NCBI GenBank assembly: GCA_014360645.1
Contig: JACIXD010000011.1
Span: 62,001 to 126,000, forward strand
Source of the DNA: Actinomycetota bacterium
GTDB lineage: Bacteria; Actinomycetota; Geothermincolia; Geothermincolales; RBG-13-55-18
DNA: 64,000 nucleotides
Direction: 5' to 3'
Part shown: positions 1 through 64,000 of the stretch, piece by piece
Position numbering within the stretch: position 1 is the first letter of the stretch
Layout of the letters: the number at the start of each line of letters is the position of its first letter
Notes under the pieces: generated by a model
Told to the model about the DNA's origin: nothing
What the model saw: only the letters and a program-made list of their open reading frames with translations
The model's database searches: none
Program-made: the position numbers and the translations under genes

Positions 1-146
1 ACCGTGTAGGCCCTGCCCGGCGACAGGCCCGAGGCCATGATGGCGTTGGCCGTCAGCCCTTTCGAGAAGGGGACCCGATGGCGCTCCTCATCGAGGATGG
101 TTATGCGGCCCTTTCTTTTCCTCTCTTCCTCTCGTTCCCGCGTCAT
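1..146 (-). CDS. 2-phosphoglycerate kinase, N-terminal fragment (cut by window edge)
   Basis: The reading frame starts at the ATG at 146 on the minus strand and runs off the left edge, giving 48 codons. The peptide begins MTREREEERKRKGRITILDE and continues with a segment containing VPFSKGLTANAIMASGL and SPGRAYTV. This resembles the ATP-cone-like N-terminus of archaeal 2-phosphoglycerate kinases. That enzyme phosphorylates 2-phosphoglycerate to 2,3-diphosphoglycerate. The ATG overlaps the stop of the upstream cDPG synthetase gene (ATGA), so the two are probably translationally coupled. The kinase P-loop would lie outside the window. An isolated ATP-cone protein is the main alternative, but the neighbour makes 2PGK much more likely. 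Confidence 0.72.
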   Translation of the reverse strand, partial: MTREREEERKRKGRITILDEERHRVPFSKGLTANAIMASGLSPGRAYT

Positions 147-1492
147 GATCTGTCCACCGCTTTCGCCCACATGGCCTCGAAAAACCCCTCCAGGTCTCCA
201 TCCGGGCGGGCGGGAAACGGCACGTTATGGAAGAAGACCAGCTCCTTGCCGTAACGCCGCGCGTATTCCGCCACCACCTCCACCGCGGCCGCCTTGAGCT
301 CGGTGAGCACCACCTCCGCCTCCCCGGCGCCCTCGAGGTCTCTCTCCAGGCGGTCCCGCCGGGAGAGGCTGAAACTGCTCCCCACCACCTCGCAGCCTTC
401 CTGGTCCCGCAGGTGTTCCTCCAGCAGTCCCTCAGCCTCGTGGGGCGCGGTCGCAACCAGAAAGACCTTCCTGCCGCGGATGGGTTTCAAGGGATGAGGC
501 CTGAAAATCGTGTTTAAGACAACGACATCGCCACTTATCCACTCTATCCTCTCGCGGAGTTCCTGGATTTTTCGGGAAGTCGCGAAAGGCTCTTCGGCCA
601 TTGTAATGATAACCCCGTCGGAAATCAAGAGCCGGTATGCACCCAGGTATCCCAGCGCCTCCTCCACATCCTGCGCGGCGCTGATGACCAACACCGTGGC
701 GTGGGTATGCACCGGCGGGACGCTGGACCCGCTTCCCTCCACGATGACCACCTGCCCCGGCAGGCCGTCCGCCACCGCGGCCGCCTCCGAGACGTTGGTC
801 ACGAAGGGCTCTCCCGCCATGCCTCCCCCACAGCGCCGCGAGCCTACGGTGATCACCCCCGACACCAGCGCGTCCTCGTAGTGGTCGGAGGCGGCGTGCA
901 GTCCCTTCCGCAGCTCCCCCCGGAGGTACTCCTCGTCCACCGCCCCCTGCTCCACCACGTAGGGACGGGGAGGCCCTCCCCTGCCCATGGCCACCACCAC
1001 CGGTTCCCTCCCCGTGCGCGCCAGGTATCGCGCCATCTCCGCCGACACCGCCGTCTTCCCGCAGCGTTTTCCGGTGCCGATCACCGCGCAGGAAGGCCGG
1101 GCCAGGATGCGCTCGCGGCGCGGGGGCCTGAACTCGAAGTCCGCCCCCCGGTAGGCGGCGCCGTGGGCGAGCGCCGTGGCGGCCATGCGCATGCGCAGCG
1201 CCGGACCGATGACGGGGAGGTCGCTGAGGTCCAGGACGACGTCGGGAGAGAGCTCCTCGAGCGTTCTGCCAAATTCACCCAGAGGGTCCTCGGGCACCAC
1301 CAGGGCGCATCCCTCCAGGGCCATCTCCGAGACCTCCCTCAGCTTCTCGGCGCCACCCAGGAAATAAAGGGCCAGGGGTTCCAGGCTCTCCCTCTCCGCC
1401 AATACGCGCACCGCGTCGCGCACGGTGTCGGGATGGTGCTCGCCGTCCACCAGGAACAAGGCACGTTTTCTCGCACTCCGTCCGATCTCCAT
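143..1492 (-). CDS. cpgS: cyclic 2,3-diphosphoglycerate synthetase
   Basis: This 449-aa protein matches the cDPG synthetase family, which closes 2,3-diphosphoglycerate into cyclic 2,3-diphosphoglycerate using ATP. In methanogens and some thermophiles that compound is a thermoprotectant and phosphate store. The N-terminal part (about 1-130) begins ALFLVDGEHHPDTV. A P-loop GTGKRCGKT lies at about 139-147, followed by a glycine-rich GRGGPP segment near 170 and a VIVEGSGSSVPP motif near 250. The length is normal for the family. It is expected to be cytoplasmic. The downstream gene overlaps by four bases and encodes the preceding pathway enzyme, so both steps of cDPG synthesis are in one transcript. 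Confidence 0.88.
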   Translation of the reverse strand: MEIGRSARKRALFLVDGEHHPDTVRDAVRVLAERESLEPLALYFLGGAEKLREVSEMALEGCALVVPEDPLGEFGRTLEELSPDVVLDLSDLPVIGPALRMRMAATALAHGAAYRGADFEFRPPRRERILARPSCAVIGTGKRCGKTAVSAEMARYLARTGREPVVVAMGRGGPPRPYVVEQGAVDEEYLRGELRKGLHAASDHYEDALVSGVITVGSRRCGGGMAGEPFVTNVSEAAAVADGLPGQVVIVEGSGSSVPPVHTHATVLVISAAQDVEEALGYLGAYRLLISDGVIITMAEEPFATSRKIQELRERIEWISGDVVVLNTIFRPHPLKPIRGRKVFLVATAPHEAEGLLEEHLRDQEGCEVVGSSFSLSRRDRLERDLEGAGEAEVVLTELKAAAVEVVAEYARRYGKELVFFHNVPFPARPDGDLEGFFEAMWAKAVDRS

Positions 1493-1678
1493 CTCGCCTC
1501 CCGGCTTTCCATCCGCGCGCGGCGCGTGCGGCCGCCCCCGACCACGGAAGCATCGCGCGCCCTGTGATCCGCCTTTTGTTCGCGCCGCCGGCCGTATCCA
1601 TCACCGGAGATGCGGCCCGCCCCTCGGGTAGGGATTGACGCCGCCCGCCGGAGACCCGCCTTTCCCTGGGGGCGGGCC

Positions 1679-2500
1679 CTATAGATCGGAGCCGATTATC
1701 TCCCGCACCACCCCGGAGAGCCCTTTCTGGGTGTCGTTCACTCCCACGCCGAACTGGGCGATCACGTCGCGCCCCCCGAAGGGGTACTTGCGGAAGATCT
1801 TCACCAGGTCTTCCCTTATCTCGATCACGTTGTAGCAGGGCTTGGTGTTCCCGCGCAGGCGCAGCGAGGAGATGGTGCCCGCGTTCACCACGTAGAGGTC
1901 CTCGAGCCTCCAGACGTAGGGCACGTGCTTGTGACCGGTGAGGACCAGGTCCACGCCGGCGTACACCAGCAGCTCCAGCACGTCGCCAGCGTCGAAGACG
2001 ATGTTCCTCTCCCTTCCCGTCCCGGGCACCGGCAGGAGGTGGTGGTGGAGGGCGAAGACCTTGAAGCCGTCCACGGCCTGGAAATAATCGACGATCCTGG
2101 CGTATTTTTCTCTCCCGATCTGTCCCGAGTCCAGGTCCGGCTCGCTGGAATCCATCCCCATGACGTATACCCCGCACCATTCCAGGCTCTGGAACAGGGG
2201 GCCAAAGAGCTCCTGGAAGTGCAGGTAACCCACGTTGCGGGAATCGTGGTTGCCGGGGATGACCAGCACCCGCTCGCATTCCAGGCCGTCCAGGTAGGAC
2301 TTGGCGGTGAGGTATTCCTGCCGGAACCCCTCGTTGGTCAGGTCTCCCGTCACCACCACTATGTCCGGCTGGAGCTCGTTGAGCTCTAGTATGCAGCGGT
2401 TCATGAGGTTGGCCACGAAATGGTAGGAACCGATGTGGAAATCGGAGACGTGTGCCAACACCACGGGCGACTTGGTGACGGGAAATATCCTCGCAGGCAT
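1679..2500 (-). CDS. calcineurin-like metallophosphoesterase
   Basis: A 273-aa protein with all the dimetal phosphoesterase motifs: SDFHIG (Asp20, His22), GDLTN (Asp53), GNHD (Asn84-His85), HHH near 152 and GHKH (His190, His192). These ligands bind two metals and hydrolyse phosphomono- or diesters. The family includes CpdA-like cyclic-nucleotide phosphodiesterases, but the substrate cannot be read from sequence. No signal peptide or membrane segment is visible, so it should be cytoplasmic. It lies between cpgS and the threonine operon on the same strand, separated from each by 110-190 bp, so it may be a separate unit. Confidence 0.85.
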   Translation of the reverse strand: MPARIFPVTKSPVVLAHVSDFHIGSYHFVANLMNRCILELNELQPDIVVVTGDLTNEGFRQEYLTAKSYLDGLECERVLVIPGNHDSRNVGYLHFQELFGPLFQSLEWCGVYVMGMDSSEPDLDSGQIGREKYARIVDYFQAVDGFKVFALHHHLLPVPGTGRERNIVFDAGDVLELLVYAGVDLVLTGHKHVPYVWRLEDLYVVNAGTISSLRLRGNTKPCYNVIEIREDLVKIFRKYPFGGRDVIAQFGVGVNDTQKGLSGVVREIIGSDL

Positions 2501-2614
2501 CGCTATCTACACTCCGCTCGCATCCTCCCGGCGCCGCGCGTAGCGGGCTTCCGGGCGCGGGAAGGATCTCGTGATCCGCTCTCCGATCCTGATCCGTTCT
2601 ATGATCTCAATATA

Positions 2615-3835
2615 TCACACGGGGGCGGAGGCCCGTATCCCGCCCGCCTTCTCCAGGAACAGCTCCATTAATTTCCATCCCTCGTAACCGCTGTAGGTCC
2701 CCTGCGTCACCGCCCTCTCGCTGAAGGCCCGGCAGCGGTCCGGAGCCGCCGTGGAGCAGTAGATGGCGAAGGGGACGGGGTCCGGCACATGGGTCCTCAC
2801 CTCCAGGGGGGTGGGATGGTCGGGCGCCAGCAGGAAGGCGAAGTCCTCCCCTGAGCGCACCGTCTCGTCGAGTAGCGGCCCCAGGATGAGCTCGTCTATG
2901 CGCTCGAGGGCGTTTACCTTTTCCTGCCAGTTGCCCTCGTGGCCCGCCTCATCCGGCGCCTCCACATGTATGTACACCAGATCCAAGCGCCGCAGGCACT
3001 CCTTGGCATATGCCGCCTTGGCGGAGTAATCGGTATCGTAGTATCCGGTGGCGCCGGGCACCTCCACCACCTCCAACCCCGCCAGCTTCCCCAGGCCTTT
3101 CAACAGGTCGACGGCGGTGATGATGGCCCCCCGCAGCCCGAACCTCCCGGTGAAGGAGGGGAGCTCCGGGGTGCGTCCCTGCCCCCAGGGCCAGATGAGG
3201 TTGGCGGGCGGGAGGCCATCGGCGACCCGGCGCCTGTTCACGGGGTGCTCTGAGAGCAGGCGCCGCGAGAGGCGCATGAGGCCGTTGAGGCGGGCTGCCC
3301 CCGGCCCCACGGGCAGGATATCCTCCGTCTCCCTCCCCACCACGTCGTGGGGCGGGAAACAGCGGTCTTCGAGATGCCTGAGGCCCTTGAGCACCAGCAG
3401 GTGGCGGTAACCGACGCCGGGGTGAAAGGAGGTGAACTCGTCGTCCAGACGATCGCGCAGGGCGAGGATGAGCTCTGCGGCCTCCCGGGTGGTGATATGG
3501 CCGGCGCTGTAGTCCACCAGCCTGCCTCCCTTCTCGGTGACCAGGTTGCAGCGGAAAGCCACCTGCTCGGGTCCCAGCTCGATCCCCATGCTGGCGGCTT
3601 CCAGGGGTCCCCGGCCGCTGTAGTAACGGCGCGGGTCATATCCCAGGAGGGAATAGTTGGCCACGTCGCTTCCCGCCGTCATGCCCTCGGGCACGGTGAC
3701 CGCCGTGCCGCATATCCCCTCCCTGGCCAGGAAATCCATGTTGGGGGTGCGCGCCGCCTCCAGCGGGGTCATCCCCCCGTGTTCATCCCGCGGCCTGTCC
3801 GCCGCTCCGTCAGGCACCAGGACCACGTACTTCAA
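2615..3835 (-). CDS. phosphoglycerate-mutase-like protein in the threonine operon; probable homoserine kinase
   Basis: A 406-aa alkaline-phosphatase-superfamily protein related to archaeal cofactor-independent phosphoglycerate mutase (ApgM). It opens MKYVVLVPDGAADRP with a metal-binding Asp9. GSDVANYSLLGYDP holds the likely nucleophile Ser56, and EAPDEAGHEGN holds C-terminal metal ligands. Family knowledge: ApgM-like proteins encoded beside hom and thrC in genomes lacking thrB have been proposed to be homoserine kinases. Here the gene begins 27 bp after the thrC stop and no GHMP-type ThrB is in the window, which fits that role. A true phosphoglycerate mutase is the alternative, and the nearby 2,3-DPG genes keep it open. 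Confidence 0.8.
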   Translation of the reverse strand: MKYVVLVPDGAADRPRDEHGGMTPLEAARTPNMDFLAREGICGTAVTVPEGMTAGSDVANYSLLGYDPRRYYSGRGPLEAASMGIELGPEQVAFRCNLVTEKGGRLVDYSAGHITTREAAELILALRDRLDDEFTSFHPGVGYRHLLVLKGLRHLEDRCFPPHDVVGRETEDILPVGPGAARLNGLMRLSRRLLSEHPVNRRRVADGLPPANLIWPWGQGRTPELPSFTGRFGLRGAIITAVDLLKGLGKLAGLEVVEVPGATGYYDTDYSAKAAYAKECLRRLDLVYIHVEAPDEAGHEGNWQEKVNALERIDELILGPLLDETVRSGEDFAFLLAPDHPTPLEVRTHVPDPVPFAIYCSTAAPDRCRAFSERAVTQGTYSGYEGWKLMELFLEKAGGIRASAPV

Positions 3836-3862
3836 TTCCGACGCCCCCTTTTCGCCATCCCC

Positions 3863-4918
3863 TTACAGCCCCAGTATCTCCAGTATCTCCTCTTTGCGCG
3901 GCGGAACCGCCCGCGGCTCCTGGACGCATTCCACCGCCAGCCCGGGGTCCTTGAGCCCGTGCCCGGTGAGCACGCACACCACCGTGGACCCCTGCGGGAC
4001 CTCTCCCCGCGCGCACGCCTTGTAGAGCCCGGCCACCGCCGCCGCCGAGGCCGGCTCCACGAAGACCCCCTCGCGGTCCGCCAGCAGGCGGTAGGCATCC
4101 AGGATCTCCTCGTCGGAGACCATGTCGATGCGCCCTCCCGAATCCCGGGCCGCCGCCACCGCCTTCTCCCAGCTCGCCGGGTTGCCTATCCTGATCGCCG
4201 TGGCGATGGTGCTCGGTTCCTCCACCACCTCTCCCCGTACGATGGGAGCGGCGCCCTCCGCCTGCCACCCCATCATGCGCGGGAGGGCGGAGATGCGTCC
4301 CGCCTCGAGATAATCCCGGTACCCCTTCCAGTAGGCGGTGATGTTTCCCGCGTTGCCTACTGGTATAAAATGGTAATCGGGCGGGCGTCCCAGCGCGTCG
4401 CATATCTCGAAGGCCCCCGTCTTCTGCCCCTCGATACGGTGGGGGTTGAGGGAGTTCACCAGGACCACCGGGTATTCTTCGCTTATCTCCCGCACCAGCT
4501 TGAGGGCCTGGTCGAAGTTGCCCTCCACCGCGATCACCACCGCGCCGTGTATGAGGGCCTGGGCGAGCTTCCCCAGGGCGATGGCGCCCCCGGGGATGAG
4601 CACCGCGCATCCCAGCCCCGCGCGCGCGGCGTAGGCCGCCGCCGAGGCGCTGGTGTTCCCGGTGGAGGCGCAGATGACCGTCCTGGCCCCCTCCTCCAGG
4701 GCCTTGCTCACCGCCACGGTCATGCCGCGGTCCTTGAAGGAGCCCGTGGGGTTGAGGCCCTCGCACTTGAGGAACACCTCCAGCCCCAGCTGCCTGCTTA
4801 TGTACCCCGCCTCCACCAGGGGGGTGTTGCCCTCGCGCAGGGTCACCACCGGCGTTCCCTCGGTCACCGGGAGGAATTCCCGGTAGGCGTCGATTATGCC
4901 TTTCCACTCGGAAGCCAA
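3863..4918 (-). CDS. thrC: threonine synthase
   Basis: Threonine synthase converts O-phosphohomoserine to threonine with PLP. I chose the TTG at 4918 because an AGGAGGA ribosome site sits five to six bases upstream. This gives 351 aa beginning [15 protein letters not shown], the usual length of the short ThrC class. The PLP lysine is in [11 protein letters not shown], and the phosphate-binding loop is visible as [13 protein letters not shown]. An upstream in-frame start at 5020 adds 34 low-complexity residues without a ribosome site. The gene lies between hom and the ApgM-like gene in one operon. Confidence 0.92.
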
Positions 4919-5072
4919 GTCTTTCCTCCTCCTCGCCGGCCGCGCCGCGTGCTCGCACGGCCCCCCGAACATCTGGCGGGTCGCGGGATGCCCGCGGGTC
5001 CGCCCGTACGTCGGGCCCACGCCCGGGCATCTAGCGGGCAGGCTCCGCCGCCCGCCATCCCGACGCGGGCCC

Positions 5073-6389
5073 TCAGCCCCCTTCGCCCTCCTCCGGCTCG
5101 CGGTCCTCCACCCGGATGACGCTGGCGATGCGGTTGACCGCCCTCAGCTCCTCCAGACCCTTCAGGGTGGCTCGGATGCTCCTCTCCTTCACCGCATGGG
5201 TCACGAGCACGATGCGCGCCTCCCTCCCCATGCCGTGCTGGATCACCGACTTTATGCTCACCCCGTTGTCGCCGAACACCCCCGCGATCCTCGCCAGCAC
5301 GCCCGGCCGGTCAGGGGCGTCGAAGATCATGAAATAGCGGCAGACCACCTCGGCCATGTCCTTGAGGGGTTTGCGGTAGAAGCAGGTGCATCCCACCATG
5401 CGCCCCCCCGTGAGCATGTTGCGGGAGATGGTGATGATGTCTCCCACCACCGCGCTCGCCGCCGGCAGAGATCCCGCTCCCTTACCGTAGAACATCAGCT
5501 CGCCCGATGCGTTCCCGGACACGAAGATGGCGTTGTTCTCGTCCCTCACCGCCGCCAGGGGATGGTCTTTGGGGATCATGGTGGGATGGACGCGCACGCT
5601 GATGCCGTCGGGCTCGTCCTTGGCCACCGCCAGGAGCTTGATGACGTATCCCAGATCGCGCCCGAACCTCATGTCGTCGGGTGTGATGGCCGAGATGCCC
5701 TCGGTATAGACATCGCCGAGGGTCACGCGGGAGTTGAAGGCCATGGAGGCGAGTATGGCCAGTTTGGCCGCCGCGTCCCTGCCCTCCACGTCGGCGCTCG
5801 GGTCGGCCTCCGCGTATCCCCGTTCCTGGGCCTTGCGCAATGCCTCCGAGAAGGACAGCCCCTCCTCGCTCATGCGCGTGAGCACGTAGTTGGTGGTGCC
5901 GTTGACGATCCCCAGGATGCTGTCCACGTTGTTTCCCGCCAGGCTGTACTTGAGGGGCAGGAGGATGGGGATGGCCCCTCCCACGCTCGCCTCGTAGGCC
6001 ACGTCCACCCCCGCCTCCTCGGCGGCGGAGAGGATCTCCTCCCCGTGCGTGCTCATGAGCTCCTTGTTGGCGGAGACCACGTGCTTGCCGCATGCGATGG
6101 CCTCCAGGATGAAGGTGCGCGCGGGCTCCACCCCTCCAATGACCTCCGCCACTATATCGACCTCGGGATCGCGTATGACCTCAAGGGCGTCCGTGGTCAA
6201 CTCGCCCTCGGGGACCTCCACGTAACGGGGATCCGAGAGGTCCCTCACCGCCACGCGCTTCACCGCGATCTCGCAACCGGTACGCCGGGATATCACTTCC
6301 CCGTTTTCCATGAGGATACGGTAGACCCCTGAACCCACGGTGCCGCACCCGATCTGGCCAACCCTGATGATCTTCTTGCCGTTCTTCAT
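5073..6389 (-). CDS. hom: homoserine dehydrogenase with C-terminal ACT domain
   Basis: This 438-aa enzyme reduces aspartate semialdehyde to homoserine. The start at 6389 follows a GGAGGA site and gives [21 protein letters not shown] with the Rossmann glycine motif at the N-terminus; an earlier in-frame start adds 25 unlikely residues. [11 protein letters not shown] and the downstream [10 protein letters not shown] segment are the usual substrate-binding regions. An ACT domain (about 355-430), beginning [18 protein letters not shown], suggests feedback inhibition by threonine. It is the first gene of the hom-thrC-ApgM-like operon and is divergent from the HPS fusion. Confidence 0.93.
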
Positions 6390-6549
6390 CTCTTCCTCCG
6401 CCTCCGGGCGGCCCGCCTCGGCGCCGCCCGCTCCCCTTGAGAACGCGCCCCGGGGTGGATGCATAACCGATCCCCCTACGGCGCTCCCGCCGCGAAACCG
6501 GTCACGACTATTCTAACAGCAGGGAAATGACGTGTCCCGCTCTCCCTTG

Positions 6550-6588
6550 CCCAGATCGAAGATCTGGGAGATCATCTTTCTTTTTTTT
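6550..6588. terminator. perfect 8-bp hairpin followed by a T-rich run
   Basis: CCCAGATC (6550-6557) and GATCTGGG (6561-6568) form a perfect stem with a three-base loop. A run of nine Ts in ten bases follows after about ten bases. On the plus strand it looks like an intrinsic terminator, but no plus-strand gene ends here. On the minus strand it would lie in the 5' leader of hom, so a regulatory hairpin is also possible. Confidence 0.45.
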
Positions 6589-6891
6589 CGGTTCTACTCC
6601 CAGAAGTGTGGGCAGCGATAAAGCAACGACATAAGCCCTTTACCCATAACAGCATCTAAAAGGGAGGTGTACGTTACGGGTTCATTTGTGGCCTGCCGGT
6701 TACCCGCATTTGTTGGAGATGAGCGTTATTTTCGAACCTGGCTGTGTTGTCAGGATGACAGGGTGGTCTCTCGATCTTTTTCTACCCGGAAAGCGTCGCC
6801 GAGACGATACGGCATCCGCGCCGAACACCCCTGCCGGCGTCATCGTCGCCCGCGGGCGGCCCGAGGCATGAACGCCCCTTTTTCCGGGGCC

Positions 6892-7006
6892 GACGCCGCA
6901 CGTGCGCCGGCATCTTCTGTCTTGCGGCGCGAGGGACGGAGAGAAATGGACGAAGGAAAGTAGCGTGAGACGCCGCATGTGCGCCTGCGTCTTCTGTCTT
7001 GCGGCG
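6892..7006. repeat. pair of 38-bp imperfect direct repeats with palindromic ends
   Basis: The copies at 6892-6929 and 6969-7006 differ at only three of 38 positions and are separated by 39 bp. Each unit begins GACGCCGCA and ends TTGCGGCG, so CGCCGCA and TGCGGCG can form a 7-bp stem. The pair lies in the long hom/HPS divergent region (6390-7076), just upstream of the HPS promoter. That region otherwise holds the hairpin at 6550 and no convincing gene. Confidence 0.75.
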
Positions 7007-7060
7007 TCCCGGTTATGCCAGCGATAAATGTCCCATGTCCGGGGCTGACCCCATACATGA

Positions 7061-7066
7061 TATAAT
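7061..7066 (+). promoter_or_regulatory. TATAAT -10 element of the HPS-RraA gene
   Basis: A perfect TATAAT ends ten bases before the ATG at 7077, so transcription should begin only about 3-5 nt before the start codon. No clear -35 hexamer or Shine-Dalgarno site is present, which fits a leaderless transcript. Confidence 0.5.
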
Positions 7067-7076
7067 CGAGGGCGCC

Positions 7077-8372
7077 ATGAAACTTAAGCATCCCGTGTTG
7101 CAGGTAGCCCTGGACTTCGTGGACCTCGAGCGCGCCCTCAAGGTGGCCGAGGAGGCTGTGGAGGGGGGCGCGGACTGGATCGAGGCCGGCACCCCGCTCA
7201 TCAAGAGCGAGGGGCTGAACGCAGTGCGCGAGCTGCGCCGCCGCTTTCCCAACCGCGTGATCGTCGCGGACATGAAGACCATGGACGCGGGGAGAGCGGA
7301 GGTGGAGGCCGCGGCCAAGGCCGGGGCCAACATCATCGACGTCCTGGGAGCGGCCTCCGACGCCACGGTCAAGGAGTGCGTGGAGGCGGCCAACAATTAC
7401 GGCGCCGAGATCATCGTGGACCTCATCGAGGTGGGCGACCCGGTGGAGAGGGCACGCGCCGCCGAGGCCTCCGGGGCCCATTACATCGCCGTACACACCG
7501 CCATAGATGTGCAGATGAGGGGCGGCGACCCCTTCGAGAGGCTCAAGGTGGTGGCGAACTCCGTGGGTATTCCCGTGGCCGTGGCCGGGGGGGTAAACTC
7601 GGAGACCGCGGCCACCGCGGTGCGTTGCGGCGCGGACATCGTCATCGTGGGCGGGGCCATCATCAAGAGCAAGGACGCCCGACGCGCCGCGGAGGAGATC
7701 AAGCAGGCCATGCTGAGCGGTGAGGCGGTGCGTACCGACCTCTACAAGCGCGTGGACCTGGCCAACGTGCGGGAGATCCTGCAGCGCGTCTCCACTCCCA
7801 ACATCTCCGACGCCATGCACCGTTCCGGGGAACTGGAGGGCATCATGCCCATAAGCCCCGGTCTCAAGATGGTGGGGCCCGCCCTCACCGTACGTTCCTA
7901 TCCCGGGGACTGGGCGAAGCCGGTGGAGGCCATAGACCTGGCGGAAGAGGGGGACGTCATCGTCATCGACGCCGGCGGCCTCGGCCCCGCCCTGTGGGGT
8001 GAACTGGCCACCCATAGCTGCCTGCAGAAAAAGGTTGCCGGGGTGGTCGTCGACGGCGCCATCCGGGATACGGTGGAGATCCGAGCCCTGGGGTTTCCGG
8101 CTTTCTCCCGCCTCATCACTCCCACCGCTGGCGAGCCCAAGGGTTTCGGGGAGATCAACGTGCCGGTGAAGGTGGGAGGAAGGCGTGTTTTCCCCGGCGA
8201 CTGGTTAGTGGGAGACGACGACGGGGTCATCGTGATCCCTCGCGACAAGGTGGTGGAGATAACCAACCGCGCCATGGACGTGCTGGAGAAGGAGAACCGC
8301 CTCCGGGCGGAGATCGAGGCGGGGTCCACCCTCTCCCAGGTGGCCTACCTCGAGAAGTGGGAGAAGAAGTAG
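7077..8372 (+). CDS. 3-hexulose-6-phosphate synthase / RraA-like fusion protein
   Basis: A 431-aa two-domain protein. Residues 1-215 form a hexulose-6-phosphate synthase barrel (orotidine-decarboxylase superfamily), with LQVALDFVDL, VIVADMKTMDAG (the DxK-type motif) and AVAGGVNSETA. HPS joins formaldehyde to ribulose 5-phosphate, or runs in reverse to make pentose phosphate. Residues from about 225 are RraA-like (demethylmenaquinone-methyltransferase-like fold), with GPALTVRSYPGDW, DGAIRDTVEI and DWLVGDDDGVIVIP. The same fusion is annotated in methanogens. The start at 7077 matches the first HPS strand, while the longer frame from 6999 adds only non-conserved residues. No 6-phospho-3-hexuloisomerase is adjacent. 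Confidence 0.88.
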   Translation: MKLKHPVLQVALDFVDLERALKVAEEAVEGGADWIEAGTPLIKSEGLNAVRELRRRFPNRVIVADMKTMDAGRAEVEAAAKAGANIIDVLGAASDATVKECVEAANNYGAEIIVDLIEVGDPVERARAAEASGAHYIAVHTAIDVQMRGGDPFERLKVVANSVGIPVAVAGGVNSETAATAVRCGADIVIVGGAIIKSKDARRAAEEIKQAMLSGEAVRTDLYKRVDLANVREILQRVSTPNISDAMHRSGELEGIMPISPGLKMVGPALTVRSYPGDWAKPVEAIDLAEEGDVIVIDAGGLGPALWGELATHSCLQKKVAGVVVDGAIRDTVEIRALGFPAFSRLITPTAGEPKGFGEINVPVKVGGRRVFPGDWLVGDDDGVIVIPRDKVVEITNRAMDVLEKENRLRAEIEAGSTLSQVAYLEKWEKK

Positions 8373-8373
8373 C

Positions 8374-9213
8374 TCACTCCCTGCGTCTTCTCCACTTGCT
8401 CAGCCACTGCCTCTTGGCCTGATCCGCATGCGAGACCTCGCCTTCCGCCTCCGGCGCTCTCTCGCCTTCCCCGTGCGGAGACGTCTCCCGCCCGCCTTTA
8501 TCCTCCTGGGGCTCCTCCGCGGTGAGCATGGCGGCGCCCCGGTAATTGGGCACCTCCCAGACCAGGGCGGTGAAGGGGCTTTCCGCCCCCTTGCGCTCAG
8601 CGATGGCGGAGAGGAACAGCGCGGCCCTGTCGGGGTCGGCCGCGCGCCGCAGGATGAGGGTGATGTCCCGCTCTCCCATCACCGCCGCCGCCGAGGGGCC
8701 GCATAACACCACCATGTCACCGGGCTCGAGGGGCGCCTCCTGCACCTCGACCCGCTCGCCTCCCGGCGTGCCCAGCAGCGCCCCACCCGCCCCCGGAGCC
8801 AGAACCGCCCGTCCCTGCTCCGCGTGGAAGAGGAAGAGGGCTCCTCCGCCACTGCGGGCGGCATAGAGCCGGGAGGGGTCGGCTGCCACCAGCAGGAGAT
8901 CGAGTCCCGCTCCCCCCGGTTCCCCCATGAGGTGGCGGTGGATATGGCGGCAGATGCTCTGGAGAACCAGGCGTTGATCCGAGACCCTGAGCTCCCCGCC
9001 CTTGAGGCGGAAGAAATCTGAAGCCAGGGAAAGGGCGTAGCTCCGCGCCTCCCTCCCGGCGTCGTCCCTCCCCTCGGAGCAGACCCCCGCCGCGAAGACC
9101 AGGGCCTCGGGCGGCTCTCCGGAGTCGATGTCCAGGAAGAAGAACGGCGCGCGGGGCGGGTCTCTATGCTCTCCGCTGTGCGCGACGCCAATGCTGGAAG
9201 CCCGATTCGCGAT
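8374..9213 (-). CDS. degenerate PP2C-like protein with unusual start
   Basis: An open frame of about 280 codons ends at 8374, just after the HPS gene on the opposite strand. Its C-terminal half contains EPGDMVVLCGPSAAAVMGE, which aligns by eye with the PP2C motif that normally reads GD..LLCSDGL, but the metal-binding Asp is replaced. The DG motifs of active PP2C enzymes are also missing upstream. The first standard start codon in frame is the ATG at 8928, which would cut the domain in half. A GGAGG site lies nine bases before an ATC codon at 9213, so I extend the gene there tentatively. It could be a pseudophosphatase, a decayed gene, or have a sequence error near its start. The C-terminus is charged and low-complexity. 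Confidence 0.5.
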   Translation of the reverse strand: MANRASSIGVAHSGEHRDPPRAPFFFLDIDSGEPPEALVFAAGVCSEGRDDAGREARSYALSLASDFFRLKGGELRVSDQRLVLQSICRHIHRHLMGEPGGAGLDLLLVAADPSRLYAARSGGGALFLFHAEQGRAVLAPGAGGALLGTPGGERVEVQEAPLEPGDMVVLCGPSAAAVMGERDITLILRRAADPDRAALFLSAIAERKGAESPFTALVWEVPNYRGAAMLTAEEPQEDKGGRETSPHGEGERAPEAEGEVSHADQAKRQWLSKWRRRRE

Positions 9214-9289
9214 GGCAGCTCACCTCCATATGCCCCGTGTCACGCCTCCCCTCCCGGCGCGCGGCTCCCGAAGCGGGAGCCCGCGGCCT

Positions 9290-10537
9290 TCAGCCCATGA
9301 CGCGCTCGCCGCGCACCAGGTCCTCGTAGCTCTCTCTCTCCCTCACCACCGCGTAGCGCTCGCCGTCCACCATCACCTCCGCGGCGCGCCGGCGCGAGTT
9401 GTAGTTGGAGGACATGGCGAAGGAGTAGGCGCCCGCGCTCATCACCGCCAGGAGCTCGCCCGGCTCGAGGGCGGGGACCTCCCTGTCTCGGGCCAGGAAA
9501 TCCCCCGACTCGCAGACCGGCCCCACCACGTCCACCTTCTCCAGAGGCCGCTCGCGTTCCTCCACGGGCACTATCTCGTGAAAAGCGCCGTAGAGGCTGG
9601 GTCGGATGAGGTCGTTCATGGCCGCGTCGACCACCAGGAAGCGTTTTTCTCCCGTGCGCTTGCGGTAGAGGACCCGCGACAGCAGCACCCCGGCATTGCC
9701 CACGATCATGCGTCCGATCTCCATGATCACCGTGCATCCCGAGCGGCGCAGCACGGGCTCGAGGGCGAGGGCGTAGTCGCGCGGGTAGGGCACCTCCTCG
9801 CCGCGGTAGGGGATGCCGAACCCCCCGCCGATGTTTATGTACCGGATATCGAGGCCCGTTGACTGTAGGCGCTCCACCAGCTCTTCCACCCGCGTGAGGC
9901 TCTCCCTGAAGGGCTCTACCTGCGTGATCTGCGAGCCTATGTGCTGGTGCACGCCCACCACCTCCAGGTTGGCGAGGGACGCCGCCCTGCCGTAGGCCTC
10001 CACGGCATCCTCTATGCCGATGCCGAATTTGGCCTCCCTGAGCCCGGTGGCGATGTAGGGATGGGTCTCGGGATCCACGTCGGGGTTGACGCGCAGGGCC
10101 ACCGAGGCCTTCCTGCCCAGTTCCCCCGCCACCCTGTTCAGGGCCTCCAGCTCCAGTTCCGATTCCACGTTGAACATCAGTATCCCGGAGCGCAGGGCGT
10201 ACTCCATCTCCTCGCGCGTCTTGCCGATCCCCGCGTACACCACCCGTTCCGGCCTCATGCCCGCCTTGAGGGCGCGATAGAGCTCTCCTCCGGATACGAT
10301 GTCCGCCCCCGCGCCTTCCTCCGCCAGGGTGGCCAGCACCGCCAGGTTGGAGTTGGCCTTCACGGAATAACAGATGAGGTGGGGAAGGGAGGAGAAGGCC
10401 TCGTCGAGGCGTCGGTAATGGTCCCTTAGGGTATTGCGGCTGTATACATACAACGGCGTGCCGACCTCCTCGGCGATGCGCCGCAGCGGCACCCCCTCGC
10501 AGTAGAGCTCCCCGTCCCTAAACCTGAAATCGTGCAT
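9290..10537 (-). CDS. lysA: diaminopimelate decarboxylase
   Basis: This 415-aa PLP enzyme decarboxylates meso-diaminopimelate to lysine. The PLP lysine is in ICYSVKANSNLAVL (about 57-71). GGELYRALKAG, HQHIGSQITQ and the GGGFGIPY phosphate-binding loop are present, and the C-terminal CESGDFLARDR segment carries the catalytic cysteine region. Length and domain order are normal. It lies 22 bp downstream of the YjbQ-family gene on the same strand. dapA, an earlier step of the pathway, is elsewhere in the window at 45349. Confidence 0.94.
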   Translation of the reverse strand: MHDFRFRDGELYCEGVPLRRIAEEVGTPLYVYSRNTLRDHYRRLDEAFSSLPHLICYSVKANSNLAVLATLAEEGAGADIVSGGELYRALKAGMRPERVVYAGIGKTREEMEYALRSGILMFNVESELELEALNRVAGELGRKASVALRVNPDVDPETHPYIATGLREAKFGIGIEDAVEAYGRAASLANLEVVGVHQHIGSQITQVEPFRESLTRVEELVERLQSTGLDIRYINIGGGFGIPYRGEEVPYPRDYALALEPVLRRSGCTVIMEIGRMIVGNAGVLLSRVLYRKRTGEKRFLVVDAAMNDLIRPSLYGAFHEIVPVEERERPLEKVDVVGPVCESGDFLARDREVPALEPGELLAVMSAGAYSFAMSSNYNSRRRAAEVMVDGERYAVVRERESYEDLVRGERVMG

Positions 10538-10559
10538 TTCCTTCCCCCGAAGTGGGACC

Positions 10560-10979
10560 TCATTCCCCCACGAAGGTTATCACCAGGGAGCGCTCCCTGG
10601 GGACCTCGTCGAAATCTATGAACACCACCTGCTGCCAGGTGCCCAGCACGGGCACCCCCTCCTCGAAGGGCACGGTGAGGGAGGGCCCGAGCAGCCCCGC
10701 CCTCACGTGGGAATGGCCGTTGGAATCCACCCCCCTGCGGTTGTGATGGTAATCGCGGTCCGGGGGAGCGAGGAAATCGAACAGCTCCTGAAAATCCCGG
10801 CATACGCCGGGTTCATGTTCGAGGGTGGTGACCGCCCCCGTCGCTCCCGGCACGAAGATGTTCATGATGCCGCTGCGCAGACCGGTGGCGCGGAGCATCT
10901 TCCCGATCTCCTCCGTGATCTCGACGATATGAGCGTTGCCCTCCGTCTCGAACTCCAGCCTTCTGTGGACTACCGCCAT
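10560..10979 (-). CDS. YjbQ/UPF0047 family protein
   Basis: A 139-aa protein of the UPF0047 family, some members of which have secondary thiamine-phosphate synthase activity. The features seen are VFVPGATGAVTTLEHEPG, the NGHSHVRAGLLGPS segment with its conserved histidines, and GTWQQVVFIDFD near the C-terminus. The length is typical for the family. No membrane segment or signal is present. It precedes lysA by 22 bp and may share its transcript. The physiological role of the family is unsettled. Confidence 0.85.
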   Translation of the reverse strand: MAVVHRRLEFETEGNAHIVEITEEIGKMLRATGLRSGIMNIFVPGATGAVTTLEHEPGVCRDFQELFDFLAPPDRDYHHNRRGVDSNGHSHVRAGLLGPSLTVPFEEGVPVLGTWQQVVFIDFDEVPRERSLVITFVGE

Positions 10980-11256
10980 GTTCCCTTCCTTTCCGCGTCC
11001 TCGCAGATACTATAGTAGCAGCAGCGGCGGCACCGCTCATATATCCATCTTACTCCAGCCCAGGCCCCATGCCCATGCCGTCGCCGCCGTGCCCCGCGCC
11101 CCGTCTCCGCGCCGGCTCTCGGGAGGGATGCCGCCCGTTGGCGCATGAGGGGCATCCGGCGCCCTTCGCATACCGGAGACGTCGCGGGCGGGGTCGCCCT
11201 TTTTCCGACTCGACCCGCCGCCGCGCGCCGTCATGTCCCCCGCTCCGGCCGTGAGC

Positions 11257-11262
11257 TATAAT
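11257..11262 (+). promoter_or_regulatory. TATAAT -10 element upstream of the MBL hydrolase
   Basis: A perfect TATAAT lies 42 bases before the chosen ATG at 11305, with no convincing -35 hexamer. It faces the divergent YjbQ-lysA unit. Confidence 0.45.
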
Positions 11263-11304
11263 CTTGGCTGGAGGTCTGGGCGGTCTTCACGAGAGGTGAT
11301 GGGT

Positions 11305-11988
11305 ATGGAGCCTTTCAAGATATGCGAGGGTGTCTACCAGGTGGGGGGGCCGGAGCTCACCTCCCCCGATGACTGCTGCATCTATTTAGTGGACCTGGGA
11401 TACCCCGTGCTCATCGACTCGGGGGCGGGCCGGTCCGTGCGCCGTTTGGCCGCCAACCTCGAGGCGCTGGGGTATGGCCCGGGAGACCTGAAACTGGTCG
11501 TCCTCACCCACTGCCATATCGACCACGTGGGGGGAGCCTCTTTTTTCTCCCAACGTCACGGCGTGCCCCTGGCCATCCACGAGCTGGACGCGCCGGCGGT
11601 GGAGGAGGGCGATGACCGCCGCACCGCCGCCAGTTGGTACGGGATCGACCTCGCGCCCCTCGCGGTGAAGCACAAGCTCTCGGGGGATGAAGGCGTCATC
11701 GCGGGAGGAGCCTCCGACCTGCGCTGGATCCACACCCCCGGACATACTCCGGGCTCCATCTCCCTCCTGGTGAACAACGGCCTCTACCGGGTGCTCTTCG
11801 GGCAGGACATCCACGGGCCCTTTTATGCTTCCTTCGGCTCCGACCTGGATGCCTGGGAGAGGTCCATGCGCAAGCTCCTGGCCCTGGAGGCGGACATCCT
11901 CTGCGAGGGACACTTCGGGATCTACCGCTCCGCCTCCGAGGTGCGTGACTATATCGAGGGGTATCTGCGCGATCACGGACGGCTCTGA
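11305..11988 (+). CDS. MBL-fold metallo-hydrolase
   Basis: A 227-aa metallo-beta-lactamase-fold protein. The Zn motif THCHIDHVGG (HxHxDH) is near residue 70, HTPGHTPGS supplies the next histidine, and GQDIHGPF is the later Asp segment. I start at the ATG at 11305 because the GAGAGG site is about eight bases upstream; ATG 11299 sits too close to it. The substrate is unknown; glyoxalase-II-like or lactonase-like hydrolysis is possible. The downstream PadR gene is more than 250 bp away. Confidence 0.82.
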   Translation: MEPFKICEGVYQVGGPELTSPDDCCIYLVDLGYPVLIDSGAGRSVRRLAANLEALGYGPGDLKLVVLTHCHIDHVGGASFFSQRHGVPLAIHELDAPAVEEGDDRRTAASWYGIDLAPLAVKHKLSGDEGVIAGGASDLRWIHTPGHTPGSISLLVNNGLYRVLFGQDIHGPFYASFGSDLDAWERSMRKLLALEADILCEGHFGIYRSASEVRDYIEGYLRDHGRL

Positions 11989-12161
11989 GCGGCGGGAGCC
12001 GTGCCCCGGAGCCTTTCCCGCGCCCTCGAACATGTCCGCCTCCCTCTCGCCGCCTCGAGCCCAGGTCTGCATGGTCAGGCGGCAGAAAGAGACGTTTTGC
12101 GGATCATGCGGGTCCCGATACCCTACATGTTGGGGCTTGTGGCGGGAGGGACCATCCCTTA

Positions 12162-12195
12162 ATATATCGAATAGATATATCGTAAAGATATATCG
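12162..12195 (+). promoter_or_regulatory. three ATATATCG iterons with 13-bp period, candidate PadR operator
   Basis: ATATATCG occurs at 12162-12169, 12175-12182 and 12188-12195, exactly 13 bp apart, in an otherwise GC-rich region 60 bp before the padR-like start. Part of each copy is self-complementary (GATATATC). The position suggests an autoregulatory operator or promoter region. Confidence 0.55.
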
Positions 12196-12254
12196 GATTG
12201 ATATTTGTTTTCCGCCCCGCGCACGATTTTAGGGGCGGAAGAGGAGGTTGTAAA

Positions 12255-12884
12255 GTGCTGGAGCTGGCCATACTCGGAGCGCTGAAAGAAAAGCCCATGC
12301 ACGGCTACGAGCTCAAGAAGAGGCTCTCCTATCTCCTCGGACACCTCTGGAAGATAAGCTACGGCTCGCTATACCCCGCCCTGAAGAGGCTGGAGGCCAA
12401 AAACGCGGTGGAGAAGGCGTACACGGTGAAGGAGAAGACCCGCAACCGCTACGTCTACCGCATCACGCCCGAGGGCGAGGAGACCTTCCAGAGGCTTCTC
12501 GTGGACACCCGCAAGAAGTCCGAGATAACCGACGGCGACAAGTTCAGCCTCCGCCTCGCCTTTTTCCAGTACATGGAACCCGAGCTGAGGCTGTGGCTGC
12601 TGGAGAGGCGGAGGAACTATCTGGAGGAGAGGCTGAAGGAGATGAGCGGCGCCGGCAAGGCGCGCGAGAGGGAGCCCGACAGCTACCGGCAGGGGCTTTA
12701 CCGCCACCGCCAGGAGCAGCTGGAGAGCGATATCGTCTGGCTGGAGGAGCTCATCGCGCAGGAGAGGCTGCACATCCAGGAGATGAAGAAGGAGCGCGAG
12801 GCGACCCTGAAGGAAGAGAAGGGGGGTGGGAAGATCGTCATCGAGGAGGGCCCGCTGGAGAAAGCTACGCCTATACAGGCTTGA
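12255..12884 (+). CDS. PadR-family transcriptional regulator
   Basis: A 209-aa regulator that starts at GTG 12255 behind a GAGGAGG site. Residues 1-85 form a winged helix with LELAILGALKEKPMHGYELK and the recognition region ISYGSLYPALKRLEAKNAVE, which is typical of PadR. The C-terminal half is a charged helical region (RRRNYLEERLKEM onwards), longer than in the minimal PadR-s1 class and probably used for dimerisation. PadR proteins usually repress their own gene and neighbours. The following ino1 gene starts 69 bp downstream on the same strand and is a plausible target. Confidence 0.9.
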   Translation: MLELAILGALKEKPMHGYELKKRLSYLLGHLWKISYGSLYPALKRLEAKNAVEKAYTVKEKTRNRYVYRITPEGEETFQRLLVDTRKKSEITDGDKFSLRLAFFQYMEPELRLWLLERRRNYLEERLKEMSGAGKAREREPDSYRQGLYRHRQEQLESDIVWLEELIAQERLHIQEMKKEREATLKEEKGGGKIVIEEGPLEKATPIQA

Positions 12885-12953
12885 TATTCACGACAGTACC
12901 GGCGATCACCGCTTTTGCGGGATGGATATAGGGGTTTTACGGGAGGTCCGCAG

Positions 12954-14120
12954 ATGAAGAAGATACGGGTGGCCATAGTGGGCGTGGGCAACTGCGCCTC
13001 ATCTCTGGTACAGGGTATCGAATATTACCGGGAGGCGCGGGAAGGCGACCTGATACCCGGCCTCATGCACGTCAAGGTGGGCGACTACCATATCCGCGAC
13101 ATCGAGGTGGTGTGCGGCTTCGACGTGGACGCGGACAAAGTCGGCAAGGATGTCTCAGAGGCCATCGTCAGCGGCAGGAACAACACCATAAAGATATGCG
13201 ACGTGCCCCGTCTCGGCGCTCCCGTCTACCGGGGGCACACCCTGGACGGATTCGGCAGGTATTACCGCATGGTGGTGGAGGAGGATCCGAGCGAGCCGGT
13301 GAACGTGGCCGAGACTCTGGCCAGGCACGAAGTGGACGTGCTGGTGAACTACCTCCCGGTGGGAAGCGAGAAGGCCACCCACTTCTACGTGGAGGAAGCC
13401 CTCAAGGCGGGATGCGGGATCGTCAACTGCATCCCCGTATTCGTGGCCCGGGAGGAGATCTGGCAGGGCAAGTTCCGCAGGTACGGCCTGCCCATCGTGG
13501 GCGACGACATCAAGTCCCAGGTGGGGGCGACCATCGTGCACCGCGTGCTGGCGAAGCTCTTCAACGACCGCGGGGTCATCCTGGACCGCACCGCGCAGCT
13601 GAACATCGGCGGCAACATGGATTTCATGAACATGCTGGAGAGGGAGCGGCTGGAATCGAAGAAGATCTCCAAGACCGACGCCGTGGTCTCCCAGCTCAAC
13701 CACAACATCGACAGGGAGAACGTGCATATCGGCCCCAGCGATTACGTGGCCTGGCTGGACGACCGCAAGTGGGCCTATATCCGCCTCGAGGGAAGGGAAT
13801 TCGGGGACGTGCCCATGTCCCTCGAGTTCAAACTGGAGGTCTGGGACTCCCCCAACTCCGCCGGTATCGTCATCGACGCCATCCGTTGCTGCCGCCTGGC
13901 CATGGACCGCGGCATGAGCGGTGCCCTCATCGGCCCATCCGCCTACTTCATGAAATCCCCTCCCGTGCAGTACTCGGACGAGGAGGCGCGGCGCATGGTG
14001 GAGGACTTCATCGCCGGGAACCCCGCCGGGATGCTCACCACCGCGGATTTCGGGAACGGCAAGGATCTGGAGGTATCCGAGGAGCTTGCCCAGTCCCCTC
14101 CCGGCTCGCAGCGCGACTGA
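12954..14120 (+). CDS. ino1: myo-inositol-1-phosphate synthase
   Basis: This 388-aa protein converts glucose 6-phosphate to inositol 1-phosphate with NAD. The start at 12954 follows a GGGAGG site eight bases away and gives [20 protein letters not shown], the NAD-binding motif of the actinobacterial/archaeal type. [15 protein letters not shown] and the [15 protein letters not shown] segment with the catalytic lysine are present, followed by LNIGGNMDF. The product feeds phosphatidylinositol and other inositol compounds. It lies just downstream of the PadR gene. Confidence 0.93.
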
Positions 14121-14221
14121 CCGTCCGCGGCCGCGCCATCTCCGGGGGCTTGATTCGGGACGCGGTTGTGATATATTAATCTGCCGTACGGTATGCTTCG
14201 ATCTGTTCAGGAGAACGGGAA

Positions 14222-14521
14222 TTGCCGGAATCGACGCACATCCCCTCAGTGGTGAGCGAGCTGACGGAGATGCCCCTCACGGTCAAGTGCTACTCGGGCT
14301 TCAAGCTCAACGAGAGGCCCCTCAGCTTCTTCCTCCACGACCGTGAGTTCATGGTCATGGACATCGAGGGGAGCTGGTTCGAGGAGGAAGAGGCGGGCCG
14401 AGCGAGGTATGCCTGCTTCCGCGTAAGGGCCGACGACGGGGACCTCTACCTCCTCAGCTACGACGAGGGAGCCGATACCTGGTCGCTCCGTCGGGTCTGG
14501 AGGCTCGGCGCCGGGGTTTGA
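14222..14521 (+). CDS. small hypothetical protein, possibly DUF6504-like
   Basis: A 99-aa protein starting at TTG 14222 behind an AGGAG site about eight bases upstream. It has the elements RPLSFFLHDREFMVMDIEGS, a central acidic EEEEAG stretch and DDGDLYLLSYDEGADTW near the end. That arrangement resembles small actinobacterial DUF6504-type proteins with a beta-rich fold. No membrane segment or catalytic motif is visible. It is convergent with the thioesterase, with only 13 bp between the stops. Confidence 0.6.
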   Translation: MPESTHIPSVVSELTEMPLTVKCYSGFKLNERPLSFFLHDREFMVMDIEGSWFEEEEAGRARYACFRVRADDGDLYLLSYDEGADTWSLRRVWRLGAGV

Positions 14522-14534
14522 GGGTCTCAGTCCC

Positions 14535-14969
14535 TCAACCCGCGCCGGAGCGCGCGCGGATGAGGAAGGTGGCCATGGCCCTGGCCAGCATACGCCCCTC
14601 GCCATCGCTGACCGTGCACTCACCCACCGCCACCGACCTGCCCCGCTGGATGATCCTGCCCTCCGCCGCCAGTTCCCCGCCGCGCGAGGGGGCAAGATAG
14701 TTTATCTTCATCTCCACCGTGGCGATGTTTTCCCTGTCGTGGTCCACCAGGGTGGCCAGGGCGGCGGCGACGGCCGCGTCGGCGATGGAGGCGAACACCC
14801 CGCCGTGGACCACCCCGCCCGCGTTGAAGAACCTCTCGTCCACCCGCAGCGTGAACAGCGCCCTGCCCTCCTCCAACTCCCGCAGTTCCATGCCCAGAAG
14901 GCCGTAGAAGGTGCCGGGATCGGAGCGCGAGCGCCGGATCTCGCGGTACCTGGCTGCGATGTCCTCCAT
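14535..14969 (-). CDS. PaaI-family hotdog-fold thioesterase
   Basis: A 144-aa hotdog-fold acyl-CoA thioesterase. FNAGGVVHGGVFASIADAAV carries the family's catalytic HGG motif with the downstream Asp. KINYLAPSRGGELAAEGRII is the usual central strand region. The length is standard. It is probably cytoplasmic, and the substrate (phenylacetyl-CoA or another aryl/acyl-CoA) cannot be assigned. It starts 12 bp after the stop of the upstream epimerase-like gene, so the two are probably cotranscribed. Confidence 0.86.
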   Translation of the reverse strand: MEDIAARYREIRRSRSDPGTFYGLLGMELRELEEGRALFTLRVDERFFNAGGVVHGGVFASIADAAVAAALATLVDHDRENIATVEMKINYLAPSRGGELAAEGRIIQRGRSVAVGECTVSDGEGRMLARAMATFLIRARSGAG

Positions 14970-14981
14970 GATCAGGCCCCC

Positions 14982-15914
14982 TCAGGCGGGATGCTCCCTG
15001 AACCACTCCACCACCCTGCGCAGGCCCTCCTCCAGGGACACCCGCGGCTCCCAGCCCAGGATCTCGCGTGCCCTGTCGAGCCGCGGCCTGCGCCTCTGGG
15101 GGTCGTCCTCGGGGAGGGGATTGAAGGTGATCTCCGAGGAGGAGCCGGTGAGTCGTCTTACGCGTTCCGCCAACTCGAGGATGGTCATCTCTCTGTCGTT
15201 GCCCAGGTTGATCACCTCTCCCACCGCGGCGTCGGTGAAGAGGGCCCGGAGTATGCCCTCGACCAGGTCGTCAACATAGCAGAAGCTGCGCGTCTGGGTC
15301 CCGTCGCCGTACACGGTGAGGGGCTCTCCGGCCACCGCCTGGAGGATGAAGTTGGGGACCACCCTGCCGTCCTCCCGTCGCATGCGCGGCCCGAAGGTGT
15401 TGAAGATGCGGAGGATCACCGTCTCCAGGCCGTACAGCCTGCGGTAGGTGGCGGTGATGGCCTCGGCGAAGCGCTTGGACTCGTCGTAGCACGCGCGCGG
15501 TCCCACCGGGTTCACGTTGCCCAGGTATTCCTCGCCCTGCGGCGTCTCCAGGGGGTCTCCGTAGACCTCGGAGGTGGAGGCGAGGAGGAAGCGCGCGCCG
15601 TTCTTGCGCGCCAGCTCCAAGGCCTGATAGGTGCCGAGGGAGTTCACCAGCATGGTCTCCACCGAGAGGCGCCCGTAATCCACCGGGCTCGCCGGGCTGG
15701 CGAGGTGCGCCACGCGCTCAACGGCGAGGTTGATGGGGGAGGTGGCATCGGCGAGGATAAAGCGGAAACGCGGGTGTCCCTGCAGGGTTTCAAGGTTGCG
15801 CGGGTCACCCGTGCTCAGGTTGTCCAGGCACATCACCTCGTGCCCCTCATCCACCAGCCGCTCGCAGAGATGGGACCCTATGAAGCCCGCGCCTCCCGTC
15901 ACCAGTATCCTCAA
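14982..15914 (-). CDS. NAD-dependent sugar-nucleotide dehydratase, UDP-glucuronate decarboxylase-like
   Basis: A 310-aa short-chain dehydrogenase. It starts MRILVTGGAGFIGSHLCERL (NAD motif), has the catalytic STSEVYGDP and a YDESKR (YxxxK) motif within GPRACYDESKRFAEA, then RIFNTFGPRM. The PRACYDESKR form is typical of UDP-xylose synthases, which oxidise and decarboxylate UDP-glucuronate. Another UDP-sugar epimerase is the alternative. No glycosyltransferase is adjacent. Confidence 0.82.
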   Translation of the reverse strand: MRILVTGGAGFIGSHLCERLVDEGHEVMCLDNLSTGDPRNLETLQGHPRFRFILADATSPINLAVERVAHLASPASPVDYGRLSVETMLVNSLGTYQALELARKNGARFLLASTSEVYGDPLETPQGEEYLGNVNPVGPRACYDESKRFAEAITATYRRLYGLETVILRIFNTFGPRMRREDGRVVPNFILQAVAGEPLTVYGDGTQTRSFCYVDDLVEGILRALFTDAAVGEVINLGNDREMTILELAERVRRLTGSSSEITFNPLPEDDPQRRRPRLDRAREILGWEPRVSLEEGLRRVVEWFREHPA

Positions 15915-16183
15915 GACCCTTCGACCTCCTTCCCGCCTTCGCGTATGACCGGTTGAGAAAGCCGCGGCAGGAGCGCGGCACGGCCCGCAGGCGTACTCTC
16001 TCCTCTCCGTCTTTTCGTCTCCGAAGTCCCGCTCCTGAACCCCCGGACCGTGTCCCTCGGGTCACGGCCATGCCCCGGCAGGCGCATCCGCCTTACCCCG
16101 CATCCCCCACCGGCATCGTACGCCGGTCCGTGCGCCGGCATATTACCTGTTTCTTCCATAGCATCCATCTTTCTCGGGTTCCT

Positions 16184-17320
16184 TCAGGCCGAGAGGGGGG
16201 CGATGGTCCCCTTTTCCCGGCCTCCTCCACCCGCTTCTCCCAGGAGGATGCGCACTCCCCCCGCCGCCAGACGGGAGAAAAACGCGGGGTGGTCCAGCGC
16301 CTGCTCGGGGAAGAGCGTGCCCGCCCAGTCCGGGCCCGCGATCCACTCCTCGAGGGCGGCGGCCGCCATGGCGGCGGTGAGGCCGTAATAGTCCCCCGCC
16401 ACCGCCAGCACCCTGGTCCGGGGCGCCCCCTCGGACATCCCCTCCGCCCTGGCGATAACCGCGGACAGGGGCCCGCCCCTGCGCCGCCCGGCGAGGGCCG
16501 AGGCCGCGTTGCGGAGGATCTCCCGCTTCAGCCACGCCTCTTCCGCTCCGTCGCACAGCCAGGCCAGGGCATGCATGAAGAGGTCCGTGCCCGCCTCTCC
16601 GAACCCGGCCCGGAAATCGACCTCCCTGACGCCGGGAAGGGCCGCGGGCAGCGAAAAGGGTTCGGGGTGCGCGAGGTGGGAGACCTGCCGCCATCCCAGG
16701 GGAGGAGGGAAATGCTCCGCCCTGGGCCATCCCCCGCAGCGCTCCCCGCTACCACGCCCCGCCCTCCACACAGGAGCCTTTCCCCCGCACGCGTGCAGGA
16801 GATGCGCCATGGTGGCGGCGCCGAGGTCGGGTGAGAGCAGCAGGCACCAGGCGATGGACACGGCACGGACCTCATCCATGAAGGCCGCCGCGCGGCATGC
16901 GAGCAGGTTCGATATCCCCGGCGTCAATCCCGCCCCGCACAGTATCCTCACGCCCTTCTTCCCGGCCTCCGGGCCGAGCCGCCGCAGCGCGAGCGTCGCC
17001 TCCGGCTCGTCGCACAGGGTGATATAGTCGCGCCCCGCCATGAGCGCGGTCCTGGCTATGCGCTCTTCGTGGAGATGGGAGGGGCCGGTACAGCCCATGA
17101 CCACGTCTGCCTCGCGGACCCTCTCCATCAGGCAATCCTCGTCCCCTACATCCAGGAAGCGTGGGCTGGAGGGAGATCCGGAGAGGTCGGAGGCCACCCT
17201 GCAGAGCGCCTCCGCGTCCCGGTCCGCGAGATAGAGGCGCGACACTCCGCGCAGCCTCGCTACGCGCGCGGCGACCTCGCGCCCCGCCCTGCCCGCCGCC
17301 CCCAGGATGAGGACCTTCAT
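16184..17320 (-). CDS. saccharopine-dehydrogenase-like oxidoreductase
   Basis: A 378-aa protein with an N-terminal Rossmann fold, MKVLILGAAGRAGREVAARV, followed by YLADRDAEAL and DVVMGCTGPSHLHEERI. That order is the saccharopine dehydrogenase NAD(P)-binding pattern. CGAGLTPGISNLLACRAA marks the start of the second domain. The substrate is unknown; related proteins act in amino-acid or polyamine metabolism. Its ATG overlaps the stop of the preceding small membrane-protein gene (ATGA), so the two are probably coupled. The 269 bp between this gene and the next (15915-16183) holds no gene I can support. Confidence 0.7.
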   Translation of the reverse strand: MKVLILGAAGRAGREVAARVARLRGVSRLYLADRDAEALCRVASDLSGSPSSPRFLDVGDEDCLMERVREADVVMGCTGPSHLHEERIARTALMAGRDYITLCDEPEATLALRRLGPEAGKKGVRILCGAGLTPGISNLLACRAAAFMDEVRAVSIAWCLLLSPDLGAATMAHLLHACGGKAPVWRAGRGSGERCGGWPRAEHFPPPLGWRQVSHLAHPEPFSLPAALPGVREVDFRAGFGEAGTDLFMHALAWLCDGAEEAWLKREILRNAASALAGRRRGGPLSAVIARAEGMSEGAPRTRVLAVAGDYYGLTAAMAAAALEEWIAGPDWAGTLFPEQALDHPAFFSRLAAGGVRILLGEAGGGGREKGTIAPLSA

Positions 17321-17490
17321 CCCGTCCCCCGGAAAAGGTCCTCGGGTCCGGCGGGCCGCCAGGATAGACCGCGGGCGGGATCTCCCGCACGTGCGGCAGC
17401 CCCCACCTCCCTCATGGCCAGGTAGAAGGCCAGGAGAGCTAGGGCGGCTAGGGCGGCCGCCGCGGCCAGGCGCAATCGCGACAGAGACAT
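17317..17490 (-). CDS. small single-span membrane protein
   Basis: A 57-aa peptide from ATG 17490 with one hydrophobic span rich in Ala and Leu (about residues 7-28) and a short polar C-terminal tail. I do not recognise the family. A TATAAT lies only six bases before the ATG, which suggests leaderless expression. The stop overlaps the next start by ATGA, so it is likely a real gene cotranscribed with the saccharopine-dehydrogenase-like gene. Confidence 0.5.
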   Translation of the reverse strand: MSLSRLRLAAAAALAALALLAFYLAMREVGAAARAGDPARGLSWRPAGPEDLFRGTG

Positions 17491-17496
17491 GCCCCG

Positions 17497-17502
17497 ATTA
17501 TA
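17497..17502 (-). promoter_or_regulatory. TATAAT -10 element, leaderless spacing
   Basis: On the minus strand TATAAT is followed by six bases and the ATG at 17490, so the predicted transcript would begin at or next to the start codon. No good -35 is visible. Confidence 0.45.
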
Positions 17503-17555
17503 TATCACGCCTTATGCGTCCCGGGCGGGAGCGCGTCCGGTTTCCCTGCGGCGGC

Positions 17556-18653
17556 TCACCGCGAGAGCAGGTCTTCCTCGACCTCCAGGCCGAGCTGCTT
17601 CACCGCCAGGCTGAAGTCGTGGGGGCTGGTGGACGCCGATACCGCCACCTTGTACTCGACGAGCCCGTACCGGTAGAGGTCCACCAGCGACTGGTCGAAG
17701 GTCTGCATGCCGTAGAACTCACCCTCGGCGATGATCTCGCGCATCACCGTGGTGGGTTCCTCGTTGATGAGCGCCTCCGCCATGCGGCCCGTCATCACCA
17801 GCACCTCCACGGCCGGAACCCTTCCGCTGTGGTCCTTGAGGGGCAGGAGGCGCTGGGAGACGACCCCTCTGAGCACGCTGGCGAGGGTGAGCCTGATCTG
17901 CTTCTGCTGCTGGGGCGGGAAGAAGTCGATGATGCGGTTGACGGTCTCGGTGGTGTCGATGGTGTGGAAGGTGGAGAGCACCAGATGGCCGGTCATGGCC
18001 ACGCTCATGGCCGCCGTCACCGTCTCCGGGTCCCTCATCTCCCCGATGAGGATGACGTCGGGGTCCTGGCGGGTGATGTACTTCAGGGCATCGGCGTAGC
18101 TCTCGGTATCGGTGCCGATCTCCCTTTGGTGGATGATGCTCTTCTTGTCCACGTGCAGGACCTCGATGGGGTCCTCGATGGTGATGATGTTCACCTGGTC
18201 GTTGGTGTTGATGTAATCGATTATCGCCGCCAAGGTGGTGGTCTTGCCCGCTCCCGCCGGTCCCGTGACCAGGATCAGGCCGCGCCGCTCCATGGCCAGG
18301 CGCCGCAGCACCGGCGGCAGGCCGAGCTCCTCGAAGGAGGGCACGGAGGTGGTGAGCACCCTGCGGATGGCGATGCCCACCGTTCCCCTCTGCTTGAAGA
18401 TGTTGGCGCGGAACCTGCCCAGGCCGGCGATGCTGTAAGCGAAATCGACCTCGTTGCGCTCCGCGAACTTCTTGGCCTGCTTCTCGTTCATGAGGGCGTA
18501 GGCCGCCTCCACGGTGTCGGTGGGGGAAAGGCGCGGGAAGTCCGGTTTCACCAGGCGCCCGTCGATGCGGAAATACGGCGGCCCTCCGGCCTTGATGTGC
18601 AGGTCGGAAGCCTGCTTCTCGACCATGTATTGTAGAAGACTCTGGATGTCCAT
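17556..18653 (-). CDS. pilT: PilT-type twitching motility ATPase
   Basis: A 365-aa AAA secretion ATPase that powers retraction of type IV pili at the inner membrane. It starts MDIQSLLQYMVEKQASDLHI. Walker A is TGPAGAGKTTTL (about 128-139), the Asp box follows as IITIEDPIEVLH, Walker B is DVILIGEMRDPETV, and the His box is HLVLSTFHTIDTTE. Length and domain order are those of PilT rather than PilB. No other pilus genes adjoin; a CpaB-like gene is at 40477. Confidence 0.94.
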   Translation of the reverse strand: MDIQSLLQYMVEKQASDLHIKAGGPPYFRIDGRLVKPDFPRLSPTDTVEAAYALMNEKQAKKFAERNEVDFAYSIAGLGRFRANIFKQRGTVGIAIRRVLTTSVPSFEELGLPPVLRRLAMERRGLILVTGPAGAGKTTTLAAIIDYINTNDQVNIITIEDPIEVLHVDKKSIIHQREIGTDTESYADALKYITRQDPDVILIGEMRDPETVTAAMSVAMTGHLVLSTFHTIDTTETVNRIIDFFPPQQQKQIRLTLASVLRGVVSQRLLPLKDHSGRVPAVEVLVMTGRMAEALINEEPTTVMREIIAEGEFYGMQTFDQSLVDLYRYGLVEYKVAVSASTSPHDFSLAVKQLGLEVEEDLLSR

Positions 18654-18790
18654 CCTTCCCCCTAACGCCGGGCCGTCAAGCGTCGTCCTTCAGGATAAAT
18701 ATAACACAGAGCGGGGAAGGGGATGCCTCCATCGCGCCTCTCCCCCGGGACCGGCGGCCGGGCGGTAAAGCGGTCGGGCCCGCCGCCCCT

Positions 18791-19843
18791 TCACAGCTTC
18801 CAGAAGGGGGAGAGCTCCCGGCGCGTGGCCTCTATGACCTCCATGCCCCTGGTGGAGGGCTCGGGAAGGGTCCTGCCCCCGAGGTCCTCCTCCACCCTGA
18901 TATCCTCTCCCGCCATCACCGCTATGGTGTCGGCGATGGAGACCGCTATCCCGTCCAGGTTGTATCCCCCCTCCAGGGCCGCGAGCATCCTGCCCCCGCA
19001 GTGCCTCTCGGCCAGGTCCTTGAGGCGCCCGGTCATCTCGGCGTAGGAGCTGCCGCGCAGGAGCATGGAGCAAAGGAGGTCGCTGAAGTGCCCGTCATAC
19101 CCGGCGGAGACGAGCACCAGCTCCGGCCGGAACTGCTCGGCGATAGGGAGTATCACCCGGTCGAAGGCCGCGAGATAGACCTCCTCCCCGCTGCGCGCCG
19201 GGAGGGGGAAATTGACGGTATATCCCTTGCCCTTGCCCGCCCCCGTCTCCCCCGACGAGCCGCTCCCAGGGTAATGGGGATACTGGTGCAGGGAGACATA
19301 GAGGACCTGGTCGTCCTGGTAGAAGATGTCCTGGATGCCGTTGCCGTGATGGGCGTCCCAGTCCAGGATGAACACGCGCGAGACGCCGAGCCTCTGCAGG
19401 GCGAACCTCGCCGCCACCGCGTTGTTGTTGAAGAGACAGAAGCCCATGGCGCGCCCCGCCGTGGCGTGGTGGCCGGGGGGGCGCACGAGGCAGAAGGCGT
19501 TGGCGATCTCCCCCGAGAAGATCCTCTCCAGGCCGTCCAGCAGGGCTCCGGCGGAGCGCAGCGCCGCCGCGTAGGAGCGCGGGCTCACGTGGGTATCCGC
19601 GTCCAGCCATCCACCTCCCGACTCCGCCGTCTTCCTCACCATCTCGATGTAGCCCACGGGATGGACGAGGTTTATCTCCTCCACCGTGGCGTCGCGGGGA
19701 GACAGCATGCGCACCCTGTCCGCGAGACCGCTCTCGCGCAGCATGTCCATGGCGGCCTCGAGGCGCTCCGCGCGCTCGGGATGGCCGAAGCCCGTGTCGT
19801 GCTCGAGGTAGATGGGATCGTAGAAGACGGCGGTGGAACCCAT
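18791..19843 (-). CDS. histone-deacetylase-family hydrolase (AcuC/HDAC-like)
   Basis: A 350-aa zinc deacetylase-fold protein. RPPGHHATAGRAMGFC carries the paired catalytic histidines, FILDWDAHHGNGIQDIF carries the Zn-binding Asp and His, and SAGYDGHFSD the second Asp. Bacterial members act on acetyl-lysine (AcuC), acetylpolyamines or acetylated small molecules, and the substrate cannot be assigned here. It is cytoplasmic and has normal length. It lies 80 bp downstream of the NlpC/P60 gene start-proximal region on the same strand. Confidence 0.9.
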   Translation of the reverse strand: MGSTAVFYDPIYLEHDTGFGHPERAERLEAAMDMLRESGLADRVRMLSPRDATVEEINLVHPVGYIEMVRKTAESGGGWLDADTHVSPRSYAAALRSAGALLDGLERIFSGEIANAFCLVRPPGHHATAGRAMGFCLFNNNAVAARFALQRLGVSRVFILDWDAHHGNGIQDIFYQDDQVLYVSLHQYPHYPGSGSSGETGAGKGKGYTVNFPLPARSGEEVYLAAFDRVILPIAEQFRPELVLVSAGYDGHFSDLLCSMLLRGSSYAEMTGRLKDLAERHCGGRMLAALEGGYNLDGIAVSIADTIAVMAGEDIRVEEDLGGRTLPEPSTRGMEVIEATRRELSPFWKL

Positions 19844-19923
19844 TGCTCAAACCCCCTGGAAAGATCCGCGCCGGACGGGCCTACGGCGCCATCCGCGAGG
19901 CGCCGCGCGCTTCCGGCAACAGC

Positions 19924-20958
19924 CTAGATTATCCGTACCGCGCCGCAGAAATCGCTGCGCCTGCCCAGGTCCGCTATGCGTACCACGTCCCCGGTACGGG
20001 GGGCGTGGATGTACTGGCCGTTCCCGATATACATGCCCACGTGCCCGTAGCCGTGGAAGAACACCAGGTCGCCGGGCTGGAGGTCGGAATAGGAGACCGG
20101 GACACCGCACCGCGCCTGCATATACGAGCTGTGGGGCAGGCTGATGCCCACTTGGGCGTAGCAGTACATCACCAGCCCGGAGCAGTCGAACACATCGGGA
20201 CCCGATCCCGCGTACCGGTAGGGCTTTCCCAGCTGCTGGTAGGCTACCTGCACCACCCGCGGAGCATAGGGAGGAGGGGGCGGTGGAGGGGGGATGGGTC
20301 GGGAGACCGTCTGGCGGGGTGTGCTGACCGCGGCGCGGTTGGCCTCCTCCTGGGCGATGAGCCGGTTTACCTCCGCCTCCACCCCGGACATCAGCTCTCT
20401 CCTGCGCTGCAGCTCGGATTCGATCCTGCTCTTCTGCGCCTGCAGCTGCGCCACCGCCGCGTCCAGCTCCGCCCGCTGCGCCTCCAGCTCGGCGCGCGCC
20501 GCCTCCACCTGCCCGCGGGCGCTGAGCACGGAGGCGATGATCTCCACGTCCCCTCCGCCGATGCGCCGCGCGCGGTCGAGGTTGGTGTAGAGGTCGTCCA
20601 TCGTCCTGCACTCGGTGATCACCTCGAGGATGTCGGCATTCCCCGATTTATAGATCTCGCGCATGCGCTGGCCGAGGATGTCCTTGCGGTTCTCGAGCTC
20701 GGCGGTGAGGGCGGCTATCTCCCTCTCCTTCTGGGCGATCCTTGCCTGCGTCTGCCCCACACGCAGGTTTGTGAGGTTATACTGCTCGGTGACCGACTCG
20801 AGCTGGGCATCGATGCTCTGCACCTCGTTCTTGATCCGCTCCAGCTCGCTCTTCTTGTCCTGTACCGGATCGGCGGTGGATGCCCCTCCGCCCACCGCCA
20901 GCAGCATCGCCGCCGCCAGCAGGAGGCTGAGCATTATCGCCGTCGCCTGCCTGCGCAT
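19924..20958 (-). CDS. secreted NlpC/P60 peptidoglycan hydrolase with coiled-coil N-domain
   Basis: A 344-aa protein from ATG 20958 behind a GGGAGG site. A signal peptide spans about 1-29 (MRRQATAIMLSLLLAAAMLL). A long coiled coil follows to about 225, then a proline run and the C-terminal NlpC/P60 domain. FDCSGLVMYCYAQ contains the catalytic Cys and GHVGMYIGNGQYIHAP holds the His residues. This class cleaves peptide stems of peptidoglycan and takes part in cell separation in Actinobacteria, with the coiled coil controlling access. It acts outside the membrane. Confidence 0.91.
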   Translation of the reverse strand: MRRQATAIMLSLLLAAAMLLAVGGGASTADPVQDKKSELERIKNEVQSIDAQLESVTEQYNLTNLRVGQTQARIAQKEREIAALTAELENRKDILGQRMREIYKSGNADILEVITECRTMDDLYTNLDRARRIGGGDVEIIASVLSARGQVEAARAELEAQRAELDAAVAQLQAQKSRIESELQRRRELMSGVEAEVNRLIAQEEANRAAVSTPRQTVSRPIPPPPPPPPYAPRVVQVAYQQLGKPYRYAGSGPDVFDCSGLVMYCYAQVGISLPHSSYMQARCGVPVSYSDLQPGDLVFFHGYGHVGMYIGNGQYIHAPRTGDVVRIADLGRRSDFCGAVRII

Positions 20959-21339
20959 CGCGCTCCTCCCGTTCTCTACCGCCCGCCGCGGAGCGGCGAG
21001 GGGCTTTTTCCTCCTCGCACGGGGATGCTCTCTCATCCCCTAAAGGATAATTCAGGGTAAATGATAGCATACCCTCCCTCACCGGCCCAAAAGGCACGGG
21101 CTCCCGGAGAGGCCGGAAGCGCGTATGACGCAGGCCGTACGGGCCGGTCAGGGCCCGAACGCATGCCTCCCGCGAGGCGGATGCCTCGAGCGGGCCGGCC
21201 TTGAGCGGTCCTTCCGCGAAGCCCGCAAAGCCCTCCCTTCGGGCGGCCGCGACGGGGGCTGAGACTGGGGCGCTCCATATGCGCCGGGGCCCGCCGCAGC
21301 GGGCCCCTTGACCGCCTTACGTCTCCAGGAAGACTCCCG
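20959..21339. other. intergenic region with a strong hairpin
   Basis: About 380 bp between the NlpC/P60 and CoA-transferase genes. GGGGCCCGC (21286-21294) and GCGGGCCCC (21299-21307) form a perfect 9-bp stem with loop CGCA, 33 bp beyond the CoA-transferase stop. It may terminate that gene, although no U-tract follows. I see nothing else beyond the promoter area of the NlpC/P60 gene. Confidence 0.5.
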
Positions 21340-22560
21340 TCAGCCCACGGTGGAGGCGACCTGTCCCATGGCGCCGGAGAGCCTGATCTCCTCCGCTTCC
21401 TCCTCGCTCTTTCCGAGCACTTCCCTCAACAGCCAGTCGTTGTGCTCGCCCAGGGCAGGCGCGTGGGGGTACGACTTGACCGGGTGGTTGCGGGTCTTGA
21501 TGGGGATGGGATAGATCTTCAACTTCTCCATCTGACCCGTCTCGGGGCTCAGCTGCTCCAGCTCCACGATCATGCCCCGGGCCGCGGTATGGGGATGTGA
21601 GATGGCCTCGGAAACCTCCTTGGCGGGCGCCACCGGGGTGCCGTGGGACTGCAGGATCTCCACCACCTCATCGCGGGTGTGTTGCGTAGTCCACGACTCG
21701 ATGATGCGCTTCAGCTCCTCGTGGTTTGCCAGGCGTGCCAGGGGATTGTTGAACCTCTCGTCCTCCGCCAGCTCCGGCCTTCCCATGGCCCTGCAGAGGG
21801 CCCCGAAGGTGCTCTCGTTGGCCGCGCAGATGACCACGTCCTTGTCCCTGGTGGCGAAGGAGTCGAAGGGCGCGAGGTGCGGATAGCGGTTGCCGGTGCG
21901 CACGGTGTCCTTGCCCAGGATGGAATATTCCAGGAACTTAGCCTCCAGGAAGGTGAGGAGGGTATCGTACATGGCCAGGTCTATGTACTCTCCCATGCCC
22001 GTCTTCTCCCTCGCGTACAGGGAGCCGAGGATGGCGATGGTGCCGGCCATGGCGGTGCCGATATCGCCCACCAGGACCCCAACCCGCGTGGGGTGCTCCT
22101 CGCCGGTGGTGGCCATGATCCCCGTCATGGCCTGGATGATGCCGTCGTAGGCGGGATAGTGGGCAAGCGGCCCCGTCTGCCCGTATCCCGACATCTCGCA
22201 CATCACCAGGCGCGGGTTGATCTTCGAGAGCACGTCGTAGCCCACGCCCATCCTGTCCATGGTGCCCCCGGAGAAGTTGGAGACCAAGACGTCCGATACC
22301 GCGACCAGCTCCTTGAACAGCTCCAGGCCCCGCGGGTTCTTGAGGTCCATGGTCACGCTCTTCTTGCCGTGGTTCATCTGCACGAAGGTGCCGGAGATGC
22401 CCTTGAAATATGGCGGATAGAGCCGGGCCATATCTCCCAGACCGGGCCTTTCCAGGTGAATGACCTCCGCCCCCATCTCGCAAAGATAGAAGCCGCAGAA
22501 GGGACCGGCCACGGTGGTGGTGAAGTCGATCACTCTGATTCCGTCCAGCATTCCCTGCAT
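21340..22560 (-). CDS. CaiB/BaiF family III CoA-transferase
   Basis: A 406-aa family III CoA-transferase that moves CoA between organic acids. It starts GIRVIDFTTTVAGPF. The expected catalytic Asp lies in GEYIDLAMYDTLLTFLEAK, and GVLVGDIGTAMAGTIAIL precedes it. Length and layout match formyl-CoA/carnitine CoA-transferase relatives. The acid substrate is unknown, and no acyl-CoA dehydrogenase or oxalate gene is adjacent. It stands alone on its transcript with a clear upstream promoter. Confidence 0.9.
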   Translation of the reverse strand: MQGMLDGIRVIDFTTTVAGPFCGFYLCEMGAEVIHLERPGLGDMARLYPPYFKGISGTFVQMNHGKKSVTMDLKNPRGLELFKELVAVSDVLVSNFSGGTMDRMGVGYDVLSKINPRLVMCEMSGYGQTGPLAHYPAYDGIIQAMTGIMATTGEEHPTRVGVLVGDIGTAMAGTIAILGSLYAREKTGMGEYIDLAMYDTLLTFLEAKFLEYSILGKDTVRTGNRYPHLAPFDSFATRDKDVVICAANESTFGALCRAMGRPELAEDERFNNPLARLANHEELKRIIESWTTQHTRDEVVEILQSHGTPVAPAKEVSEAISHPHTAARGMIVELEQLSPETGQMEKLKIYPIPIKTRNHPVKSYPHAPALGEHNDWLLREVLGKSEEEAEEIRLSGAMGQVASTVG

Positions 22561-22600
22561 CGATGGTACCTCCCGTGATCTCCCAACCCCTCCCGTGCCT

Positions 22601-22628
22601 ATGATATTGTTTTCCGACTTTATGTCAA
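22601..22628 (-). promoter_or_regulatory. sigma-70-type promoter of the CoA-transferase
   Basis: On the minus strand TTGACA (22623-22628) and TATCAT (22601-22606) are separated by 16 bp. The predicted transcript starts about 34 bases before the ATG at 22560. The rest of 22561-22913 shows no gene. Confidence 0.65.
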
Positions 22629-22913
22629 TATTGATACGCCTTGGCCCGCAGCCATGGATGACCTAGGGCATATGTGTCTTGAGTAAAAGGTTTTCGGCAC
22701 GGATAGCCGCTGCGGTATATCGACATCCCGTCAGGTCAAAGCATGGCGGGGCCTGCGGCAAGCCGCGACGGCCGGGACAGCGGCACGGGCTTTCCTCCGG
22801 AAAGGACGACCGGGGAACCCGCCTTTCCGTATCCGTCGGAGCACCGATGCCGTTCGGGTGCCGCCAGGCGGCGGAGTGGGACGGGGAAGGTAGGGGGCCG
22901 GGCTTCGGCTGCC

Positions 22914-24665
22914 TCACCGGGCGGTGAAGACCAGCGTGGCCTCGTTGCCCTCGCGGTTGAAGCGCAGCTCGTCGGCGTAATGGCGCACGATGAGCAGGCC
23001 GCGGCCGCGCTCCGAGAGCAGGTCTTCCTTCTCCGCCGCCGCCTGCAGTCGGCGCTGGAAGTCGAACCCCTCTCCCTCGTCGCGCACGCGGATGGTGGCG
23101 CGCCGCGGCTCCGCCTTCACGGTGATATAGACCTTCTTCGAGACATCGCAGCGGTTGCCATGCTCCATGGCGTTGTGCAGCAGCTCCTCCAGGCAGAGGC
23201 GGAGGGTGACGGGGTCCTTCAGGCCCTCGAATCCCTGCAGGGTCTCCAGGACGCTGTTGATCACGTAGCGTATCTGGCGCACGTCCGTGCTCACGGTCAT
23301 GGTGAGGTCGTAGAGGTCCTCCAGCTCCATGACCATCACCGCGATGTCGTCGGGCTGGGAGGCGTCGCCGGTGAAGAGCATGATCTCGTCGGCCAAAGTA
23401 TCCAGAAAGCCCTCTATGTCCTCGCCGGTGTGGGCCTCCACCAGCTCCACCAGGCGCTTCTTTCCCAGCACCTCGCCCCTGGAGTTGAGGGCCCCGGTGA
23501 GGCCGTCGGTGTAGAGGAGGACGCGGTCGCCCTTCTCCAGCTTCACCCTCTTCTCCTGGTACTCGCCGTCGGCCATGAGCCCCACGGGGAACCCCTCTCC
23601 CTCGAGGTACTCCATCCCCCTCCCCCCCGCTCGCAGGAGCAGGGGCGGCTCATGTCCGGCCCGGCAGTAGGTGAGGGTGCCGTCGGTGTTGTCGTAGAAG
23701 GCATAGAAGAGGGTGGCGAAACCGTACTGCGATTCGTTGAAGAAGCGGCGGAAGGCCGCGTTGGCCTCGTCGAGGATGGCGCGCGGCGAGGCCTGCCTGC
23801 GCCCGATCTCGTAGAGGGTGGTGGTGAGCACGGACATGATCAGGGCCGCGGGCATGCCCTTGTTGGCGACGTCCCCGATCATGAGCCCGAACTTCTGGGG
23901 GCAGAACTCCGTGCGCAGGTTCTGACACCGTTCCTGTACCTCGCTGGAGCAATAGAAACAGAACCGGGAATCGCGGTCCAGGGGGATGACGCTGTAGAAG
24001 TCGCCGCCCACGGCCGAGGCGGGCATGAGTCTGGATACCATGCGTACGGATGCGCAAGGGACGTGGGTGGAGAGGATGGAGCGCTGGATGCGGCTGGCCA
24101 TGCGCAGCTCCCTGCCGATGCGTTCGTGGTCCCTGCGCAGCGCCTCGTAGAGGCGGGCGTTGTCGATGGCTACCGCCGCCATGTCCGCGAAGGAGGCGAG
24201 GTGCTCGAGGTCCCGGCGGTCGAAACGGCGTTGCCGTCCGGCGGTGGCCACGTTGAGCACGCCGATTATCCTTCCCTCCACCGTCAGAGGAACGGCGAGG
24301 GCGCTCTTGATGCTGGGGTCGGTGCCTCTGAACCGGCGGTCGGCGACCACGTCCTGCAGGACCAGAGGTTCTCCGTGTTCGGCGACCCATCCGGCTATGC
24401 CCTCCCCCACCCGCACCCTGAAGGAACGCGAGGAGTCCAGGCCCCGCGAGGCCCTCACCACCAGCTCCCCCTTTTCCTCGTCCACGAGCATGATGCTGCC
24501 GCGCTCGGCGCCCAGCAGCTCCATGGCCTGCTCCACCACGCGCTCCAGGCGGGTGGAGAGTTCCATGGAGGAGCTGATCAGCCTGCCGACGCGGTAAAAC
24601 CCTCCGTCCGCATCCGGGAAAGCGATCCCGCCGCTCCCCTCCTTACCGGCGTTGTATTCCAACAT
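22914..24665 (-). CDS. GAF - SpoIIE (PP2C) phosphatase - HATPase anti-sigma fusion
   Basis: A 583-aa partner-switching regulator starting at ATG 24665 behind AGGTGA. A GAF domain spans about 30-170 (LLGAERGSIMLVDEE, LAVPLTVEGRIIGVLNVAT). A SpoIIE-type PP2C domain spans about 185-415, with GGDFY, IGDVANKGMPAALIMS, LLYTDGLTGALN and SQPDDIAVMVME. A RsbW-like HATPase spans about 430-583 with LCLEELLHNAMEHGN and RGRGLLIVRHYADE. Residues 236-255 contain four cysteines (Cx2C x7 C x7 C) inserted before IGDV, absent from ordinary SpoIIE domains I know. Both kinase and phosphatase arms are in one chain, and the probable target STAS protein is encoded directly upstream. Confidence 0.9.
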   Translation of the reverse strand: MLEYNAGKEGSGGIAFPDADGGFYRVGRLISSSMELSTRLERVVEQAMELLGAERGSIMLVDEEKGELVVRASRGLDSSRSFRVRVGEGIAGWVAEHGEPLVLQDVVADRRFRGTDPSIKSALAVPLTVEGRIIGVLNVATAGRQRRFDRRDLEHLASFADMAAVAIDNARLYEALRRDHERIGRELRMASRIQRSILSTHVPCASVRMVSRLMPASAVGGDFYSVIPLDRDSRFCFYCSSEVQERCQNLRTEFCPQKFGLMIGDVANKGMPAALIMSVLTTTLYEIGRRQASPRAILDEANAAFRRFFNESQYGFATLFYAFYDNTDGTLTYCRAGHEPPLLLRAGGRGMEYLEGEGFPVGLMADGEYQEKRVKLEKGDRVLLYTDGLTGALNSRGEVLGKKRLVELVEAHTGEDIEGFLDTLADEIMLFTGDASQPDDIAVMVMELEDLYDLTMTVSTDVRQIRYVINSVLETLQGFEGLKDPVTLRLCLEELLHNAMEHGNRCDVSKKVYITVKAEPRRATIRVRDEGEGFDFQRRLQAAAEKEDLLSERGRGLLIVRHYADELRFNREGNEATLVFTAR

Positions 24666-24673
24666 CTGCCATA

Positions 24674-25018
24674 TCACCTGAAGCTGCCCACGGCCTCCTC
24701 TTCGTTCTCGTACATCTCGATGATCTTGGTGAAGCGCACCACGTCCAGGAGCTCCCGGATGGGCTCCGCCGCCCTGAGTATCTTCAACGCCCCCTTGTTC
24801 TGGCTGCATCTCTTGTAGGCGTCGGCGATGATGCTCAGGCCGGCGGTGTTGATGTAGGAGAGCCCTTCGATGTCCAGGATGAGGTTGTAGCAGCCGTCCA
24901 GGAACACCTCCTCCAGTACCTCGCCGAACCGCTCCACCGTTTCGGAATCGATCACTCCCGAGACCCGCACCACCGCGATCTCTCCCAGATCGCCGGCCTT
25001 GGAAACCGCTATCTCCAT
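24674..25018 (-). CDS. STAS-domain anti-sigma-factor antagonist
   Basis: A 114-aa single STAS domain starting at ATG 25018, seven bases after GAGGAGG. LILDIEGLSYINTAGLSIIA is the phosphoacceptor loop, with Thr-Ala-Gly where most SpoIIAA/RsbV proteins have Ser-Ser-Gly. It is expected to be phosphorylated by a RsbW-like kinase and dephosphorylated by a SpoIIE-type phosphatase, both domains of the next gene eight bases downstream. No sigma factor gene is adjacent. Confidence 0.9.
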   Translation of the reverse strand: MEIAVSKAGDLGEIAVVRVSGVIDSETVERFGEVLEEVFLDGCYNLILDIEGLSYINTAGLSIIADAYKRCSQNKGALKILRAAEPIRELLDVVRFTKIIEMYENEEEAVGSFR

Positions 25019-25171
25019 AAGCACGCCTCCTCTCCGCTGCCTTACCGGGACGACAATGAAGATATCGGCATGTCACCCTTGCGGTTTGAATGGGGCCGCG
25101 ACCCGCCCGGGCGGGGAAGGGCACCGGCCATCCCAACCCCGTCTCCCCGCCCCGCGAAAAAACCCCCTTCA

Positions 25172-25216
25172 ACTATATATCGTGTTGATGTTAAAGAATT
25201 TTTACTATATATTGTA
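25172..25216 (+). promoter_or_regulatory. AT-rich duplicated element upstream of the chelatase gene
   Basis: ACTATATAT followed by CGTG (25172-25184) and the same nine bases followed by TGTA (25204-25216) lie 32 bp apart in an AT-rich block between the divergent STAS and chelatase genes. The block probably contains the chelatase promoter and a regulator site. ACTATATATCG resembles the ATATATCG iterons before padR. Confidence 0.45.
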
Positions 25217-25239
25217 CTAAACGGCGAGAGGAAGGTGAG

Positions 25240-27246
25240 ATGAAACAGGGCTCCGTCCTTTATCCCTTTTCCGCCATCGTGGGGCAGGAGAAGATGAAAC
25301 GCGCCCTGCTCATCAACGCCATAGAGCCCCGCGTCGGCGGCCTGCTGATAAAGGGGGAGCGGGGCACGGGCAAATCCACCGCCGCACGCGCCCTGGCGGA
25401 GCTCCTGCCCGATATCGAGGTGGTGGCCGACTGCCCCTTCTCCTGCGACCCCCACGACGAGGACGGGATGTGCTCGGAGTGTCAAGAGCGCTGGCGACGG
25501 GGCGAACCCCTGGCGGTGGCCACCCGGCCCACGCGCTTCGTCACCCTCCCCCTCAACGCCAGCGAGGACCGCGTGGTGGGCACCCTGGACCTGGAGCGCG
25601 CCGTGCGCGAAGGGGTGAAGGATTTCGAGCCCGGCGTGCTGGCGGATGCCAACCGCTCCATCCTCTACGTGGACGAGGTGAACCTCCTGGACGACCACAT
25701 CGTGGACGTGCTGCTGGACGCCGCGGCCATGGGGGTGAACGTCGTGGAACGGGAAGGGGTGTCCTTCTCGCACCCCTCGCGATTCATCATCATCGGGACC
25801 ATGAACCCCGAGGAAGGAGAACTGCGTCCGCAGCTCGAGGACCGTTTCGGGCTGTGCGTGGAGGTGAGCGGAGAGAGCGACCCGCGGGACCGCGTCGAGG
25901 TCATGCGGCGGCGGCGGCTCTTCCTGGAAGACCCCCGCCTCCTGCGCGCCGCCTTCCAGGCTGACCAGGAGGAGCTGCGCCGCCGCGTGGCCGGGGCCCG
26001 CGAGACCCTGCGCCACGTGGAGATGCCGGAGGAGATGATGGAGCTGGTGGCGCGCATAGCGGTGGAGATGGGGGTCTGCGGTCACCGCGCCGACATCGCC
26101 ATATGCCAGGCGGCGAGGGCCCTGGCGGCCCTGGAGGGATGCGTGGAGGTGGGTTCCGGCCACGTACGGGAGGCCGCGGAGATGGCGCTGCTGCACCGCC
26201 TGAGGAAGACTCCTTTCGACGAGGCCATCAAGGACATGGAGCGCTTGGACCGCATCATCGCGCGCAAGGGCAGGCCCGCGGCCCTCTCCCTGCAGGACAA
26301 CCTCCCCTCCCCGACGGCGCCGGAGATCCCAGAGGGCACGAGGGGCGGGGACGGGGAGTGCGCGCCCCCGTCCGCCGGCGCGGATAGGTGCGCGGAAGCC
26401 TCTGTCGCCGCGGTGGAGGTGCCCGCCCTGCAGGGGATATCGGCCCGGGCCGCGCGTCCCGCGACCGGAAAGCGCTCAAGCGCGGTCACCGACTCCGGCA
26501 ACGGAAGGCGCATCGGACACCGCATGCCCCGAGCGGACGAGGACGGGAGCGCCTCCGGCCTGGCCCTGGACGCCACCCTGCGGGCCGCGGCGGGAAGGTC
26601 GGCGGCCAACGAGCAGCCCTTCGCCGTGCGCCGCGAGGACTTCCGCTATGCGGTGAGGAAGCGCAAGGTCGGCAACCTGGTGCTCTTCGTGGTGGACGCC
26701 AGCGCCAGCATGGGCTGCAACGAGCGCATCGAGGCCACCAAAGAGGCGGTGAGCCTGATGCTCACCGACGCCTACCGCAACCGGGATCGCGTGGGGCTCA
26801 TCTCCTTCCGGGACCAGGGAGCGCAGCTCGTGCTCAGTCCCACCTCCAGCGTGCAGCTCGCCAACCTGCGGGTGAGGGAGCTCGCCACCGGCGGCGCGAC
26901 CCCCCTCAACCACGGCCTGGCCATGGCGCTGCAGGTGGCCAAAAGGGAGTCGAGGCGCGAGCCGGACATCATGCCCCTGCTGGTGTTCATCACCGACGGC
27001 CAGGGCAACGTGGGATACCTATCCGACAACCCGGTCCGTGAGAGCCTCGAGCTCGCCGCGAGGATCCGCGAGGAGGGCTTTCCGTGCGTGGTGTTCGACA
27101 CCTCCGTCCTGCCCTCCCAGTCGCGTGACGGCAGACCCTTGATGTCTCACGCCCGCCGCATCGCCGAGGCCATGGGGGCCGAATATCACCGCCTCGCACA
27201 CCCCCAACCCCGGGAGATGGTGGACCGCCTGAAGAGATTCCTCTGA
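25240..27246 (+). CDS. ChlI/ChlD-type AAA+ - VWA chelatase subunit
   Basis: A 668-aa protein joining a ChlI-type AAA+ ATPase to a ChlD-type von Willebrand A domain. YPFSAIVGQEKMKRALL opens the family, Walker A is IKGERGTGKSTAARA (about 37-51), ILYVDEVNLLDDH is Walker B, and a four-cysteine cluster (CPFSCDP...MCSEC) lies near 66-85. A low-complexity linker spans about 355-465. The C-terminal VWA has the metal site FVVDASASMG and FITDGQGN. Such fusions drive Mg or Co insertion into tetrapyrroles; a putative cobaltochelatase role is likely, but no CobN/ChlH gene is in the window. Confidence 0.87.
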   Translation: MKQGSVLYPFSAIVGQEKMKRALLINAIEPRVGGLLIKGERGTGKSTAARALAELLPDIEVVADCPFSCDPHDEDGMCSECQERWRRGEPLAVATRPTRFVTLPLNASEDRVVGTLDLERAVREGVKDFEPGVLADANRSILYVDEVNLLDDHIVDVLLDAAAMGVNVVEREGVSFSHPSRFIIIGTMNPEEGELRPQLEDRFGLCVEVSGESDPRDRVEVMRRRRLFLEDPRLLRAAFQADQEELRRRVAGARETLRHVEMPEEMMELVARIAVEMGVCGHRADIAICQAARALAALEGCVEVGSGHVREAAEMALLHRLRKTPFDEAIKDMERLDRIIARKGRPAALSLQDNLPSPTAPEIPEGTRGGDGECAPPSAGADRCAEASVAAVEVPALQGISARAARPATGKRSSAVTDSGNGRRIGHRMPRADEDGSASGLALDATLRAAAGRSAANEQPFAVRREDFRYAVRKRKVGNLVLFVVDASASMGCNERIEATKEAVSLMLTDAYRNRDRVGLISFRDQGAQLVLSPTSSVQLANLRVRELATGGATPLNHGLAMALQVAKRESRREPDIMPLLVFITDGQGNVGYLSDNPVRESLELAARIREEGFPCVVFDTSVLPSQSRDGRPLMSHARRIAEAMGAEYHRLAHPQPREMVDRLKRFL

Positions 27247-27256
27247 ACCCGCGCCC

Positions 27257-27458
27257 GTGCCGCGCCGCGGAGATCCGGCGCTCCTTCTGCCCGGAACGCT
27301 GTTCGCGGTCGGTGGCGTCCGCGTGCCCGGCCTGCGTATCGCGGCGGCAACTCCTCTGTGCCGCGCCGCGGAGATCCGGCGCTCCTTCTGCCCGGAACGC
27401 TGTTCGCGGTCGGTGGCGTCCGCGTGCCCGGCCTGCGTATCGCGGCGGCAACTCCTCT
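27257..27458. repeat. perfect 101-bp tandem duplication
   Basis: The units 27257-27357 and 27358-27458 appear identical by eye over 101 bp and abut without a spacer. They lie between the chelatase stop and the sensor-kinase gene. Each unit contains short palindromes such as GCGCCGCGG and CGCGGTCGG. No ribosome site or codon structure suggests a gene. Confidence 0.85.
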
Positions 27459-27511
27459 TTATATCCGCGATTTCCTGCCGATAAAGATGGAGTGAGGACC
27501 TGAGGAAGAGC

Positions 27512-29380
27512 ATGGGAGTCGAGAAAGGGCAGATGAGCGGATCCGGGGCGAGTCCGGGACGAAAGCCGTCGGGTTATCTCCTGCCCGCCTTGGTGGCCAT
27601 CAACGCCATCCTGGCGGGTGGGCTGGTGGCGGTCTGCTCCACCGCTTCCCCTCCCCTGCGTTACATAGCCGCGGGCGTGCTCTGCGCCTGCATCGTAGCC
27701 CTGTCCTCCTACCTGAGTTACGAGTGGCACCATTACCGCGAGCAGAACAAGGGATATATAGACGAGATCACCGACCTCAACCTGCGCTTCGGAATCCTGG
27801 CGGACGCGGTGAGCGCGGTCAGCTCCACCCTTGACCTGGAGGAGCTGGTCGCCAACATCCTGGGGGTCATGCTCACCCTCACCGGCTCCTCCATCGGGGT
27901 GGTACTGGTCCCCGACGAGAGCGGCGCTTACCTGCAGGTGCTCTCCCACCGCGGCTTCCAGGAAAAAGCGGTACGCGGCCTCAAGATACCGGTAGGTAAG
28001 GGAGCGGTTGGCAAGGCCTTCCAGGACGGGCAGACGCTCGTCCGCAAGAACCTGCCCGAGGACCCCAGAGCTTCCGATACCTACCTGGACGGACGCAGCC
28101 CCAGGTCCCAGATGATCATGCCCCTCAAGGCCAAGGGCCAGACGGTGGGCATCGCGGTCACCGCCTCCTGCGAGGAGCACGACTACACCCCGGACGAGGT
28201 GTCGCTGCTCTCCAGCCTCTGTCACGAGCTGGCGGTGGCCATGATCAACGTCGACCTCTACCAGCAGAGCCAGAAGACGCTGCAGTGGCTGAATGACACC
28301 CAGGAGTACACGGAGCATTTCATCCAGGAGATGCTGGCGGCGGTGGTGGTTGTCAACGACGACGGGGACGTCATCTATTTCAACCGCGAGGCGGCCGGCC
28401 TCCTGGGCGTCGAGCCCAAGGAGGTCATCGGCGTGAATTACACCGACTTCTCCGAGGCGCGGGAGAAGTTCAAGCCCCTCTCCTTCCTGCAGCCCATACT
28501 CCGCCTCTGCCTGGAGGAAGACCGCGTCTTCCGCCGCCACGAGCTGGCGATAGAGGGGCCGGGGGAGAGGAGGATGACCATAAGCTTCAACGCCTTTCCC
28601 CTGCACCGCGCCAGGGGAGAGCGCATGGGTGCGGCGGTGGTCTTCATGGACATCTCCTCCCTCAAGGAGATGGAGGCGCGCCTGCGCCAGCAGGACCACC
28701 TCTCCATCCTGGGACAGATGGCGGCCAAGATCGCCCACGAGGTGAAGAACCCGCTTTTCGCCATCATCGGGCTGGCCGAGGAGCTGGAGGAGGAGGAAGA
28801 GGACCCGGGACGCAGGCAGCTCCTCGCCACCATCAAGCGCGAGGCCACCCTTAGCAACCAGTGGATCTCGGGCATGCTCACCTTCAGCAGGTCCCCCTTC
28901 CCGGTGACGGAGGAGGCGGCGGTTTCCCTGCAGGCGGCCCTTCCCGAGCTCCTGGACGATTTCGCCCGCTCCCACCAGGGCGGGAACGTAAAGATCGTGA
29001 GGGATCTCGGAGAGGACCTGCCCCCCGTGATGCTCAGCCGCGACAACATGCGGCACATCATCTTCAATCTCCTGGAGAACGCCGTGCACGCCATGCCATC
29101 CGGAGGCATGATCACCGTGAGGGCCCACGACACCGGGAACGGCTTCCTGGAGATGCGCGTGGAGGACACCGGCTCGGGCATCGGCCCCGAGGTGCTGCCC
29201 TCCATCTTCGAGCCTTTCTTCACCACCAAGGAAGGAGGCACGGGGCTGGGCCTCTCCATCGTGCAGAAGATCCTCCTGGACATGGGGGGCGACATAGAAG
29301 TACGCTCTCAAGAGGGCATCGGCACGACATTCATCCTCAAGCTGCCGACCAGAGGAGTAAGCCGTGAACAAGTCTCCTGA
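27512..29380 (+). CDS. membrane sensor histidine kinase (2TM-GAF-PAS-HisKA-HATPase)
   Basis: A 622-aa kinase. Two membrane spans lie at about 22-42 and 48-68, followed by GAF (about 90-245), PAS (about 270-380), HisKA with the phosphoacceptor His in AAKIAHEVKNPLFAI, and HATPase with NLLENAVHAMPSGG, DTGSGIGPEVL and GGTGLGLSIVQKI. Order and motifs resemble NtrB-like kinases. The next gene, a response regulator receiver, overlaps its 3' end by 17 bp, making a two-component pair. The signal is unknown; the membrane hairpin has almost no external loop, so sensing is probably cytoplasmic or within the membrane. Confidence 0.92.
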   Translation: MGVEKGQMSGSGASPGRKPSGYLLPALVAINAILAGGLVAVCSTASPPLRYIAAGVLCACIVALSSYLSYEWHHYREQNKGYIDEITDLNLRFGILADAVSAVSSTLDLEELVANILGVMLTLTGSSIGVVLVPDESGAYLQVLSHRGFQEKAVRGLKIPVGKGAVGKAFQDGQTLVRKNLPEDPRASDTYLDGRSPRSQMIMPLKAKGQTVGIAVTASCEEHDYTPDEVSLLSSLCHELAVAMINVDLYQQSQKTLQWLNDTQEYTEHFIQEMLAAVVVVNDDGDVIYFNREAAGLLGVEPKEVIGVNYTDFSEAREKFKPLSFLQPILRLCLEEDRVFRRHELAIEGPGERRMTISFNAFPLHRARGERMGAAVVFMDISSLKEMEARLRQQDHLSILGQMAAKIAHEVKNPLFAIIGLAEELEEEEEDPGRRQLLATIKREATLSNQWISGMLTFSRSPFPVTEEAAVSLQAALPELLDDFARSHQGGNVKIVRDLGEDLPPVMLSRDNMRHIIFNLLENAVHAMPSGGMITVRAHDTGNGFLEMRVEDTGSGIGPEVLPSIFEPFFTTKEGGTGLGLSIVQKILLDMGGDIEVRSQEGIGTTFILKLPTRGVSREQVS

Positions 29381-29750
29381 AGCCAAGCTGCTCATAGTCG
29401 ACGACAACGAGGGAGTGCGTCACCTGGTGGCGCGCTGGCTGGAACGCGCCGGTTTCGAGGTGCGGGAGGCGGGAGACGGGGAGGAAGCGGTGGAGATGAT
29501 ACGCCGGGATACTCCCGACATCGTCCTGGCCGATATCCGCATGCCCAAGCTGGACGGTATCGAGCTGGCCCGCATCGTGAAGTCCGAACACCCCGGGGTG
29601 AAGATCATCCTCATGACCGCCTATTCCTCCCCTCAGACCATCGCCCAGGCACGGCGGGAGGGAGTGGACGATTACCTGGAGAAGCCTTTCACCAAGGACC
29701 AGGTGGAGAGGATAGCCAGGGAGGCCCTGGCGGCCAGCCGGGAGGGTTAG
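29364..29750 (+). CDS. single-domain response regulator (REC)
   Basis: A 128-aa receiver domain starting at GTG 29364 inside the end of the kinase gene. LLIVDDNEGVRHLVARWLE holds the acidic pair, IVLADIRMPKLDGIEL the phosphoacceptor Asp, and DDYLEKPFTKDQV the conserved Lys. There is no output domain, so it works through protein contacts or phosphotransfer. The 17-bp overlap indicates coupled translation with its kinase. Confidence 0.93.
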   Translation: MNKSPEAKLLIVDDNEGVRHLVARWLERAGFEVREAGDGEEAVEMIRRDTPDIVLADIRMPKLDGIELARIVKSEHPGVKIILMTAYSSPQTIAQARREGVDDYLEKPFTKDQVERIAREALAASREG

Positions 29751-29783
29751 GCCGGCCCATCCATCCCGCTCGGGCGCCGGCGC

Positions 29784-30581
29784 TCAAAAGGGCAGGGAGA
29801 TGCTCCTCCGGGACTCGAACACCGTGACCTCCCGGTATCCCGCCCTTTCCAGCAGGCTCAACGCCTGGTCGAAGCGGTATCCCACCTCGCGGGGATGGTG
29901 GGCGTCGGAGCCCAGGGTAACCCTGATCTCCCGCTCCCGGCATAGGCGAAGGAAACCCTCCCCGGGATAGATCTCGCCCACCGGTTTGCGCAGCCCCGCC
30001 GTGTTCACCTCCAGCGCCACCCCCGCCGCCGCCACGCGGTCCAGGCACATCTCGTAGAGCCGGGTCACGTCCTCCCGGGGACGGAATCCGAACTTCTTGA
30101 TGAGGTCGGGATGGGCTAGGAGGTCGAAGAGCCCGCTCTCCGCGGCCTCGCCCAGGAGCTCGAAATAGCGCTCCCAGAGTGCGTAGAGGTCGCGCCCCTC
30201 GTACCCCGAGATGTTGCGGGGGTCGTCGAAGCACCAGCCGTCGATGAAGTGCACCGCTCCCATGACATAATCGAAGGGGTATGTGGAGAGGTACCTCCCG
30301 ACGCGGTCTGCGGTCTCGGGAAGATAGTCCACCTCTATCCCCAGCCTCACCTCCAGCTCCGGGAAGGCTTCCCGCAGCGCGAGCACCTCCCCCACGTACC
30401 CCGGCAGCTCCTCCAGGCCCATGGTCAGGGTGGCGTCCCTGGCGAGCAGGAGGGGAAAGTGGTCGGAAAAGCCTATGCCCGCGAGGCCCATCTCCCGCGC
30501 CGCGCCGGCGTAGTCCTCCAGCCGGCCCTCGGCATGGCCGCACCGGCTGGTGTGCAGGTGGCAATCCATGAGTTTAATCAT
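29784..30581 (-). CDS. PHP-family histidinol-phosphatase-like protein
   Basis: A 265-aa PHP-domain phosphatase. MDCHLHTSRCGHAEGRLEDY is the HxH N-terminal metal motif of HisJ. GIEVDYLPE, DLLAHPDLIK, LEVNTAGLRKP and TLGSDAHHPREVG supply the remaining ligands. HisJ hydrolyses histidinol phosphate in histidine synthesis, but PHP paralogues can act on other phosphates and no his gene is adjacent. The start is either ATG 30581 or ATG 30569; ribosome sites are weak for both. The much longer frame upstream is noncoding. Confidence 0.85.
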   Translation of the reverse strand: MIKLMDCHLHTSRCGHAEGRLEDYAGAAREMGLAGIGFSDHFPLLLARDATLTMGLEELPGYVGEVLALREAFPELEVRLGIEVDYLPETADRVGRYLSTYPFDYVMGAVHFIDGWCFDDPRNISGYEGRDLYALWERYFELLGEAAESGLFDLLAHPDLIKKFGFRPREDVTRLYEMCLDRVAAAGVALEVNTAGLRKPVGEIYPGEGFLRLCREREIRVTLGSDAHHPREVGYRFDQALSLLERAGYREVTVFESRRSISLPF

Positions 30582-30673
30582 CTTCCCATGGAGGATAGCA
30601 AATAACGGCCGCCGGAAGTAAGATATAGGGGCTGTCATGTGCGATATGCTGCGCGATGCGGATACGGACATAC

Positions 30674-30703
30674 TTGAGCGGCCGACCCGTTGTCGGTTAT
30701 AAA
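30674..30703 (+). promoter_or_regulatory. promoter with palindromic spacer before the 51-aa protein gene
   Basis: TTGAGC (30674-30679) and TATAAA (30698-30703) are 18 bp apart. The spacer contains CCGAC (30682-30686) and GTCGG (30692-30696), a palindrome suited to a repressor. A second possible -10, TATAAG, lies near 30726. Confidence 0.5.
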
Positions 30704-30757
30704 TTAGGTGCTCGAAGCGGACCACTATAAGAGGATTCCAGGAAAGGAGGAAGGGCG

Positions 30758-30913
30758 ATGGGTAAGGAGCGAAAGCTGAAGAAGGCCCAGAAGGCGTTGG
30801 ACAAGGCCGAGAAGAGCAAGGCCAAGCTGGAGAAGAAGCTGGGCAAGCTCGAGAAGGCGGGGGCAAAGGCCCAGAAAAAGGTGGAAAAGCTCGAGAAGAA
30901 ACTGGAAAAGTAA
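30758..30913 (+). CDS. 51-aa lysine-rich coiled-coil protein
   Basis: ATG 30758 is preceded by AAAGGAGG at ideal spacing. The 51-residue product starts MGKERKLKKAQKALDKAEKS and is almost entirely Lys, Glu, Ala and Leu in a heptad-like pattern, with about 40% lysine. It should form one basic amphipathic helix or coiled coil. I do not recognise a family; binding to nucleic acid, polyphosphate or membrane is possible but not shown. A promoter upstream and two hairpins just after the stop support a real, separately transcribed gene. Confidence 0.7.
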   Translation: MGKERKLKKAQKALDKAEKSKAKLEKKLGKLEKAGAKAQKKVEKLEKKLEK

Positions 30914-30914
30914 G

Positions 30915-30986
30915 GCGTCCGCCAGGACGCGGACTCCCCCGGCTCCCCATGCGGGCACGCCGAAAAGCCCGCGGGGAACCGGGGGA
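30915..30986 (+). terminator. two hairpins after the 51-aa gene
   Basis: GCGTCC (30915-30920) and GGACGC (30925-30930) form a small stem right after the stop. A larger one follows: TCCCCCGG/CCGGGGGA, TCCCC/GGGGA and GCGGGC/GCCCGC pair across 30935-30986 with one mismatch and a two-base bulge, about 19 bp in all. No U-tract follows, so it may be a terminator or a 3'-end stabiliser. Confidence 0.55.
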
Positions 30987-31120
30987 TGACCGGAACTCTT
31001 CATGTTCTCCGAGGCGGCATCCGTCCCGGAGCCGGACAGGTGCTGCTCATCAAGCCTGTTTGTATTCGCTCATCCCGGCCGCCGGAGCCACGGCGTAGCG
31101 GTGGCGGTTTCGCGTGAGCC

Positions 31121-31228
31121 TGGATCTACGGACCAAAACCATCGACCGCGCCGTCCCTGGTGGGGGGCACATCCCTCGTCTCCTTCCCCCATCCGCTGGA
31201 TCTACGGACCTAAAACATCGACCGCGCC
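31121..31228. repeat. pair of 32-bp direct repeats
   Basis: The copies at 31121-31152 and 31197-31228 start TGGATCTACGGACC, end ATCGACCGCGCC and differ at two positions. They are 76 bp apart start to start, between the 51-aa gene and the convergent PH-domain gene. The stretch 30987-31296 has no gene I can support. Confidence 0.75.
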
Positions 31229-31296
31229 GCAGACCTCAACCCCGGCCCGCCCTTTAAGCCGCTCGCGACGCCGCGGCCCGGGACAGGCATGGCCCT

Positions 31297-32238
31297 TCAT
31301 TCCCGGTCCTCGCGCATGCGCTCCAGCAGCTCGCGCTTGGCCTCCTGGAACTCCTCCTCCGTCAACGCGCCGCTCTGTCGCAGCTCGTCCAGCTTCTTCA
31401 GGCCGTCCACCACCTCGAGCTCATCAGCTCCGCCTCGGTGGCGAGCACCCGGCTCCGCCTCGGACGCCGGAGGCTGCGCGGCCTGCATCGCCCCGCTGAT
31501 CTGCCTGGCCATCTCCTCGCCGTACCTGCGCTCCTGCCGCTCTTCGAAAAGGCGCCTCTGCTCGAAGATGAGCTTTTTCACCCCCACGGGATCCGAGATG
31601 TTGGTGAAGGGCTGTTGGCCGAATTCTCCCGCCGACTCGATGACCAGGTCGCCGTAGTTGAACATGCGCTCCCACGCGTTCTGGCTGCCGCTCACGTCGT
31701 TGAGCTGGTCCAGGGGGATGGCCTTGGTCTTCTTGGTGAGGATGCCGGTCACCAGGATGATGCGGCGGTCGGTGAGGATGAAGTGGGAGAAAAACCAGGA
31801 GAGGACGGGGTAGATCAGCCAGCCCACGATGACCACTGCGAAGGAGACCCATACCACAATGGACCAGATGTCGGCGAAGCCCTTGCTATTACGGAACCAC
31901 ATCAACGCTCCCCAGCCCGCCGCGGCAAGCACGGCGGCGCTCGCGGGTAGGAAATAGCTCCTTTCCGTCAGTTTGCGCTGCTTGAAGGCCGGCCAGGCGC
32001 CGTAGAACAGCGCGACTGCGAGGGCGAACGCGCTCACCAACACGATGTAGCCCCAGTTGGTGGAGGGAGACGAGGGATCGGAGGGCCCGGGGCTGAACTT
32101 GGTGAGCAGGAGCACCAAGGCCGCCACCGCCCCTATGCCGATGAGGAAGTTCCTCCATATCTCCCAGAGGGAATGTCTCTTGTCGAAGATGACCGTCTCG
32201 TCTTGCTCGATGACCTTGTGGTGATATTGCGCCGCCAT
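31297..32238 (-). CDS. membrane protein with PH-like and SHOCT domains
   Basis: A 313-aa protein. Four hydrophobic segments lie at about 28-46, 63-82, 95-112 and 123-150. A bacterial PH-like domain follows, with FILTDRRIILVTGILTKKTK and the GDLVIESAGEFGQQPF strand. A C-terminal SHOCT motif ends the protein (LDELRQSGALTEEEFQEAK). SHOCT domains often mediate oligomerisation; the family's role is unknown. It lies 54 bp downstream of the PfkB kinase gene on the same strand. Confidence 0.8.
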   Translation of the reverse strand: MAAQYHHKVIEQDETVIFDKRHSLWEIWRNFLIGIGAVAALVLLLTKFSPGPSDPSSPSTNWGYIVLVSAFALAVALFYGAWPAFKQRKLTERSYFLPASAAVLAAAGWGALMWFRNSKGFADIWSIVVWVSFAVVIVGWLIYPVLSWFFSHFILTDRRIILVTGILTKKTKAIPLDQLNDVSGSQNAWERMFNYGDLVIESAGEFGQQPFTNISDPVGVKKLIFEQRRLFEERQERRYGEEMARQISGAMQAAQPPASEAEPGARHRGGADELEVVDGLKKLDELRQSGALTEEEFQEAKRELLERMREDRE

Positions 32239-32292
32239 GATCCCCTCCTCCCCGTAGACCCGTCCGCTCCCCCCCAGACCCGCTCTCGCCCA

Positions 32293-33192
32293 TCAGAAAC
32301 AGGTGATGGCGGAGAAAGCCCGGTACCTCTCCTCTATCTCCTCCATACTCAAGGCGCCGAGGCGCCAGCAGGAGAAATCCTCCACCGCGAAGGACGCCAC
32401 CACGCTGCCGTACACCACCGCCCGGCGTATCTCCTCCTCCCCGGGCGAGGCGAAACGCGAAAGCGAGCCGAGGAAGCCGCCCCCGAAGGAATCCCCCGCC
32501 CCCGTGGGGTCGAAGACCGTCTCCAGGGGATAGGCCGGCAGCGAGAAGAAGGTGTCCCCGGTGAGCATGATCACCCCGTGCTCCCCCTTCTTGATGATCA
32601 CCCTCTCAGGACCCATGGCGAGGAGTCTCTTCCCCGCCGCGATGAGGTTGGGGTCCTGCGCCAACTGCCTCGCCTCGGCGTCGTTAAGCAGGAGGCAGTC
32701 CACGCGGGAGACCGTCTCCAGCAGGGACTCCCGCCTGTTCTCGATCCAGAAGTTCATGGTGTCGCAGACCACCAGGCGGGGCGAACGTACCTGTTCCAGC
32801 ACCTTGAGCTGCAGGGCGGGGTCGATATTGGCGAGGAACACGTACTCGGAGTCCCGGTATTCCTCGGGTATCTCGGGGTCGAAATCCTCGAACACGTTGA
32901 GCTGGGTATCCAGGGTATGGGCCTCGTTGAGGTCGTAGGTATAATATCCGCTCCATCGAAAGGTCCTGCCGGGCACGGTGCGCAAACCCCGCGTGTCCAC
33001 GCCGCGCGAGCGGAGGAAATCGACGTGCTCGGAGGGGAAATCCTCTCCCACCACCGCGACAAGGCGCACCGGGCTGAAAAAGGAGGCCGCCACGCTGAAG
33101 TAGGTGGCCGATCCACCCAGGATCTCCTCCACCTCCCCGAATGGGGTGCGTATGGAATCGAGCGCCACAGACCCTACCACGAGTATACTCAT
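32293..33192 (-). CDS. PfkB-family carbohydrate/nucleoside kinase
   Basis: A 299-aa ribokinase-fold kinase. GGSATYFSVAASFF is the N-terminal substrate region, ERVIIKKGEHGVIML lies in the C-terminal lobe, and VFDPTGAGDSFGGGFLGSL carries the anion hole and catalytic Asp of the PfkB signature. The substrate could be a sugar, nucleoside or inositol. The presence of ino1 in the genome makes an inositol-type kinase worth testing but is not evidence for it. It precedes the PH-domain gene. Confidence 0.87.
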   Translation of the reverse strand: MSILVVGSVALDSIRTPFGEVEEILGGSATYFSVAASFFSPVRLVAVVGEDFPSEHVDFLRSRGVDTRGLRTVPGRTFRWSGYYTYDLNEAHTLDTQLNVFEDFDPEIPEEYRDSEYVFLANIDPALQLKVLEQVRSPRLVVCDTMNFWIENRRESLLETVSRVDCLLLNDAEARQLAQDPNLIAAGKRLLAMGPERVIIKKGEHGVIMLTGDTFFSLPAYPLETVFDPTGAGDSFGGGFLGSLSRFASPGEEEIRRAVVYGSVVASFAVEDFSCWRLGALSMEEIEERYRAFSAITCF

Positions 33193-33276
33193 CTGTCACC
33201 TCCGTTTCGCCGCTATTCTAACACGGCTTCCCGCCGCTCGGCGCCGCCCTTGCCGACCTGGTTGTATGCAAGCTCC

Positions 33277-34410
33277 CTACGCGCCGGCCTCCCTCCTCTC
33301 CGGGTCGGATCTCTCCTCCCGGCGCCTGTGCAGCCGCAACACCGGGTAACATATGCCCCCCGCCAGGGTACACAACCAGAAGCTGAAGAAGCGGAAGCCG
33401 AGCACCGCCGTGGCCAGCACCTCCTTGGGGTAGCCGAAGGCGTAGAGGGTCGCCCCCAGGCTGACCTCGAAGACCCCCAGTCCTGCCGGGGTGAGGGGGA
33501 GGCTGCCCATGATGTCCGCGATGGTGTAGCAGATCAGAAGAATACCGGGGTTTATGGGATGCCCGATGGCCACGAACACCGTATACAGGCAGGCCATGTC
33601 GAAGAGCCAGAACCCCAGCCCCAGGGCTCCGGTGCGCAGGGCGTTGCGGCGGTGGGCGAAGATCTCCGTGAGGTAGGCGACGGTCTCGTCCACCTTTCTC
33701 TCCAGCCCGCTCACCTCCACCCCGCGCAGAAGCCGCAGGCGCTGCGCGGCGCGGAGAAGGATGCCCGCGAGTCGCTTGAGTGTCCGCGGGTTGCGCACCA
33801 GAAAGACGCAGGCGGCCATGAAGATGAGGGCGCCGCCGGCGATGGAGAGCGCGCTCACGTCATAGGCGAAGGGCAGCCGGCCGGTTAGCAGGGAGAGCAG
33901 GAGTCCCGCGGCCAGGAGCACTATGAGGGCGGCGGAGTAGATGATGTAGGCGGCCCCAAGGGCCTTTACCGTGAGCGCCCTCCCCACCCCTTCCCTCCTC
34001 AGTTCCCGGTAGTTCAGGTAAACGGTGCCGGCGTTGCCCCCCGGCACCACGTGTCCGAAGGCGTAGGCGCTCATGTAGATGAGGGAGACGCGCGGAAAGG
34101 AGAGCGTGCCGCCCCCTATACTGAGCACCTCGTGGTAAAGGCGGCACACGGAGAGCATGGAGAGGGTCTCCAGGGCTAGGGCCACCGGCACGAGGAGAAA
34201 ATTGGCGTCCCGCACCACCGCCAGCATCTCCCGGTCGCCGATGAACTTCGGCACCAGGTAGTAGAGGCCCACTCCCAGCCAGAGCACCACGAGGACGTTC
34301 CCCGCCAGGCGCCATCCGCCCCGCGGGACATACGCCTCCCGCGACTCCGGGACCGCGTCGTCGCTCTCCGCGGCAAAAGCTCCGGAAACGTGGTCCGCAC
34401 CCTCCCTCAT
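33277..34410 (-). CDS. flippase-like membrane protein (UPF0104/AglD family)
   Basis: A 377-aa polytopic protein. ATG 34410 follows GGAGG by seven bases. About eight hydrophobic segments are visible, beginning at NVLVVLWLGVGLYYLV. The family signature is present: HVVPGGNAGTVYLNYRELRR in the middle and DIMGSLPLTPAGLGVFEVSL near the C-terminus. These features match the lysylphosphatidylglycerol-synthase transmembrane/UPF0104 family, which moves lipids or lipid-linked sugars across the membrane. No catalytic domain is attached, so only a flippase-like role is likely. Confidence 0.85.
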   Translation of the reverse strand: MREGADHVSGAFAAESDDAVPESREAYVPRGGWRLAGNVLVVLWLGVGLYYLVPKFIGDREMLAVVRDANFLLVPVALALETLSMLSVCRLYHEVLSIGGGTLSFPRVSLIYMSAYAFGHVVPGGNAGTVYLNYRELRREGVGRALTVKALGAAYIIYSAALIVLLAAGLLLSLLTGRLPFAYDVSALSIAGGALIFMAACVFLVRNPRTLKRLAGILLRAAQRLRLLRGVEVSGLERKVDETVAYLTEIFAHRRNALRTGALGLGFWLFDMACLYTVFVAIGHPINPGILLICYTIADIMGSLPLTPAGLGVFEVSLGATLYAFGYPKEVLATAVLGFRFFSFWLCTLAGGICYPVLRLHRRREERSDPERREAGA

Positions 34411-34465
34411 CCTCAATCCTCCGGACAGTTCTCCCCATCAGCGGCCTTGCCCCGCCCCCGTGAAA

Positions 34466-34790
34466 CGGCCTCGTCGGAGAGCTGGGGAACATCCATGGCT
34501 CGTCCTTCGCCGCCGTCTTCCCTCACCGGCCTTCCCCGCGCAGGGATCAACGGTGCCGATCCCCCTGCTGATCCTGTGCCCATCCCGCCTTTCCCGCCTG
34601 CGGGGAACGATCGTATCCCTCACGCACGTGAGGTCGAACCCCGGGACGGCCATACCCGCGCGGGGAAAGCCGGCATCCGACATTGCAGACCCAACACGCG
34701 GCGTCCTGCCTTCACGGCTCGCGGGGACAGCCGGTTCCGCGACGGCAGGAGTATCTGCCCGCTGGCGCATCCGGACGCCGGAAACACCAA
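34466..34790. CRISPR. decayed CRISPR-like array, type I-E-like, six degenerate units
   Basis: Units resembling CGGCCTTCCCCGCGC..GGGGAA recur near 34466, 34527, 34586, 34647, 34706 and 34762, giving steps of about 61, 59, 61, 59 and 56 bp. The shared core is a C-rich arm, a GC centre and GGGGA(A/C), like reverse-oriented type I-E repeats, but units differ at many positions. The block fills the divergent gap between the flippase-like gene and FmdB (34411-35040). No cas gene is present. Random GC-rich similarity remains possible. Confidence 0.4.
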
Positions 34791-35040
34791 CTATCATAGC
34801 ATCACCGGTGGCGAGGAATCCTTAAAGGGAGCTGTCCCGAAGCCATTCCGAGCGCCTCTGGAAGCCTGCTCCCGCCGGGCGACCCTCCGGGTGAGAGGGC
34901 CACAGGACATGGCCCCCGGCCTCGTGCCGGGCATGAGCGCCGTCAGGGCCGGCCTTTCTGCCCTGCATTATTATTGAAAAGGACTTGTCTAACATGTATA
35001 TTTTGTAATGCCGAGAACAACGCTGTGAGAGGTGATGAAG

Positions 35041-35301
35041 ATGCCCACATACGACTACAAGTGCGCCGAGTGCAGCGATGTCTTCGAGGTCGTCCACGCG
35101 GTGGACGATGAAGTGGAGAGCTGCCCCAAGTGCGGGGGCAGGGTACGCCGGGTGTTCCACCCCGTGGGGATAATCTTCAAGGGATCGGGCTTCTACAAGA
35201 CGGACTCGCGCAAGGCCTCGGACAACGGGGGGGACAAGGCGGGTGAGGGGAGCGCCGCCAAAGAGCCGGAGAAATCCGCCGCCGGGGTTTCCGAGGACTG
35301 A
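35041..35301 (+). CDS. FmdB-family zinc-ribbon protein
   Basis: An 86-aa protein from ATG 35041, eight bases after GAGAGG. MPTYDYKCAECSDVFEVVHA and CPKCGGRVRRVFHP make a CxxC...CxxC zinc ribbon, followed by GIIFKGSGFYKTD, which is the standard FmdB end. The tail is low-complexity and acidic. FmdB proteins are small predicted regulators of uncertain target. It is the first gene of a run with the MTAP-like and M50 genes. Confidence 0.88.
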   Translation: MPTYDYKCAECSDVFEVVHAVDDEVESCPKCGGRVRRVFHPVGIIFKGSGFYKTDSRKASDNGGDKAGEGSAAKEPEKSAAGVSED

Positions 35302-35367
35302 TCCCCAGGCCGCGGCGTCCGGTTCCCTGCGGACTTCGAATACCGTGATCCGATCGGAGGAGGACTT

Positions 35368-36198
35368 ATGCAGCTTCCACGGGTGAGCATCGGCATCTTC
35401 GGGGGCTCCGGTTTCTATTCGCTCCTGAAGAAGGCCAACAGTTACGCCGTGCATACTCCCTACGGTTCGCCCAGCGACCGCTTCGTGGTGGGAGAGCTCA
35501 ACGGCGTGCTGGTGGTCTTCCTCCCCCGTCACGGACGTCACCACCAGTTTCCTCCCCACCGCATAAATTACCGGGCCAACCTCTGGGGCATGAAGGAGTT
35601 CGGGGTGGAACGCATCATCTCCCCCGGCGCCTGCGGCTCCCTGCAGCGCGAGATCCCGCCGGGTACCTTCGTCCTCTGCGACCAGTTCGTGGACCGCTCG
35701 GGCCGCCAGGACTGCACCTTCTACGACGGGCCGGCCGCGGTGCACATAAGCTGCTCCGAGCCCTACTGCCCGGCGATGCGCGCGGCGTGCGCAGAGACGG
35801 CGGCGCGACTCGGCATCCCGTGCCGCAACGGTGGCACGGCGGTGATCATCAACGGCCCGCGTTTCAGCACCCGCGCGGAGAGCAAATGGTACCATTCCCA
35901 GGGTTGGGACGTCATCAACATGACCCAGTACCCCGAGGTAGTGCTGGCACGGGAGCTGGGCATGTGCTACCTCAACATATCCCTGGTCACCGACTGGGAC
36001 GTGTGGATAGCCGACGAGGAAGGGGTGAAAACGGTGACCGCCGAGGAGGTGGGCCGCGTGTTCAAGCAGAACAACGAGCAGCTGCTCGTGCTCCTGGAGG
36101 AACTGCTGCCGGCCATCTCCGGGGATCTGTCCTGCGACTGCCCCGCCATGCTCGAGGAGGCCACCATCAGCCCCATCGAGATCGTGGAGCACTTCTGA
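35368..36198 (+). CDS. mtnP: S-methyl-5'-thioadenosine phosphorylase-like nucleoside phosphorylase
   Basis: A 276-aa purine nucleoside phosphorylase-fold enzyme of the MTAP branch. It starts IGIFGGSGFYSLL. FLPRHGRHHQFPPHRINYRA is the phosphate/substrate region, INGPRFSTRAESKWY follows, and NMTQYPEVVLARELGMCYLN with LVTDWDVW holds the base-binding Asp. MTAP phosphorolyses methylthioadenosine in methionine salvage; some relatives use methylthioinosine or 6-oxopurine nucleosides, and the Asp here favours an adenine-type base. Length is normal. Confidence 0.88.
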   Translation: MQLPRVSIGIFGGSGFYSLLKKANSYAVHTPYGSPSDRFVVGELNGVLVVFLPRHGRHHQFPPHRINYRANLWGMKEFGVERIISPGACGSLQREIPPGTFVLCDQFVDRSGRQDCTFYDGPAAVHISCSEPYCPAMRAACAETAARLGIPCRNGGTAVIINGPRFSTRAESKWYHSQGWDVINMTQYPEVVLARELGMCYLNISLVTDWDVWIADEEGVKTVTAEEVGRVFKQNNEQLLVLLEELLPAISGDLSCDCPAMLEEATISPIEIVEHF

Positions 36199-36213
36199 CC
36201 AGAGCAGCGCGCG

Positions 36214-37341
36214 GTGATCCCCCGTAAAGGTTTCCGCATCGCGAGGTTCCGGGGGGTCGACGTATATCTCCACTGGAGCTGGTTCATCGTCTTCGCCCTC
36301 CTCCTCTGGGTGGTCATCCAGTTCTTCCAGCTCAACAGGGACTCCTCGCCCGCCGCCTACCTGCCCATTTCCTTCGCCACCACCATCCTCTTTTTCGCCT
36401 CCGTCCTCTTGCACGAGCTGTCCCATTCCATGGTGGCCCTGCGCAACGACATCCCCATCCTCCGCATCACCCTCTTCGTCTTCGGGGGCGTGGCCCAGAT
36501 GGGAGGAGACGTGACCTCTCCGGGGGTGGAGTTCAAGATGGCGGTGGCGGGGCCGCTGTGCTCCTACCTCCTCTGCCTCCTCTTCGGGGGCGCCTCCTAT
36601 CTGTCCGGCCTGGCGGGAGCGGGCACCGTATCCTACGGCTTCATGCTGCTCTCGGCGGTCAATTTCGGCCTGGGCACCTTCAACCTCGTGCCGGGCTTTC
36701 CCCTCGACGGGGGCAGGATACTGCGCTCCCTGCTCTGGCATCACTGGGGCGACCTGGAGAGGAGCACCCGCGCCGCCAGCCGTCTCGGGGAGGGAGTAGG
36801 GGCCGTCCTGGCGACTTGTGGGGTGTCGCTATTCGTGGCGGACATCATCCGGGGGGGAAACGAGTACCTCTTCGCAAGCGTATGGTTCACCCTCATCGGA
36901 CTCTTCCTCATCCAGGCGGCGGCGAGCAGCTACCGACAGGTGAGGATGCGCGTTTCCCTCGCCGGACTGCGTGCCGGCGACCTGCTGCGCCCGGGGGTGC
37001 CGGCCGTCGATGCCTCCTCCACCCTGGAGGAGGTCTTCCGGGTCCACCTCCAGCGGGCCCCGTCGAGCGTGGTGCCCGTACTGCGGCAGGGCAGGCTCGC
37101 GGGAAGCGTGGGGATGCCGCAGATACGCCCCGTGAGACCGGAGCTCTGGAGCGAGACCCCCGTCGCCTCCGTGGCCAGACCGCTCCGGGAAGGGGAGACG
37201 ACCGCCGCGGATGCGCCCCTCTTCGAGGCCTTTCTCCTCATGGAGCGGGCGGGGAAAGACTTCCTCTGGGTGACGGACGAAGGTCGCCTTGCGGGCATCC
37301 TGCTCAAGGAGGACGTGCGCAGGGTGGCCGACCGTGAATGA
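36214..37341 (+). CDS. site-2 protease family (M50) membrane protease with C-terminal CBS-like region
   Basis: A 375-aa protein from GTG 36214, 16 bp after the previous stop. It has six or so membrane spans. The zinc motif is in LLHELSHSMVALRN (HExxH), and NLVPGFPLDGGRILRSLLWH carries the third ligand Asp. A C-terminal region from about 250 looks like a pair of weak CBS motifs (AGDLLRPGVPAVDAS and FLWVTDEGRLAGILLKED). M50 proteases with CBS domains cleave membrane substrates such as anti-sigma factors. The substrate is unknown. Confidence 0.9.
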   Translation: MIPRKGFRIARFRGVDVYLHWSWFIVFALLLWVVIQFFQLNRDSSPAAYLPISFATTILFFASVLLHELSHSMVALRNDIPILRITLFVFGGVAQMGGDVTSPGVEFKMAVAGPLCSYLLCLLFGGASYLSGLAGAGTVSYGFMLLSAVNFGLGTFNLVPGFPLDGGRILRSLLWHHWGDLERSTRAASRLGEGVGAVLATCGVSLFVADIIRGGNEYLFASVWFTLIGLFLIQAAASSYRQVRMRVSLAGLRAGDLLRPGVPAVDASSTLEEVFRVHLQRAPSSVVPVLRQGRLAGSVGMPQIRPVRPELWSETPVASVARPLREGETTAADAPLFEAFLLMERAGKDFLWVTDEGRLAGILLKEDVRRVADRE

Positions 37342-37454
37342 GGCTGAGGGTCCATTCTGCATCCTTCCACCCCCGTCTCACGCCATCCGTAGCTCCTCAT
37401 CCGCACCCACCGCGTATGCCCTGGTCACCGTTCCCGGCACGGGCTCGGTCATCT

Positions 37455-37656
37455 CCGGGCGGCAGAGGGGAACCTGCGCATATGTTCCTATCTTTTCCAG
37501 ATAACGGCGCGGCGGCCATCACGTGCCCCTTCTCATGTCACGGCATAGACCATTGCCGGGCGGCAGCGAGGTCCCAGCGCGGCCTCCGCCTGCTTTCCAG
37601 GCAAAGACGCGGCGGCCATCCCGCGCTCCGCCCCGGGGCGGGCTCCCCCTCCCAAG
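37455..37656. repeat. degenerate ~101-bp tandem duplication
   Basis: CCGGGCGGCAG starts at 37455 and again at 37556. TTTCCAG followed by a GCGCGGCGGCCATC-type block recurs 100 bp apart (near 37494 and 37594). A weaker third copy of the second block may occur near 37687. The region 37342-37936 otherwise holds only the promoter at 37787. Confidence 0.6.
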
Positions 37657-37786
37657 TGCGCAGGGGCCGGCGGCCCGACCCGTGGGCTTTCCCGCGTCCC
37701 GACGCGGTAGTCATGCCGCGCGGCGTTCCCCGCTCGAGCCTTTTCCTTTCCTACCGTCGGAAAATGATTTGCCGATGGGGTTGGGA

Positions 37787-37792
37787 TATAAT
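37787..37792 (+). promoter_or_regulatory. TATAAT -10 element upstream of the FabK-like gene
   Basis: A perfect TATAAT 145 bases before the ATG at 37937, with no good -35. It implies a 5' leader of about 135 nt. Confidence 0.4.
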
Positions 37793-37936
37793 TAGGCGTG
37801 GCCGCGACGCCCCGTGCAGCGACCAAAGCCGTCCGGGTCGGGACGTCGGCATCCTGAAGGCGAGGATGTCTTCTTTCCTCCGTCCTTTCAGGGAGGGACA
37901 GTCAAACCGCATCAGTCGAGAGGAAGGAGCATCGCG

Positions 37937-38986
37937 ATGAAGACGAAGATCACCGAGATCCTGGGGATAGAGCACCCCATCCTGCTCTCCGGCATGAGCT
38001 GGATAAGCGTCCCCAAGATGGTGGCGGCGGTCTCGGAAGCAGGAGGCCTCGGGCTCCTCGCCACCGGGGTCCTAGACGCGGACGAGACCCGCGCCGCGGT
38101 GAGGGAGGTCCGCAGCCTGACCGACAAGCCCTTCGGCGCCAACGTCTCCCTGCTCTTTCCCGGCGCCGCCCAGAACGCCGCGGTGCTCCTGGAGGAAAAG
38201 GTGCCGGTGATCAACTTCTCCCTGGGCAAGGGAGACTGGATCGTGCAGGCCGCCCACGAATACGGGGGCAAGGTGCTGGCCACGGTGACCAACCTGCGCC
38301 ACGCCAGGCGCGCCCAGGATTACGGCTGTGACGGGGTCATAGCCACCGGCAACGAGGCGGCCGCCCACGGCGAGCAGGTGACCACCTTCTGCCTCGTGCC
38401 CAGCCTGGCCTCCGGCCTCGACATACCGGTCATCGCCGCCGGCGGGGTGGGCGACGGCAGGGGGCTCGCCGCCGCCCTGGCCCTGGGGGCGGAGGGTGTG
38501 GCCATGGGCACGCGCCTCATGACCACGGTGGAGAGCCCCCTGCACCAGAACTTCAAGCAGCTCTCTCTGGAGAAGGACGTCTATGACACCCTCTACTCCA
38601 AGAACTTCGACGGCCTGTGGTGCCGGGTCCTCGACACCCCCGCGGCGCGCAAGGCCATCAAGCACGGGCTGACCCCCCTCGACCTGCTGAGGGCCATCCC
38701 CAACTCGCGCGCCATCGCCAAGATGCTGAAACTCCCCTATTACAAGCTCTTCATCGGGGTGCTGGCGTCGGGGTGGGAGAACGCCCGGCAACTGGCTTTC
38801 ATGGCCAACGCCTTCAAGCAGATCCGTGTGGCCACCGAGAACGGGGACGTGGAGAACGGCGTCCTGCCCGTGGGCCAGGTCACCGGCCTGCTGCACGACA
38901 TCCCCACCGTCAAGGAGGTCATCGAGAGGACGGTCAGGGAGGCGGAGGAGGTCATCAAGAGCCTAGGGGAGAAGGCCGCGGGCTAG
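37937..38986 (+). CDS. nitronate monooxygenase / FabK-like FMN oxidoreductase
   Basis: A 349-aa FMN barrel protein starting at ATG 37937 behind AGGAAGGAG. EHPILLSGMSWISVPKMVAA, GGLGLLATGVLD, NVSLLFPG, PVIAAGGVGDGRGLAAALAL and GAEGVAMGTRLM are the typical motifs. The family covers nitronate monooxygenases, which oxidise propionate-3-nitronate, and FabK enoyl-ACP reductases, and these cannot be separated safely here. It stands alone and ends in a strong terminator. Confidence 0.85.
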   Translation: MKTKITEILGIEHPILLSGMSWISVPKMVAAVSEAGGLGLLATGVLDADETRAAVREVRSLTDKPFGANVSLLFPGAAQNAAVLLEEKVPVINFSLGKGDWIVQAAHEYGGKVLATVTNLRHARRAQDYGCDGVIATGNEAAAHGEQVTTFCLVPSLASGLDIPVIAAGGVGDGRGLAAALALGAEGVAMGTRLMTTVESPLHQNFKQLSLEKDVYDTLYSKNFDGLWCRVLDTPAARKAIKHGLTPLDLLRAIPNSRAIAKMLKLPYYKLFIGVLASGWENARQLAFMANAFKQIRVATENGDVENGVLPVGQVTGLLHDIPTVKEVIERTVREAEEVIKSLGEKAAG

Positions 38987-39025
38987 AACGAGCCTCCCCT
39001 TTCCGCCGTCCGCGCACGACATCCG

Positions 39026-39052
39026 GCGCCCGCATCTGCGGGCGCTTTTTTT
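39026..39052 (+). terminator. intrinsic terminator of the FabK-like gene
   Basis: GCGCCCGC (39026-39033) and GCGGGCGC (39038-39045) form a perfect 8-bp stem with an ATCT loop, followed at once by seven Ts. It lies 40 bp after the stop. Confidence 0.92.
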
Positions 39053-39261
39053 ATCGTGGCTGGCGAGGCGGCAGGTGAAGGGCTCAACATCACTTTTCTC
39101 CACTGTGCACGCTCAACCCGGACCCCGCTACGGTCCTCCATCGGGGTCGCCTCCGGGAGCAAAAGGAGATGGCTATGGTCTTGCATGCGGGGCGGTTCAT
39201 GCGTCGGAAGCCGTACGCTCACCGCCGGAGGCGGCAAAGAGGGCCTTTTCCGCCCGAAGTC

Positions 39262-39290
39262 TTGTATATAAGTTAAGTATGTTATATAAT
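39262..39290 (+). promoter_or_regulatory. consensus promoter with leaderless spacing for the E1-like gene
   Basis: TTGTAT (39262-39267) and TATAAT (39285-39290) are exactly 17 bp apart. The ATG follows seven bases after the -10, so the predicted transcript begins at the start codon. No ribosome site is present. Confidence 0.75.
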
Positions 39291-39297
39291 CTTTTAC

Positions 39298-40134
39298 ATG
39301 GACGGCGGACTGCATGAGATGCTCGCGGCAAAAGCTCGCAAGGGCGAGGGCATGGCCTATCCCCTCATCGACCTGCAGCAGGTGAGGGAGATAGCGGACA
39401 TCACCGGCATGAGCCCGCGAGAAGTGGAGGAAGCAGCCCTCGCGGCGAGGATCGTCCCCCTCCGCTACCAGCGCAACATCGGCACCATCGGCCTGGAAGG
39501 GCAGTTGAGACTGCTCCGCTCGCGTGTGGGGATCTGCGGCATGGGAGGACTGGGCGGCTACGTGGCGGAGGAGCTGGCGCGCTTCGGCGTGGGCGGCCTT
39601 GTGCTGGTGGACGGCGATGTCTTCGAGGAGAGCAACCTCAACCGCCAGCTCATGTGCACGGAGGGGAACCTGGGCAGGCCGAAGGCGGAGGCGGCGGCAG
39701 AACGCGTGAGGGCGATCAACCGCGCCACCGATGTCTCCGTGGGCGGGAGGCTGACGACGCTGGAGGACGCGCTGGCACTCTTCGCCAAAACCGACGTGGT
39801 GGTGGACGCTCTGGACAACGTGACCGCGCGCCGCCTGCTGGAGGAGGCCTGCGGAAAGCTGGGCATCCCCTTTGTCCACGGGGCCATAGCGGGAAACACC
39901 GGCCAGGTGATGACCGTCTTTCCGGGAGACCCCGGGCTGAAGGCCCTCTATACCCCGGGCGGGGACCGGGGCGTGGAGGTGATCGAGGGCAATCCCCCCA
40001 CCACCCCCGCGCTGGTGGCCTCCCTGCAGGCGCAGGAGGTGGTGAAGGTCCTCTGCGGAGGGGAGACCATCCGCCACGGTTTACTGCTGGTGGACACCGC
40101 CGCGAACGTTTTCCAGTTCATTCCCCTGCGGTGA
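39298..40134 (+). CDS. ThiF/MoeB-type E1-like adenylyltransferase
   Basis: A 278-aa E1-like enzyme that would adenylate the C-terminus of a ubiquitin-like sulfur carrier (MoaD/ThiS type). VGICGMGGLGGYVAEELARF is the nucleotide loop and LVDGDVFEESNLNRQLMCTE contains the Asp/Asn/Arg catalytic set. DALDNVTARRLL and VHGAIAGNTGQVM follow. No CxxC zinc pairs are visible, unlike full MoeB. Residues 1-60 are an unusual N-terminal extension. The promoter implies leaderless translation from 39298. A MoaD-like partner is encoded at 46588. Confidence 0.88.
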   Translation: MDGGLHEMLAAKARKGEGMAYPLIDLQQVREIADITGMSPREVEEAALAARIVPLRYQRNIGTIGLEGQLRLLRSRVGICGMGGLGGYVAEELARFGVGGLVLVDGDVFEESNLNRQLMCTEGNLGRPKAEAAAERVRAINRATDVSVGGRLTTLEDALALFAKTDVVVDALDNVTARRLLEEACGKLGIPFVHGAIAGNTGQVMTVFPGDPGLKALYTPGGDRGVEVIEGNPPTTPALVASLQAQEVVKVLCGGETIRHGLLLVDTAANVFQFIPLR

Positions 40135-40476
40135 CTCGCAGCTCTCCCCGGATATGGCACCTTAAGGCCGTGCATACGCCGGGGCTTGAAGCGCGCGGGC
40201 AGCACAATCGAGCGCAATCACAGGGGGCGGTATCCCCTCGGCCGTACCCCCCGCCGGAGGATGGCGGCAGAGCCGGCACGGGAGCGCAAGGCGCCGTCGC
40301 AAACACCGTGACCTTGCCCCTTCGGGCCTCAGGGGGCAGGGGATTCGCCAGGGGGATACCGCCGTCGAGGTCGGCGTGAGGCAGCCTCCTGCCCTCCTCC
40401 GCCATCCCGGTGGGCGGGATGGTAAACAGCAGCGGCGGCCGGCGCTGAGCCGGCCGGACGAGAAAGGCGACCGCGG
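40135..40476. other. hairpin-rich intergenic region before the CpaB-like gene
   Basis: This 342-bp gap has no gene. It has GGCGGTATCCCC near 40215 with its reverse complement near 40351, a TGCCCC/GGGGCA-type stem near 40316-40337, CCATCCCG/CGGGATGG near 40402-40422, and GGCCGGC/GCCGGCC near 40437-40455 just before the start of cpaB. A structured 5' leader is possible. I do not recognise a riboswitch class. Confidence 0.4.
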
Positions 40477-41133
40477 ATGAAAAGATATCTCCTCCATTCT
40501 TCGCGCTTCTACCTCGCCCTGTCCGTGACCGCCGCCACCCTGGCCGCTCTCGCCCTTTTCCTGTTCCTGCGCGGCGTGCAGGCGCGCATGGCCAGGAGCG
40601 GGAGGCTGGTGCCGCTGGTGGTGGCGGCCAGGGAGCTGGCTCCGGGCGAGGTGATCGGCCCCGCCTCGCTGCGCGTGGTGGACTTCCCCGAAGGATACCT
40701 GCTTCCCGGCACCTTCACCGACCCCACAGAGGTGACGGGTTGCCTGGTGCGCGCGCCGCTGGGAGAAGGAGAGCCGCTGCTCGCGAGCGTCCTGCTCCCT
40801 CCCGGAGAGAGCGGTCTGGCGCATGCGGGTCTTGAAAGGGACTTCCGCGCCTTCCCCTTGCCCGCCGCCGCGGTGTCCTTCCCCGTCGGCGAGCTGCGAG
40901 AGGGCAGCCGCGTGGACGTCCTCGCCGTGCACGCGGACTCGGTGGAGCTCCTGCTGGAGAACGTGGAGGTGATCTGCGTGCACGGGGATGGACTCGGCCT
41001 CACCGAAGGCAACGGCCCGGTCGCGGCCGAATCCTCCGCCTGCATCCTCCTGAAGTTGACTCCGGAGGAGGCCTGCCGCCTGGCGGCCGCGCGCAAGGGC
41101 GGAGAGGTGGAGTTGCTGCTGCGCCCCGGCTGA
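40477..41133 (+). CDS. CpaB/RcpC-like SAF-domain protein
   Basis: A 218-aa protein with one N-terminal membrane span (about 10-30, LALSVTAATLAALALFLFLR). A SAF domain follows, with VPLVVAARELAPGEVIGPAS and GEPLLASVLLPPGE, then a beta-rich domain with VGELREGSRVDVLAVHAD. That is the CpaB/RcpC plan, a periplasmic component of Flp/Tad pili. No other tad genes adjoin, so the link to pili rests on the family. PilT at 17556 shows pili are plausible. Confidence 0.78.
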   Translation: MKRYLLHSSRFYLALSVTAATLAALALFLFLRGVQARMARSGRLVPLVVAARELAPGEVIGPASLRVVDFPEGYLLPGTFTDPTEVTGCLVRAPLGEGEPLLASVLLPPGESGLAHAGLERDFRAFPLPAAAVSFPVGELREGSRVDVLAVHADSVELLLENVEVICVHGDGLGLTEGNGPVAAESSACILLKLTPEEACRLAAARKGGEVELLLRPG

Positions 41134-41243
41134 TCCGTCTTGTTCCGCTCCATGCCCGCCTCATTCAACTCCTCGCCGCACCGGGCCGATAAATGAAACG
41201 CGAAAAAAGCAGGCGGGGCCGCGCGGCCCGGGGAGTGGATGAC

Positions 41244-42716
41244 ATGGCCGAGAAGGGGCACGTGCTCCTGGCAGACGACAACAAGCTCGTGGTCAAGGTG
41301 ACCGGGTCCATCCTGGAGGAGGCGGGGTATAGGGTGGATGTGGCATGGGACGGCCTGGAGGCCGCCATCAAGGCCTTTTCCCTCATGCCCGACCTCCTCA
41401 TCCTGGACGTGGAGATGCCCAAGATAAAGGGCTACCAGGTATGCCGGCTCCTCAAGGAGGACCCCCTCACCTCCTGGCTGCCCATCATCATGCTCACGGG
41501 ACGCGAACACCAGAGCGACATGTTCTGGGGGATCAAGGCGGGCGCCGACGCCTATATCACCAAGGGGTTCAAGCCCGAACACCTCCTGGAGAAGATGGAT
41601 GAGCTCTTCTCGAGAGCGGACGAATACCGGGAGCAGAAGGAGCTCTCACGCAAGCGCCGCAGGAAGGACATCAGCGAGGGGTACGTGATCGACAAGATAA
41701 CCGACCTCCTGGACCGCAAGCTCTTCGAGACCACCATCCTCAACGACATCGCCTCCCTGTCCGGGTCCCTCCAGGACTTCACGGAGACCCTGGTCTCGGT
41801 GTTCGAGAACCTCGACCGGATCTTCGCCTACTTCGCCGGCGGGCTCTTCCTGGTCGAGGAGAACGAGCTCTACCTCTATGCAAACAAGCCCGTATCACGC
41901 GGGGTCCTGGAGGAGACGGGAGAGGAGACGCTGCGCGTGGCGACGGGATATGCCTGGAGCGGGGAGAACGCACCCCTGGTGGAGCGCATCTTCATCAACG
42001 AGGAGATGCTCTCCGAGCCGCCCCCCGACAAGCAGCCCGAGCTCGCCTACGTGCACCTCCCCCTCACCTCGCACAACAAGGTGATGGGGGTTTTCCTGGT
42101 GGCTGGGCCTTCCACCCCCGCCTTCCGCCGCGACGCCCCCTCCATCCTCAACCTGGTCCGGAACGAGCTCACCATGATCGTTGACAACGCCCGCCTCTAC
42201 GAGGAGGCCAAGCGCATGGCCATCACCGACGGACTGACGAGGATATATAACCACCGCTTCTTCCAGGAGCTCTTCGAAAAGGAGTACAAGCGCGCCGTGC
42301 GCTACAACACCACCTTTTCCCTCATCATGATGGACATAGACTTCTTCAAACGCATCAACGACACCCACGGCCACCTCTACGGCGACGAGATCCTGCGCGA
42401 GATGGCCGGCCTGGTGAAGGGCTGCCTGCGGACCATGGACATCCTGGCGCGCTACGGAGGCGAGGAGTTCGCCATCCTCCTGCCGGAGACCGACCTCGAG
42501 GACGCGGCGCTCACCGCGGAGCGCATCCGCATGGCGGTGGAGAACCACGACTTCCCCCTCTCCCGGGGCAAGAGGGTGACGGTGACCGTGAGCCAGGGCG
42601 TGACCTCGTTCCCCGCCCCCGACGTCAGGCAGCGCTCCGACATCGTGGCCAAGGCGGATGCCGCCCTCTACGAGGCCAAGGAGGCCGGCCGCAACTGCGT
42701 GCGCTGCCGCGCCTGA
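41244..42716 (+). CDS. REC - GAF - GGDEF diguanylate cyclase
   Basis: A 490-aa response regulator. REC (about 5-125) has LLADDNKLVVKVTGS and the phosphoacceptor in LLILDVEMPKIKGYQV. A GAF-like domain (about 165-325) follows. The GGDEF domain (about 330-490) has ITDGLTRIYNHRFFQE, FFKRINDTHGHLYGDE and the active signature LARYGGEEFAILLPETD. It should make c-di-GMP when phosphorylated. ATG 41244 has a GGGGAG site eight bases upstream; an in-frame ATG at 41193 adds a basic 17-residue stretch. The kinase partner is not adjacent. Confidence 0.92.
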   Translation: MAEKGHVLLADDNKLVVKVTGSILEEAGYRVDVAWDGLEAAIKAFSLMPDLLILDVEMPKIKGYQVCRLLKEDPLTSWLPIIMLTGREHQSDMFWGIKAGADAYITKGFKPEHLLEKMDELFSRADEYREQKELSRKRRRKDISEGYVIDKITDLLDRKLFETTILNDIASLSGSLQDFTETLVSVFENLDRIFAYFAGGLFLVEENELYLYANKPVSRGVLEETGEETLRVATGYAWSGENAPLVERIFINEEMLSEPPPDKQPELAYVHLPLTSHNKVMGVFLVAGPSTPAFRRDAPSILNLVRNELTMIVDNARLYEEAKRMAITDGLTRIYNHRFFQELFEKEYKRAVRYNTTFSLIMMDIDFFKRINDTHGHLYGDEILREMAGLVKGCLRTMDILARYGGEEFAILLPETDLEDAALTAERIRMAVENHDFPLSRGKRVTVTVSQGVTSFPAPDVRQRSDIVAKADAALYEAKEAGRNCVRCRA

Positions 42717-42855
42717 TCACGGAAGGAGCGGAGCCGGATCCGCGTCGCCTCAAGGGACCGCGTGCAGTCCGGACTTGTGGGGAAACCGGGCAACGGCAAC
42801 CCCTTAAGCCGGCCGACCCGGGCCGTTCCGGGACATCGCGCTCGCGCGACGGATG

Positions 42856-43064
42856 CCCTTCTCCCGCGCATTCATGGGGTGACGTAAGGGCGGGGGCCGG
42901 CGGTATGCCGCACCTTTTCTCCCGTGCATGCAAGGGGGCGACGATGTCCGCCCCTCAAGCTCCCACAGGTATTCCTTTCTCCCGTGCATGCCTGGAGGTG
43001 ACGGGCGGGCTTCACGCCCGTGCGGCGCCTCGAGCCTTTCTCCCGTGCATGCATGCGTGCAGCC
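42856..43064 (+). CRISPR. CRISPR-like array of four ~30-bp repeats
   Basis: Four repeats follow CCTTTCTCCCGTGCATGC then GG.GGTGACG: 42856-42884, 42914-42943, 42974-43003 and 43035-43064. The core CTCCCGTGCA starts at 42861, 42919, 42979 and 43040, with periods of 58, 60 and 61 bp. CTCC and GGAG flank the centre, so the repeat can fold. The three spacers are 29-31 bp and unlike each other. The outer copies are degenerate, and no cas gene lies in the window. Confidence 0.62.
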
Positions 43065-43175
43065 GCCCGAACCCGAATACCTTCTGCCGGTTCCCGTGCG
43101 GCCCCTCCGGGGCGCGATATCCGCCGCGTGTGGTCGGGCGACGAACCGTACCCCCGTTCTGTCACCGGCCCTTCT

Positions 43176-43181
43176 TATAAT
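43176..43181 (+). promoter_or_regulatory. TATAAT -10 element before the 49-aa gene
   Basis: A perfect TATAAT 20 bases before the ATG at 43202, with weak -35 bases. It also marks the right limit of the repeat region at 42717-43175. Confidence 0.45.
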
Positions 43182-43201
43182 CGGGCCGTGAGGTGATGGA
43201 G

Positions 43202-43351
43202 ATGGATTATCAGGCAACGTGGAAGCAGCTCGAGGAGGCCTACATACGGTGCGCGGACGCGGAGGAGTTCCTCCTCGAGATAATGCGCATATGGGCCGCG
43301 CACGGCCTCCTGGAGGGAGAGTGGTCGTGCTCGCTGCGCGAGGCGGTCTGA
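43202..43351 (+). CDS. 49-aa small hypothetical protein
   Basis: ATG 43202 lies eight bases after GAGG and 20 bases after a TATAAT. The product starts MDYQATWKQLEEAYIRCADA and continues with EEFLLEIMRIWAAHGLL, forming an acidic amphipathic helix, with two cysteines. I do not recognise a family. Codon use is normal for the genome, with third-position G and C dominating. It is convergent with the desaturase-like gene. Confidence 0.55.
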   Translation: MDYQATWKQLEEAYIRCADAEEFLLEIMRIWAAHGLLEGEWSCSLREAV

Positions 43352-43367
43352 GCCCGCACCGCCTTCC

Positions 43368-43394
43368 CGGGACCCCGCGAGATCCAGGGTCCCG
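43368..43394. terminator. 8-bp perfect hairpin between convergent genes
   Basis: CGGGACCC (43368-43375) pairs with GGGTCCCG (43387-43394), between the 49-aa gene and the end of the desaturase-like gene. No T-run follows. Confidence 0.45.
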
Positions 43395-43489
43395 CCTTGC
43401 CCCGCGGCCATCCCCTGAGGGACTCCAGGCTCCCGGCTTCCCTGCATGCTGGCGGGCGCCGCAAGCCAGCCCCGCCCTGAATCACATCC

Positions 43490-44890
43490 CTAGTTGCGCA
43501 GCTGCCTCCAGAGGTTGAGGGCGCTCTCCGCCGCCATCTCGGTGCCCACGCCTCGGGCTCCCGCGTCCGCTCCCACCAGGTAAAGGCCCTCGACAGGGGT
43601 GGCGTTTCCCGGCCGTCTCTTTCCCACTTGGTGGCGGTTCTGCGCGATCCCTATCACCTCTCCCGTCCACCTCCCGGAGATCTCGGCGATGTAGCGGGTG
43701 TCGGTGCGTATCTTCCACACCACGTGCTCGTCTATTCCCGGGAAGAGGTCGCGCATGGTGTTCTCGATGCGGTCCAGCATCTCCTCGCAGATCGCCTTGA
43801 CCTGCTCCCGGTCCTCCAGGTTCGGCGGCGCCAGCGAACCTGCCAGCACGATCTGGCAGCCGGGCGGCGCCAGGGAGGGGTCCGCCGCGGAGGGGACGGG
43901 AACGAAGATGGCCGCCTGGCGCTCCACCAGCTCGGGCCGGCGGAAATCCGGGAAGTAGCAGAAAAGATGGGGCTTGACCACCTCGGCGTCCAAGGCGTAC
44001 TTCACGCTCACGGCCCCGAATGACAGGCGCAGCGAATCGACCATGGCCAGGTACTGATCGGGGAAGTTGTGCCTCCCCGCCATGGCCACCGTCTCCTTGA
44101 CGCCGTTGTTGCTGATCACCAGGTCCGCGGGGATGAAGCCGCCCGCCTCGACCCCTCTGACCCTGCCTCCCTCGACCACGATGCGCTCCACGGGGGTGGA
44201 GTAGCGCACCTCGCCTCCCAGCGACTCCAGGGCTTTGAGATAGGCCATGGGCACCGCCCGCATCCCTCCCACAGGGTAGCAGAGGTTCTTCTCTTTTGTC
44301 TGGCCCGAGAAGCAGACTATGAACTCGCCCGCCGAGGCGGCCCTGCGGGAGATACACATGTACATGCCCGTGAAGCCGTCTAGGACCCGGTTGAGCTGCT
44401 CGTCATCGACGAAGCGGGCTACGTAGTCGGAGAAGGACACCTCGTCCAGTTCCTCCAGCTCCTGCGGGGAGCGTTCCCTGGCCATGTCCTTGAAGAGAGC
44501 GTGGGCGCCCTCGCGGTTCTCCGGGAGCACCCCTATCTGTTCGAAGAGACTCTCCAGGGCCTCCTCCTCGTCCATGTCCTGGGATAATATGGCAGTCCTC
44601 CCCCCGGTGGTGAACTGCATCGCCGGCTCCAGCTTGCGAAACCGGACATCCGCGCCGACGATGTTCGCTATCTCCCCCATGGGACCCCTGTCTCCACGCG
44701 CCAGCCAGTGCACCCCCGTGTCGTAGATGAAGCCCTCGCGCTCGAAGCTGGCCGCCTTGCCCCCGGGATAGGAGTTGCGCTCGAGGACGGTAACCTCCGC
44801 GCCCTCCTTTGCCAGCAGCGCGGACACCGCGGAGCCGCCAATCCCCGTCCCTACGACCACTACCTTCTTCCCCTTCAGGCCGACCGCCAT
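43490..44890 (-). CDS. phytoene-desaturase-like FAD oxidoreductase
   Basis: A 466-aa amino-oxidase-fold flavoprotein. ATG 44890 follows GAGAGGAGG and gives MAVGLKGKKVVVVGTGIGGS with the FAD motif and LERNSYPGGKAASFE, the CrtI/CrtO-type signature. FICFSG-like and GMRAVPMAYLKALESLGGEV segments follow, and LYLVGADAGARGVGTEMAAE is the C-terminal FAD motif. Such enzymes desaturate or isomerise carotenoids, or saturate retinol-like prenyl chains. No crtB is nearby, so the substrate is open. A long structured leader lies upstream. Confidence 0.84.
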   Translation of the reverse strand: MAVGLKGKKVVVVGTGIGGSAVSALLAKEGAEVTVLERNSYPGGKAASFEREGFIYDTGVHWLARGDRGPMGEIANIVGADVRFRKLEPAMQFTTGGRTAILSQDMDEEEALESLFEQIGVLPENREGAHALFKDMARERSPQELEELDEVSFSDYVARFVDDEQLNRVLDGFTGMYMCISRRAASAGEFIVCFSGQTKEKNLCYPVGGMRAVPMAYLKALESLGGEVRYSTPVERIVVEGGRVRGVEAGGFIPADLVISNNGVKETVAMAGRHNFPDQYLAMVDSLRLSFGAVSVKYALDAEVVKPHLFCYFPDFRRPELVERQAAIFVPVPSAADPSLAPPGCQIVLAGSLAPPNLEDREQVKAICEEMLDRIENTMRDLFPGIDEHVVWKIRTDTRYIAEISGRWTGEVIGIAQNRHQVGKRRPGNATPVEGLYLVGADAGARGVGTEMAAESALNLWRQLRN

Positions 44891-45165
44891 ATCGCACCTC
44901 CTCTCCCGCCGGGCAAGCCAGCCCGGCACCCCTCGTTCCACCTGCTCCGCGATACCCCTGCTCCCGAGTCCCCGCAGGGCCCGGAACCCCCTCGCCCCAC
45001 CCGGGACCTGCACAGAAAAGTAGAAACCCAAGATACCTTTGGGACCGTCAAGCGCGGGGCTCGACGTTTTCTACTCGGCATCCTGGGTTCCTACCTACGT
45101 TCCGGACGCGCAAGCCTGAAAAGCGCTTCCCTTCAGGTTTTCCCCCGAGTCCAGCCGGAACGGTT
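44891..45165 (-). ncRNA. long, possibly structured 5' leader of the desaturase-like gene
   Basis: The predicted promoter at 45169-45196 gives a leader of about 270 nt. It contains CGTTCCGG/CCGGAACG (45098-45105 with 45155-45162) enclosing CCTGAA/TTCAGG (45115-45120 with 45132-45137), and a separate CCCAA/TTGGG stem near 45027-45043. This is a nested arrangement like a regulatory leader. I do not recognise a known riboswitch. Confidence 0.4.
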
Positions 45166-45168
45166 TAA

Positions 45169-45196
45169 ATAATATCATCGTGCGCGGAGGTGTCAA
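45169..45196 (-). promoter_or_regulatory. TTGACA-16-TATTAT promoter
   Basis: On the minus strand TTGACA (45191-45196) and TATTAT (45169-45174) are separated by 16 bp, pointing toward the desaturase-like gene. It is one of the best promoter matches in the window. Confidence 0.68.
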
Positions 45197-45348
45197 TAGG
45201 GTGGGGGGTAAAATCTTCGCGGGTTTCGTTAACTTTCCATATAATACCATAACAGCACCCGCACGGGCGCCGGCTCGGGTACTCCTCTACCACGCCGCGA
45301 TCTCTGCTATTATGTATTAACCGTAGGAGCGCGAGCGAGGAGGTAAGT

Positions 45349-46266
45349 ATGGGAGGCTGGAACGTCAAGGGATGCCTCGTCCCCCTGGTCACCCCCTTCG
45401 ACGCCGAGGGCAGGGTGGACGAGCAGGCCCTTCGCAACCTGGTCAACTACCTCATCGAGGAACAGGCGGCCGACGCGCTCATCCCCTGCGGGACCACGGG
45501 GGAGTCGCCCACCCTCAGCCACGAGGAGCACGTTAAGGTCATCGAGGTGGTCCAGGAGGAGACCGCGGGCAGGGTGCCCGTCATCGCCGGCACGGGGAGC
45601 AACAGCACCGCGGAGGCCATCGCCATGACCGCGGCGGCGGAGAAGCTGGGCGTGGACGGCAGCCTGCAGGTCAGCCCCTATTACAACCGCCCCAGCCAGC
45701 AGGGGATATACGAGCATTTCAAGGCGGTCGCGGAAAGCACCTCCCTGCCCATCATCCTCTACAACATTCCCTTTCGCACCGGGAGGAACATCGAGGTGGA
45801 CACCATGCTCCGCCTCTCCGAGATCGACAATATCGTGGGCGTAAAGGAGGCCTCCGGGGACATCCTGCAGGTGAGCAGGATCATCGAGGCCACGCGCGAG
45901 GCGGGGCGCGAGTTCCACGTCTATTCCGGAGAGGACCCGGTCACCTTCCTGGTGCTCTGCCTGGGGGGGCAGGGATGCATCGCCGCGGTGGGACATGTTC
46001 TCGGCAAGGAGTTCGGGCGCATGTGCAGGCTGGTCTGGGAGGGAAGGCTCGAGGAGGCACGGGAGATACATTTCGAGGTGCTCCCTCTGGTGCGCGCCCT
46101 TTTCTGCGAGCCCAACCCCACCGCCATCAAGCAGGCGCTTAACTGGATGGGAGTCCCGGTGGGAGGGGTGCGACTGCCCCTGGTGGGCATGACCGAGAAA
46201 GGCAGGGAGACCCTGAGGGATGCCATGGTCCGGCTCGGCAAGGCATCTCCCGGGGACTGCATCTGA
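45349..46266 (+). CDS. dapA: 4-hydroxy-tetrahydrodipicolinate synthase
   Basis: A 305-aa class I aldolase-type enzyme condensing pyruvate and aspartate semialdehyde. IPCGTTGESPTLSHEEH, VSPYYNRPSQQGIYEHF (catalytic Tyr) and NIVGVKEASGDILQ (Schiff-base Lys) are all present. The start follows GAGGAGG by about six bases. The product feeds lysine and peptidoglycan diaminopimelate. A TATTAT lies at 45308-45313. Other members of the DHDPS superfamily exist, but the tyrosine and general pattern fit DapA well. Confidence 0.92.
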   Translation: MGGWNVKGCLVPLVTPFDAEGRVDEQALRNLVNYLIEEQAADALIPCGTTGESPTLSHEEHVKVIEVVQEETAGRVPVIAGTGSNSTAEAIAMTAAAEKLGVDGSLQVSPYYNRPSQQGIYEHFKAVAESTSLPIILYNIPFRTGRNIEVDTMLRLSEIDNIVGVKEASGDILQVSRIIEATREAGREFHVYSGEDPVTFLVLCLGGQGCIAAVGHVLGKEFGRMCRLVWEGRLEEAREIHFEVLPLVRALFCEPNPTAIKQALNWMGVPVGGVRLPLVGMTEKGRETLRDAMVRLGKASPGDCI

Positions 46267-46296
46267 ACCCCGTGCCGCGAAGAGGAGGTGGTGAAA

Positions 46297-46566
46297 GTGT
46301 GCCGCGAAGGCATTGACATGGTGACCCTGAAGGTCGCCCTCAGGCACAGCGCCGACCGACTCGAGCAAGAGATGGACCATCTGAGGCAGTGGTCCTATCT
46401 CGCCTCCAACGTGGGCCTGGACGAGATATCCTCCATGCTCGGGGAGGCCCTGGAGAAGGTATCGGCGGGCAGCGAGCTCCTGGGTGGTAGCGTGCGGGCC
46501 CTGGCCGAGCTGCAGGTGAGAAGGCCGGAGACCGGGGGGCCGGGCGTAACCGTCACCCCCGTGTGA
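46297..46566 (+). CDS. 89-aa hypothetical helical protein
   Basis: GTG 46297 lies eight bases from AGGAGG; GTG 46288 and 46291 or ATG 46318 are alternatives. The product contains LRHSADRLEQEMDHLRQWSY and ISSMLGEALEKVSAGSELL, two amphipathic helices, and ends in a Gly/Pro-rich tail. I do not recognise it. It follows dapA by 30 bp and may be cotranscribed. It is convergent with the MoaD-like gene. Confidence 0.6.
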   Translation: MCREGIDMVTLKVALRHSADRLEQEMDHLRQWSYLASNVGLDEISSMLGEALEKVSAGSELLGGSVRALAELQVRRPETGGPGVTVTPV

Positions 46567-46587
46567 GAGAGCGGGAGGACGGAGGCT

Positions 46588-46836
46588 TCAACCCCCCGCC
46601 ACGGGGGGGAAGAGCGACACCTCGTCTCCGTCCTTGAGTCTGGTGCGCTTTCCCTTCAGTTGAGCGATGTTCTTCCCGTTGACGAGCACGATGCAGTTAT
46701 CGAGGTACCTCTTCACCCCGTCACCGTGCTTCCTCTCCACCTCTTTCAGCAACTCCGCCACCGTCCGCGCCGAACTCTCGTAACCCTGCTCGCCGGTGGC
46801 CTTGCGCAACATGGTGAAGAACTTGACCGTCACCAC
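46588..46836 (-). CDS. MoaD/ThiS-like ubiquitin-fold sulfur carrier
   Basis: An ~82-aa beta-grasp protein read from GTG 46836. TVKFFTMLRKATGEQ, the IVLVNGKNI strand and KDGDEVSLFPPVAGG at the end are MoaD features. The free terminal Gly-Gly is the thiocarboxylate site. It would receive sulfur via an E1 such as the protein at 39298 and serve molybdopterin/tungstopterin synthesis. A longer upstream frame to 46971 adds unconserved residues. Together with AOR upstream it forms a familiar AOR-MoaD pair, though a 300-bp gap separates them. Confidence 0.85.
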   Translation of the reverse strand: MVTVKFFTMLRKATGEQGYESSARTVAELLKEVERKHGDGVKRYLDNCIVLVNGKNIAQLKGKRTRLKDGDEVSLFPPVAGG

Positions 46837-47142
46837 TTCCGCCACCCGTTTCCTTTCCTCCTGCCGGATCATCGCCTGCCGTGAGCGTAAGGAGCCGCCG
46901 GGAAACATGCATGTCCGTCCGCGCTCCGGCAGCGCCGTGCGTCCGGTCGTTCGCCATGCAAACACCGGCATCCCGTGAGCGCAACTCTTCCCGGGCGTCT
47001 CGCGGCATTCCCCGCCGAGAAACCCTGACGCCTCACACGGCAGAACAGCTCAGGCCCATCCCCCCAGGCCCTGCATCCCGAGCTCACGGGAGCGGGCTTT
47101 AAGTCCGGGCCGAGCCCGAACGGAACCTTTATACAGACATCG
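46837..47142. other. gap between AOR and MoaD-like genes
   Basis: This 306-bp gap contains no supported gene. A TATAAAG on the minus strand near 47130 could be a -10 element. CCGTGAGCG recurs 94 bp apart (46880 and 46974), and short GC-rich palindromes are common. It might hold a separate promoter for the MoaD-like gene. Confidence 0.35.
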
Positions 47143-49209
47143 CTATCCGTGCAGCGCGTCCGCCACCTGCTTCAGCCCCAGCTCCTCGAGGCGCCGGCGG
47201 CTGGGACGCCCCTGCTCGTCGATGTCCCTCAGACGGTAGTATTCGCCTATCATCTCGTCGAAGGCCACCGTCTTTTTCTGTTTTTCCTCGAGGTCGCCCT
47301 GCTCCAGTTTCTTGCGCTTCCCGGAGAAACCGGGGAGCTTGTTCAGGGATGTCAACATCTTGTCCATGTTGGGGTAGAGGTACTTGGAGAGGATGCCCGC
47401 GGTGAAGTTCCGGAACCCCTCGACCTTGAGCTTCTGCATAGGAACCAGGGACATGAACTGGGGATAGACCGCGGTATGCAGGCTGGAGGTCGTTCCCTCC
47501 AGGTGGGGTTCGAGGATGCGCGAGGGCAGCCTGTCGTCCTCGCGCGTGACCCCCATGAGGTTGCCCAGGGCTCGCTTGAGGTACCAGATGCGGTCCCCCA
47601 CCTTCGCTAGCTCGTCAACGCTGTATCCGAAGCCGGTGAGGGAGTTGAGCATCATGGCCATGTCGGAGATGCTCCCGCCCGCCGCGTTCCACGCGTACTC
47701 GCAGATCACCGCGGAGTTGGCGATGACCCCCTTCTTCTGGGCCGCCACCGTCTGGGCCGCCTTCCCCCTGACGCTGTAGGGCCAGGTCCGCTTGGCGCCC
47801 AGCTCCTTCACGTCCAGGATGCCCAGCTCGATGTAGAGGTTGGCGTCGGCGCAGTGGCAGGCGCCGCGGATGGAGGTGGCATAGGTGAGGGCCATGGCCC
47901 AGAGGGCGCGGGGGTCATGCATGGGGCACTCCAAGCCCTTGACGTGGATGGCGAACTCCTTGCCGCCGTACTTCTCGGACATGGCGCGCACGCCCTCGGC
48001 GAGGTCGTTTCCGAACCCCTCGCGGCGGGCGGTCTTCTCTACGAGGTCGATGAGCACCCGGGGCTGGTTCCACCCCAGTTTTGTCCCGCCCGTCTGCTCC
48101 TCGCCGATGAGGCCCGCCTCGAAGGCCTCCGTGGCGTAGGCCAGGGTGGAGCCGCAGGAGATGACGTCCATGCCGTAGCGGTTGCACAGCTCGTTAAGCT
48201 TGTGGTTTGCCTCGCGGTCGTCTAAGAGCTGCAGGGTCCCCAGGGCCGCCGCCGCCTCGTATTCCGACCCCGGCCCCTCCTCCAGAGCGAAGGGCCCCTC
48301 CTTTACCTCCACGATCCTCTTGCAGGAGATGGGACAGGCGAAACAGGAGTGGGTCTTCACCAGGATGCTCTCCGCCACCGCGGTGCCTCCCAGCTTCTCC
48401 GGGCCGGGCGCCCAGTAGGCCAGGCGCCAGTTCTTGGTGGGAACGTCGCCAATGGCCATACCGTACTCCATGTGTACGTTGGAGCCGAAGTTGCGTAGGC
48501 CGTCGGCCACCAGGCTGAACTTGAGCAGCTCGTTCATCTTCTCGCGCGCCTGCTTGAAGGCGGCCTCGTCGGCCACCGGGAACTTCTTGTTGCCGCGCGC
48601 CACCACCGCCTTGAGCTTCTTGGAGCCCATCACCGCGCCCATACCGCAGCGCCCCGCGGTGGAGCCGCGGTCGTTCATCACGCAGGCGAACTTCACCAGG
48701 TTCTCTCCCGCGGGACCGATGGAGATGACCTGGGCTCGCTTGTCACCCACCTCTTGCTTCAGGAGCTCCTCGGTCTCGTAGGTGTCCTTGCCCCAGAGGT
48801 GGGAGGCATCTCTTATCTCCGCTCCGTCGTCGGTCACGTAGAGATACACCGGCTTGTCGCTGGCTCCGGTGACGATGATGCCGTCATAGCCGGTGCGCTT
48901 GAGCTGGGGCGAGAAGTGGCCGCCCATGGAGGCCTCACCCCAGATGCCGGTGAGGGGGGAGCGGGCACAGATCTCCAGGCGTGACACACCCGGAAGCGTG
49001 GTCCCGGACAGGGGCCCGTTCATGATCATCAGCGGGTTCTCCGGCGACAGCGGCTCCGCCTTCCATCCCTGGTGGTCGAAGAACCATTTCGCTGCCAGAC
49101 CGCTGCCTCCCAGGAAATCGCGGTAGTCCTGCTCGGGGATCTCCACGTCCTCCATCTCGCCGGTGGTGAGGTCGACCTTCAGTACCTTGCCCCAGTTCCC
49201 TCCCGTCAT
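47143..49209 (-). CDS. aldehyde:ferredoxin oxidoreductase
   Basis: A 688-aa tungstopterin enzyme oxidising aldehydes to acids with ferredoxin. GGSGLAAKWFFDHQGW is near the N-terminus, PLSGTTLPGVSRLEICARSP is the cofactor-binding region, RCGMGAVMGSKKLKAVVARG follows, and CFACPISCKRIV begins the 4Fe-4S ligand set (CxxCxxxC) with the distal Cys in HCADANLY. The length fits the AOR family of about 600-690 aa. It is cytoplasmic. MoaD-like carrier and E1 genes elsewhere support a functional pterin cofactor. The aldehyde substrate is unknown. Confidence 0.93.
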   Translation of the reverse strand: MTGGNWGKVLKVDLTTGEMEDVEIPEQDYRDFLGGSGLAAKWFFDHQGWKAEPLSPENPLMIMNGPLSGTTLPGVSRLEICARSPLTGIWGEASMGGHFSPQLKRTGYDGIIVTGASDKPVYLYVTDDGAEIRDASHLWGKDTYETEELLKQEVGDKRAQVISIGPAGENLVKFACVMNDRGSTAGRCGMGAVMGSKKLKAVVARGNKKFPVADEAAFKQAREKMNELLKFSLVADGLRNFGSNVHMEYGMAIGDVPTKNWRLAYWAPGPEKLGGTAVAESILVKTHSCFACPISCKRIVEVKEGPFALEEGPGSEYEAAAALGTLQLLDDREANHKLNELCNRYGMDVISCGSTLAYATEAFEAGLIGEEQTGGTKLGWNQPRVLIDLVEKTARREGFGNDLAEGVRAMSEKYGGKEFAIHVKGLECPMHDPRALWAMALTYATSIRGACHCADANLYIELGILDVKELGAKRTWPYSVRGKAAQTVAAQKKGVIANSAVICEYAWNAAGGSISDMAMMLNSLTGFGYSVDELAKVGDRIWYLKRALGNLMGVTREDDRLPSRILEPHLEGTTSSLHTAVYPQFMSLVPMQKLKVEGFRNFTAGILSKYLYPNMDKMLTSLNKLPGFSGKRKKLEQGDLEEKQKKTVAFDEMIGEYYRLRDIDEQGRPSRRRLEELGLKQVADALHG

Positions 49210-49548
49210 AGCTATCAGCCTCCTTTACTCTGCGGGGGCGGGCGGCGGGTGGAAATCCCGCGCCCGGACCGGAAACCGCTTGATGCCCTGCAGGGCCTCC
49301 CGGGGACTGCGAGCTCTTCCCGGAGACCCCCGTATCCGATTCAGCCCTGTCTTGCTGCCACCGCCATTATATAACAGCACGACGGAAGAAACGAAAACGC
49401 CCTGACCGGCCTCGCGACCCGCAAAACAGGCATGGTTCGGCAGGCGTCTTGCGGGTTGAAGCGGTTTGAGGGGCCCGAAATACCGGCGGGATGGGGAGGA
49501 TATGGCGCAGAGCTCTTTAGTAAGACGATCGAAGCGGCTCGAGTGGCC

Positions 49549-49638
49549 CGATCATCCCCACAGGCGGGGAGGACGTTGCGTGCAATAAAAACACGAGAAG
49601 GATTATTACCGATCATCCCCACAGGCAGGTCGAAAACC
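49549..49638. CRISPR. two-repeat type I-E-like CRISPR remnant
   Basis: CGATCATCCCCACAGGC begins at 49549 and again at 49610, exactly 61 bp apart, which is the type I-E period (29-bp repeat plus 32-bp spacer). The first copy is complete: on the minus strand it reads GTCCTCCCCGCCTG then TGGGGATGATCG, very close to known I-E repeats. The second keeps only 17 bp before diverging, as terminal repeats often do. The spacer (49578-49609) is AT-rich, unlike its surroundings. No cas genes are nearby. A GACCCGCAA/TTGCGGGTT stem lies upstream near 49417-49458. Confidence 0.6.
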
Positions 49639-49834
49639 TGACGCCCCCCGGACCCATCTTTCCCCTGGGCGGCACTTCATGTAGGCGGCGAATCAGCCGC
49701 TGCTGCCTTGACACCAACGCCACGGATAACCAAACTTTTCCAATATAAGCAGCACAAAGGCGTGCACTTCGTGACGACGTCGTCATGTGGGGGCGTCGTC
49801 TTTCATTTTGCAGAGAGCGAAGGGAGTGGTAAGA

Positions 49835-50344
49835 GTGGGTGTTGATTTCAACCCGACACAGTCGGCGATCAGGAGACACGGCATGGGCAGGAGCAACCTC
49901 ATCCCCGTCCTGCACGAGATCCAGAAGAAGTACCGCTACCTGCTGGAGGACGCTCTCCGCAGCGTGGCCGAGATCATGGACATCCCCCTCGTGGACGTTT
50001 ACGGCGTAGCGACTTATTACACCTCTTTCTCACTCGAGCCCAAGGGCAAGCATCTGGTCACCATGTGCATGGGGACCGCGTGCCACGTGAGAAGGTCCGG
50101 CAGCGTATTGGAGGAGGCCAAACGTTTCCTGGGCATAGAGCCGGGGGAGACCACCGAGGACATGCTCTTCACCCTGGAGACGGTGAACTGCCTCGGGGCT
50201 TGCGCCCTGGGACCCGTCGTGGTCGTCGACGGCAAGTATCACGGCCAGGTCACGCCGGCCAGAGTCAAGGAGCTCCTGCAGAAGGTGGCCGACGCGGAAA
50301 GGGTCCCCGAGTATGCCGAAGATAGAGCCGCCGCGATCCCTTGA
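49835..50344 (+). CDS. nuoE: NuoE-like 2Fe-2S subunit of NADH dehydrogenase/hydrogenase
   Basis: A 169-aa thioredoxin-fold 2Fe-2S subunit. GTG 49835 is eight bases after GGGAG. LIPVLHEIQKKYRYL opens the helical part. The cluster cysteines are in CMGTACHVRRSGSVLEE and VNCLGACALGP. Members partner NuoF in complex I or electron-bifurcating hydrogenases and formate dehydrogenases. The following gene overlaps by 32 bp and is a NuoF N-terminal domain, so it is probably part of a cytoplasmic NADH/ferredoxin module whose rest is missing here. Confidence 0.9.
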   Translation: MGVDFNPTQSAIRRHGMGRSNLIPVLHEIQKKYRYLLEDALRSVAEIMDIPLVDVYGVATYYTSFSLEPKGKHLVTMCMGTACHVRRSGSVLEEAKRFLGIEPGETTEDMLFTLETVNCLGACALGPVVVVDGKYHGQVTPARVKELLQKVADAERVPEYAEDRAAAIP

Positions 50345-50705
50345 GCGCTACCGCAAGGCCATAGAATCGGAGAGAAAGAGATACGCCGCCACCGTTTCCG
50401 TGTGCGGCGGTACCGGATGCCACGCGCATGAATGCGCGGCGGTCTACGACGCCTTCGAGCGCGAGATAGCCGCCAGGGGGCTGGCCGAGAGCATCGAGCT
50501 CAAGAAGACCGGGCGTCACGGATTCTGCGAGATGGGCCCCTTGGTGGTCGTCTGGCCCCAGGACATCTTCTACCGACAGGTGAAGCCGGAGGACGTCCCG
50601 GCGATCATGGAGAAGAGCGTCCTGGGCGCGGAATTGGTCGAGGACCTCCTCTACCACCTTCCCGGAAACGGTCGGCATGAGCCCTTGGAGGATATTCGGG
50701 GGTGA
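50313..50705 (+). pseudogene. NuoF/HydB N-terminal 2Fe-2S domain, truncated
   Basis: A 130-aa frame starting inside nuoE. VSVCGGTGCHAHECAAVYDAF and TGRHGFCEMGPLVVVWPQDI carry the thioredoxin-like 2Fe-2S domain of NuoF-type proteins. FYRQVKPEDVPAIMEKSVLG then LVEDLLYHLPGNGRHEPLED is the usual linker into the NuoF core. The frame stops right after that point, where NuoF normally continues for 400 more residues with FMN- and NADH-binding loops. It may be a broken NuoF or, less likely, a free-standing HndB-like ferredoxin. Confidence 0.72.
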
Positions 50706-50992
50706 GCCTGCGGGAAAAGTACGGACGCGAGTTCGAGCGGCTGCACCCCGGGGCGATAGGCGTTTACAGCTATTTCCAGAGACTGGCGCAGGGCCCGTCG
50801 CAGCTGATGTGCGGCGCCAGGAAGTTCGCCCTCGAGTACATCGACCGCGGCGACCTCGCCTCGTTCACCGCCTGCGTCGCCTTGGTCCCCAGCATCCCCG
50901 TCGCCTCGTTCAACAGCATGATGGAGACGATGTTCGAGTTCAAGACCTCCGCGGCGACCATGACCATGAGCTTGAGGATGTCCTCGAGGTAG
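50702..50992 (+). CDS. unrecognised frame crossing a rearrangement junction
   Basis: GTG 50702 overlaps the previous stop as GTGA. The first 52 or so residues, from MSLREKYGREFERLHPGAIG to about 50860, look protein-like, but I cannot place them. The remainder is antisense to a GAF domain on the other strand and is probably not coding. This suggests a 5' gene fragment cut at about 50860-50870. Confidence 0.3.
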   Translation: MSLREKYGREFERLHPGAIGVYSYFQRLAQGPSQLMCGARKFALEYIDRGDLASFTACVALVPSIPVASFNSMMETMFEFKTSAATMTMSLRMSSR

Positions 50993-51066
50993 AGGTCGGA
51001 CACGATGGCCCGGCTCACCTCGGCGAGCGCCTCCATCCTTCTCCTGTATTCGTTGTCCCTGAGCAA
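50770..51066 (-). pseudogene. GAF-domain protein, 3'-truncated
   Basis: The frame starts at TTG 51066 behind GGGAGG. Residues 1-70 are a clear GAF N-terminus: NEYRRRMEALAEVSRAIVSD, LYLEDILKLMVMVAAEVLNS and IVSIMLLNEATGML. After AVNEA the sequence loses GAF character (RSPRSMYSRANF onwards) and stops at 98 aa. The complete domain should be about 150 residues, often followed by a kinase. It is 55 bp downstream of the pyruvate-binding gene and likely belonged to the same operon. Confidence 0.65.
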
Positions 51067-51121
51067 TCGACCCTCCCGATCACGGGGTGCAGCAGGATAA
51101 GCGCGCTCCCCTCGCCCCTTC

Positions 51122-52899
51122 CTATTCCAGGAAGCAAACCGCCTTCTGCGTCCTTGGATCCGCCACTATCTGCGCGTGCATGCCATCCGTGGCCTGGGGC
51201 ACGTCTATGAGGTGGACGATGTCCCTGAAACGCTCCGCCCCCGGCAGGATATCCGTCAGGGCGTTCGGCGCCTCGTCGAAGAAGGATTGGTTGAACTCCG
51301 CTTCCGGGCTGTCCGGGTATACGGGCAGATAGATGGTCTGGTCCTCCACCAGAGCACCCTGGCCTCAGACTTGATCTCCGGCACGAACACCGGCCCCGCC
51401 GAACCGGGCAGGAAGAGGGGCCGGCACTGCAGCAGGTTGACCTTCACGCTCTCGTCCTGCCTGATGGCCGCGGTGAACTCTATGTCCACGGGATGGCCGT
51501 AGGCCGCCTCCAACCGCGAGAGCATGGTTCCCATGATGCGGCAGAACTCCGTCCGCCTGATCAGGTTATTGAAGGTCAACAGGAAATCACGCGGCGAACC
51601 GTCCACCATGCCGCCCACGGGGTCAACGGGATAGCCGTCGGAAAGCACCGAGACCAGCAGGTAGAGGCCAGGGTAATCCCTCGCCGAGAGCAGCTCCGGT
51701 AGGGGGATGCTCGTGAACTCGTTGGCCTCCAGGTCGAGCAGGTCCACCTGGCGCTGGGAATAGCGGGCGACCTCCGACGCGGACTCTGGCCTCAACTCGG
51801 GGTTGCTCACCGGGATCATGCGCGGGTAATCCTTGCCCACCCGCTCTACCGCGCGGGTCCCCAGGCCGAAGACCAGCCTGATGATCCCCTGCTCGGGATC
51901 GATGCGGCCGCTCCAGGCATAGAGGTTTCTGGAGAACGCCACCCCCGCAAGGCAGGGGAAGAAGAACCTCTTGTAGGGCATGCCCGAGACGCGCTGCACC
52001 AGGATGGCCATCTGCTCGTCGCTCTCTCCCAGGCCGCGCTTGCGGCGGTAGGAAAGGGCATCGGGGTTGATGGCGCTGGCGTAGACCAGCTTCACCGCGC
52101 GCAGAAAGGACTCCATGCGCTCCTCGGGGCTTCCCTGGTTGGCGCAGAACTCGCTGCGGTACTTGCCGGCGAAGGCGTTGCCGAAGCTGTCCTCCAGCAG
52201 GCTGCTCGAGCGCACGATGATCGGTGCCTGCCCGAAGTAGTCGAGCATGTTGCGGAACTGCTCCATGATGGCCGGCGGGAACCTGCCGGAGAGGAAACGC
52301 TGTTCCACCTCCGCGAACTCATCGTAGCTCAAATGGGAATTGCTGGTAAGCTTCAAGCGCAGGCGGAAGAGGTCGTTGTCCACCAGGAAGGTGAAGAACA
52401 CGTCCGATCCTATATCGATGGGGACCTGCGTGGTGTCCCTTATCCTGGCGACGGCGCTGTTCGAGTGCTTGCCCCGCGTGAGGGCGAAGTAGGCGATGGT
52501 GTCCAACTCCAGGAGGTAGGGGCAGGTGACCTGGAAGAAGTTTGCCAGCAGTTCGTCCGTGGCCCACTCCACGACAAGGGATGAGATGTTGTCGAAGACG
52601 TAGAAGACCCCTCTGCCCCTTTCCTCTATGGCCTTATGCACCTCGCGGCTGAAGTAGTCGAAGCCCTGCCCCGGGTCTATCTCGACAACCTCGAGGCCCT
52701 GCCTGTGCTCGAGGACGGGGGGATGGGGCGCGAACCTGATGTACACGCACCTGCGGCCGTCCCTGAGCGCCTTCGCGATGAAGGGCTCGGCGAAAAAGAC
52801 GTAGTCTGGCAGATACTCGACCTGCCAGACCACGTTGTCTCCCAGCCTCAGGCCCTGGATGGCCTCGTCGAGGCCCTTGATGCCGCTCTCTACAAACAT
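51122..52899 (-). CDS. PEP/pyruvate-binding (PPDK-N-like) protein with RecA-like N-domain, frameshifted near the 3' end
   Basis: The main frame runs 52899-51256. The N-terminal 180 residues resemble a degenerate KaiC/RecA-like domain (GIKGLDEAIQGLRLGDNVVW). A PPDK N-terminal domain follows, with PIIVRSSSLLEDSFGNAFAG and VNLLQCRPL at its end. After PEIKSEARVL the frame changes, while the next frame continues plausibly as VEDQTIYLPVYPDSPEAEFN down to 51122. One base appears missing near 51350-51356. No phosphohistidine domain is attached. It may be a regulator or kinase; it starts 16 bp after gdhA. Confidence 0.72.
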
Positions 52900-52915
52900 A
52901 TACCTGCCGGATCTC

Positions 52916-54163
52916 TCAGATCCAGCCCCTCGCCCGCATCGCCTCCACCACGCGCTTCACGGCGATGACGTAGGCTGCCTGGCGCATGTTGATATTGTAC
53001 TCTCTGGAGGTCTCGTAGACGGCGTGGTAAGCGGCGGTCATCTTCTGGTCCAGCTTCTCGTAGACCTCGTCCGCGGTCCAGTAGTACATGTAGAAGTTCT
53101 GCACCATCTCGAAGTAGGAGACGGTGACCCCTCCCGCGTTGCAGAGGAAGTCGGGAAGGACGTGCACCCCTTTGGCGTGCAGGATATCGTCCGCCTCCGG
53201 GGTGGTGGGGCCGTTGGCCAGCTCGGCCACGATCTTGGCCTTGATGCGCGGCGCGTTCTCCGCCGTGATCACGTTTTCCAGGGCGCTGGGACAGAGGATG
53301 TCCACGTCCATCTCCAGCAGGTCCTCGTTGGTGATGCACTCGGTATTGGGAAACTCCAGCACCGAGGTGGTCTCGGCCTTGTGCTCGCATACGGCGTCGG
53401 GGTCGAGCCCGTCCATGCAGCATATGGCGCCCTTGCTGTCACTGACCGCCACCACGTTGCACCCCAGCTGGTTTTTGAGCAGGGTGGCGATATAGTAGCC
53501 GGCGTTGCCGTATCCCTGCACCGCTACCGTGGCCTTGCCCAGGTCCAGGCCCTGCGTCTTGGCCGCTTCGCGGATGCAGTAGAGCGCGCCGCGGGCGGTG
53601 GCATCCCCGCGCCCGGCCGATCCGCCCAGGTTGAGCGGCTTGCCGGTGATCACTCCGAACTGGTTCTTGCCGCAGATCTTGGAATACTCGTCCATCATCC
53701 ACGCCATGATCTGGGGGTTGGTGTAGACGTCCGGCGCGGGCACGTCCATGTCCGGCCCTATATATCTCCAGATAGCGTCCACATAGGCGCGGCTCAAGCG
53801 CTCCAGCTCCCCGGGGGACATCTCCTTGGGGTTGCAGACGATCCCGCCCTTGCCGCCGCCGAGGGGGACATCCACCAGGGCGCATTTCCAGGTCATCCAG
53901 GCGGCGAGGGCCCGCACGGTGTCGATGGTCTCGTCGGGGTGGAACCTGATCCCTCCCTTTGTCGGTCCGCGGGCATCGTTGTACTGCACGCGAAAACCCT
54001 TGAAGGTGCGGATGCTGCCGTCATCCATGCGTACCGGCAGGGAGACGTGTATCTCGCGTTTAGGCTCCCTCAAGGCCGCGAGCACGTCCGGCTCGAGCTT
54101 GAGGATCTCGCCACAGGCATCCAGCTGCCTCTGAGCCATCTCAAAGGGGTTGATTTCCGACAT
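52916..54163 (-). CDS. gdhA: glutamate dehydrogenase
   Basis: A 415-aa Glu/Leu/Phe/Val dehydrogenase. TKGGIRFHPDETIDTVRALA, the catalytic Lys in KCALVDVPLGGGKGGIVCNP, DVPAPDVYTNPQIMAWMMDE and the NAD loop VQGYGNAGYYIATLL are all visible, with NAGGVTVSYFEMVQNF near the C-terminus. Length and motifs match hexameric GDH (GDH-1/2 type) of thermophiles. It links ammonia, glutamate and 2-oxoglutarate. The pyruvate-binding gene follows by 16 bp. Confidence 0.94.
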   Translation of the reverse strand: MSEINPFEMAQRQLDACGEILKLEPDVLAALREPKREIHVSLPVRMDDGSIRTFKGFRVQYNDARGPTKGGIRFHPDETIDTVRALAAWMTWKCALVDVPLGGGKGGIVCNPKEMSPGELERLSRAYVDAIWRYIGPDMDVPAPDVYTNPQIMAWMMDEYSKICGKNQFGVITGKPLNLGGSAGRGDATARGALYCIREAAKTQGLDLGKATVAVQGYGNAGYYIATLLKNQLGCNVVAVSDSKGAICCMDGLDPDAVCEHKAETTSVLEFPNTECITNEDLLEMDVDILCPSALENVITAENAPRIKAKIVAELANGPTTPEADDILHAKGVHVLPDFLCNAGGVTVSYFEMVQNFYMYYWTADEVYEKLDQKMTAAYHAVYETSREYNINMRQAAYVIAVKRVVEAMRARGWI

Positions 54164-54486
54164 CCTCTCTCCTTTCTGTCCTGCTTTCCGCTACGCTGTT
54201 GCGCGGTGCTCCCCAAATATCGTTACTGTTCAAAGTGGGGTTGTCGGCCGGTAAACCAGAGCGCTACCGGCATGAAAACCCTCCTTGAGAGATCGATAGA
54301 TATATTATCTTATCCTCAAGGAAAGGGAAGCGCCAACGGTTTCCCTGCTACCGGATTCCATCAAATGAGGATGCCTTGCTTTATCAATGCCGGATAACGG
54401 ACGCCCGGTCCTTTCTGCTCTTAATGCAGGTTGAAAGCCCATCCTCATCGGAAGAAACGTAGCATGCTCCCGCAGGACGCTTGCTC
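54164..54486. other. intergenic gap upstream of gdhA with an inverted repeat
   Basis: TCCTTGAG (54282-54289) pairs with CTCAAGGA (54315-54322). The loop is AT-rich, with AGATATATTATC, and lies about 120-160 bases before gdhA on its strand, so it may contain its promoter or operator. No gene is visible. Confidence 0.4.
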
Positions 54487-55032
54487 TCAGTCCTCGTCCA
54501 CGTCCGCGATGAACTCCCTGATCTCGGCGGTGAAATCGGACCAGTTAATGAGTAGGTCCACTGCGATCCACCCCAGGAACACCCATCCCCACAGGGGGTA
54601 GTGCACGAAGGAGAGGATGATGGGCACCGCGGCTATGGGCGCCGCCACCGCCATCATCACCGATTTCTTCGTCCAGATGAGGCCGGTGACCGCCGCGTAG
54701 GCGCCGTAAAAGAGGAAGGGGCGCAGGGGCAGGTATCCGGCGGCTATGAAATACAGCATCCCGGAGTAGATGAGGATGAGGTCGGTGGCGAAATCGAGGT
54801 CTCCTATCCAGGTCCTCCTTCCTGTGCGGTCTAGGCGCGCCATCTTGCCGTCCAGTACGTCGGTGGTCCAGCCGATGAGGGTGAGCGCCACCACCAGGGG
54901 AAGGAGAGAGGGCTCGGCGAAAAAGGCGCACATCACGATGAGCAGCCCCACGAAGAACCTTATCCCGGTGAGGATGTCCGCGACGAGCTTGCCGTTCTCG
55001 ACCGCCCAGCCTCTGATGCCGTAACCCTTCAT
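54487..55032 (-). CDS. CDP-alcohol phosphatidyltransferase family protein
   Basis: A 181-aa membrane enzyme. Hydrophobic segments occur throughout, such as FFVGLLIVMCAFFAEPSLLP and LVVALTLIGWTTDV. The metal-binding motif is DGKMARLDRTGRRTWIGDLDFATD, the CDP-OH pattern D-G-x2-A-R-x8-G-x3-D-x3-D. Such enzymes make phosphatidylglycerol-, inositol- or serine-type phospholipids from CDP-diacylglycerol. Since ino1 is present, phosphatidylinositol-phosphate synthesis is one possibility but is not shown. It is divergent from the ferredoxin-like gene. Confidence 0.82.
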   Translation of the reverse strand: MKGYGIRGWAVENGKLVADILTGIRFFVGLLIVMCAFFAEPSLLPLVVALTLIGWTTDVLDGKMARLDRTGRRTWIGDLDFATDLILIYSGMLYFIAAGYLPLRPFLFYGAYAAVTGLIWTKKSVMMAVAAPIAAVPIILSFVHYPLWGWVFLGWIAVDLLINWSDFTAEIREFIADVDED

Positions 55033-55171
55033 AGATGATATTCTATCCCAACCCTGTCCGGGACGGGAAGGGAAGCCCTCCGCCGGTTATTACGCATTCT
55101 GGCTCGCGACCCTCTTTGAGGTTAGAATCAAGATCGTCCGAGCGCGGATGGGCCGAAAAGAGGGGGCTGAG

Positions 55172-55999
55172 ATGAGGAAGAACCTGATCAAGAGGGACTG
55201 GCGGACCATGCTCTGGGCCATCTCCGTCTGGCAGCCGGTCACCGACCTGTGGGCCAAGACCACCGCCTGGCCGGTGGTGGGCAAGCTCCTCGGATGGATC
55301 GTCAACCGGGAGCACTACGACGTCACCTTCATCCCCATCAACCGGGAGCTTGAGGCGGAGGGTTCGGCGGTGGTCCCCAGGCAGGTGGTGGAGGAGATGA
55401 TCCGCCGTTCCTGCCACCGCGTCATCATACCCCTGTGCATGTGCCGGGTGGGATGTCGCTGCGAGCGTTTCCCCATGGAGATCGGGTGCATCTTCATGGG
55501 CGAGGGCGCGAGGCAGATCGACCCCAGCATCGGGAAGGCGGTCTCCGTGGAGGAGGCCCTGGAGCATATGGAACGAGCCATCGCCGCCGGGCTCGTCCCC
55601 CAGATCGGGCGCGTCGATCCCGATCCCTTCATGCTGGGGGTGAGGAAGAAGGACTGGGGCCGCTTCCTCACCCTCTGCTTCTGCTGCACCTGCTGCTGTA
55701 TCGCCATGCGCAACCAGCTCTCCTGGGACCCGGACGTGCGCAGCCGCATGCACCGCCTGGAGGGGCTGAGCATCGAGGTCTCGGGGGAATGCGACGGCTG
55801 CGGCAAATGCGCGTTGCAGTGCTTCTCGCGGGCCATGGTGGTCGAGGGCGAGCGCGCCCGCGTCACCGACGACTGCAAGGGCTGCGGCCTGTGCGTGGAA
55901 GCCTGCCCTCGCCGGGCCATCTCCATCAAGGTGGTCGACGGCGACCGCATGCTGGCCGAGGCCTTCCGGCGCATAGAGAGTTATGCCGACGTAACCTGA
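55172..55999 (+). CDS. 4Fe-4S binding protein with extra N-terminal cysteine region
   Basis: A 275-aa protein starting at ATG 55172. The C-terminus is a two-cluster ferredoxin: CDGCGKCALQCFSRAM and CKGCGLCVEACPRRAI (about 210-265). The first 190 residues hold further cysteines in CMCRVGCRCERFPMEIGCIF and LCFCCTCCCIAMRN, unusual dense clusters. There is no signal peptide. It probably transfers electrons; the N-terminal part is of unknown function. Confidence 0.78.
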   Translation: MRKNLIKRDWRTMLWAISVWQPVTDLWAKTTAWPVVGKLLGWIVNREHYDVTFIPINRELEAEGSAVVPRQVVEEMIRRSCHRVIIPLCMCRVGCRCERFPMEIGCIFMGEGARQIDPSIGKAVSVEEALEHMERAIAAGLVPQIGRVDPDPFMLGVRKKDWGRFLTLCFCCTCCCIAMRNQLSWDPDVRSRMHRLEGLSIEVSGECDGCGKCALQCFSRAMVVEGERARVTDDCKGCGLCVEACPRRAISIKVVDGDRMLAEAFRRIESYADVT

Positions 56000-56076
56000 C
56001 GGGTTTGCGGGCCGCAGCGCAGGGGCAAGATAATATTCTTTACGATCGGTCCGTTAGTTCAGGAAGGGATGGCGCC

Positions 56077-56097
56077 GGCACAACATGAGGTTGTGCC
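56077..56097. terminator. 8-bp perfect hairpin after the ferredoxin-like gene
   Basis: GGCACAAC (56077-56084), loop ATGAG, GTTGTGCC (56090-56097). No T-tract follows. It sits between convergent genes. Confidence 0.5.
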
Positions 56098-56193
56098 ATG
56101 GACGCAAAACACCTACATTTGGCGTGTTCCAGAGCAGATGTCATAATCGTTTACCTTTTTATGGAAGAGTTGCGCGAAGCGCTAAACGGCCGG

Positions 56194-56628
56194 TCACACC
56201 CGGGCGAGGTCGGGCGGCAGCGTTATCCTCCTGGTCTCCAGGCCTATGCCCCGTTTGACCAGTGACTCCTCGCGAGCCTGCCTCTCCTTGCGCGCGAGCA
56301 CCGCCCTGGCGCAGATGGTGATGGGCGTCTCGCTCCTGCTGCTGAAGGTCAACATGTCCTCCCATCCCTCCGCGTCGGCGCCCATCTGGACGTAGACTTC
56401 CTCCAGGACTGCCGCCAGGCCGGGGATGAGGGGACGGAACTTCTCCTCGAAATACGCCCGCTGCCTCTCGTCCATCAGGCATAGCGGCGTATCCAGGAAA
56501 ACCATCACCGAGGCGGGGATGGTCTGCCCCCTTTCCCGAAGCTTCGAGGCCAGCTTGCGGGTGAAGAAACTCGTCCTGGCCTCATTCTGCGTCGCGCTCG
56601 CGTGCTTTTCGCTGCCTGTCGTCTGCAA
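56194..56628 (-). CDS. 144-aa hypothetical protein
   Basis: A 144-aa protein starting MQTTGSEKHASATQNEARTS. The central part contains KLRERGQTIPASVMVFLDTP and ALLEEV-like helical segments, followed by TFSSRSETPITICARAVLAR. No membrane span, metal motif or known catalytic pattern is visible. It is mostly alpha-helical and charged. I do not recognise a family. It is convergent with the ferredoxin-like gene, with the 56077 hairpin between them. Confidence 0.55.
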   Translation of the reverse strand: MQTTGSEKHASATQNEARTSFFTRKLASKLRERGQTIPASVMVFLDTPLCLMDERQRAYFEEKFRPLIPGLAAVLEEVYVQMGADAEGWEDMLTFSSRSETPITICARAVLARKERQAREESLVKRGIGLETRRITLPPDLARV

Positions 56629-56843
56629 TTCGCCCTCCTGTCCCGTCCGTGGCCAACAGGCCTGTGGTCTTCAAGCTATACATCGGAAGGATACATACAT
56701 ATCTTGACACGATGTCTATATGATGGACGTCGGGTTTCCGTGCATCTCCGGGCGCATCGCCTGGTTTCGCCCCGGGAGGTCATCGCGCGCCGGCACGGGA
56801 ATCGGCCGTAAACCGCCGCCGCCGTCCTGTCGATGAAGATTCC

Positions 56844-57230
56844 ATGGAAGGATACTTGTCCACGTTCATCTCCGGGATATGCGCCCTGCTCTTCATGGGG
56901 CTGGGGCTGCCCCTGGCCAACCGCAGAGTGCCCCCCAACCGCTGGTACGGCTACCGCGTCTCCCGTTACCAGTACGAAGACGAGGAGATATGGTACGTCA
57001 TCAACGCCAGGGGCGGAACGCACACCGTCCTGGCCGGCGTGTTCTCCGCCGTTTTCTGCGGCTTCACGCTCCTCTTCCGCGGCCGGTCTCGCGCCCAGTC
57101 AGCGCTGATGGCCGCCTACGCCATCTTCATCCTGGGATGGGCGGCCTACGAGATCTCGTGGTCCGTGCGGGAGGCCCGCCGTATGGCCCGGGAGAGAGGC
57201 CTGCTGGGCAAGGGCGGCAGCGGGAGCTGA
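56844..57230 (+). CDS. SdpI-family small membrane protein
   Basis: A 128-aa protein with three hydrophobic segments (about 5-24, 60-78 and 86-106). PNRWYGYRVSRYQYEDEEIW and YVINARGG between spans 1 and 2 match the conserved loop of SdpI/YhfL-type membrane proteins. In Bacillus, SdpI gives immunity to a toxin, but many homologues have unknown roles. ATG 56844 is the first start giving a complete N-terminal span. It is convergent with the GH114-like gene. Confidence 0.72.
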   Translation: MEGYLSTFISGICALLFMGLGLPLANRRVPPNRWYGYRVSRYQYEDEEIWYVINARGGTHTVLAGVFSAVFCGFTLLFRGRSRAQSALMAAYAIFILGWAAYEISWSVREARRMARERGLLGKGGSGS

Positions 57231-57254
57231 GGGGCCAGCGCCTACCTTCGCGGC

Positions 57255-57344
57255 CACTTCCCCGCGCGCGAGGCGGAGAAGGCCGACCGGGAGGCTTTCT
57301 GACCATCCTTCACCACTTTCCCCAGCGCGAGGCGGGGAAGGCCG
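57255..57344. repeat. two 31-bp palindromic repeats 59 bp apart
   Basis: The copies at 57255-57285 and 57314-57344 share CACTT, GCGCGAGGCGG and GAAGGCCG, differing at about four positions. Each can fold through TTCCCC and GGGGAA-type arms. They fill the gap between two convergent genes. The 59-bp step resembles the CRISPR-like blocks at 34466, 42856 and 49549, but this pair could also act as bidirectional terminators. Confidence 0.65.
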
Positions 57345-57356
57345 CTCGCGCGAAGG

Positions 57357-58469
57357 TCAGGGCGGCGGAGTTTCGGTGAGCCTGGACAGAGGCCGGCGGG
57401 TACAATAAGGGACGAAGCCCCTTTGCTGCGAAAGGGCATAGGCCCTTTCCGCTTGCACCGCCGCGTACTCGCAATCGAAGACCGCCAGTCCCTTGCCCTG
57501 GTAAGTGCCCAGGAGTTCGAGATAGTACGCGGTCAACTCTGGATCCTGGGGGACGTCCGCTCCACCGGTGTCATCCCAGTCGTCAAAGGAGGTGCCATCG
57601 TACCAGATCGCCTCCTTGGCTATGGCATCGATATAAGCGATGGTCTCCGGCCTCTCCCGGACCAGGGCGGCGGCGTTCTGCTGCACCACGATGAAGTCGG
57701 GATCGGCTCTTCGCCCGTAATCCCTTATCTCCCCGATGAGCTCCGCCATCTCCTCCGCCGGGTCGACTCCTTGCCGCTCCGCTGCCTCCGCGACGTCGGG
57801 ATCCTCGTAACCCTCCACCCAGTCGAGGTAGACCCCGTCGAAGCCGTGCCCCATCACCTCGCCCAGGGCGCTGCGGTAGTCCCGGTCAGGGTGGGAGCCG
57901 GTGCCCTCTCCGTAGATGACGATGTCCTTCCATGCGGAATCCCAGTAGGCCACTGGATAGTCGCCCTCCCAGCCGTCCGGGTCGGGGGCGACGATGAAGC
58001 CGGGCCAGTCGTCCGGGAAAGGCTCCCCCGCCCGCCACTCCCTCGACCAGGTCCAGTACCAGCGCCAGTCCTCCGCCTCCCCGATGTTCAGGTAGGCGAG
58101 GACGAGCTTGCGGTGGATCCCGTCGCCCGCGGGCGATCTTTTCAGCCTCTCCACCATCCCCGCCGTATCGAAATCCCTGTCGTCGCCCGACCAGTCGGTG
58201 CAGGTGGGCTCGAGCACCAGCATGTCGTAGCGCGATTCCTCCAGCGCTCTTACCGCTCCCGGCTCGCTCAAGCCAGAAAGCTGGTATGCCCAGGTCTCGA
58301 CCTCGCCGATGGGCAGGGGCTGCATACCGTCTTCATCCCGCGCCTCCGGCCTGCTCCCCCGTGCCTTCGACCCGTCCTCGCCGTTTCCACAACCGCTTGT
58401 CCCGCAGGCCACCGCCAATAAGACCAGGATAAGGACAAGGACTATCTGATGCTTCCCTCGAACCCTCAT
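57357..58469 (-). CDS. GH114-like lipoprotein (endo-alpha-1,4-polygalactosaminidase family)
   Basis: A 370-aa exported lipoprotein. Residues 1-22 are a lipoprotein signal with lipobox LAVAC (QIVLVLILVLLAVACG). A TIM-barrel domain follows: WAYQLSGL, YDMLVLEPT, LVLAYLNIGEAEDWRWYW, GFDGVYLDWVEGYED and FIVVQQNAAAL. This matches the GH114/TM1410 family, which cleaves polygalactosamine-type exopolysaccharides. VYLDWVEGYED supplies acidic residues typical of the active site. It would act on the outer face of the membrane. Confidence 0.86.
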   Translation of the reverse strand: MRVRGKHQIVLVLILVLLAVACGTSGCGNGEDGSKARGSRPEARDEDGMQPLPIGEVETWAYQLSGLSEPGAVRALEESRYDMLVLEPTCTDWSGDDRDFDTAGMVERLKRSPAGDGIHRKLVLAYLNIGEAEDWRWYWTWSREWRAGEPFPDDWPGFIVAPDPDGWEGDYPVAYWDSAWKDIVIYGEGTGSHPDRDYRSALGEVMGHGFDGVYLDWVEGYEDPDVAEAAERQGVDPAEEMAELIGEIRDYGRRADPDFIVVQQNAAALVRERPETIAYIDAIAKEAIWYDGTSFDDWDDTGGADVPQDPELTAYYLELLGTYQGKGLAVFDCEYAAVQAERAYALSQQRGFVPYCTRRPLSRLTETPPP

Positions 58470-58541
58470 GGACCGCTCTCCCCAACCGCAAACATCTTGT
58501 CTACCAAACTCTCATTATCCCACGCACATGCGTTCCGTATC

Positions 58542-58570
58542 TTGTACCTGGCGGCGTGGTATCATATAAT
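58542..58570 (+). promoter_or_regulatory. promoter of tRNA-Asn
   Basis: TTGTAC (58542-58547) and TATAAT (58565-58570) are exactly 17 bp apart, about 62 bases before the tRNA 5' end. Confidence 0.75.
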
Positions 58571-58632
58571 CTGAAATCGCGCGTGAGCGTCGTTAATAAA
58601 GCAGCAGGTAATAATGTCTGTGAGGAGTCCGT

Positions 58633-58708
58633 TCCCCGGTAGCTCAACCGGTAGAGCGGGTGGCTGTTAACCACTAGGTTGGGGGTTCGAGTCCCTCCCG
58701 GGGAGCCA
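58633..58708 (+). tRNA. tRNA-Asn (anticodon GTT)
   Basis: A complete 76-nt cloverleaf: acceptor TCCCCGG with CCGGGGA, D-stem GCTC/GAGC, anticodon stem GGTGG/CCACT with loop CTGTTAA (anticodon GTT), T-arm GGGGG TTCGAGT CCCTC, discriminator G and an encoded CCA (58706-58708). One G-U pair in the anticodon stem. Confidence 0.96.
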
Positions 58709-58716
58709 AAGTTGAC

Positions 58717-58758
58717 GTCCTGCATGTTTCAGGGCTTAATAGCTGGAATATGCAGGAC
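58717..58758 (+). terminator. hairpin terminator candidate after tRNA-Asn
   Basis: GTCCTGCAT (58717-58725) and ATGCAGGAC (58750-58758) form a perfect 9-bp stem with a 24-base loop, followed by TTCTT. It ends the tRNA transcript or marks the border of the island that follows. Confidence 0.6.
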
Positions 58759-58931
58759 TTCTTATCGGTTCCAATGAATTCGTTTCCGTCATAGTAAATC
58801 CCCTCCGGGAAAACGATATTGGAACCGCTGCCTTAAGGCGATATCTCCTTGATTCCAAAGTTCATCGAGGTTGGATAAGAAATATCCACAATATTTGACA
58901 CACCCATACAAATCACTCTCATATTGTGAAC

Positions 58932-59586
58932 ATGGCTCACTTCCACGTAAAGAAGAAAAGGGGAAGGCCCTACCTGTACGTGCGTGAGATCGCCCGGGTA
59001 GGCGGAAAGCCCAAGGTGGTCTCCCAGGTCTACGTGGGCTCCCCGGAGAAGGTGGCCACCATGGCCAAGGGAAAGCTGGGAGAGGAAGTGAAGCTCCGGG
59101 TGGAGGAGTTCGGGGCTCTCTTTCTGGCCGACCTCATGGACAGAGACATAGATTTGGCTGCGATCGTCGACTCCGTGATACCAGAGGTGATAAAGAGGAA
59201 GGCCCCTCGGTGGGGAAAACTTCCTCTACGCCGTACTCAACCGCATGGTGTAGGCAACAAGCAAGCGCGCCCTTCCGGAGCGGTACGCACGGACGGCGGT
59301 GCAGCAGATAAGGCCAACCGATGTATCCGCGCTTTCGAGCCCGCGCTACTGGGAGAAGTGGGAGCGGGTGGTAGAAGAGGAGCTTTCCGAGATCAGCCGG
59401 CGCTTCTTTCAGAGGATGGCCGAGCTGGAGGAGCCCCGGGCCGACTGCCTGCTCTTCGACACCACCAACTACTACGCCTACATGGCCACGCGCACCCCCT
59501 CGGAACTTGCGAAAAGAGGTCACCACAAGGAAGGGAAGCGCCACCTCAGGCAGGTGGGCCTGGGGCTTTTGTCAACAACGGTTTAG
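58932..59586 (+). mobile_element. IS1634-family transposase remnant
   Basis: The frame from ATG 58932 encodes VKKKRGRPYLYVREIARVGG and YVGSPEKVATMAKGKLGEEV, the N-terminus of IS1634-type transposases. It shifts frame near 59205. The continuing frame reads ENFLYAVLNRMV, an in-frame TAG, then RPTDVSALSSPRYWEKWERV and CLLFDTTNYYAYMATRT, which includes the first catalytic Asp. It is cut after GLGLL near 59565. The element is dead: one frameshift, one stop and loss of the C-terminal half. An IR GGTTCCAAT/ATTGGAACC (58767-58775 with 58818-58826) lies upstream. Confidence 0.85.
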
Positions 59587-59799
59587 ATGGTCGCCTTTTC
59601 AACGGGATAAAATATCCACCTTTCGACGGAGTCACTCGGCTGCAACCGGCAGATAGGTGATGGCCTACACTACCGGGGGTGAACCGGCCGACGGTTGTGG
59701 TTGGTTCCTTTCGCCTCCCCTCCGTTATCACAAGCCCTTTGTTATGGACACGGCCTTCCACTTGTCTCAGGAAGCCGCTCTGCGCCCCGCTCCTGTTGC

Positions 59800-61150
59800 T
59801 CATGATGCAGCTGTTGTTCCTGCTAACTCCAGTTCGGCGGGATCGCCGGAGATATCCGCCTCCTCCTCTTCTACGCGTGCCTTGGGCTCCTCCTTGGCGC
59901 CGGAGAGCATGCCCGCCCGGCGCTTCTCCTTTAAGCGGAAGGACTCCCCCTTGATGTTGATGGTGGCGGAGTGGCGCGGGAGCCTATCTATGATGGCGGT
60001 GGCGAGCACGGTGTCGGAGGAGATCTCCCCCCAGTCGGCAAAGCCCTTGTTGGAGGCGATGATCACCGATCCCCGCTCGTATCTCCGGAAGAGCAGGCGG
60101 AAGAGCGCCGAGGCCTCCTCGCGCAGCCCCTCGAGCTCCATCAGCAGCTCGCCTCCTCGTAGACGGAAAGGGGCCGGGCCTCCACGAAAGATGCCTCCGC
60201 CCACAGTCCGGCGTGGTATTCGGGGCAGGTGGCCCAGCCCGCGGCCGGGTCCCGGCGGATATGCACGGCGGCGAGCTCGCGGCCATCAAATACCCGAACG
60301 GTCCCGTCCAGGCCTATGCGCACCTCCACCCGCTTGCCCGTAAGGTGGTCGGGGACGGCGTAGCGGTTGCCGTCTACGTCTATGCAGCCGTCCCGCCATA
60401 CCGTCCGCTCCTCGCGGTAAGAGGTGTCGAAAAGGGCGGGGGAAGGGGCAGCAGGTGTTCGCGCTCGCGGCGGAACCTCTCTTACCACCTCCCCGCAGGT
60501 GCCGTACACGCGGCAGTCGGCCACCTCCGAGGGCCACTTCTCGGCCAGCTGGTCGTAGGGGGCCCAGGACTCCGCCTCGGGCCAGTGGGCGAAGAAGTTG
60601 CCCTTGATGTAAGAGACGATCCTCTCCACCTTGCTCTTGGTGCGGGCCCTCCCGGGCCGGCAGGCGACCGGGCGGGTGCCGTAGTGGTGTCAGAAGTCTA
60701 TGTAGGCGGGATTGAAGACCACCTTCTCGCCCGCGCGGTGGGAGACGACGCAGGACTTGAGGTTGTCTACGAGATTGCACTCCGAGGCCCCCCGAAGTGC
60801 TGAAAGGCCAGCTGCTGCCCCTCGTAGGTGTGGTTGGCGTCCTCCCTGTCTGTGATCCAGAAGAAGAAGCGGCGCGAGCATCCCAAGATGGTGACGCAGA
60901 AGTGGGCCGCCTGGGGGATTCCCCTATCTTGACCGGGTGCTCGGCCCAGTCGGTCTGGGACTGCTTGCCGGGTGCGGTCTCGTAGCGCACCGTCCTGCGG
61001 CCGTCCCGCAAGGGGCGCTTGGGGCGGATGTGATCCCTGAGCGCCGTGCACCCGCCCTCGTAACCCATGAGCCTGAGCTTTTCAAAGATCACCTCCGCGT
61101 TCCATACCCCGCGGGCAGCTCGGAGTCCATGAACTCCTTGATGTTAATGG
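59800..61150 (-). mobile_element. IS21-family remnant (istA and istB fragments)
   Basis: Minus-strand fragments in several frames. IstA: FEKLRLMGYEGG and QTDWAEHPVKIGE (about 61090-60920), AHFCVTILGCSRRFFFWITD then EGQQLAFQHFGG (about 60900-60800), ECNLVDNLKSCVV (about 60770), then RIVSYIKGNFFAHWPEAESW down to a stop at 60141. At least three frameshifts break it. IstB: only the C-terminal half remains (RRYERGSVIIASNKGFADWG, INIKGESFRLKEKRRAGML; 60160-59800), joined to the istA end, so the P-loop half is deleted. The region 59587-59799 shows no gene. Confidence 0.85.
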
Positions 61151-61183
61151 CCAGGTAAAAATGAACATATCCTGGCCATTAAC
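61143..61183. repeat. perfect 13-bp inverted repeat at the IS21 remnant edge
   Basis: GTTAATGGCCAGG (61143-61155) and CCTGGCCATTAAC (61171-61183) are exact reverse complements separated by 15 bp. The left arm overlaps IstA coding sequence (…AINIKEF), so the right arm looks like a fold-back duplication at the break. Confidence 0.75.
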
Positions 61184-61274
61184 AATATTTTCACCACCAT
61201 TGCTTGCAACATCGACTTTCTTGGATAGAATGATACTAGGGTAAATCCGGGAATTCTTCCGGGGGTGATGTCTT

Positions 61275-61862
61275 ATGTTCAACGCCAAACGCTTCAGTCA
61301 TCTTCTGCTTCTATTGGTTCTCTTGATATCCACGCTGCTCATATTAATGTCGCTTGTATTTGGATGCAGCACAGAGCAAACAAAGACCTCTGTTGACACT
61401 TCTTTTGAGGAGAAGATTCCTTCTGCACCTAAACCTGAGCCTGCGCCTGCGCCTGCACCAGCACCTGCGCCTGCGCCTGCACCAGCGCCTGCACCAGCGC
61501 CTGCACCTGCGCCTGCACCTGCGCCTGCACCTGCGCCTGCACCTGCTCCACAACCTAGTGGCATACCTTGGAACGAAGCCAAGTACCACATCGGAGAGAG
61601 AACCACCGTATATGGCACTGTCGCAAGTACTTACTGGGCTACAGGCAGCAAGGGACAGCCCACCTTTATCAACCTAGGTAATGCATATCCTAATACTAAT
61701 CGGTTTACAGCCATTATCTGGGTGCAAAATAGAGGCAATTTCAGCTTCGCCCCGGAAAGATACTACAGTGGGAAAACCATTTCAGTCACTGGGTTGATAA
61801 TAGATTATGAAGGAGTCCCAGAAATTGAAGTCACCTCCCCAGACCAGATTCAAGTTTGGTAA
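61275..61862 (+). CDS. lipoprotein with Pro-Ala repeat and OB-like C-domain
   Basis: A 195-aa exported protein from a lower-GC gene. Residues 1-31 are a lipoprotein signal (LLLLVLLISTLLILMSLVFG, then Cys at the lipobox). A (Pro-Ala)n linker of about 18 units lies at about 55-91, encoded by CCTGCG/CCTGCA hexamers. The C-terminal domain from about 100 (YHIGERTTVYGTVASTYWA, FTAIIWVQNRGNFSFAPERY, SVTGLIIDYEGVPEIEVTS) resembles a secreted OB-fold nucleic-acid-binding-like domain. The linker probably spans the wall. It lies between IS21 fragments. Confidence 0.72.
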   Translation: MFNAKRFSHLLLLLVLLISTLLILMSLVFGCSTEQTKTSVDTSFEEKIPSAPKPEPAPAPAPAPAPAPAPAPAPAPAPAPAPAPAPAPAPAPQPSGIPWNEAKYHIGERTTVYGTVASTYWATGSKGQPTFINLGNAYPNTNRFTAIIWVQNRGNFSFAPERYYSGKTISVTGLIIDYEGVPEIEVTSPDQIQVW

Positions 61863-62046
61863 GGCATATCTCGCTTTAATAATCATCATTTGCCTGGCTC
61901 TGGGGTTAATCCTTGGATACTTCCTTAAAGGAGATGAGGAGGTAAGTACAAGCGAACCTGCCTTTGAGAGAGAAGTGGTTGTAAACGACGGTGTAAAAAT
62001 GTACCTGATTCGGCGGGATAAAAATGTAGTTGCTTTGCTTGAGTGA
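61807..62046 (+). CDS. 79-aa single-span membrane protein
   Basis: This frame overlaps the end of the lipoprotein gene by 56 bp. It encodes a basic N-terminus, one span (YLALIIIICLALGLILGYFL, about 21-40) and a charged tail. No ribosome site is clear, and the family is unknown. It has the same low GC as its neighbour. A hairpin terminator follows at 62092. Confidence 0.45.
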   Translation: MKESQKLKSPPQTRFKFGKAYLALIIIICLALGLILGYFLKGDEEVSTSEPAFEREVVVNDGVKMYLIRRDKNVVALLE

Positions 62047-62091
62047 TGATGGCGTTGATATCGCCGGAAGGCAGGTAGGAAGAGCTGGAAG

Positions 62092-62120
62092 AAACCCTCC
62101 TTGGAAGAAAGGAGGGTTTT
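62092..62120 (+). terminator. hairpin with T-run overlapping the next ribosome site
   Basis: AAACCCTCC (62092-62100) pairs with GGAGGGTTT (62111-62119) around a 10-base loop and ends in TTTT. It would terminate the small-protein transcript. The same GGAGG is the likely ribosome site for the ATG at 62122, so folding could also hide that site. Confidence 0.6.
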
Positions 62121-62121
62121 C

Positions 62122-62742
62122 ATGTACAGAGAGGAGTGGTGGGTGAATGCCCGGGCCCTGAGGAAGCAGGGGATGAGCTACAAGGACATAGGCCTGGCCC
62201 TGGGTATGGACTGGCGCACGGCAAAGAAGCTCTGTGAGGCCGAGGAGCTGCCCCGGCAGCTGCTGTCAGTGAACATGGAGGGAGAGGTGCTGAGCGGGGA
62301 GGGTTATCCAACCACCGAGACCCCCATGCACCTCCGCCTGTACCGGGAACTCGAGGACATCGGCGGGGTGGTGCACGCCCACCCCCCCGTGGCCACTGCC
62401 TTCGCCGTGGCCGGAAAACCCCTCGACCTGCACCTCATTCCCGAGGCGGTCATCTTCCTCGGCGAGGTCCCCCTGGTCCCCTTCCATCCCCCCGGGAGCC
62501 CGGAGCTCGCGGAGGCCATCGTGCCCTACCTCGCGGACCACGACGCAGTGCTGCTTGAGAACCACGGCGTCCTCTGCTGGGGCAGCGACGTGGAGCAGGC
62601 CTACCACCGCCTGGAGACGGTGGAGTTCTGCGCCCAGGTGACCTTCACCTCCCAGCAATTGGGCGGGGCGAGGGAGCTCCCCGCCGGGCCCCTGGAAAAC
62701 CTTCTCAACCTGCGCCGCATGATGAAGGGCGGCGGAAGATAG
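62122..62742 (+). pseudogene. chimera: IstA HTH N-terminus joined to truncated class II aldolase
   Basis: This 206-aa frame begins MYREEWWVNARALRKQGMSY then KDIGLALGMDWRTAKKLCEA, the helix-turn-helix N-terminus of an IS21 IstA. After about residue 43 it becomes a class II aldolase (fuculose-phosphate type): ETPMHLRLYRELEDIGGVVH, VVHAHPP (zinc His pair) and LLENHGVLCWGSDVEQAYHR. The first ~80 residues of the aldolase, with its substrate phosphate loop, are missing. The rest of IstA is on the opposite strand 1 kb away. Probably a product of IS insertion and rearrangement, unlikely to be an active enzyme. Confidence 0.75.
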
Positions 62743-62804
62743 AGGCGGCGCTCCCGCGCATCTCCCGCTGCCCCGCCGCCGGCGGGGCGGAGCGGGCCGC
62801 GCGC

Positions 62805-62902
62805 CGGACGGGCGGACGTAGAGATGCCGGCAAATCAAGGGAAGGGTTAAGGGTGGCTTTACCCTCGCGCGACGGACGGCCGGACGGAGAGATGCCGGCA
62901 AA
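62805..62902. repeat. pair of 30-bp direct repeats
   Basis: The copies at 62805-62834 and 62873-62902 begin CGGACGG and end GAGATGCCGGCAAA, with two mismatches, 68 bp apart. They lie in the 413-bp gap 62743-63155, which has no other gene-like content. GC content falls sharply after 62905. Confidence 0.7.
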
Positions 62903-63155
62903 GGGCTAAATAATCCTCGCCTGACGCCCGAGAATATGGTTGAAGGGCTTGCGTCCGAGGTGTGGAAACATAAGAGCGAGGGAATATAGAGAGCCTCCCT
63001 ATCTCATGTGGCCGGTTTTGAGGTGCGTTTTGGTTGGCGCTTTGGGGTGTGATTAACATAAAAATGTAGGCAGGTTGTCGCCCTCTGACTGGCGCTTTAC
63101 CATGGGTCTGTGAATCATCCAATGCCTGAAACGACCCAAAAATTATTGTGTGATG

Positions 63156-63707
63156 CTAGTTTTTATTGATAGCTTCCTTTAGTCTGGTGAATACGGAGCA
63201 CCTCTTTGCGGAAAGCATAATGCCAGCCGTGTCCATAACTGCGTCTACAATTTGATCTGGCAAATTGGTCCACACGAGAGACTTCAAAAATGGGATCATT
63301 TTCTGTATTTCCTCTTGGATTCCGTTTCCCATGCAAAGCATAAAAGCAAAAGCGGTGGGATTGACGTACCTTGAGATTCTATCTGGGAACTTGCTAGCAA
63401 TCTTATCAATAAAAGGATGATAATCGTTTGCGATAAGTAGAAGTTCCCTTGACAAAAAGCCGAAAAGGAAATGCGAAACCGGGTTAAAAACTGAGAAGTT
63501 TATGTTTTTATGGCCTAAAAGATTTGAAAGGCCTACGCTTGATGTCAGAGTAGCCCAAAAAATAGCGGATATTTTCTTATTGCCCTTGAAAAAAGTGTAT
63601 CTCAGGAAGTTTATAAACCACCGGAAATAGGAAAGACTTTTTTCCTTAATGCAGCGATATGAGCCATAGACAAGTATAGAAGTCATCACTGCGATGAAAA
63701 TCAGCAT
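63156..63707 (-). CDS. 183-aa hypothetical protein in low-GC DNA
   Basis: ATG 63707 follows GGGAGG by nine bases. The protein begins MLIFIAVMTSILVYGSYRCI, an N-terminal membrane span, and continues through a mixed region with FWATLTSSVGLSNLLGHKNI and FLFGFLSRELLLIANDYHPF. No family is recognised. AT-rich codon use contrasts with the rest of the window and points to horizontal transfer. The 62-aa gene upstream on the same strand is probably cotranscribed. Confidence 0.6.
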   Translation of the reverse strand: MLIFIAVMTSILVYGSYRCIKEKSLSYFRWFINFLRYTFFKGNKKISAIFWATLTSSVGLSNLLGHKNINFSVFNPVSHFLFGFLSRELLLIANDYHPFIDKIASKFPDRISRYVNPTAFAFMLCMGNGIQEEIQKMIPFLKSLVWTNLPDQIVDAVMDTAGIMLSAKRCSVFTRLKEAINKN

Positions 63708-63777
63708 TTCGTTCAACCTCCCGGATTGCTTATCTGTTTTAGCAGGTTTTTCTCACATCTACCTCCGTTACCAACAT

Positions 63778-63966
63778 TCAATCAAACATTATCCGATATT
63801 TCCCACATACACCTCCAGGCATCAAATTTCTACTCAAATTAAGGTAAGCCAAAACGTCAAAGCCCCGGCATTCTTCTTTCCCTATGATGCTCATTCCTAT
63901 TTTCGCACCTAGAGCTGCAATTTCAGCGATATCCGGGGAAGCTTGAGCGCTTACGGCGTGTTCCAT
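63778..63966 (-). CDS. 62-aa hypothetical protein
   Basis: ATG 63966 has an AAAGGAA site about eight bases upstream. The product starts MEHAVSAQASPDIAEIAALG and contains AKIGMSIIGKEECRGFDVLA. No family is recognised. It is in low-GC DNA ahead of the 183-aa gene, 70 bp away. Confidence 0.45.
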   Translation of the reverse strand: MEHAVSAQASPDIAEIAALGAKIGMSIIGKEECRGFDVLAYLNLSRNLMPGGVCGKYRIMFD

Positions 63967-64000
63967 ATTCAGTTCCTTTCGTTATCCGTTGCCTCAGGTG

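Follow-up and report, generated by a model that had tools for sequence, protein, structure and literature searches.

A four-unit CRISPR-like array among genome-wide spaced repeats in a relative of Candidatus Solincola: possible footprints of off-target spacer integration

To date, stray insertion of CRISPR spacers has been known chiefly in laboratory strains overproducing Cas1-Cas2. According to the summary given in PMC11788318, Nivala et al. (2018) obtained non-canonical integration into non-array DNA upon Cas1-Cas2 overexpression in E. coli, a 'spontaneous CRISPR loci generation' in which a spacer-sized fragment is inserted, a target of repeat length is duplicated, and a locus-specific repeat-spacer-repeat results. 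PMC7999890 describes ectopic acquisition inside an array of S. thermophilus. Orphan CRISPR arrays, such as those of P. aeruginosa PAO1 (PMC11687729), are short and have no adjacent cas genes. We found no natural genome-wide record of stray spacer insertions in the openly licensed literature, and the birth of new CRISPR loci is an open question. Mycobacterial MIRUs are another kind of intergenic, locus-specific repeat, with periods of 50 to 100 bp, in which the whole unit is repeated.

The repeats described here share with the E. coli products the spacer-sized insert between copies of a local sequence, and with orphan arrays their shortness and the lack of neighboring cas genes. Unlike the former, as far as that summary describes them, they would be a natural record, accumulated over the whole of wild genomes, and they fall into two size classes. 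Unlike orphan arrays, their repeats differ at each locus and mostly enclose one to three interspaces; unlike MIRUs, only half of each period repeats.

The window, a stretch of 64,000 nucleotides, is part of contig C11. The genome, of 3.38 Mb, has Candidatus Solincola among its close relatives. The array and its two neighbors are arranged as follows:

41193 to 42716, plus strand: response-regulator/GGDEF gene, upstream of the array, conserved in relatives
42856 to 42884, plus strand: unit 1, degenerate, CCCTTCTCCCGCGCATTCATGGGGTGACG
42885 to 42913, plus strand: interspace 1, 29 nt, without detectable relative
42914 to 42943, plus strand: unit 2, CTTTTCTCCCGTGCATGCAAGGGGGCGACG
42944 to 42973, plus strand: interspace 2, 30 nt, without detectable relative
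42974 to 43003, plus strand: unit 3, CCTTTCTCCCGTGCATGCCTGGAGGTGACG
43004 to 43034, plus strand: interspace 3, 31 nt, without detectable relative
43035 to 43064, plus strand: unit 4, diverged in its 3' half, CCTTTCTCCCGTGCATGCATGCGTGCAGCC
43196 to 43351, plus strand: 51-amino-acid ORF, downstream of the array

The initial annotation had reported four repeats at a period of 58 to 61 bp, with a conserved core and unique spacers of 29 to 31 bp, and this description is confirmed. The units measure 29 to 30 nt, and the core TTTCTCCCGTGCATGC occurs as an exact 16-mer at 42916, 42976 and 43037 and as a degenerate copy at 42858. Over 28 nt the units are 79 to 86% alike, unit 1 being the weaker one, and the interspaces do not align with each other (z = 0.6 and -1.3). 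A triple 13-mer cluster was seen in none of 60 Markov-shuffled windows. The exact core has no copy in the rest of the genome, and a profile built from the four units gave significant matches to those four alone. The array has the regularly spaced direct repeats of 23 to 50 nt and the non-homologous spacers of uniform length that are expected of a CRISPR, but not near-identical repeats; nor does it have the unit duplicated as a whole that is expected of a tandem minisatellite, its interspaces being unrelated. Two other identities were considered and rejected: a motif family spread over the genome, since CCTTYCYYSCGYGC, taken as a loose consensus, is no commoner than its reversed control, and a structured RNA, since the array and its units fold no better than shuffles, bar one unit on one strand.

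The array had been called cas-less, with a search for cas operons elsewhere recommended. While cas1 is missing from the window, two loci elsewhere in the genome carry it, each adjoining a long array; in one, GTTTCAATCTCCTGAACGGAGATTTTTCTTTTTCTAC recurs at least 30 times at 73 to 79 bp, and in the other there are 51 copies of GCTTCAATTGGGCCGCGGATAATCATCCGCGGAAAC at 72 to 76 bp. Both resident arrays (on contigs C12 and C7) alternate near-identical repeats of 36 to 37 nt with spacers of 36 to 42 nt, an architecture of repeat and unique interspace that the window array shares; its own repeats, however, are shorter, far less uniform and unrelated to either resident repeat, and no cas genes matching it were found in the genome. 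A genuine spacer of the C12 array (C12_2, the second spacer, at L161) matches the host dnaN gene over 38 of 39 nt and is self-targeting or near-self. Searches for Cse1 and type I-E Cas2 gave nothing in the genome or in 39 relatives (15 of them in the family); as they missed the E. coli control too, their sensitivity is uncertain and the negatives are weak.

The suggestion of a trans-acting guide locus found no support, the three interspaces having no match in phages, plasmids or IMG/VR, where one genuine control spacer had none either; a structural RNA likewise found none, no significant fold being seen. Rfam gave no match to the array, and its CRISPR-DR models are uninformative here, staying below threshold even on the real arrays of the genome. 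Nor is a standalone functional orphan CRISPR supported, since the repeat is unrelated to the resident arrays, unique in the genome, and absent from the corresponding gap of a sister species (G001). The label of orphan array nevertheless came close to the best reading, and the CRISPR-like spacing and unique interspaces were rightly noted; not visible from the window alone was that such footprints are found throughout the genome, at two fixed periods, and that the locus is one of them. Orthologous loci with identical repeats and spacers, which had been named as evidence for another kind of repeat, do not come into play, as the sister species have no array in this gap. No evidence of a present function was seen: the first and last units are decaying, and there is no significant fold, no motif in orthologous promoters and no matching effector.

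The GGDEF gene and the 51-amino-acid ORF lie 480 nt apart here but about 145 nt apart in G001, and the sister species G002 has neither the array nor the ORF. The array therefore appears either younger than the split of the genus or lost in the other species; intergenic DNA has diverged, and no clean single-copy empty site can be demonstrated for it. The ORF is unannotated, has no Pfam match, and is conserved in 9 of 39 genomes, in the family and beyond. A promoter-like CTGTCAC..TATAAT lies 3' of the array, at about 43157 to 43187, as judged by eye across orthologues, a consensus scanner remaining silent.

The question arises as to whether other loci of this kind exist. We took a census of 1.264 Mb of the 3.38-Mb genome, counting intergenic repeats of the form A-B-A, in which part of the period only is repeated and B is unrelated. 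Genes in it were called by a simple codon-score script rather than a standard annotator. In a sample of the genome, the density of short-range direct repeats was about sevenfold higher in intergenic DNA than inside genes. Such repeats were nearly absent from G019, of another family in the same class, where events are too few for a comparison of period peaks. With the remaining periods between 30 and 130 bp averaged as the expectation, two peaks stood out in the census, at 58 to 62 bp (29 seen versus 10.9 expected, p = 4e-6) and at 70 to 77 bp (51 versus 17.5, p = 5e-11), and both recurred in G001 after masking of its real array (13 versus 5.1, p = 0.002; 36 versus 8.2, p = 7e-13); these p-values are approximate, as they assume independent Poisson periods while one locus can count at neighboring periods. 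In a block-shuffled control, the distribution of periods was flat. Hairpin strength did not differ between the two classes. A comparison of all footprints with their empty sites in G001 was unusable at most loci, where intergenic DNA has diverged. The genome also holds a dispersed 83-bp tandem repeat family (L201:14890-15080 and L209:19862-20000), whose copies are 97% identical although the two loci are far apart; the repeats of the footprints, by contrast, are locus-specific.

The class at 70 to 77 bp bears the marks of ectopic spacer integration, namely target duplication and a spacer-like insert. At 17 loci, 13 in this genome (G000) and 4 in G001, repeats of 33 to 38 nt, made of ordinary DNA specific to each locus, enclose inserts of 34 to 42 nt; these lengths correspond to those of the resident arrays. 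GC content of the inserts (0.552) differs from that of their flanks (0.656, p = 0.002), and not from that of 79 genuine spacers (0.543, p = 0.84). Two such footprints and a borderline one lie in the window:

6892 to 7006, plus strand: 38-nt repeat (92%) around 39 nt
31120 to 31229, plus strand: 34-nt repeat (94%) around 42 nt
62798 to 62902, plus strand: borderline footprint, 37-nt repeat (92%) around 31 nt, period 68 bp

Three inserts of this class could be traced to host genes. Two of them, at L294:15133 (37 of 38 nt) and at L305:19700, correspond to the beginning of dnaN, about 100 bp from the match of the genuine spacer C12_2. Two stray inserts and a real spacer thus derive from one 180-bp stretch of the genome, which ties the class to CRISPR adaptation. 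The third, at L194:4411, matches the 5' part of a 40-amino-acid rubredoxin-like gene at 95%, and is flanked by a repeat that takes in the final 28 nt of a ferritin gene and 9 nt beyond them. This end of the ferritin gene is single-copy and without insert in both G001 and G002, so that target duplication with an empty site in relatives is found at this one locus. The source DNA of the traced inserts is 1 to 6 nt off the host copy, and may therefore have come from a related strain or from an element on which such genes reside. Cas1-Cas2 inserts DNA of spacer length and duplicates a target as long as a repeat, whereas known transposases make much shorter target duplications. The best-preserved scars look like CRISPR spacers misinserted into ordinary DNA.

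The class at 58 to 62 bp, to which the window array belongs by its period, also shows fixed repeat and gap sizes genome-wide: its well-preserved members have repeats of 28 to 29 nt and gaps of 31 to 33 nt, and similar members are present in G001. AAAACGCCCTCGCGTGCGGAGGGGATGGG occurs three times at L208:14651, with periods of 60 and 61 bp, and L208:5066 has two copies of its own repeat. The richest such array seen (L206:1990-2460, contig C4) has about eight decaying 29-nt units about 60 bp apart, which end in GGGGATAAACG or GGGGATCGAC and include, at L206:2070, the palindromic repeat CTCCCC-GCGCGAA-GGGGATCGAC. The window contains a second pair with a 61-bp period:

49545 to 49637, plus strand: CCGATCATCCCCACAGGC twice, the second copy decayed past 18 nt

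For this class, no source of the inserts was traced, and their pooled GC (0.66) equals that of the flanks. No integrase with a matching ruler was found: the two cas1 genes detected adjoin the arrays with repeats of 36 to 37 nt, and the Cse1 and Cas2 searches, of uncertain sensitivity as noted above, gave nothing. The repeats have a CCC...GGG theme in common, although one would not necessarily expect this of randomly duplicated targets.

Because its architecture and period are analogous, we assign the window array to ectopic integration, and give an even chance to the reading that CRISPR spacers were integrated off target here and that the resulting footprint has since decayed. An integrase of the Cas1-Cas2 type with a target ruler of 28 to 29 bp would insert spacer-sized fragments into ordinary intergenic DNA, each insertion duplicating the local target. 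Repeated insertion at the newest repeat would then give four units, and the array would decay afterwards, most likely guiding nothing today. We infer that the units grew by such successive insertions, and that the class at 58 to 62 bp arose like that at 70 to 77 bp, via another integrase.

The main rival to ectopic integration is that the window array is the relic of a real, horizontally gained array of type I-E or IV-A-like kind (repeats of about 29 nt and spacers of about 32 nt) whose cas genes were lost, the dispersed mini-arrays being separate relics. The period of 60 to 62 bp and the repeat and gap sizes of the class fit it, since type I-E arrays have these sizes, and to the eye several repeats resemble the I-E kind; the palindrome at L206:2070 stands among eight decayed units, one with an I-E-like end, GGGGATAAACG, and the last unit of the window array has diverged. 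However, at least five loci in 1.26 Mb differ in repeat and mostly have 2 to 4 units, which relics of a single system would not be expected to show, I-E cas genes were not found in the relatives searched, and the resemblance to type I-E is one of appearance, on which the Rfam models do not inform. Moreover, hairpins in this class are not above shuffles (mean z of 0.6), whereas both real repeats exceed z = 4. On balance we regard such relics as rather unlikely. An old tandem duplication of a 60-bp unit, of minisatellite or MIRU-like kind, which decayed while its core was kept by chance, gene conversion or selection, would fit a genome with many intergenic tandem repeats, including a perfect 101-bp one in two copies at 27257 to 27458 of the window. 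It seems to us quite improbable, for the interspaces cannot be aligned although a 16-nt core is identical in three copies, and the periods gather in two sharp peaks instead of spreading widely. If the units were binding sites for a protein that regulates the 51-amino-acid gene or the GGDEF gene, this would fit a core better conserved than the interspaces and the position of the array, upstream of a small conserved gene that has a promoter of its own. The core, however, is found neither in orthologous promoters nor elsewhere in the genome, and the loose motif is no more frequent than its reversed control, which makes this scenario the least credible, with very little to be expected from it.

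Returning to ectopic integration, we consider it possible, if somewhat short of an even bet, that Candidatus Solincola genomes hold a natural fossil record of tens of stray insertions per genome, in two size classes, of which that at 58 to 62 bp, the window array included, would be due to an integrase now lost or unrecognizable, and that such scars can grow into small CRISPR-like arrays. If so, off-target integration would be among the normal forces of mutation that act on intergenic DNA, sequence alone would suffice to measure how often it happens and which targets it prefers, and one could ask which scars form arrays. Array-finding software would mistake such scars for orphan CRISPRs.

Other elements were observed nearby. 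At 45015 to 45205 of the window, on the minus strand between a phytoene-desaturase-like gene and dapA, about 150 nt of noncoding DNA are conserved across an alignment of nine genomes of the family. The element has a promoter resembling TTGACA-N17-TATTAT, a long helix in the consensus and, at its end, a hairpin followed by a T-rich tail. It has no Rfam match at E<=1 and is a candidate new structured small RNA, in which most pairs are invariant and support from covariation is weak. In another genus of the family (L022 of G006), three CCTTCYYTGCGCGCG repeats about 53 bp apart lie 5' of dapA. Finally, a degenerate tandem repeat of CCTGCG/ACCTGCGCCTGC hexamers and dodecamers occupies positions 61423 to 61546 of the window.
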